Source: Methylovulum sp.
GTDB taxonomy: Bacteria; Pseudomonadota; Gammaproteobacteria; Methylococcales; Methylomonadaceae
Reading direction: 5' to 3'
DNA: 32,055 nucleotides
Assembly (NCBI GenBank): GCA_016919605.1
Contig: JACXTQ010000254.1
Coordinates: 1-32,055 of the forward strand
In this document: piece after piece, positions 1-32,055 of the stretch
Position numbering within the stretch: position 1 is the first letter of the stretch
Layout: every line of letters begins with the position of its first letter
Position numbers and translations under genes: made by a program
Notes under the pieces: generated by a model
What the model saw: the letters and a program-made list of their open reading frames with translations, nothing else
Database searches by the model: none
Told to the model about the DNA's origin: nothing

Positions 1-1278
1 CGTTATCAGCATCTTCGCCACTGGCGCGTAAATAAACAGCAACAGCGTGGCGAGCAACGCCAGCGGCACGAGCAAAAAACTGATGACGGGTACGGCGACC
101 ATATTCGCCAAAGGCGCACAGAGGGACACTTGCTGGAAAAAGAACAGCAACAACGGCGCTAGGCCTAACGAAGTGTAGCCATTGATACGGATGGCCTCAC
201 TGAGATAATGTAGCTGGCCTAGCCGTCCGCTGATGGCGTAAACAATCACCGCCACCGCGAAATAAGATAACCAAAACCCTGGCAACAACACCGCCAAGGG
301 GTCATACACCAACACCACAAACAAGGCCAAGGCTAAAGTGTGGAAAGGCCGTACCGGACGCTGGCAAATAATCGCCAGCATCATGACCACCAACATCACT
401 ACCGCGCGTTGCGTGGGTACAGAAAACCCCGCCAGTGCCGCATAAAAAATCCCCGCCACTAATGCCGCCATTGCCGCCACTCTCGGCGGCGACCATGCCA
501 AGTACGCAGTCCATGCCCAACACCGTGCCACTAGCCAATATACCAATCCGGCAATTAAGCCGATATGCGAGCCGGATATGACCACCAAATGCGTAGTGCC
601 GGTTTGCCGGAAAATATCCCAAGACGCTGGGCTAATATCATTGCCAAAGCCGATGGTTAAGGCCTTCAGCAGGGCAATGTGTTCGGGGTTCATCGGCAAA
701 GCCGACAGACGGTCATTAATGGCTTGCCGCCACAGGGCAATAGGTGTCCGCCATGAGGCTTGCGCCAATAAAACGGGCTTGGGATAGGGGCGCACACTTC
801 CGGTTGCGCCAATGCCTTCGGTGAACAGCCAACGCTCATAATCAAAACCACCCGAATTCAACGTGCCATGCGGCTGTCTGAGCTTAACCGTCAATGTCCA
901 GATTTGCCCAGCCTTAACGGCTTGTTCCGGCGAATGCCAACTTAAGCGTAATTTTGATGGGATATGCACCGGGGCTTGCGTCACTAGCAAATCAAAACGG
1001 GTAAGCGGGTCGGACAATTCGGGCAAATCGGCAATCCTGCCCGTAACCACAACATCGGTACCCGCCAAAGATGCAGGTAAACGGTCAGCAAGCCGGTAAC
1101 TGGCAAACAAAGTCGCCCAGAGGATGCCGAGGAAGAAAAACACCCCGAAGCGGCAACGCCAATACGCTATCAACCCCACCGCAATGGCACAGAGGATTAG
1201 CCAAGGCAGTGCGGGTAACTGCGCCAACTGCTGCACCAGCAAAATCCCAGCGAGAAAGGCGGGGGCGATGATGATCAT
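1..1278 (-). CDS. comEC: ComEC/Rec2 family DNA internalization protein (partial, runs off left edge)
   Basis: Manual translation of the minus strand from ATG at 1278 gives an open frame to base 1: MIIIAPAFLAGILLVQQL...FRQTGTTHLVVISGSHIGLIAGLVYW..., with the ComEC 'GTTHLVVISGSHIGL' hallmark and many TM segments. Absent from the ORF track because it has no stop in the window. Confidence 0.93.
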   Translation of the reverse strand, partial: MIIIAPAFLAGILLVQQLAQLPALPWLILCAIAVGLIAYWRCRFGVFFFLGILWATLFASYRLADRLPASLAGTDVVVTGRIADLPELSDPLTRFDLLVTQAPVHIPSKLRLSWHSPEQAVKAGQIWTLTVKLRQPHGTLNSGGFDYERWLFTEGIGATGSVRPYPKPVLLAQASWRTPIALWRQAINDRLSALPMNPEHIALLKALTIGFGNDISPASWDIFRQTGTTHLVVISGSHIGLIAGLVYWLVARCWAWTAYLAWSPPRVAAMAALVAGIFYAALAGFSVPTQRAVVMLVVMMLAIICQRPVRPFHTLALALFVVLVYDPLAVLLPGFWLSYFAVAVIVYAISGRLGQLHYLSEAIRINGYTSLGLAPLLLFFFQQVSLCAPLANMVAVPVISFLLVPLALLATLLLFIYAPVAKMLIT

Positions 1279-1343
1279 AAAATACTGCCGCCATTGCCTA
1301 AGCGTAGGCGATGTAGTTGGGAAGGATTGGTTTACATGTGGAT

Positions 1344-1540
1344 TTAAGCTTGTTGTCTCTCATGTTCCGCCAATTTTCCTATCAGGTGCGCGTATTGTGC
1401 TGCGGGTACAAGATAAGCGACGGGGGCTGGTTACGGCTTAGGATGACAACGGTTTCACCGTCCGCCTGTTCGAGCAAAGTGCTTGGGTTTTTCTTTAATT
1501 CAGCAATACTCGCACTCAATGCCGCTAATAGAGGTCTCAT
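1344..1540 (-). pseudogene. Phd/YefM-type (prevent-host-death) antitoxin, frameshifted in this sequence
   Basis: From ATG at 1540: MRPLLAALSASIAELKKNPSTLLEQADGETVVILSRNQPP, then out of frame with an early stop (TGA 1384-1382). One extra C in the C5 tract (+ strand G5, 1422-1426) restores ...RNQPPVAYLVPAAQYAHLIGKLAEHERQQA* ending at 1344, a typical Phd/YefM layout. Confidence 0.75.
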
Positions 1541-1567
1541 AATCACGCCTTAGGTTAATGCGAAACG

Positions 1568-2074
1568 TCACCGCCGTTGCCTACGTCTAGGCACTTCAGG
1601 TGTAATAGGTTGGTAAGCTTTTAGGCCTTGGTCGCCTGTAAGGATTTCCACTTGATAGTTTTGGGCGTAATAATCGGCGACATCTTTGATAGTCGCATCA
1701 CCTAATGATAGTTGTTGTGCCGCCAATGTCGGCCAAGTGTCGGCCAGCGTTTTAAGTTTTTCGCTCGACCATAGGCTGGATTGTTCGGAAAAGGCCGCCC
1801 ACGGGGTTTCATTGTCGGCGGCTTTGCGTAGCAAATCCGCTAACGCTTGCCCCCGTTCAAATCGGTAAGCAGGGGCTTGGGCAATATGGTTGCCCGTTTC
1901 AATGAGTGTGGCTAATGGTAAGACAAATGTGGTACCAGCTTGCAGTTCTGTTTGGATTTTCTCATTAACGCGTTGCTTGTCCCAACGGTCATCATCAGGG
2001 CCACAAGTGTCTTTACCCGGTACAGCCAACCAAACGCATAAAATGCTGGTGTCGATAATCAGCACTTTTCTCAC
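1568..2074 (-). CDS. PIN-like domain protein (putative nuclease) paired with AAA ATPase
   Basis: 168 aa; 'VLIIDTSILCVWL' N-terminal acidic motif, 'ATLIETGNHI', 'LGDATIKDVA' and 'ILTGDQGLKAY' match the spacing of PIN-fold acidic residues. Start overlaps the ATPase stop by 4 nt. Confidence 0.72.
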   Translation of the reverse strand: MRKVLIIDTSILCVWLAVPGKDTCGPDDDRWDKQRVNEKIQTELQAGTTFVLPLATLIETGNHIAQAPAYRFERGQALADLLRKAADNETPWAAFSEQSSLWSSEKLKTLADTWPTLAAQQLSLGDATIKDVADYYAQNYQVEILTGDQGLKAYQPITPEVPRRRQRR

Positions 2075-3324
2075 TGCGCGTCCCCACGCTTTAACGCCGC
2101 TTCAATTTGCCCTTCCGTGTTGAGCTTGCCTAAACTCCCCCCCGCCATCAGCTTAGGCAATTGTTCAATATCTTCAAGCTGGACAAGCTGGCTTACGCCC
2201 GTTTTGTCATCACGGTGCGCCACGGTAATAAACGGTAACATTCTGATACCCGCCGCGTCCAACAACGCGGGGTTGTGGGTGGTGACTATCACATCAATCC
2301 CCCGCTCTTTGCCCAGTGTCCTGAGCATATCTATCAGCAAATGCGCCCGTGAAGGGTGTAAGCCATTATCCACTTCTTCAATCACCAACAGGCTGCCTTT
2401 TTCTCGCGTCAATAGGGCGGTGACTATCGCCAGATACCGCAAGCTACCATCAGACATGCCCCGCGCGTCTATCTCATGGCTGGCCGCCTCACCCCAGCCT
2501 TCCTCACAATATAGCATGGCATCGGAGTTAAACTTGCCGATGGTTTCTACCCATACCCGTTTAATATCCGATTCCGGCAAGGATTTAAAATAACCCGTCA
2601 ATGTCGCTTCAACTTCTTCTTTACGCGAGGGTTCAAGTGCCGCTAAAACACCCGCGATATTGGAGCCATCGGTATTGAGTTTTTCTGATAGAGGCGCATA
2701 ACCGCGTATATGGCTAGGGATGGGGTCAAATATGAAAATTTGTTTAAGTTGTGTAATGAAATGATTGATATTAATGACATCATCTTCCTCAAACTTTGTT
2801 TTAGCCAAACCTAATATCGGACTTAAAAGCAGCTCTGTTCCTAAATGTGAAACCCCTATAAAGATACTCAACAAACATAAAAGATTCCATTCATCATCTT
2901 TACTATCTTGCATGAAAAGTACTTTTTCTTCAGCCGCCCCTCCACTCTCCGATTCATACGTTAATAATGAAAATTTTTCGTCAATGATCCCTGCATAAGC
3001 CTGATTAACTCCAATCTTCAGCACATAACGGCAATCTTGATTTTTCTTTACGCCATCCGCCAAAACTTCAAGCGTAAATTGCGTATGCCGCTTAAGGCAA
3101 ACCCAGTCAATCCCACCTCGCAAAGCCGGAAGCTTGGTATCGCTATTACCATTAATTGCATCAAAAATACTAACCCCAGAAGCCAGCCGATGCAAAAATA
3201 ACAACGCATCCAATGCGTTCGACTTGCCACTGGCATTGGTGCCGATCAACAGTGTCAACGGGTCAATGTACAGCTTGGCATCGGCAAAGCTTTTCCAGTT
3301 TGTTAGCCTTAATTCTTTAATCAT
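2071..3324 (-). CDS. AAA family ATPase, OLD/RecF-like (AAA_21-type)
   Basis: 417 aa; 'LRLTNWKSFADAKLYIDPLTLLIGTNASGKSNALDALLF' (Walker A), 'GSLLVIEEVDNGLHPSRAHLLIDML' (Walker B), 'DVIVTTHNPALLDA' (H-switch). Confidence 0.9.
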   Translation of the reverse strand: MIKELRLTNWKSFADAKLYIDPLTLLIGTNASGKSNALDALLFLHRLASGVSIFDAINGNSDTKLPALRGGIDWVCLKRHTQFTLEVLADGVKKNQDCRYVLKIGVNQAYAGIIDEKFSLLTYESESGGAAEEKVLFMQDSKDDEWNLLCLLSIFIGVSHLGTELLLSPILGLAKTKFEEDDVININHFITQLKQIFIFDPIPSHIRGYAPLSEKLNTDGSNIAGVLAALEPSRKEEVEATLTGYFKSLPESDIKRVWVETIGKFNSDAMLYCEEGWGEAASHEIDARGMSDGSLRYLAIVTALLTREKGSLLVIEEVDNGLHPSRAHLLIDMLRTLGKERGIDVIVTTHNPALLDAAGIRMLPFITVAHRDDKTGVSQLVQLEDIEQLPKLMAGGSLGKLNTEGQIEAALKRGDAQ

Positions 3325-3387
3325 AATGGTTTGCTTGTGCTTATCTGCGGTGGGGGCGGATCATAAACAAATTGCCTTCCCTGCCAT

Positions 3388-3600
3388 TTAGGCGGCGATT
3401 TCAATATATTGGACGATGCTGCTTGGCTGGGGTATAGGCAAGCCATCTTCAATCATGCCTTCGATATGAAAAGCGATGGCTTCACGAATTTCCCGCTCAG
3501 TTTCCTCAATAGTCTCACCCGTAGCAATGCAGCCAGGCAAATCAGGAACGTATGCCGAATAATTATTGGCCGTCCTTTCAACAACAATTGCATAACGCAT
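3388..3600 (-). CDS. HicB-like family antitoxin/orphan protein
   Basis: 70 aa: MRYAIVVERTANNYSAYVPDLPGCIATGETIEETEREIREAIAFHIEGMIEDGLPIPQPSS, the canonical HicB partial RNase H-fold pattern. No adjacent HicA. Confidence 0.88.
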   Translation of the reverse strand: MRYAIVVERTANNYSAYVPDLPGCIATGETIEETEREIREAIAFHIEGMIEDGLPIPQPSSIVQYIEIAA

Positions 3601-3634
3601 GGGTTACTCCTTTAGGTTTGCTTGTTTAAGTTAC

Positions 3635-4318
3635 CTATCCCCCCACAATCACCCCATCTTCCATGTGCAAAACCTTACCCATCTTCGCCGCCAGTTCATG
3701 GTCATGCGTCACCACCAAAAAACTTACTTGCAGTTCTTGGTTTAGTTCCAACATCAGTTGGTAGACGTGTTCGGCGGTTTTGCTGTCTAGGTTGCCTGTG
3801 GGTTCATCCGCCAGAATTACGGCGGGTTTGTTGATTAGCGCCCTCGCCACGGCGGCGCGTTGGCGTTCGCCGCCGGACAGTTCGCCGGGCTTATGGGCGA
3901 TACGATGGCCTAAGCCGACCCGTTGTAACAATTCGCTGGCGCGGACTTTGGCCTCGGCAACCGATACTCCGGCAATCAACAAAGGCATGGCAACGTTTTC
4001 CAAGACGGTAAACTCACCCAGCAAGTGATGGGATTGGTAAATAAACCCTAATGACTTGTTACGCAGCCGTGCTTGTTGGTTGCTGCTGACCTTATTCAGG
4101 TTAACCCCGTCCAAGACCACTTCGCCGCCCGTAGGTTTATCCAATCCACCCAGCAAATGCAATAAGGTGCTTTTGCCAGAACCGGACGCGCCCATGATGG
4201 CGACTTGTTCGCCGATGCCTATTTGCAAATTGACACCTTTTAAGACTTCGACATCCAATTCGCCTTGGCTATAGCGTTTAGTCAGGTTTTTGCACACTAA
4301 AATGGCGGGCTTATTCAT
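3635..4318 (-). CDS. lolD: Lipoprotein-releasing system ATP-binding protein LolD
   Basis: 227 aa; Walker [10 protein letters not shown], signature [19 protein letters not shown], Walker [16 protein letters not shown]; overlaps the permease start. Confidence 0.95.
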
Positions 4319-5558
4319 AACGCAACACCTCAGCCGGATTGACTCTGGACGCTTGCCAAGCAGGATAAATGGTGGCTAACAAAGACAGCAAGAAGGCCAT
4401 GCCGGCAATGGCATACACATCCGTCCACAGTAATTTTGAGGGCAGGTCGCTGATGTAATAGACTTCTGCCGACAAAAACTTAAAGCCGGTCGCCTCTTCA
4501 ATCGTGTGGATAATGTCGGCGATATTCAGTGACAGCAGTACCCCGCCGACTACGCCCAAGGCAGTTCCCGCCAAGCCGATAGTCGTGCCCAACACCATAA
4601 AAATACCCATGACTGCCCCAGAGGTTAAGCCTTGGGTCTTTAAGATGGCAATGTCACCACGTTTGTCCGTGACTACCATAATCAGCGTGGAGACAATATT
4701 AAACGCCGCCACGGCGACCATCAGCAATAGGATGATCGACATCACCCGTTTTTCCATTTTGATGGCCTGAAAGAAGTTGTCATGCGCCTTAGTCCAGTCG
4801 CTGACTACATAGTCAGCGTAAAATTTCACCGCTAAATTTTGGGTTATCTTAGGCGCGTCCAGCAGATTGTCCAGCCTGATGCGCACCGCTGACACTGCGG
4901 TGTCCATGCGGAACAATTTTGCGGCATCGTCCAGATGGACAAAGGCCATATTGCGGTCATATTCAAACATGCCGACCTTGAAGGTGCCGACAACGGTAAA
5001 CCGGCGCATACGCGGCACGACTCCAGCGGGCGTAGAATTGACTTGCGGGCTGATGACGGTGATTTTATCGCCCGTCACTACGCCCAAATAATTGGCAAGT
5101 TCTTGACCTAAGACTATACCATATTGCCCAGCCACCAAATCGGTTAACTTGCCATCGGTCATTTTTTGCGCGACTTCCGACACCTTCGCTTCCATGTTCG
5201 GCAATACCCCTGTCAATACCGTGCCGCTGACGCGCCTATCGGCGTTGATCATCACTTGTCCACCAATAAAAGGAGCCGCACCTTGTATATGTGGCATACC
5301 CGCAAGTTTTTGCTCCAGCCCTTGCCAGTCGTCCAACTGCCCGTTCCGTCCGGTTATGGTGGCATGGGCCGTCATACTGAGCATACGCGCACTGATTTGC
5401 TCGACAAAGCCATTCATCACCGACAAGACCGTAATTAAGGCAATCACGCTCAAGGCGATGCCCAGCACCGATGCCAAGGTGACGAACGAAATGAATTGTG
5501 TGCGCCGCTCCGCCCGCGTATAACGCAAGCCGATATAAAAGATTAAGGGTTTAAACAT
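4311..5558 (-). CDS. lolC: Lipoprotein-releasing ABC transporter permease (LolC/LolE family)
   Basis: 415 aa; [51 protein letters not shown], with a C-terminal FtsX-type domain ending [14 protein letters not shown] versus E identity not resolved. Confidence 0.92.
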
Positions 5559-5586
5559 GAAAAGTGTCGGTTAATGGAGGGAGGGA

Positions 5587-6003
5587 TCAAGATTTTCTGC
5601 ACTGGGGGCAAAAGCCGTATAGATAGAGGCCGTGGTCGGTAAGTTCATAACCGAGCCTATCGGCAATTTCCCTTTGTCTGACTTCAATGACATTATCGGT
5701 AAATTCATCGACTTTGCCGCATTTCATGCACATGATGTGGTCGTGATGATCCGCGGTCGCCAACTCAAATACCGAGTTGCCGCCTTCAAAGTGATGGCGG
5801 GTCACTAGACCCGCCGCTTCAAACTGAGTTAGCACTCGATATACGGTCGCCAAACCAATTTCCTCGTTTTCGCTTAAGAGAATCTTATAGACCTTTTCCG
5901 CTGTCAAATGACGCTCATTAAGCTGCTTTTCTAAAATTTGCAGAATTTTAACGCGGGGCAAGGTCACTTTTAGACCTGCATTTCTTAAATCATGGGATTC
6001 CAT
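5587..6003 (-). CDS. fur: Ferric uptake regulator Fur
   Basis: 138 aa; LRNAGLKVTLPRVKILQILE..., 'DHHDHIMCMKCGKVDEF', C-terminal CPQC. Confidence 0.97.
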   Translation of the reverse strand: MESHDLRNAGLKVTLPRVKILQILEKQLNERHLTAEKVYKILLSENEEIGLATVYRVLTQFEAAGLVTRHHFEGGNSVFELATADHHDHIMCMKCGKVDEFTDNVIEVRQREIADRLGYELTDHGLYLYGFCPQCRKS

Positions 6004-6152
6004 TATGAAGCTCCAATTAGCCGCAATGTCAACGGCGGGTGAAAGTTTTGCCCATTGTAGCCTTTTTCAGGCTATCAAGGCATGACAGTTTTATAGGATA
6101 ATCGTTTAACATCCTGTATGATTTTGCGTTTTCAATCCAACTTGTTGTCCTG
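6004..6152. promoter_or_regulatory. Divergent fur/bamE intergenic regulatory region
   Basis: 149 nt AT-rich gap between the divergent starts of fur and bamE; individual promoter elements not assigned. Confidence 0.5.
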
Positions 6153-6659
6153 ATGAGTAAACCGCTTTTTTCCGTTTGTCTGCTGTCGCTGACCCTTGCG
6201 TCCTGTTCCATGGTGCTTAACCATCTGCCGGGCGTGTATACGCTGGAAGTCCAGCAAGGCAATATTGTCGAACAAGACATGATAGACCAGCTCAAGCCGC
6301 GCATGACCAAACGCCAAGTGCTCTATATTATGGGCTCGCCCATGTTAAAAAACGTGTTCCACGAATCGCGCTGGGATTATATCTATTCCGATAAGGTCAG
6401 TGGTCAAGACAAGGTGCAAAAACGCATCACATTGGTGTTTAACGGCGATGAACTGGCAGGGATGCAAGGCGATTTAAAACCAAGTGCCGTGACTGTAGTC
6501 AAACCGCCGCGTGAAATGACCGTTAACGTTCCTAAGCGGGATTTGGAAAAAACCTTATGGGAAAAAATCACTGGCTTGTTTGGTTTTATGCGCGGCGACA
6601 GCAAAACGGAGAAAGACCCCGAAAATTTGAAACCTAAGCCTAACGAAGCGCCGTATTAG
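6153..6659 (+). CDS. bamE: Outer membrane protein assembly factor BamE (SmpA/OmlA)
   Basis: 168 aa; lipobox LTLASCS, then VYTLEVQQGNIVEQDMIDQLKPRMTKRQVLYIMGSPML; divergent from fur, a common arrangement. Confidence 0.95.
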   Translation: MSKPLFSVCLLSLTLASCSMVLNHLPGVYTLEVQQGNIVEQDMIDQLKPRMTKRQVLYIMGSPMLKNVFHESRWDYIYSDKVSGQDKVQKRITLVFNGDELAGMQGDLKPSAVTVVKPPREMTVNVPKRDLEKTLWEKITGLFGFMRGDSKTEKDPENLKPKPNEAPY

Positions 6660-6849
6660 TTTAAAATGTTGCTGTGCAGGGCATCTTCGGGGTTCTTAAA
6701 GCTCAGCTTGGCAATCTGGTGGTGGGGCGGCAACAGCTGGGCCAAACAATTTTCTAAAGCCAACATCGGTATAGTGGTTGAGATATTTTCCGCTTATTGG
6801 CTGGTCGCCCAAGTCGTTAACAATCATGGGCGGTAGATAATGGGCCCTG

Positions 6850-9621
6850 TCAGTTATTGATCAATTTCAAGCCCGGTGGCAATGCCTCGCCGAAAATTTG
6901 CTTTTCGTCCTTTTCGTCCAGTTCTTTCACTTCTTCCACTAGCCCTATCCACGATGCGGGGGCTTTGCTGAGTTTTAGCTTTTCGCTGATTTGTAGGCGC
7001 AAACTTTCATCAATGTCGCGGCTACGGTCGCCGCTCATTCGCGCCACCAAGGTGGCGGCAAAGCCGATGTGCGGCGATTTTTTCCAATCTTGGCCGAGCA
7101 TCTGTTCTAACCAAACTGCGACCACATCCGGGGGGATGACGTTGTGGTTGCTGCCATGAAACGGCACCCGCGCCCCGATACGTCCGACCGCCCACCACGT
7201 TTGGTCCGGTTCGCTGGGTTTTTGCAGGCGCAATAACAGCCATTCGCCCAACTGGGTTTTTTGTGCTATGGGCAAACGTTCTAAGACCGCTGCCAAACGC
7301 ACGATTTCTTCATAGCCACGGGTCTTAAGCTGTTTGGCTATGCCGGGTTGGCGAGCCACTGCCGGATTGATATATTTGCTGATATCGGTAAACAATTGCT
7401 CTTGGATGCTGGCATTCAGGCCACCGGCTATACGCCGCCAGAGTGTCCACCATTCCGTCCAGTTTTGGATTTCGTTAACGAATTGGATACCATGCGGATA
7501 GTGTTTCCACAATTGCTCAACCCGCCAGTTATCCAGTGGATAGCCGTAGCCAGGGCGCAGGCAAAATCCAATCAGGCTTAACCAAATTCGCTCATGGTTA
7601 TCCGAACGGCGGTGATATTTGCCGCCCTCCAGCAACAGTGCAAACAGCTCCCGCAATAAGGGAGTGGCCCATTCATGACGAGGGGTGCCGACAATTTTTT
7701 CCAATTCCGCCCGTAAATTCTTCACCGCTTTAGGGTCTACCTGTTTGGACTTGGTGCCGAAAATGGTTTGGATTTTTTCTTCCAAACGCTGCATTTTTTC
7801 GACGGGTAAGGCCACGTGTGCCGAGGCGGCGGTACGGCTTTTCTTGCGGATTTGAAATTCCACATCCCAGCGTTGCTGGGGGTTATCCACTGCGACGCAT
7901 TGGATTTTTAGCGTCCCCACTTCAGTTTGCGTGACCGCCAATTGTACCACCACCTCACGGGCTGCCGCTTCGCCATCGTTGTGTAAGGCGACTGCCAGTG
8001 GCGGCAGGGAGTGGAAATCATCATTGATGTCGGTGACATCGCCCGGTTTAAATTCATTATCGCCGGTGGTCGAAGCCAAATGGAAGCGTACCGGAACCCC
8101 TAAGCGCAAAGCAAATTGCCGCCCCTTTAAGATGACCTCATCGCCTTCTTCGCTACCTTTGGGTAAAATACAGACACCTTGCTGGACATCATCGGTGTCG
8201 GTATCAACCAATAAAAAATAACTGCGGGCCGCACCACCGCCAATTTTGAGTTTTTTGTCGCGGCGGGCTACGGCGTAACTGACCGCGCCAAACGCCACCG
8301 CCAATTCTGGATGCTGGTTTTCCAGCAACACGGGCGGCTGGGTACGCCATGAGGCCATTAAGGCCAGTAGCCTTTGCGTAATCGGTTGGCTGCGGAACAC
8401 GCCGCCATTGAGTAACAGCGCGTCCGGCACACCCGCTACGCCCCCTAAAGCTTCGTGGGCGGCGTGGCTATGTTGCTTTAAAAATGCGGCGATATGTTTG
8501 CTCACGGCAGGTTCGGCGGCGTAAGGCAGGCCAAACTCCACCACCCCGCTACGTTTGCGGTCAGGTAGGTCAGCCAGCCCCGACAAGGGAAAAAAGCCAT
8601 CCAAGGCAATATCCCTGACTTCTTCGCGGCTTAAGATGGCCGAGCGGGAACTGCCGATTAATTTGGAGCCACCGCCCAATAAAGTGACATTGACGTGGGC
8701 TGGCGCGTCTTCGGCCAGCAAACGCTCTTTGGCGATCCGGCATTGCTCTATCAACTGCGAAAAATCCGCCGCCGACAAGCGTTTGTCGCCGGAACTCAAG
8801 CGGCTTTCCGCCAGATGCGCCAAGGCCAGATCAATATTATCACCGCCCAGCATCAAATGGTCGCCGACCCCGATACGGGTCAGTTTGGGTTCGTGTGCGC
8901 CTTGCTCCACCTTAATCAGCGTCAAGTCGGTGGTGCCCCCGCCCACGTCACAAACCAGCAATAGATGCACGTTGGCCAAGGCTTGCTGGAGATTACCAGC
9001 ATTGCGGCGCAACCAGTCGTAACAGACGGCTTGCGGCTCTTCCAGCAACCGCACTTGTTCAAGCCCGGCTAGCTTTGCAGCTTCTAGGGTCAATGAGCGA
9101 GCGGCCTCATCAAACGAAGCGGGGACGGTGATGACAATATCTTGCTGCTCTAAAGGCGCATCGGGGAACTTATGCCGCCAAACCGTGCGGATATGTTGCA
9201 AATAGCTGGCGCTGGCATCAATCGGTGAAACTTTGCTGATGTCTTCGCTACTGCCCCACGGCAAAATGTCGGCACTGTGATCGACCGAGGGGTGCGATAA
9301 CCAGCTTTTTGCGCTGGTCACAAAGCGGCCTTTGGTTTTTGCCCCCAATACCCGCGCTGCTTCGCCTATCACCGCCGCTTCCCCGGCGGGTGAAAAGCTA
9401 ACATCGGCGGCTGACAATTCGCCTTCTGCCGGATGGTAGCGCACCGAAGGCAGTAAGGGGCGTGCCGCCACTTGTCCAGGGGCAACCAGTTGTTCGATAG
9501 GAAAGATTTGGATGTCAGCGGTTTTGTGATCGGCACTGCTGCCAATATAGGCATACGCGACCACCGTATGGGTTGTGCCTAGGTCGATGCCGACTAAATA
9601 ATGGGGGGCTTGATGTTGCAC
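6850..9621 (-). CDS. Hsp70 family protein with long C-terminal (DUF3731-type) extension
   Basis: 923 aa; 'LVGIDLGTTHTVVAYA', 'LEEPQAVCYDWL', 'LLLVCDVGGGTTDLTL' actin/Hsp70 ATPase motifs, then a C-terminal region ('LLRELFALLLEGGKYHRRSDNHERIWLSLIGFCLRPGYGYPLD'). Confidence 0.92.
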   Translation of the reverse strand: MQHQAPHYLVGIDLGTTHTVVAYAYIGSSADHKTADIQIFPIEQLVAPGQVAARPLLPSVRYHPAEGELSAADVSFSPAGEAAVIGEAARVLGAKTKGRFVTSAKSWLSHPSVDHSADILPWGSSEDISKVSPIDASASYLQHIRTVWRHKFPDAPLEQQDIVITVPASFDEAARSLTLEAAKLAGLEQVRLLEEPQAVCYDWLRRNAGNLQQALANVHLLLVCDVGGGTTDLTLIKVEQGAHEPKLTRIGVGDHLMLGGDNIDLALAHLAESRLSSGDKRLSAADFSQLIEQCRIAKERLLAEDAPAHVNVTLLGGGSKLIGSSRSAILSREEVRDIALDGFFPLSGLADLPDRKRSGVVEFGLPYAAEPAVSKHIAAFLKQHSHAAHEALGGVAGVPDALLLNGGVFRSQPITQRLLALMASWRTQPPVLLENQHPELAVAFGAVSYAVARRDKKLKIGGGAARSYFLLVDTDTDDVQQGVCILPKGSEEGDEVILKGRQFALRLGVPVRFHLASTTGDNEFKPGDVTDINDDFHSLPPLAVALHNDGEAAAREVVVQLAVTQTEVGTLKIQCVAVDNPQQRWDVEFQIRKKSRTAASAHVALPVEKMQRLEEKIQTIFGTKSKQVDPKAVKNLRAELEKIVGTPRHEWATPLLRELFALLLEGGKYHRRSDNHERIWLSLIGFCLRPGYGYPLDNWRVEQLWKHYPHGIQFVNEIQNWTEWWTLWRRIAGGLNASIQEQLFTDISKYINPAVARQPGIAKQLKTRGYEEIVRLAAVLERLPIAQKTQLGEWLLLRLQKPSEPDQTWWAVGRIGARVPFHGSNHNVIPPDVVAVWLEQMLGQDWKKSPHIGFAATLVARMSGDRSRDIDESLRLQISEKLKLSKAPASWIGLVEEVKELDEKDEKQIFGEALPPGLKLINN

Positions 9622-9921
9622 GATAATTTATTTTTGGAAAATGGGTGATGCTGAAGGTTATTACATAGCCGTCAATATATTGCAAGTCGCCATTATAGCA
9701 AAACAGCCCTGCCTAAAGGTGGGCATCAATGCTATATTGTCGGTAAGGAGCCAAAGCTAAGGGCATTTGGTTAGGTTGTACCCTGCAAACTTCCTAAAGA
9801 AGATGGACGTAGGCCCTGCGCCTTAATTGAAACCATAAAGTGATAACTAGATATGGCAACGGGTTAGGATATTTTTCCTGTACAAAACCCGTCTGTTAGC
9901 CGTACCGTCAACAATGATCTT

Positions 9922-10851
9922 ATGAGCAATAAAAATTCAGGATTTTCCATTATCAACGGCGATGCCGCCAATCTTACCCATAAAACCGTGCTGGTGGTCG
10001 GCATTGGCCGGGGCGGCACATCAATGGTGGCGGGTGTGTTGTCAAAGCTGGGCATTTTCATGGGTGAAGGTTTGTCTTCACGTTATCAGGATAACGCCCT
10101 GCTGGATTGCCTGCAACGTAACGATAAAAAACAGGCAAAAAAAATCATCAAGGAGCGTAATAGCTGCTATCCGGTTTGGGGAGTAAAGAAACTGCGCTTA
10201 TGGCGTTGGAACCATCTGTTCCGCGAGCGGGTGTATGTCGTTATATTAAGGGATATTTTCGCTACGGCCAATCGGCGGGTGACGCTGTACAACATTTCTC
10301 TGTTATCGGAAATGTTTAAGGTTTTGGGGCTTAATTTTAGCTTGCTGCTATTTTTATGGCTGACCAAACGCCCACTATTTATAGCCTCTTATGAAAAAGC
10401 CCTGATGTTTCCAGAAGAGTTTGTCACTGGCTTGTCAGTCTTCTTAGGCTTGGAAAACCCTATAGGTTTTACCGATGCGGTGCAATTTATCAACCCATCG
10501 CCGCCTACCTATACTAACACTTTAGTCAAATTTAAGGTCATCGCTGACAATAAGACTTATCAGGGCTATATAGACGCACTAGAAGCTAGGCAAATAATCG
10601 GCTGGGCGGTGTCTTTGCTAAACACCGGCCCTGTGGTGTTGGATCTGTTCGTTAACGGCCTTTATAAACAGACGGTCAGCACCCATTTGTCGCGGCTTGA
10701 TGTGTCCAGCCAAGACCCTCGTTTTTATGAACATTGCGGCTTTGTGTTTTACTTGCCTGAAGAAGATAGTTTACGGCCTGGCGACACTATTGAGGTGAAG
10801 ATTGCCGGACAAAATATAGCCCTTAACAACTCACCGCAAGAGTTTATTTAA
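9922..10851 (+). CDS. Sulfotransferase-like P-loop protein with C-terminal GWA-type domain
   Basis: 309 aa; 'KTVLVVGIGRGGTSMVAGVLSKLGIFMG' (5'-PSB-like loop), 'VVILRDIFATANR' (3'-PB-like), C-terminal 'YQGYIDALEARQIIGWAVSLLNTGPVVLDLFVNGLYKQTVSTHLSRLDV...CGFVFYLPE'. Confidence 0.65.
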   Translation: MSNKNSGFSIINGDAANLTHKTVLVVGIGRGGTSMVAGVLSKLGIFMGEGLSSRYQDNALLDCLQRNDKKQAKKIIKERNSCYPVWGVKKLRLWRWNHLFRERVYVVILRDIFATANRRVTLYNISLLSEMFKVLGLNFSLLLFLWLTKRPLFIASYEKALMFPEEFVTGLSVFLGLENPIGFTDAVQFINPSPPTYTNTLVKFKVIADNKTYQGYIDALEARQIIGWAVSLLNTGPVVLDLFVNGLYKQTVSTHLSRLDVSSQDPRFYEHCGFVFYLPEEDSLRPGDTIEVKIAGQNIALNNSPQEFI

Positions 10852-11109
10852 ACCCTAGCAGGTTCGTCCTAATGTCTATGCGTGATTTTGCTTGGCTTAC
10901 AGGGGTTAGAAAAGCAACTTCCCTTTGCCAACCTTTGCTATTGTTTGGATAATAGCCCCATTATCGCTAGTGCTTGTCAACTAGGAGCTGGCAGATTAAT
11001 GGGCTTAATTGGGGTGGGTTTTGCGCCCATAGCTATTGTGTTTTTTAATCGTGACGGCCAGCAACTAATCGACGAGCCTGTCACTTAACCTTTTTAAGGA
11101 ATACCTTTT

Positions 11110-12552
11110 ATGACCACTTCTTGGGAAACCGTCATCGGCTTGGAAATCCATACCCAATTAGCTACCCAATCAAAAATTTTCTCTGGCGCGTCCACCGCTT
11201 ACGGTGCAGAACCCAACACCCAAGCCTGTGCGGTGGATTTGGGTTTGCCCGGCGTATTGCCGGTGTTAAACGCTGATGCCGTGCAGAAAGCGGTCATGTT
11301 TGGCTTGGCTATTGATGCGCATATTGCCCCTCGCTCGGTGTTTGCGCGGAAAAACTATTTTTATCCCGATTTGCCCAAAGGCTACCAAATCAGCCAGATG
11401 GATTTGCCGATTGTCGGTAACGGACATTTGGATATTGAAGTCGATGGCGAGGTCAAGCGTATCGGCATTACGCGGGCGCATCTGGAAGAAGATGCCGGCA
11501 AATCCTTGCACGAAAATTTCCACGGCTTAAGCGGCATAGACTTAAATCGAGCCGGTACGCCGTTGTTGGAAATCGTTTCCGAACCGGACATGCGTTCCGC
11601 CAAAGAAGCCGTGGCCTATATGCGCAAGCTGCATGAATTGGTGCGTTATCTGGGGATTTGTGACGGCAATATGCAGGAAGGCTCGTTCCGCTGTGATGCC
11701 AACGTCTCGGTGCGGCCTAAAGGTCAAGCGGAATTTGGCACCCGTGCCGAAATCAAAAACATCAACTCGTTTAAGTTTGTCGAAAAGGCCATCAATCACG
11801 AAATCGAGCGGCAAATTGAGCTGATCGAGAACGGCGGCAAAGTTGTGCAAGAAACGCGCTTGTATGATGCCAATAAGGATGAAACCCGCTCCATGCGCAG
11901 CAAGGAAGAAGCCAACGATTACCGCTACTTCTCCGACCCTGACTTGTTGCCGGTGGTCATTAGCGAAGCCTTTAAGGCCGAGGTCAAAACCACCTTGCCG
12001 GAATTGCCCGAAGCTAAGAAACAGCGCTTTAAAACCGACTATGTGCTCGACAACGAAAGCGCGACCATCTTGACTGCCTCGCGTCCCTTGGCCGATTATT
12101 TTGAAGCCGTGGTCGCCACTTCGGGCTGTGAAGCCAAGCTGTGCGCCAATTGGGTGACAGGCGAATTGTCCGCTGCGCTCAATAAAGCCGATTTAGACAT
12201 CATCGATGCTCCCGTCAGTGCCGCGCAATTGGCGGGATTATTGGCGCGTATCAGCGATAACACCATCTCAGGCAAAATCGCCAAACAAGTGTTTGAAGAG
12301 CTCTGGCAACAAACCGGAGCCAGCGCCGATGACATCATCGAAGCCAAGGGCTTGAAACAAATCACCGACACCGGCGCGATTGAAGCGGTCATTGACCAAA
12401 TCATCGCCGCCAACGGCAAGCAGGTTGAGCAATACCAAGGCGGCAATGAAAAAGTGTTCGGCTTTTTTGTCGGCCAAGTGATGAAAGCCATGCAGGGCAA
12501 GGCCAATCCGGCTGAGGTCAATAAAATGCTGATAGCGAAGCTGCAAAAGTGA
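11110..12552 (+). CDS. gatB: Asp-tRNA(Asn)/Glu-tRNA(Gln) amidotransferase subunit B
   Basis: 480 aa; [28 protein letters not shown]..., '[14 protein letters not shown]', C-terminal YqeY-like region. Confidence 0.98.
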
Positions 12553-12635
12553 AAGGGTGGCTGGGAATGCTGGTATGTCCTAGCTGACTTTGGTGGTGGG
12601 GGATACGTTTATGTACATTAACTTGAGAAATAACA

Positions 12636-13730
12636 ATGCTTGATCTCGCCTCTGTATTGTCACCAATGACAATAAGCTTAGATAATTTACTGCTTGATCC
12701 TAATAATCCACGATTTTCTGAATTGGGCGAAGAAATTAATCCGATTCCAGAGCTACGTTTTAATGAAGACAAAGTTCAGGGCAGCACTTTGGCGAAAATG
12801 AAAGACCCCGTGTTTGGTGTCAATGAGTTACGCGACACTATTAAAACCTTGGGATTTTTGCCTATGGATAGGATTGTGGTGCGTAAATGGAAGGGTGCGC
12901 CTGAAAAGTTTGTGGTTATCGAAGGCAATAGGCGCGTTACGGCCTTAAAATGGTTGATTACCTTAAATGACACAGGCAAAGAAACTTTTACTGAACAGCA
13001 AATAGCTAATTTTACGGAACTACAATGTCTGTTGCTTGATGATGAAATTGCGCCTGATATGGCGCATTTGATTTTGCCGGGCTTACGGCATATTTCGGGC
13101 ATTAAGGAGTGGGGGCCTTATCAAAAAGCGAAAGTGATTGTTGCCTTGCGCGAATCCGGCATGAGTTCACAGGAAACGGCTCAAAGCTTAGGGTTATCTA
13201 CTAGGGCGGCCAACCAAGCCTACCGTTGTTTTATGGCTTTGGAACACATGCGTAAAGATGAAGAATACGCTGATTTTGCAACGCCGAAAATGTACAGCTA
13301 TTTCGAGGAGGTCTTAAAAAAACCCACCATAAAACAATGGTTGGGTTGGAATGACAGCACTGAAAAATTTGAAAAAACGGACGAGCTATCAGAATTTTAT
13401 AGCTGGATAGCACCATCTGAACATAATGAGTCACTTAAGTTACCCGAAGCTGTTAGTGTAAGGGACTTGGGTAAAATTATCCAAGATGATAATGCCATGC
13501 GGACGTTCCGCTCACCCAGCGGCACATTAGTGCAAGCCTTGGTTAAATATGAAGTTGAACATCCAGAAGAATGGACTCCGAAAATTTTTACCGCTACCTC
13601 GGCGTTAAGGTCATTAACACCGGATAAGCTGCGCAATATGGATAATTCTGCCCAGGCGGCGATTGAAGAGTTAGCGAGGACAATCGAACAAGTTTTAAAA
13701 GATAGGGCCGCCTTGCTTGGTGTTCAATAA
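12636..13730 (+). CDS. ParB/Srx N-terminal-domain protein with HTH region
   Basis: 364 aa; 'ISLDNLLLDPNNPRF', 'LRDTIKTLGFLPMDRIVVRKW...FVVIEGNRRVTALKWL' (ParB-like GxRR box), then 'KAKVIVALRESGMSSQETAQSLGLSTRAANQAYRCF' (HTH). Confidence 0.8.
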   Translation: MLDLASVLSPMTISLDNLLLDPNNPRFSELGEEINPIPELRFNEDKVQGSTLAKMKDPVFGVNELRDTIKTLGFLPMDRIVVRKWKGAPEKFVVIEGNRRVTALKWLITLNDTGKETFTEQQIANFTELQCLLLDDEIAPDMAHLILPGLRHISGIKEWGPYQKAKVIVALRESGMSSQETAQSLGLSTRAANQAYRCFMALEHMRKDEEYADFATPKMYSYFEEVLKKPTIKQWLGWNDSTEKFEKTDELSEFYSWIAPSEHNESLKLPEAVSVRDLGKIIQDDNAMRTFRSPSGTLVQALVKYEVEHPEEWTPKIFTATSALRSLTPDKLRNMDNSAQAAIEELARTIEQVLKDRAALLGVQ

Positions 13731-13741
13731 GGGGGGGGCAA

Positions 13742-14494
13742 ATGGGACAACCCTCGACACAGGCAATTGCTCAATGGGCTATTGAAAGCTTGGATTCTGA
13801 AGAATGGCTGTCGTTGCCAGAAATCTGTGTCAATGGGGTAAAAAGCAATACCCAATGTACGGATGCGGAAATCAGCGAGCTGATTGAGAGTGGGTTAAGC
13901 CACATTGCCCGCATTTTACGCGATAAGGCGGCATTGGCGAAAGAGCATGGCGAAGTAGTGACCTATCAGATTGATGAGGAAGAACCCCCTTATATCAGAA
14001 AGATTACTGAGGTTTATCCGCCACTTTTAAAAGAACTCCAAAAGATGGACTCCGATAAGTTTGAGCATCTTTGTGCGCAAATACTCGAGGCACTTGGTTG
14101 GGAAGTGACGACACGTACAGGCAGCACTCAAGATGATGGGGTTGATTTTCATGCTTTTGGTTTCCCTAGTTCCCGACTTTTTCATTTGCCTATACCGCCT
14201 AGTTGCAAAATATTGGTTATTGGACAGGCAAAACGCCATAAACGGGGCAACGACATTTCAGAAACTGACATTAGGAAGTTTGTCGGTGGTGCATTGAAAA
14301 AATTAAATGATTTTCGTAAATCAGGAAAGGTAGGGGTACTGACTCCGGTTGTCTTTGCGTTTTGGACTTCCTCGGATTTTGGTGATCCAGCCAAAGAATA
14401 CGCTAAAACAATGGGGATTTGGTTTATGAATGGCAGAACCTTAATTGAATATTTACGCACATTGAACTTAGAGGCCGGTGTGTTAGCCTCTTAA
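13742..14494 (+). CDS. Mrr-like PD-(D/E)XK restriction endonuclease-family protein
   Basis: 250 aa; 'MDSDKFEHLCAQILEALGWEVTTRTGSTQDDGVDF...CKILVIGQAKRHKRGNDISETDIRKFVGGALKKL' matches the Mrr catalytic layout (D ... QxK). Starts 11 nt after the ParB-like stop. Confidence 0.85.
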   Translation: MGQPSTQAIAQWAIESLDSEEWLSLPEICVNGVKSNTQCTDAEISELIESGLSHIARILRDKAALAKEHGEVVTYQIDEEEPPYIRKITEVYPPLLKELQKMDSDKFEHLCAQILEALGWEVTTRTGSTQDDGVDFHAFGFPSSRLFHLPIPPSCKILVIGQAKRHKRGNDISETDIRKFVGGALKKLNDFRKSGKVGVLTPVVFAFWTSSDFGDPAKEYAKTMGIWFMNGRTLIEYLRTLNLEAGVLAS

Positions 14495-14501
14495 TCGGGT
14501 T

Positions 14502-15467
14502 TCATTGCCTGACATCTAAAATCGCCCCGCCGCAGCTGCTCCCTTGTCCCGCCGTACAGCCATAACAGTGCTGTAAGGTATGGATAGGTTGGTTAAGCAG
14601 GGCGGCTACTTGGCTGATATGGGTGCGTTGTCCGGTTGCGCCTAGGGGCAGTTTTAGCATTTGGTTAAAATCACAGTCATAAACAAAGCCTTGCCAATCC
14701 ACGCTTAAGGTGTTTTTGCACATCACCTGTTCCAAGGCATTGGGGTTAAAGCTGTTTTTTAGCAAGGCCATATAGCTAGCAAACTGGCCTTGGCTTAATA
14801 AGACGCTGCCAAAGCGCTGTATCGGCAGGTTCGCCAAGGCGTATAAGTGGTTAAACACAATGCCATAATCGGTTGCCAAATGCTGTTTATAGGCGTACTC
14901 CAAGGCCTGTTGTTCCGGCGGCAAACTGGCTCCTTGCGGATTGAACACTAGGTTTAGGATCAGGCCGCTGCCCGTGTGTCCGTAGCCTAGTGCGTTAAGC
15001 TGTTGTAGGGCGGTGATGCTGGCGTTAAACGTACCTTTGCCGCGTTGTTTATCGACATTATTTTCCAGATAACAGGGCAGGGAGGCAACAATCTCCACTT
15101 GCTTGTCCGCCAAAAACGCCCCCATGTCCTGAAAGCCTGCTTCCAGCAAAATCACCAGATTGCAGCGGTCAATGACGGTAACGCCCTTGGCTCTGGCTAC
15201 GGTCACTAGGCTACGAAAATACGGGTTCATTTCAGGTGCGCCGCCCGTTAAATCTAAGGTGTGGATTTGCTGTTGGTCAAGAAACGCCAATACTTGGGCA
15301 ATGGTGTCCGCAGCCATTAGCTCGGTACGCTTAGGACCGGCGTTGACGTGGCAGTGTGTGCAACTGAGGTTACATAAATAGCCTAGGTTGACTTGCAGGA
15401 TGTCCAAGCGGTTACGGGTGATGGCCGGAAAATCACTGGCCTGTAATAACGGTAAGGTGTCGAGCAT
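14502..15467 (-). CDS. arsS: ArsS-like radical SAM / Cys-rich domain protein
   Basis: 'LDILQVNLGYLCNLSCTHCHVNAGPKRTE' (CxxxCxxC), C-terminal 'HCYGCTAGQGSSCGGAI'. The ORF track starts at 15545, but the second Met (15467, MLDTLPLLQASDFPAI) fits the family N-terminus better and removes the overlap with the upstream gene. Confidence 0.82.
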   Translation of the reverse strand: MLDTLPLLQASDFPAITRNRLDILQVNLGYLCNLSCTHCHVNAGPKRTELMAADTIAQVLAFLDQQQIHTLDLTGGAPEMNPYFRSLVTVARAKGVTVIDRCNLVILLEAGFQDMGAFLADKQVEIVASLPCYLENNVDKQRGKGTFNASITALQQLNALGYGHTGSGLILNLVFNPQGASLPPEQQALEYAYKQHLATDYGIVFNHLYALANLPIQRFGSVLLSQGQFASYMALLKNSFNPNALEQVMCKNTLSVDWQGFVYDCDFNQMLKLPLGATGQRTHISQVAALLNQPIHTLQHCYGCTAGQGSSCGGAILDVRQ

Positions 15468-15472
15468 GGCGC

Positions 15473-17620
15473 TTAATGCCGTAACCAGCGATGGTAAATC
15501 GCCAAGGCTTTTAAGAGGGTGGGGGAGACATGCTGGCGTTTCCAAACGCCAGCGGTGTATTTATTGGCTTCGGCCAGGGTCGGGTAGCTATGTACCGTGC
15601 CTAAAATCTTATTTAAGCCTAGGTTATGGGTCATGGCCAAGACAAATTCGGCCAGCAATTCGCCCGCCTGTTCGCCGACAATGGTTACGCCTAAGATGTT
15701 GTCTTTGCCGGGTACGGTCAAGACTTTGACAAAACCCTGAGCCACACCATCGGTGATCGCCCTGTCTAGCTCCCCCAGCGGGTAAGTGCTGACTTCGTAA
15801 GCAATGCCTTGGGCTTGTGCGTCTTGTTCGTTAAGCCCCACCCGCGCCACTTCGGGGTCGATAAACGTGGCGCAGGGGATGGCGGAGTAATTGGTGCGGA
15901 ATTTTTTGACTTCGCCAAATAGGGCGTTGACAGCGGCATACCACGCTTGATGCGCCGCCGTGTGGGTAAACTGATAAGGGCCTGCGACATCGCCACACGC
16001 GTAGATATTAGGGAAATTGGTGGCTTGGAAATCGTTGACGGCGATGGTCTGTTTATCCGACAAGCGGATGCCCAGTTCTTCCGCGCCAAACCCCGATACA
16101 TTGGCGCTACGGCCTAGGGCAATTAAAACTTCATCGAAAGCAATGCGGCGGGTTTCGCCTTGATAATCGGCGATAAGGATTTTTTCGCCCTGTTCACGCA
16201 CAAAGGCCTTGGCTTCATAGCCTAGTAAAACCTCTATGCCTTCTTGCCAGAATGTCTGTTGGATCAATTCCGATACCTCAGGGTCTTCCCGTGCCAATAG
16301 GCGTGGCAACAGTTCCACTTGAGTGACTTGGCTACCCAAACGGGCAAAGGCTTGCGCCATTTCACAACCTATCGGGCCGCCGCCCAGCACCAGCAGCCGT
16401 GCGGGCCGTTCCTGCAAATCCCAGAGCGTTTCCGAGGTCAGGAAGCCGATTTCCGCCAAGCCTGGAATCGGTGGCACAAAAGGCTTGGCACCGGTGGCTA
16501 TGATAATGGCGCGGGTGGTGATGACTTGGCTGTCGTTGCCATCAGTGACCGCCACCGACCACGGTGACACTATCTTGGCCGTGCCATTAATGACGTTTAC
16601 ACCCAGTGTCCGGTAACGTTCTGGTGAATCATGGGGGGCGATGGCCTGTATTGCGGCCTGTACCCGTGCCATGACGGCGGCAAAATCGACTGTCACGGCT
16701 TGGCTGTGGATGCCAAACTCGGCGCTACGGCGGATTTGCGCCGCCGCTTTGGCACTGCGGATTAACGTCTTGGACGGCACGCAGCCTGTATATAAGCAAT
16801 CGCCGCCCATGCGCCGCTGTTCGACCAGCGTCACTTTCGCCTTGACCGCCGCTGCGATATAAGTGCTCACCAAGCCCCCAGCCCCTGCACCGATCACCAG
16901 CAGATTAGTGTCAAATTGGCTGGGTTTGGGCCACGCGTGGTAAATTTTCCGTGCTTCCAATACGCTGATAATTTTTTTCGCCAAGAGTGGAAACACACCT
17001 AAGAGCGCGAAAGAGCCGATGAGGGTTGGCGATAAGATGTCCGCCAATGACTCCAACTCACCTAGCTGCGTACCCGCATTGATGTACACCAGTGTTCCCG
17101 CCAACATGCCGACTTGGCTGACCGCATAAAATGTGCGGGTGTTAATGTTGGTCAAGCCCATCACTAAGTTGATGACGAAAAACGGGAACAACGGCACTAA
17201 GCGCAAAGTAAACAGGTAAAAAGCCCCCTCGTGTGCCATACCTTCGTTAACAGTTTTCAGGCGGTCGCCAAAATAATCTTGGATTTGCTTTCTGAACAAA
17301 AACCGCGCCGCCAAAAAGGCCAGCGTTGCGCCGATAGTGGAGGCAAACGAGACAATCACCGTCCCCCACAGCAAACCGAACAACAGCCCACCCGCCAAGG
17401 TCATCACCGTTGCTCCGGGTAAGGACAGGGCGGTCACGGTGATGTAAATCAGGCTGTACAGTAAGATGGTCAGCGGACGATGCCCGTCACGGAAGGCAAA
17501 TAGCTGGTGTTGTTGGTTTTTTAACGTATCCAGCGTCAAGTGATCTTGACCGCCGACAGCAAAAAAGACCGTGATGGCAACTGCGATAAGAGCCAGTAAC
17601 AGAATGCGAGAAGTATTCAT
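15473..17620 (-). CDS. TVP38/TMEM64 (SNARE-associated) membrane domain fused to a mercuric-reductase-like pyridine nucleotide-disulfide oxidoreductase
   Basis: 715 aa; N-terminal 'LSLPGATVMTLAGGLLFGLLWGTVIVSFASTIGATLAFLAARF', C-terminal 'NLLVIGAGAGGLVSTYIAAAVKAKVTLVEQRRMGGDCLYTGCVPSKTLI' (CX4C) and the NAD and dimerization motifs. Confidence 0.93.
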   Translation of the reverse strand: MNTSRILLLALIAVAITVFFAVGGQDHLTLDTLKNQQHQLFAFRDGHRPLTILLYSLIYITVTALSLPGATVMTLAGGLLFGLLWGTVIVSFASTIGATLAFLAARFLFRKQIQDYFGDRLKTVNEGMAHEGAFYLFTLRLVPLFPFFVINLVMGLTNINTRTFYAVSQVGMLAGTLVYINAGTQLGELESLADILSPTLIGSFALLGVFPLLAKKIISVLEARKIYHAWPKPSQFDTNLLVIGAGAGGLVSTYIAAAVKAKVTLVEQRRMGGDCLYTGCVPSKTLIRSAKAAAQIRRSAEFGIHSQAVTVDFAAVMARVQAAIQAIAPHDSPERYRTLGVNVINGTAKIVSPWSVAVTDGNDSQVITTRAIIIATGAKPFVPPIPGLAEIGFLTSETLWDLQERPARLLVLGGGPIGCEMAQAFARLGSQVTQVELLPRLLAREDPEVSELIQQTFWQEGIEVLLGYEAKAFVREQGEKILIADYQGETRRIAFDEVLIALGRSANVSGFGAEELGIRLSDKQTIAVNDFQATNFPNIYACGDVAGPYQFTHTAAHQAWYAAVNALFGEVKKFRTNYSAIPCATFIDPEVARVGLNEQDAQAQGIAYEVSTYPLGELDRAITDGVAQGFVKVLTVPGKDNILGVTIVGEQAGELLAEFVLAMTHNLGLNKILGTVHSYPTLAEANKYTAGVWKRQHVSPTLLKALAIYHRWLRH

Positions 17621-17710
17621 AGCGGCATAGGGTGCAGTGAAGTTATCCTACATTCTTACCCCTTTTCTGCGGCCTTGTCGAATGGTTTTTTTGAGAGGCG
17701 ACAAGCGGGG

Positions 17711-18748
17711 TTATTCGCTGCCCTTATCATCATAGAACCACATCGCTATCCGCTCTTTAACCCGTGCCGGCGTGATAGCTAGGATGCAAGGGCAAGGGGT
17801 CAGGCTTTTGTCGCCTTGGCAAGGAATGGTGCTATACAGTGTGGTTGCCGACCGCCCCATTGGCGACCATCTTTTATTGACACTGGGTCTAGATTGGAAC
17901 AAGCCTAGGGTATGCAGCCCCAGTGCCGCCGCCAAATGTAGCGGGCCGGTGCTGCCCGCCACTAGGCCATCGCATTCCATCATAAGAGAGGTTAACTCGT
18001 CCAGTGTCAGCTGCCCCACTGTATCCAGTACATCCGCCGTCAATGCGGGCGTGTTAAGTAATGGCTGCAAATACTCCCGCTCCGCCGCCATGCCGGTAAT
18101 CAGCCATTGGAAGCGGTTGCGGTCAAAGGAAGCGATCAACTCTGAATACGCAGCCAAAGGCCATTGGTGGGCTTTAGAGGTGATCAACGCAGGATGGAGG
18201 ATAATCCGCCGTTTGTTAAAGTCCAGCCCCAGTTTTGCCGCTAATGCCTGTTCTTGTTCCTTGTTTGGGGTGAAGCGATAGAGCTCGGGTATGGCTTGCA
18301 ACTCATTGGCGATAACCCCCAAAGGTTTTAAGTATTCCAAATCCAGCAAGCGTTTATTCAATTGTTTGTAACAACGGGAGATGGTGACGGTATGGGTGCA
18401 AAGGCTCCAGTTATAATGCCGGTACCAAGAGCCGATGCGCATGGGTATGGCGGCGGCTTTGGCCGCCATACCTAGTTCTTTTGAGGTATTGGCCTGAATA
18501 AATACATCGATAGCGAGGCTTTTTAACAGTTTGGGCAAGTGCTCGGGATTGTCTGGTAGGCCATAGGCCTCATCAACATCCATACAGCGTTTGGCAACCT
18601 CAACGGTTCTGGGGTGGGTTAAAAAAATAACGGTCGCTTCAGGATAATGGCGTTTGATCGTCGCGGCCATCGGCAAACTGATGATCAAATCGCCTAAATG
18701 CGAGGTTTTGGCAATCAGTATCCGCTGAAAAGCAAGGGCGGGTTTCAC
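17711..18748 (-). CDS. Glycosyltransferase family 9 (heptosyltransferase-like)
   Basis: 345 aa; 'RILIAKTSHLGDLIISLPMAATIKRHYPEATVIFLTHPRT', 'CDGLVAGSTGPLHLAAALGLHTLGLF'. Confidence 0.92.
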   Translation of the reverse strand: MKPALAFQRILIAKTSHLGDLIISLPMAATIKRHYPEATVIFLTHPRTVEVAKRCMDVDEAYGLPDNPEHLPKLLKSLAIDVFIQANTSKELGMAAKAAAIPMRIGSWYRHYNWSLCTHTVTISRCYKQLNKRLLDLEYLKPLGVIANELQAIPELYRFTPNKEQEQALAAKLGLDFNKRRIILHPALITSKAHQWPLAAYSELIASFDRNRFQWLITGMAAEREYLQPLLNTPALTADVLDTVGQLTLDELTSLMMECDGLVAGSTGPLHLAAALGLHTLGLFQSRPSVNKRWSPMGRSATTLYSTIPCQGDKSLTPCPCILAITPARVKERIAMWFYDDKGSE

Positions 18749-19771
18749 TTAAGGTTTGCTCCGCGAAAAGTCGGCATAGAGTGCGTCCAAAGCGGTTTTT
18801 AGGGTTATCGGCTGGATGGCCTGGGTGCAAGGGCAAACCGTCTTGTCCTTTCGGCACTCGTTACAGGTCTTGTCCAAAGAAAAAATTTGCACATGCTTGC
18901 CTATGGGTTGCCAGCGCCCCGGATGTATCGGGCGCATAGGCGGGTAAATGCCCAGCGCGTGTTTTTGTAAGGCGGCGGCGATATGCAACGGCCCGGTGCT
19001 GCATGCGACCAAGCCGTCACAGGCGGCGACAAAAGGGATAAATTCCGCCAAGGTCATCAAGCCGCTGATGTCGGTGACACGTTCGCCCACGGCAGCCAAT
19101 AACGGTTGCAAATCGGCTTGTTCGCTGGCCGTGCCGGAGATGAAAATTTGGAACTTATCGCAATCCAGCAGCTTTATCAAGCTGACATAATGGCTTAAGT
19201 CCCATTCCCTGGCACTACCTCTGGACTTGGGGTGCAGGATCAGCTTGAATTTGTCTGGAGCCAATAAGCCGGCAAATTGTACGGGCAGGGCGGGCAAGCG
19301 GCTCATATCCACTAACTCGGCGATTTCAGGCAGCGAAAAATCATGATTGATGCCAAAAGGTTTCAGCAGTTTTAGGTTTAATTGCGCCTCATGTAACGAT
19401 GAGCGGTTACGGCTAAGTTTGACCAGCTTATTGCAGTTTAGCCAATGGAACCAACGGTTGGTGGTGCCAATCCGCCAAGGTATTTGTAGCTCTTTTGCGC
19501 GTTTGGCCATGTTGGCCCGTGGCAAAATGTGCATCAGGCACTGGGGCTTTTCCCCCATTAAGGTGACGGGATGGGTTAAGAAGTCGTCCTTATCAATAAA
19601 CACGTCAATATGCGGGCAAGATTCAATAATGGCTTGGGTATAGGCTGTGCCTATAAAGCCAATAATCATGTTAGGGAAATGCTGTTTTAACACGGCTGCG
19701 ACCGGCAGGGTCAGGACGACATCGCCTAGGCTGTCCGTGCGGCTGATAATAATATTAGAAGGTATACGCAT
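18749..19771 (-). CDS. Glycosyltransferase family 9 (heptosyltransferase-like)
   Basis: 'NIIISRTDSLGDVVLTLPVAAVLKQHFPNMIIGFIG', 'CDGLVACSTGPLHIAAALQKHALGIYPPM'. The ORF track extends to 19828; Met at 19771 (MRIPSNIIISRTD) is the likelier start. Confidence 0.9.
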   Translation of the reverse strand: MRIPSNIIISRTDSLGDVVLTLPVAAVLKQHFPNMIIGFIGTAYTQAIIESCPHIDVFIDKDDFLTHPVTLMGEKPQCLMHILPRANMAKRAKELQIPWRIGTTNRWFHWLNCNKLVKLSRNRSSLHEAQLNLKLLKPFGINHDFSLPEIAELVDMSRLPALPVQFAGLLAPDKFKLILHPKSRGSAREWDLSHYVSLIKLLDCDKFQIFISGTASEQADLQPLLAAVGERVTDISGLMTLAEFIPFVAACDGLVACSTGPLHIAAALQKHALGIYPPMRPIHPGRWQPIGKHVQIFSLDKTCNECRKDKTVCPCTQAIQPITLKTALDALYADFSRSKP

Positions 19772-19925
19772 AAAAATAGGCTGGCTGTAATAAGCTGCTG
19801 ACATGATTTTGTAAAAAATGTCCCTCATTGTGGCTTGCTAAGGCGATGAATTCTAGCGACTTATTTAAGTTTATTTCCATTGTGCAGTTGTTGTCATATG
19901 CAGGTAATATTAATTGGGCATAATT

Positions 19926-20894
19926 TCAAATTATTTTAAAAAACATTTTTAAGCAATATAAGCAACGTCTTATTTCATTACGTTTTTTATTTCTCAAAAT
20001 TTCTCGCCGATATTTAAAAAACAAGCACATCCGTGCAAAATTATTTGCGATTGAATAGTTTTCATAGCATTTGCATAAGTTTTTAAAAAACTCTTTTTCT
20101 TCAGGCAAATAATCAGGGCATTTGTTATAGAGCAATGCGGCACGTTGCCTTGCTTTTTGTGCTTGCAATTGCGAAGAGCCTTTAGGATTGTTCTTTTTTC
20201 TGTCTTTTTTGTGAAACGCTCCAAATACATTGTTTTCATGACGGCGATATAAGACCAACACTTCATCGACAAATTTGAGCGAGTTGTCGAAAGTGGCAAC
20301 AAAACCAAGCCAAGTATCATGCGATAGCAATAAAGGAAAAGGCATTGCGGCCATTGCAAGTTGTTTGGTGATTAGCATGGCATGGCCTGGTGCTGACGCA
20401 CCAACAGAATACATAATAGGTGAATTAAAGTTGGTAAGTGTTTTTGTGTCATTCATTTTTATGCCAAGAACTTTACCTGATCTATCTATAAAGGCAGAAT
20501 TACAATATGCGATAGCGTGGCTGCCAATATGACTCGCTAATATTTCAACTTTTGTGGGTAGCCATATATCATCCTGATCGCAAGGCGCAATATAATCACC
20601 TTTGGCAAGTAAAAAGCCTTTTTCAAAATTTTTCTGATAGCCTATATTTTTCTCATTTTGAATTACCGTAAAGTTGGCATGTCGGGTGGCATATTCATTA
20701 AGTATGGATATAGTGTTATCAGTAGAGCAGTCATCAACAGCAATAATTTCAATGTTCTTGTAAGTTTGTTGAATAATGCTATCGATTTGTTCGTGTAAAA
20801 AATGCTCCCCGTTATAGGTGGCTATAACTACTGACACCAATGGGGTAGGTAAGATCGTATTCATATTGTAATGCTGCTGTTTGAGGTTAATCAT
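19926..20894 (-). CDS. Glycosyltransferase family 2
   Basis: 322 aa; 'PLVSVVIATYNGEHFLHEQIDSIIQQTYKNIEIIAVDDCSTDNT', 'YIAPCDQDDIW'. Confidence 0.95.
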   Translation of the reverse strand: MINLKQQHYNMNTILPTPLVSVVIATYNGEHFLHEQIDSIIQQTYKNIEIIAVDDCSTDNTISILNEYATRHANFTVIQNEKNIGYQKNFEKGFLLAKGDYIAPCDQDDIWLPTKVEILASHIGSHAIAYCNSAFIDRSGKVLGIKMNDTKTLTNFNSPIMYSVGASAPGHAMLITKQLAMAAMPFPLLLSHDTWLGFVATFDNSLKFVDEVLVLYRRHENNVFGAFHKKDRKKNNPKGSSQLQAQKARQRAALLYNKCPDYLPEEKEFFKNLCKCYENYSIANNFARMCLFFKYRREILRNKKRNEIRRCLYCLKMFFKII

Positions 20895-21502
20895 TTTTTA
20901 GCTTTTAATTCCCAGAGAATATGGCTTAAGCTTTGTGGTTTGAATATGCTTTTTTTAAAATTATATAAGGATTTGGCTGTTGATTTTTCTGCTGTCAGTG
21001 TCGTTTTATGAACAACGGTTTCAGCGCGTAGTTTTTCAAATTTCCCAACAAATCCGTACATATTCGCTAAAGGTGAATCACCACAAAAATACCCGTGAGT
21101 TTCTTTGGTAATAAAATTAACATGTGTTGGATCTTGAAATGCTGCGGCGGATGGATAAACGGGAGTTACCGCATAAAAAGTACCATTAGGTTTAAGAACT
21201 CGCCATATTTCATTCATTAATTCTATAAAGGGTAATCTTGTCTTACCCGTATCCAGTGAGAGCAGTTGTCGAGGTATGTGTTCTATAAAATCAAAAGCAG
21301 TGACGCAATCAAAATAATTATTTTCAAACGGTATGGCATCCAAGGCAAGGTTGGCTTGAACATAAGTAACACCGCTGATAGTTTGAGCTGCCAGATCAAT
21401 GCCATATAATTCTTCATAATTATATGGGTTCCGAGGGTGGTCATTACAGCCCAGGTCTAGCGATTTTCTATTTAGTAATTCAGGCATAGGTTTTTCACAC
21501 AA
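20891..21502 (-). CDS. Class I SAM-dependent methyltransferase
   Basis: 203 aa; 'SLDLGCNDHPRNPYNYEELYGIDLA', 'YFDCVTAFDFIEHIPR', 'EIWRVLKPNGTFYAVTPVYP'; 4 nt overlap with GT2. Confidence 0.88.
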   Translation of the reverse strand: MCEKPMPELLNRKSLDLGCNDHPRNPYNYEELYGIDLAAQTISGVTYVQANLALDAIPFENNYFDCVTAFDFIEHIPRQLLSLDTGKTRLPFIELMNEIWRVLKPNGTFYAVTPVYPSAAAFQDPTHVNFITKETHGYFCGDSPLANMYGFVGKFEKLRAETVVHKTTLTAEKSTAKSLYNFKKSIFKPQSLSHILWELKAKK

Positions 21503-21613
21503 GTTAAATTAATGAACTAAAATAGGCATTATTTTGACAAATACAGCTTTATGAGGGCATTCCTAGTATTTGTTTGTAAATAATGAATTGGGTTAAATCA
21601 ATACAAAAAATAA

Positions 21614-21630
21614 AATCCCATGTTGGGATT
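21614..21630. terminator. Stem-loop with flanking T/A runs in the divergent intergenic region
   Basis: AATCCCA-TGT-TGGGATT, 7 bp stem; A-rich 5' flank (ACAAAAAATAA) and downstream CATTTTTT, so terminator-like on either strand. Confidence 0.4.
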
Positions 21631-21695
21631 CCGCATTTTTTCGCAATCAATCACAATATTTTTCATTAATTTTGTTACCCACAGGTTAAAGCCGG

Positions 21696-22892
21696 ATGCA
21701 GGCAGATATTATTACAAAAAGCGCATATCTTCTATTTGCCTCATTTATCATTTCAATCTATTTTTCCACCAGCATTTCGACGATTTTATCAGTTTTGATT
21801 GGTTTGCTGTGGCTAATTTCTGGACGGTTTAAAGGGTTGCCCGTACTTTTAAGGCGTTGCCCGATTGTTTTATGGGCTTTATTGCTGTTGGCCTGCTTTT
21901 TTTTAGGCCTCACTTATGGCCGAGCCGGTTTCCAGGAAGGGCTGGCTATGATTAACAAATACAGGGAGTTGTTTTTCATTCCGGTGTTGATGTCGTTTTT
22001 AGATAAAGAACGCGCCCGCTATTGGTTGTGGAACGCGTTCATCTTGGCTTCTATAGCGGCCTTATTGGGTTCGTACCTGATGGAGATGGGGTTTCTTGAC
22101 GTGAACAAGGATGGCGACCCCTGCTTTAAGAGCCGCATCACTTACAGCATTTTCATGGCTTTTTTTACCTTTTTCTGTGTCCATAAAGCCTATCAGGAAC
22201 CTCGCCATCGCCCGTGGTATCTGTTGGTGGTGCTGCTGTGCCTTTATAATCTGTTTTTTGTCGTGCCAGGACGGACTGGGCAAGTGCTGATGGTCGCGCT
22301 GGCCTTGTTGTTTGCGTGGCAATGCTTTAATGTCAAAGGCCGCTTGCTGGCGATAGTGCTGGTTACGGTATCATTGGCGCTGTTTTTGGGCTTTTCTGAT
22401 AAGGCGGTGCGCTTGCAAGAAGGCATTGCCAATACCCAAACCTATTTGATAAAGCCTGAGCCTGAACAGGTTCCATCTAGTATGGGCTTGCGTTATGGGT
22501 TTTGGCAAAATTCGCTTAAATTAATGGGCAAAAAGCCTTTGTTAGGCTATGGCACGGGCAGCTTTAATAAAGAATATCAGCGTTTGGTGGTTGACGGGCC
22601 ATTGTTGACCACTAATCCCCATAATGAATTTCTGATGATTGGTGTTCAGTTAGGGGCTGTCGGCTTGGTATTCTATTGCGGATTTTTGTGGAGCCAACTG
22701 GTTTGCGCAAGGCTTTTGCCCAAACCGGAGCGCTGGCTGGCCCAAGGGCTATGGCTGTCGTTAGTGGTGACTAGCCTATTTAACAGCCCCTTGCTCGACC
22801 ATGCCGAAGGGCACTGGTTTGCCGTCTTGATCGCCTTATGTTATGCCCCGCTGTATTTGCCCGATGTACAGCCTGCTGGTCAGCCCACTTAA
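21696..22892 (+). CDS. O-antigen ligase family protein (WaaL-like)
   Basis: 398 aa polytopic; 'GRTGQVLMVALALLFAW', 'LLGYGTGSFNKEYQRLVVDGPLLTTNPHNEFLMIGVQLGAVGLVFY' Wzy/WaaL signature (HNEFL). Confidence 0.88.
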   Translation: MQADIITKSAYLLFASFIISIYFSTSISTILSVLIGLLWLISGRFKGLPVLLRRCPIVLWALLLLACFFLGLTYGRAGFQEGLAMINKYRELFFIPVLMSFLDKERARYWLWNAFILASIAALLGSYLMEMGFLDVNKDGDPCFKSRITYSIFMAFFTFFCVHKAYQEPRHRPWYLLVVLLCLYNLFFVVPGRTGQVLMVALALLFAWQCFNVKGRLLAIVLVTVSLALFLGFSDKAVRLQEGIANTQTYLIKPEPEQVPSSMGLRYGFWQNSLKLMGKKPLLGYGTGSFNKEYQRLVVDGPLLTTNPHNEFLMIGVQLGAVGLVFYCGFLWSQLVCARLLPKPERWLAQGLWLSLVVTSLFNSPLLDHAEGHWFAVLIALCYAPLYLPDVQPAGQPT

Positions 22893-23181
22893 AAATTTTA
22901 TTTACTGAGAGTCCGTCCTTGTTTTTGTTGCGGCAACAAAGTGGCATTTATCTTGAGCGACTAGGTGATAGTCTTGTACACTGAAAACAGCTTGATAAGC
23001 GGAACGCTTTTAAAATATTTCCTATATTGGTTATGACAAAAAGCCGCCGCTACGGGGTTATGGCACTCCAGTCTTTAGCCTGTTAAGAGGCACGCAAACC
23101 AATTAGGCACCACATAACGACAAGGATTCGGCTGTCGATAGCCGCACAGGGCGTGAACGCCCTTATATTACAATAACTACT

Positions 23182-24936
23182 ATGCACAACACATCAAAAA
23201 CCAACGGCGAAATTTACCGGCGGCTGCTCACTTATATCAAACCTCATCGGCGGTTGTTTATCATCAGCATTTTCGGTTTCCTGATTTACTCCAGCACCCA
23301 GCCTTTATTTGCCAGTCTCATCCAGCAAATTATTGATACCTTGCAAGCCAAATCACGCGAGAAAATGTATTATTTGCCATTGTTTTTCAGTGGCTTGGTT
23401 GTTATGCGCGGTATCGGCAATTATCTGGGCAACTACTTTCTGGCCAAGGTGTCGCTGAATGTGATCCATACCTTACGTTGCGAGATTTTTGATAAATATA
23501 CGCAGTTGCCGACCACCTATTTTGACGACAATAATAGCGGTTATATGATTTCCAGAATCACCCATAATGTCGGGCAAGTGGCGCAGGCCACCACCGATGC
23601 GGTGCGTAAGGTAGTGCAGGAAGGCTTGACCGCATTAGGTTTGCTGATTTACCTTTTCTATGTTAATTGGCTGTTATCATTGGTTTTTTTGGTGGTAGCA
23701 CCGATTATTGCCTTGCTGGTCAATTATGTCAGCAAGCGTTTGCGGATGTTAAGCCAGCGTATCCAAGATTCAATAGGCGACATGACCCACATCACCTCGG
23801 AATTGGTCAACGGTCATCGTATCGTTCGCAGTTACGGTGGGGAAGCCTATGAGCAACGGCGATTTTTGGACAGCAGCCTGTATAACCGCCGCCAATCGCT
23901 GAAAGCCACCACCACTGGCGCGATACACAATCAAGCCATGCAGTTGGTGATTGCCATCGCCTTGGCGTTTTTAATGTATATGGCTTTGTTTTTCATGGAG
24001 CAATCCAGTGTTGGTTCGTTTGTCGCTTATTTGACTGCCGCTTTTTTGTTGCCCAGGCCGTTTCGGCAATTAAGCGATGCCAACAGCGACATCCAACGCG
24101 GCATTGTCGCGGCCAATTCCCTGTTTGAAATATTGGATGCCGAAAGCGAGCCTGACGGCGGCAGTTATCGAAGTCAGCAATGCCAAGGGGCCTTGGAGTT
24201 TAAAAACCTGACTTTCCAATACGCAGGCGCTAGTGAGCCGGCGCTGATAGACATCAATTTTAAGGCCGAGCCAGGGCAAACTATTGCTTTGGTGGGCGCA
24301 TCCGGCGGCGGAAAAAGCACCTTGGTGAACTTGGTGTCACGGTTTTATCCTTACCATAGCGGACAGATTTTACTGGATGGCGTGGACATTAATGACTACA
24401 AATTGGCCAATTTGCGTCAGCATATCGCTTTGGTGAACCAGCAAGTGATTTTATTTAATGACACCATTGCCAATAATATCGCTTATGGCGCGTTGGCTGG
24501 AGCCAGCCGTAGTGCAATAGAGCGAGCCGCCACCGATGCTTATACGATGGAGTTTGTCGGTAAGCTCGAACATGGTTTAGATACTCAGATCGGTGAAAAT
24601 GGCGTGAAATTGTCAGGTGGACAGCGCCAGCGTTTGGCCTTGGCCCGTGCCTTGTTAAAGGACGCGCCCATTTTGATACTGGATGAAGCCACCTCGGCGC
24701 TGGACACCGAGTCCGAGCGCTATATTCAGGCCGCTTTGCAAAAGGTCATGGGCAACCGCACGACCTTGGTCATTGCCCACCGCTTGTCAACGATTGAAAA
24801 TGCCGATGTCATTTTGGTTATGGAGCGGGGGCGTATTGTCGAGCGCGGTTCGCATAGCGAATTGTTGACAAAAAACGGTGCTTATGCTCGCTTGCATTCG
24901 ATGCAGTTTAAGGAGCAAGAACCAGCGGTGGCGTGA
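23182..24936 (+). CDS. msbA: Lipid A export permease/ATP-binding protein MsbA
   Basis: 584 aa; ABC exporter TM domain plus 'ALVGASGGGKSTLVNLVSRFYPYHSGQILLDGVDI', 'LSGGQRQRLALARALLKDAPILILDEATSALDTESE'. Confidence 0.95.
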   Translation: MHNTSKTNGEIYRRLLTYIKPHRRLFIISIFGFLIYSSTQPLFASLIQQIIDTLQAKSREKMYYLPLFFSGLVVMRGIGNYLGNYFLAKVSLNVIHTLRCEIFDKYTQLPTTYFDDNNSGYMISRITHNVGQVAQATTDAVRKVVQEGLTALGLLIYLFYVNWLLSLVFLVVAPIIALLVNYVSKRLRMLSQRIQDSIGDMTHITSELVNGHRIVRSYGGEAYEQRRFLDSSLYNRRQSLKATTTGAIHNQAMQLVIAIALAFLMYMALFFMEQSSVGSFVAYLTAAFLLPRPFRQLSDANSDIQRGIVAANSLFEILDAESEPDGGSYRSQQCQGALEFKNLTFQYAGASEPALIDINFKAEPGQTIALVGASGGGKSTLVNLVSRFYPYHSGQILLDGVDINDYKLANLRQHIALVNQQVILFNDTIANNIAYGALAGASRSAIERAATDAYTMEFVGKLEHGLDTQIGENGVKLSGGQRQRLALARALLKDAPILILDEATSALDTESERYIQAALQKVMGNRTTLVIAHRLSTIENADVILVMERGRIVERGSHSELLTKNGAYARLHSMQFKEQEPAVA

Positions 24937-25007
24937 TATTTTCAATAAAGTTGAGTAGCGCTGCATCCAATAACCGATCCTCTGCGTATACAAGGTTAAT
25001 GATACTA

Positions 25008-25682
25008 ATGAACGGAACTTCCGGCACTGACAGAGATGACCTGATGGATACTTACCTTGCCGATAGTCAAGAGCATAAAGCTATCGGTGTCGCCGCCTTT
25101 GCCTTATGTTCTGGGTTATCCATGCCTGATGAGCCGCATTTGCAGGCATTAATCGAGCGTATTATCGACCAAGACCAACGGGCTTTTGCCGCCTTGTATG
25201 AGCAGCTTTTGGAACGTGTGTACGGTTTGGCTCTAAGGATTACTCGCCATGCCCCACTGGCCGAAGAAGTTACCGAAGATGTGTTTTGGCAAGTCTGGCG
25301 GCAAGCCCCGCGTTTTGATGCCCGGCGTGGCAGTGTGGTGGCTTGGGTCATGACTATTGCCCGTAGCCGTGCCTTGGACGCGCTACGGCGCTCGGACATG
25401 GGGGGCGAAGAGGTCGCTGATGACGCGGCGGCCACGGTTTTTTTGGCGGGAGGTAATCCCCAAGATTTGCTTGCGGCGGTTGAAGAAAATAGCTGCATTC
25501 ACGCGGCTTTGCAGCAGTTGGCACCCTTGCCTAGGCAATTGGTGGCATTGGCTTTTTTTCGCGGCTTAAGCCATGATGAAATTGCTCTGCACATGGATTT
25601 GCCGCTAGGTACGGTAAAGTCGCATATCCGCCGAGCCCTCTTGAGCCTTAAACAAACACTGGCAGTAACTGCCGACTATTGA
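25008..25682 (+). CDS. ECF-type RNA polymerase sigma factor
   Basis: Region 2 'RAFAALYEQLLERVYGLALRITRHAPLAEEVTEDVFWQVWRQAPRFD' and region 4 'LPRQLVALAFFRGLSHDEIALHMDLPLGTVKSHIRRALLSLK'. The ORF track starts at GTG 24933 (GTGA overlap with msbA); Met 25008 is a plausible alternative. Confidence 0.9.
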   Translation: MNGTSGTDRDDLMDTYLADSQEHKAIGVAAFALCSGLSMPDEPHLQALIERIIDQDQRAFAALYEQLLERVYGLALRITRHAPLAEEVTEDVFWQVWRQAPRFDARRGSVVAWVMTIARSRALDALRRSDMGGEEVADDAAATVFLAGGNPQDLLAAVEENSCIHAALQQLAPLPRQLVALAFFRGLSHDEIALHMDLPLGTVKSHIRRALLSLKQTLAVTADY

Positions 25683-25692
25683 CCGTAATGAT

Positions 25693-26529
25693 ATGACTAG
25701 TAAAACAGATTCCTTAGAACCTATCGGCAACGCATCGGCAACCACCGATTTGGCCACTTTGCTGGCCGGACACATTGTACCGGTATCGCCACCGCCAAGT
25801 ATTCGGCAGAGTTTGACCCACCGCTTACAGGGGCGCATTGCACGAAGTGCCGATGAGCATAGCCGCCTATTGACGGTCAGGGCCAAAAATGGCGCATGGC
25901 AAACGCTTAAGCCCGGTATTCGCTTTAAGATGTTGTGGCTGGGCGACCAGGGCAATTCAGTGCTAATTGACTTTGCTCCAGGCGCACAATTGCCTGAGCA
26001 TCGGCACAATTGGTTGGAAGAAGGTATTGTCTTAAGCGGTGGCTTGCAAGTGGGTGATTTGCAATTGGGCGTGTTGGATTACCATCTTGCGCCTGCAGGT
26101 AGCCGTCATCAGCGTATTCAATCTCGGCAAGGGGCGTTGGCCTATTTGCGCGGCACTTCGCTGGGCTATCCGCCCGGTGTCACCCGTGAAATGTTAGGCG
26201 GCTTATTGCCTTTTGGGGAGGGATTTACTAGCACGGTGTTTGCCAATGATGATCTCGGTTGGCATTCTATCGGAGTGGGGGTGTCCAGAAAAATCCTTTA
26301 TGCCGACAGTGTATTGTCATCGGCTTTGATCCGTTTGCAGCCAGGGGCGAGCGTGGGTTTGCACACCCATTCCCAGCATGAAGAATGTATGATGCTCAAT
26401 GGCGAATTATTTTTGGGTGATATGTTGTTGCGTGAAGGCGATTATCAATTGGCACCGGTCGGAACGGCGCACGGTGAGGCTTATAGTGATGTGGGGGCTT
26501 TACTGTTTCGGCGTGGGTCAGTGGATTGA
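25693..26529 (+). CDS. ChrR-like tandem cupin protein (putative anti-sigma/regulatory partner)
   Basis: 278 aa; two cupin repeats: 'FAPGAQLPEHRHNWLEEGIVLSGGLQVGD...YHLAPAGSRHQRI' and 'LQPGASVGLHTHSQHEECMMLNGELFLGD...YQLAPVGTAHGEAYS'; 10 nt downstream of the ECF sigma gene. Confidence 0.82.
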   Translation: MTSKTDSLEPIGNASATTDLATLLAGHIVPVSPPPSIRQSLTHRLQGRIARSADEHSRLLTVRAKNGAWQTLKPGIRFKMLWLGDQGNSVLIDFAPGAQLPEHRHNWLEEGIVLSGGLQVGDLQLGVLDYHLAPAGSRHQRIQSRQGALAYLRGTSLGYPPGVTREMLGGLLPFGEGFTSTVFANDDLGWHSIGVGVSRKILYADSVLSSALIRLQPGASVGLHTHSQHEECMMLNGELFLGDMLLREGDYQLAPVGTAHGEAYSDVGALLFRRGSVD

Positions 26530-26679
26530 AGGCAGTATTTTAAGCGGCAAGTCGGGCTGGCGTTATGGTGATGAGTCCGCCGGTTTCTTTGGCGCTTAAG
26601 CGATATTCGCCGCGAAACCGCCAACATTACGCTAAACTATGCGCCCTAACATATTAAATCTACCCTTCGGAACCTTATC

Positions 26680-28272
26680 TTGATCTCTACAGCCAACATA
26701 ACCATGCAATTTGGGGCAAAGCCCTTGTTTGAAAACGTCTCCGTAAAATTTGGCGACGGCAACCGTTACGGCCTGATTGGTGCGAACGGCTGCGGCAAAT
26801 CCACGTTTATGAAAATTCTCAGCGGTGATTTGGAGCCTTCGGCGGGCAACGTCAGCGTTACGCCTAACGAGAGGCTGGGTAACTTACGCCAAGACCAATT
26901 CGCCTTTGAAGATTATAGTGTTATCGATACGGTCATTATGGGGCACAAAGAGCTTTGGCAGGTCAAGCAAGAGCGTGACCGCATTTATGCCTTACCGGAA
27001 ATGAGCGAAGCGGAAGGGATGCAAGTGGCCGAGTTAGAAGTCGAGTTTGCCGAAATGGACGGCTATACCGCTGAATCCCGTGCCGGTGAAATTTTATTGG
27101 GTCTGGATATTCCTTTGGATCAGCATTATGGCCTGATGAGCGCGGTCGCTCCCGGTTGGAAGCTGCGGGTGCTGTTGGCGCAAGCCCTATTCGCTAACCC
27201 TGACATCATGTTATTGGATGAGCCGACCAACAACTTGGACATCAACACCATCAGATGGCTGGAAAACGTCCTTAATGATCGCGATTGCACCATGATTATT
27301 ATCTCGCATGACCGCCATTTTTTGAACAGTGTCTGCACCCACATGGCGGATATGGATTATGGCGAACTGCGCGTTTATCCTGGCAATTATGATGATTATA
27401 TGCTGGCCGTCACCGAAGTGCGCGAACGTTTGTTGGCGGGCAACGCCAAGAAAAAAGCCCAGATTGCCGAATTGCAGACCTTCGTGAGCCGTTTTTCCGC
27501 CAATGCTTCAAAGGCCAAGCAAGCCACTTCGCGGGCTAAACAATTAGAGAAAATCAAGCTTGATGAAGTTAAGCCATCCAGCCGCGTCAACCCTTTTATC
27601 CGCTTTGACCAAACCAAAAAGTTACACCGCTTGGCTTTGGAGGTTGAAGGGCTGAGCAAAGGTTACGGAAACGGGCCATTGTTCCAAAACCTCAATCTGA
27701 TGGTCGCCGTTGGTGAGCGTATCGCAGTGATAGGCCCTAACGGTATTGGGAAGTCCACGTTATTGAAAACGCTAGTCGGTGAATTGGCTCCTGACGTGGG
27801 CGTAGTCAAATGGTCGGAAAACTCGGAAGTCGGCTATTTTGCCCAAGACCACGCCGAAGATTTTGCCGAACCGATCACCTTGATTGAATGGATGGGGCAA
27901 TGGCGCAAAGATTCCGATGATGACCAAGCCATCCGTGGCACCCTAGGGCGATTGCTGTTTTCCCAAGACGACATAAATAAAAACGTACAAGTGCTGTCGG
28001 GAGGGGAAAAAGGGCGGATGTTGTTCGGTAAGCTGATCCTGCAAAAAAACAATATCATGGTAATGGACGAACCAACCAATCATTTGGATATGGAATCCAT
28101 TGAATCGTTAAACAGCGCTCTGGAAAACTACCCCGGCACTTTGATTTTTGTCAGTCATGATCGGGAATTCGTTTCTTCGTTGGCGACTCGTATCATCGAG
28201 CTGACTTCCCACGGTATCGTTGATTTTAATGGTAGCTATGATGATTATTTGAACAGCCAAGCGGTCAGCTAA
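26680..28272 (+). CDS. ybiT: ABC-F family ATPase YbiT
   Basis: 530 aa, TTG start; '[53 protein letters not shown]', '[28 protein letters not shown]', two ABC cassettes and an ABC-F linker. Confidence 0.95.
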
Positions 28273-28305
28273 GGGCTGGGTGAGTGGCTCTCGCCATAAA
28301 AATGG

Positions 28306-28347
28306 GCCCTTACATACTGACGGCTTATTGTCGTCACGTGTAAGGGC
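28306..28347. terminator. Two-tier hairpin between convergent genes
   Basis: GCCCTTACA (28306-28314) pairs with TGTAAGGGC (28339-28347); inside it TGACG (28318-28322) pairs with CGTCA (28332-28336). Sits between ybiT (+) and the minus-strand gene. Confidence 0.45.
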
Positions 28348-28411
28348 TAACCTATCGGGCTTATTGCCATGCCAATTTATGCGCCTAAGCCATTTCCTAT
28401 TGTATCAATCC

Positions 28412-28861
28412 TTAAATGTTTTCAAGGCCGGACAGGCCGTCAACTGTCCAGTTTTTAAGGTCTTCGACACCCTCTTGATCATCGCCATTTTTATAGGTGA
28501 TCCGGCACGCATACTTGTGAGTGTTGGTTTTCGTCGGGTCGCTGCTGGTGGTGATTTCGGCGTTAATCACATATTGGTAGTTGCCAAGGCTCCAGGCATT
28601 GATCGGTTTGCCGGGGAACGTGACGGTGATATTCGATGCCAACTTCGATTTGATGTATTGGTTGCAGTTGTTAAACGCCAGTTCGGTTAAGTGCGTGGAA
28701 ATAGGCAACTGGCTGGCCTTGTCGTTACTGTCGACCAAAAACAGGTCAGATTTGATGACTTCATAGACCAGCGGCATGACCACTTTTTGCTGAGTGAAGA
28801 ACAATGCGCAAAGGCCGATAATCAATACAAAGGCTGGGTGCTTTTTGAGGAAGGTTTTCAT
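28412..28861 (-). CDS. Uncharacterized small protein with N-terminal membrane anchor
   Basis: 149 aa; 'MKTFLKKHPAFVLIIGLCALFFTQQKVVMPLVYEV...' (one hydrophobic segment) then a soluble domain; no family recognised. The overlapping plus-strand ORF looks spurious. Confidence 0.6.
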   Translation of the reverse strand: MKTFLKKHPAFVLIIGLCALFFTQQKVVMPLVYEVIKSDLFLVDSNDKASQLPISTHLTELAFNNCNQYIKSKLASNITVTFPGKPINAWSLGNYQYVINAEITTSSDPTKTNTHKYACRITYKNGDDQEGVEDLKNWTVDGLSGLENI

Positions 28862-28998
28862 AAAATTAGATTTTCTTAAGGCAATATAGATTTAGAGTTA
28901 TTTAAAGAATTTTAACAGACATCAATATCTTAAGAGTATGTATATTTTTAGCAAATATAAATTATCACGCCCCATCTTATTTTCTGGAATGATTGGGC

Positions 28999-29026
28999 TT
29001 GACAAGGTTAACCGAACTGGTAGACT
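28999..29026 (+). promoter_or_regulatory. Candidate sigma70 promoter of pmoCAB
   Basis: TTGACA (28999-29004), 16 nt spacer, TAGACT (29021-29026), about 125 nt upstream of the pmoC start. Confidence 0.6.
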
Positions 29027-29151
29027 GATTACTCACCAAATAGAGTTGGTGTCTTTCTTAATAGTAGCACTAGTGAGAATGGGCAAAAGGGAATTGTTAC
29101 TATCGATAATCAGATAATATCTGAGAGTTTAATAATTTTTAGGAGATAGAA

Positions 29152-29904
29152 ATGGCAGCTACAACTGAATCAGTGAAAGCTGATGCTGCGGAAGCACCGC
29201 TGTTAAATAAAAAAAATATGTATCTAGGAGCCCTAGTTTACATAGTTTTCTACGGTTGGGTTCGTTGGTATGAAGGTGTCTACGGCTGGTCAGCTGGTCT
29301 GGATTCATTCGCACCTGAATTCGAAACATACTGGATGAACTTCCTGTACATCGAATTCGTTTTGGAAGTTTCTACTGCAGGTATCCTGTGGGGTTACATC
29401 TGGAAAACTCGTGACCGTAAAGTTATGTCAATCACTCCAAGAGAAGAATTGAGAAGACATTTTACTCATTGGGTTTGGTTGGTAATGTACGGCATCGCTA
29501 TCTACTACGGTGCTAGCTACTTTACAGAGCAAGATGGTACTTGGCATCAAACTATCGTTCGTGACACTGACTTCACTCCAAGTCACATCATCGAATTCTA
29601 CTTGAGCTACCCTATCTACATCATCACTGGTGGTGCAGCTTTCTTGTATGCTAAAACCAGATTGCCAGCTTACCAACAAGGTTTGTCTCTGCAATACTTG
29701 GTATCAGTAGTTGGTCCTTTCATGATTCTGCCTAACGTAGGCTTGAACGAATGGGGTCACACTTTCTGGTTCATGGAAGAATTGTTTGTTGCTCCTTTAC
29801 ACTACGGCTTCGTATTCTTCGGATGGGCTGCTCTGGGTGTAATGGGCGTTGTAAACACAGAAGTTGCTTCAATTGCTAAGCTTCTGAAAAAAGATCTGGC
29901 TTAA
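29152..29904 (+). CDS. pmoC: Particulate methane monooxygenase subunit C
   Basis: 250 aa; MAATTESVKADAAEAPLLNKKNMYLGALVYIVFYGWVRWYEGVYGWSAGLDSFAPEFETYWMNFLYIEFVLE, PmoC signature; AGGAG ribosome-binding site at about 29140. Confidence 0.98.
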   Translation: MAATTESVKADAAEAPLLNKKNMYLGALVYIVFYGWVRWYEGVYGWSAGLDSFAPEFETYWMNFLYIEFVLEVSTAGILWGYIWKTRDRKVMSITPREELRRHFTHWVWLVMYGIAIYYGASYFTEQDGTWHQTIVRDTDFTPSHIIEFYLSYPIYIITGGAAFLYAKTRLPAYQQGLSLQYLVSVVGPFMILPNVGLNEWGHTFWFMEELFVAPLHYGFVFFGWAALGVMGVVNTEVASIAKLLKKDLA

Positions 29905-29944
29905 TCCGATCTCAAAAAAAGTAAACCAACTATCTCCTAAATGA

Positions 29945-29980
29945 TCGCCGCCTCCTTTAAAAAATTAAATAAGGTGGCGA
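29945..29980 (+). promoter_or_regulatory. Hairpin in the pmoC-pmoA intergenic region
   Basis: TCGCCGCCT (29945-29953) pairs with AGGTGGCGA (29972-29980), 9 bp with one G-U pair. Confidence 0.55.
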
Positions 29981-30035
29981 GAATGGGCGGATGGTATTTA
30001 TAAAAATAATTTAAATCCTTTTAGGAGGTAAGCTA

Positions 30036-30779
30036 ATGAGCGCATCTCAATCAGCTGTACGTTCACGCGCTGAAGCGGTAAAAGCTTCACGTACGTTCGA
30101 TTGGCTAATCTGTTTTACATTGTTCTTCGTGGTTCTTGGTGGTTATCACATTCACTATATGTTGACTGGTGGTGACTGGGATTTCTGGACTGACTGGAAA
30201 GACAGACGTCTGTGGGTTACTGTAGCCCCTATCGTTTCAATCACTTTCCCAGCGGCTGTACAAGCTATGTTGTGGTGGCGTTACCGTTTGCCTTTCGGTG
30301 CTGTTCTTTGCATCTTGGGCTTGTTGTTAGGTGAGTGGATCAACAGATACTTGAACTTCTGGGGCTGGACATATTTCCCAGTTAACTTCGTATTCCCTTC
30401 TAACTTGATGCCAGGCGCTATCGTTCTTGACGTTGTTCTGATGTTGTCAGGCAGCATGACTTTGACAGCGGTTCTGGGCGGTTTGGCTTACGGTTTATTG
30501 TTCTACCCAGGCAACTGGCCAATCATTGCTCCATTACATGTTCCTGTTGAATACAACGGCATGATGATGACTTTGGCTGACTTACAAGGTTACCACTACG
30601 TAAGAACTGGTACACCTGAGTACATCAGAATGGTTGAGAAAGGTACCCTGAGAACTTTCGGTAAAGACGTTGCTCCAGTATCAGCGTTCTTCTCTGGTTT
30701 CGTAAGTATCTTAATATACTTCTTGTGGCACTTCTTTGGTCAATGGTTCAACAAGACTGATTTCGTTAAATCTTCTTAA
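30036..30779 (+). CDS. pmoA: Particulate methane monooxygenase subunit A
   Basis: 247 aa; 'GGDWDFWTDWKDRRLWVTVAPIVSITFPAA' and 'GEWINRYLNFWGWTYFPVNFVFPSNLMPGAI', PmoA signatures. Confidence 0.99.
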   Translation: MSASQSAVRSRAEAVKASRTFDWLICFTLFFVVLGGYHIHYMLTGGDWDFWTDWKDRRLWVTVAPIVSITFPAAVQAMLWWRYRLPFGAVLCILGLLLGEWINRYLNFWGWTYFPVNFVFPSNLMPGAIVLDVVLMLSGSMTLTAVLGGLAYGLLFYPGNWPIIAPLHVPVEYNGMMMTLADLQGYHYVRTGTPEYIRMVEKGTLRTFGKDVAPVSAFFSGFVSILIYFLWHFFGQWFNKTDFVKSS

Positions 30780-30867
30780 GAACTAAAAATAATGACCTAG
30801 TGGCTAATCATATAGATAGCACTAGATACTTAACAAACTATAGATTCTCTATTATAGAGGAGGATAT

Positions 30868-32055
30868 ATGAAATTATTAAAAGACAAGGTTGCTAAATTA
30901 TCCTTTGTCGCACTGCTGGCTACTTTGACAGCATCGATGTTTTACACTCCAACTGCTTCTGCACACGGTGAGAAATCACAAGCCGCGTTCATGCGTATGC
31001 GTACTATCCACTGGTTCGATTTGAACTGGTCGAAAGAAGAAGTTGCTGTAAACGATACAATGACTATCTCTGGAAAATTCTTTGTTTTCAGTGGCTGGCC
31101 AGAAACTGTTGATAAACCAGAAATCTCTTTCTTGAACATCGGTATCCCAGGCCCAGTATTTATCCGTGCCGGATCTTGGATCGGTGGTCAATTAGTTCCA
31201 CGTTCAGTTTCTTTGGAACTGGGCGAAACTTATGACTTCAAAGTTTTGTTGAAAGCTCGTCGTCCAGGTGACTGGCACGTTCACACTATGTTGAACGTAA
31301 AAGGCGGTGGTCCAATCATTGGTCCAGGTAAATGGGTAACTGTTACTGGTTCTATGAAAGATTTCAAAAACCCAATCACTACGTTGACTGGCGAAACTAT
31401 CGACCTAGAAACTTACAATCTGGACAACACTTACTTCTGGCATGCTTTCTGGTATGCTTTAGGTTTGGCTTGGATGGGCTATTGGATGCGTAAACCAATG
31501 TTCGTTCCACGCTTTATCGCTGTTGAATCTGGCAAAGCTGATTCTTTGATCAGCAGCACAGACAGAAAAGTGGCTATGGGCTTCGCAGCTGGCACAATCG
31601 CCATCGTTGCAATGTCAATGAGCACTACAAACGAGAAGTTCCCTGTAACTACTCCTTTGCAAGCTGGTTTGTTGCGCGGTATCAAATCAATTGATATGCC
31701 TGTCACTTCTGTTGGCGTTAAAGTTGAAGACGCTACTTACCGTGTACCAGGTCGTGCAATGCAAATGACTTTGACTATTACAAATAACGGTGATTCCGCT
31801 ATTCGTTTAGGCGAATTCAACACTGCTGGTGTTCGTTTCTTGGATGCTAACGTTGCTCAAGACGAAACTGGTTACCCAGACGACTTGTTGGCTGAAGAAG
31901 GTTTGACTGTTAGCGATAACAGCCCACTGGCTCCAGGTCAATCAAGAACTGTTCAAGTAACTGCTTCTGACGCTGCATGGGAAGTTTACCGTTTAGCTGA
32001 CTTGATTTACGATCCAGATAGCCGTTTTGCTGGTTTGTTGTTCTTCTATGATGAA
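30868..32055 (+). CDS. pmoB: Particulate methane monooxygenase subunit B (partial, runs off right edge)
   Basis: Manual translation from ATG 30868: signal peptide MKLLKDKVAKLSFVALLATLTASMFYTPTASAHGEKSQAAFMRMRTIHWFDLNWSKEEV..., 'RRPGDWHVHTMLNVKGGGPIIGPG'; GAGGAGG ribosome-binding site upstream. Missing from the ORF track because it has no stop in the window. Confidence 0.98.
   Translation, partial: MKLLKDKVAKLSFVALLATLTASMFYTPTASAHGEKSQAAFMRMRTIHWFDLNWSKEEVAVNDTMTISGKFFVFSGWPETVDKPEISFLNIGIPGPVFIRAGSWIGGQLVPRSVSLELGETYDFKVLLKARRPGDWHVHTMLNVKGGGPIIGPGKWVTVTGSMKDFKNPITTLTGETIDLETYNLDNTYFWHAFWYALGLAWMGYWMRKPMFVPRFIAVESGKADSLISSTDRKVAMGFAAGTIAIVAMSMSTTNEKFPVTTPLQAGLLRGIKSIDMPVTSVGVKVEDATYRVPGRAMQMTLTITNNGDSAIRLGEFNTAGVRFLDANVAQDETGYPDDLLAEEGLTVSDNSPLAPGQSRTVQVTASDAAWEVYRLADLIYDPDSRFAGLLFFYDE

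Follow-up and report, generated by a model that had tools for sequence, protein, structure and literature searches.

Two adjacent genes in a Methylovulum genome, encoding a ParB/Srx-fold protein with a helix-turn-helix domain (ParB-HTH) and a separate Mrr-type PD-(D/E)XK nuclease, form a pair that has not been described before and that combines a putative ParB-superfamily switch with a nuclease in parts unlike those of SspE, DndI, GmrSD or PDC-M38. The pair is probably, by our prediction, a mobile two-subunit DNA restriction module directed against phages or foreign DNA. Besides the genome of the window, more than 45 others have the ParB and Mrr genes side by side, a recurrence far beyond chance, and the two genes co-evolve. 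The window is the whole contig of 32,055 nt, taken from a 2.8-Mb assembly of 403 contigs with a completeness of about 77%, and the window pair denotes its ParB-HTH and Mrr genes (Table 1).

A first-pass annotation, made from the letters alone, had described two same-strand open reading frames 11 nt apart with a G-rich stretch between them, which agrees with the coordinates that we find; the gap reads TAA-GGGGGGGG-CAA-ATG and resembles a ribosome-binding site. The motifs that it had singled out, VIEGNRRVTALKWL and an HTH segment in the first protein and TGSTQDDGVDF...VIGQAKRHKRGND in the second, are all present in the translations. By Pfam, the neighbors in the window are ordinary genes (gatB, radical SAM/DUF3641, Hsp70-like, Fur, BamE and glycosyltransferases), and neither a ParA nor a methyltransferase was found among those scanned, as had been claimed. 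No inverted repeat above chance was detected in the spacer between gatB and the ParB gene. The flanks of the pair are 96–97% identical to a contig of Methylovulum sp. STA_76. Elsewhere in the window, a 70-bp stretch between the BamE and Hsp70-like genes (6671-6740) is a dispersed repeat, with a 92% identical copy at 9463-9534 of locus L025. A 309-aa open reading frame upstream of gatB (9922-10851), with no Pfam match, has a counterpart of 99.7% identity in the sister genome, whereas the other relatives inspected showed none next to gatB.

Table 1. Features of the ParB-HTH and Mrr gene pair, in nucleotide positions of the window or residues of the encoded proteins
Feature	Position	Strand	Details
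gatB-ParB spacer	12553..12635	+	83 nt, presumed promoter region
ParB/Srx-fold + HTH gene	12636..13730	+	364 aa, ATG start
ParB-Mrr intergenic gap	13731..13741	+	11 nt, eight consecutive G, putative ribosome-binding site for the nuclease gene
Mrr-type PD-(D/E)XK nuclease gene	13742..14494	+	250 aa, ATG start
Box I region	ParB-HTH aa 20-27		LDPNNPRF
C-motif helix and loop	ParB-HTH aa 62-78		helix 62-72, loop GFLPMD
Box II/P-motif	ParB-HTH aa 96-100		EGNRR
Divergent Box III	ParB-HTH aa 151-165		RHISGIKEWGPYQKA
HTH	ParB-HTH aa about 161-206		
C-terminal domain	ParB-HTH aa about 217-361		conserved, all-helical
N-terminal domain of nuclease	nuclease aa about 6-87		helical, with a pair of short strands
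Mrr_cat	nuclease aa 99-237		

The first protein is too divergent for the Pfam ParB models, none of which matched it, and Pfam returned a sub-threshold HTH alone; NCBIfam gave a weak match to TIGR00180 (parB_part, 5.6e-4). An AlphaFold2 model built from 55 relatives (mean pLDDT 91, pTM 0.72) matched KorB, Noc, ParB and Spo0J in Foldseek (best E 3.6e-7), which bears out the earlier assignment of a ParB/Srx N-domain followed by an HTH. Residues LDPNN, RF, EGNRR, R151, W159 and G186 are invariant in the 55 aligned ParBs, i.e. Boxes I and II are kept throughout the family and are more conserved than the HTH, and Box III is replaced by RHxSGxxxWxPYxKA. The last 150 residues are all helical and include the nearly invariant F223, E225, W235, W238 and W257. 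Two motifs known from the ParB-CTPase fold (PMC12704722), the base-contacting C motif and the P motif (GNRR), are both recognizable; the nucleotide preference of this fold is not predictable from sequence (PMC12704722), and because Box III departs from that of canonical ParB, neither clamp closure nor the use of CTP is assured.

For the second protein, the Mrr PD-(D/E)XK call proved right: it matches Pfam Mrr_cat (5.3e-15), the catalytic residues D135, Q162 and K164 of the D...QxK motif are invariant in 47 aligned nucleases, and the closest solved structures to its model (pLDDT 92, pTM 0.85) are MspJI, FokI and AspBHI, with MspJI recovered by profile as well. The annotation had named a missing catalytic fold as grounds for abandoning the pairing; the predicted structure has the fold. 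Judging from secondary structure, residues 6-87 may form a winged helix.

A scan by ParB patterns alone, with one genome per species, yielded 60 loci; it relies on two peptide patterns and hence under-samples more divergent ParBs. The ParB tree has a core clade of 58 rows, two of them identical, and in 48 of these an intact Mrr gene is the next gene on the same strand, so that the close homologues, whose rare co-occurrence would have spoken against the pairing, prove to be strongly conserved together. The Mrr gene is truncated or frame-broken in three rows (L011, L033, L056) and absent in one (L068), two rows run off the end of a contig (L021, L069), two carry a ParB fused to an ATPase, and two, both from DPANN archaea (L039, L048), have an unrelated partner. 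These last partners (L039 9059-9844, L048 9069-9971) look similar to each other, and the one tested, from L039, has no Pfam match. Among 46 distinct intact pairs, the genes overlap in 31 and lie within 20 nt in a further 14; the overlaps are upper bounds because starts were chosen by the longest open reading frame. Distances among ParBs and among their Mrr partners are correlated at r = 0.90, a value reached in none of 2000 permutations, the highest of which did not exceed 0.16. Viewed from the nuclease, 399 genomes gave 30 Mrr matches with loci, most of them generic Mrr enzymes that lack a ParB; a ParB partner accompanies only the two top-scoring ones and the Mrr of a divergent pair in L134.

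The distribution of the pair is that of a mobile, easily lost module, sporadic within the host family and spread between phyla, as judged from a ParB tree that mixes phyla, the few host-family genomes that carry it, and its broken or absent state at the gatB site. The window clade includes members from Sphingobium, Aeromonas, Lamprocystis, Syntrophaceae, Nitrospirota and Bacteroidales, and the pair also occurs in an Altiarchaeales archaeon (L049) and on a provirus-like contig (L070). Within the host family, 8 of 201 genomes have a ParB relative (L150, L151 and L153 carry the pair), and in the 20-odd genomes listed for the genus the ParB gene is found in only two, broken in one. The nearest relative (L025/L101) carries, at the same gatB site, a ParB gene disrupted by a frameshift and a stop, which gives way to unrelated DNA beyond about codon 127. 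In 18 other relatives, the 1.5 kb following gatB hold no trace of the pair. Beside this broken ParB, at about 8371-8700 of L025, a roughly 120-bp MITE-like element with near-perfect inverted ends (GGCATAAGTATCTACACAA) was seen by eye. In PLSDB, the ParB has three distant matches (at most 66% of the query) and the nuclease none, which indicates that the pair is not a typical plasmid module. Plasmid exclusion, one of the roles that the annotation had suggested, finds no specific support.

Distant ParB relatives occur with other partners, e.g. a PLD-like nuclease and ResIII helicases (L063-L067), or a different PD-(D/E)XK-looking gene together with either a Dam-like enzyme (L008) or, in P2-type phages, a C5 methyltransferase. 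The ParB-HTH is the constant part, and both the cutter and the self-mark differ, which suggests that the ParB-HTH is the recognition and switch subunit. Three ParB-like genes stand in tandem behind a ResIII-type helicase in L066 (8001-11517). In the P2-type phages (Wphi, P2SIAC10, D14A, 12474; L157 228-3266, L158 2369-5336, L159 204-3240), a QC[GA] motif replaces QxK in the nuclease-like gene and the C5 methyltransferase is convergent; this arrangement is possibly an undescribed ParB-based restriction-modification (R-M) system.

One branch of the module is linked to DNA phosphorothioation. DndC was found in exactly seven of the 46 pair-bearing genomes searched, and absent from the 39 others; these seven form one monophyletic ParB clade (support 100/99), and dnd or pbe genes adjoin six of its seven loci, the seventh being L035. 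The pair sits between the PbeC and PbeA genes in L031 and L032, and directly after DndF-G-H with dndB-E convergent in L038; L037, L043 and L068 lie next to dnd modification genes. The ParB operon of L043 and L068 holds a second DndB-like gene, and no dndFGH were seen within the 8 kb examined at these two loci. This operon (L043 6187-9987, L068 6207-9086) encodes a 170-aa protein, the second DndB-like protein (Pfam DndB 3e-29 in L043) and the ParB-HTH, with dnd modification genes beside it; the Mrr gene is present in Pseudomonas huaxiensis (L043) and absent in Erwinia persicina (L068). Outside the dnd clade the pair stands alone. Neighbors in the window clade include genes for type II/III methyltransferases, restriction endonucleases, AbiE, DRT and DrmMI, in a listing made without a matched control set; no modification partner is conserved in these loci, which counts against a restriction role and leaves self/non-self discrimination there unexplained. 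A four-gene R-M operon considered for L041, L042, L044, L046, L047 and L049 was rejected, the upstream genes scanned being ordinary (ABC transporter, Mo-co oxidoreductase, peptidase and similar). The earlier statement that no classic R-M role fits therefore stands for the window locus, where no methyltransferase was found among the neighbors scanned, and does not extend to the family, for which a restriction role does fit, given the clade in dnd/pbe loci and the distant ParB relatives beside DNA methyltransferases.

Among named defense systems, the closest is PDC-M38, whose PADLOC profile PDC-M38A (PDLC04607) is matched by all 55 ParB family members, with profile positions 10-363 of 715 spanning the whole window ParB-HTH (1.6e-50). 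The full PDC-M38A protein is, however, a ParB-HTH fused to an OLD/AbiEii-like AAA ATPase (AAA_21, 1.3e-19), and its system has a separate downstream gene of about 290 aa, TOPRIM-looking by eye, whereas the window pair has no ATPase and an Mrr as partner. None of the 47 Mrr partners matches the PDC-M38 partner in PADLOC, so that PADLOC names the ParB half and not the pair. Elsewhere in the window assembly, the OLD-like ATPase half occurs twice with no ParB half attached (G000:C62:3298-4419, G000:C403:4420-5316), and both copies contain a single in-frame stop. The N-terminal part of the ParB protein also matches PD-Lambda-5_A weakly (1.1e-13 for the window, 2.7e-22 for the best relative), a component of a system that protects against phages experimentally (Vassallo et al. 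2022, PMC9519451); PD-Lambda-5 differs in its longer A protein and predicted methyltransferase, a component that the window pair lacks, and in having no Mrr partner. In SspE, DndI and GmrSD (DUF262 ParB-like with HNH), a ParB-superfamily NTPase domain is coupled to a DNA nuclease, sometimes together with phosphorothioate systems (PMC13251355, PMC11662687, PMC4619093). These combine DGQQR with HNH, usually in one chain and without an HTH, whereas the window pair has EGNRR, an HTH and a separate Mrr, and gives no DUF262 or DUF1524 match in Pfam. MspJI and the Mrr type IV enzymes share the nuclease fold and the D...QxK motif. In MspJI the modified-base reader is part of the nuclease chain, whereas the second subunit of the window pair is a ParB-HTH. 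The ParABS ParB, KorB and Noc share the fold and the order of ParB domain and HTH, and differ from the window ParB, which has no ParA, a divergent Box III and another conserved C-terminal helical domain. No literature naming the ParB-HTH and Mrr pair was found in a wide search of freely accessible paper texts, and none on "PDC-M38"; the word Mrr is absent from the text of a 2025 survey of the ParB-CTPase fold (PMC12704722) and from that of a 2024 Dnd survey, and a canonical ParB-HTH body coupled to a separate restriction nuclease was found neither in the former nor in the other literature consulted. This agrees with the earlier view that no named system has exactly this composition.

We infer defense as the function of the pair, in which the ParB-HTH subunit would use its HTH to bind DNA and its ParB fold to bind a nucleoside triphosphate. 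Once it encounters its target, it would license or load the separate Mrr nuclease, which would then cut the target DNA. The coupling of a ParB fold to a nuclease established for SspE, a GTPase of the ParB superfamily whose sensing of phosphorothioate licenses the nuclease attached to it (PMC13251355), may serve as a precedent by analogy, and DndI offers a second one (PMC11662687). In the dnd-linked clade the target would probably be read against phosphorothioate marks. At stand-alone loci such as that of the window, which have no adjacent self-protection enzyme, the trigger would be either a modification on foreign DNA, in a type IV-like manner, or a mark made by an unlinked host enzyme. A more tentative reading, which we hold to be less likely than not, is that an NTP-switched ParB clamp (CTP, ATP or GTP) loads on foreign DNA and recruits the Mrr. 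The pair would then represent a family of restriction enzymes with specificity and on/off state set by the ParB-type switch, one branch of which would be a hitherto unrecognized effector of phosphorothioate-dependent restriction next to dndBCDE and pbe genes.

The main rival is a toxin-antitoxin or abortive infection system, which we regard as rather unlikely, in which Mrr is a self-toxic DNase that the ParB-HTH, as its antitoxin or repressor, sets free upon infection or loss. Such a system would account for the compactness of the two-gene operon, in which the DNA-binding partner leads, and for broken genes, in that intact Mrr of this subfamily was never seen without an intact ParB and ParB persists beside a broken or absent Mrr (L011, L033, L056, L068), a pattern that is in itself ambiguous. 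Both proteins are, however, large for type II systems, and a targeting subunit is a better fit to the ParB relatives that are joined, by fusion or pairing, to other nucleases and modification systems. In addition, palindromic operators upstream of the pair are not above shuffles in 23 loci, and autoregulation through such an operator accordingly finds no support. The same lack of an operator-like repeat speaks against an improbable scheme of type IV-like restriction, in which Mrr would locate modified DNA by itself and the ParB-HTH would act solely as a regulator of expression, like a C protein. The nearest solved nucleases, MspJI and AspBHI, are indeed modification-dependent, and the N-terminal domain of Mrr could itself bind DNA, but the two proteins strongly co-evolve, and the greater conservation of Boxes I and II relative to the HTH is not expected of a plain repressor. 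That the first gene is a partition or chromosome housekeeping ParB beside an unrelated nuclease gene, as its fold and HTH might suggest, is hardly credible, being contradicted by distribution and context: the adjacency of the two genes is kept across phyla, presence is sporadic within family and genus, and no ParA was seen among the scanned neighbors. Plasmid partition was rejected on the last two grounds, in line with the annotation, which had judged a partition role not to fit.

ParB-fold proteins are known to serve as NTP switches in much more than chromosome segregation (PMC12704722). If the restriction proposal is true, the pair would be a compact, heterologously testable system for studying how a ParB-type switch licenses DNA cutting, and its dnd-linked clade would offer a candidate for the restriction partner that is missing from loci in which dndBCDE has no dndFGH nearby.
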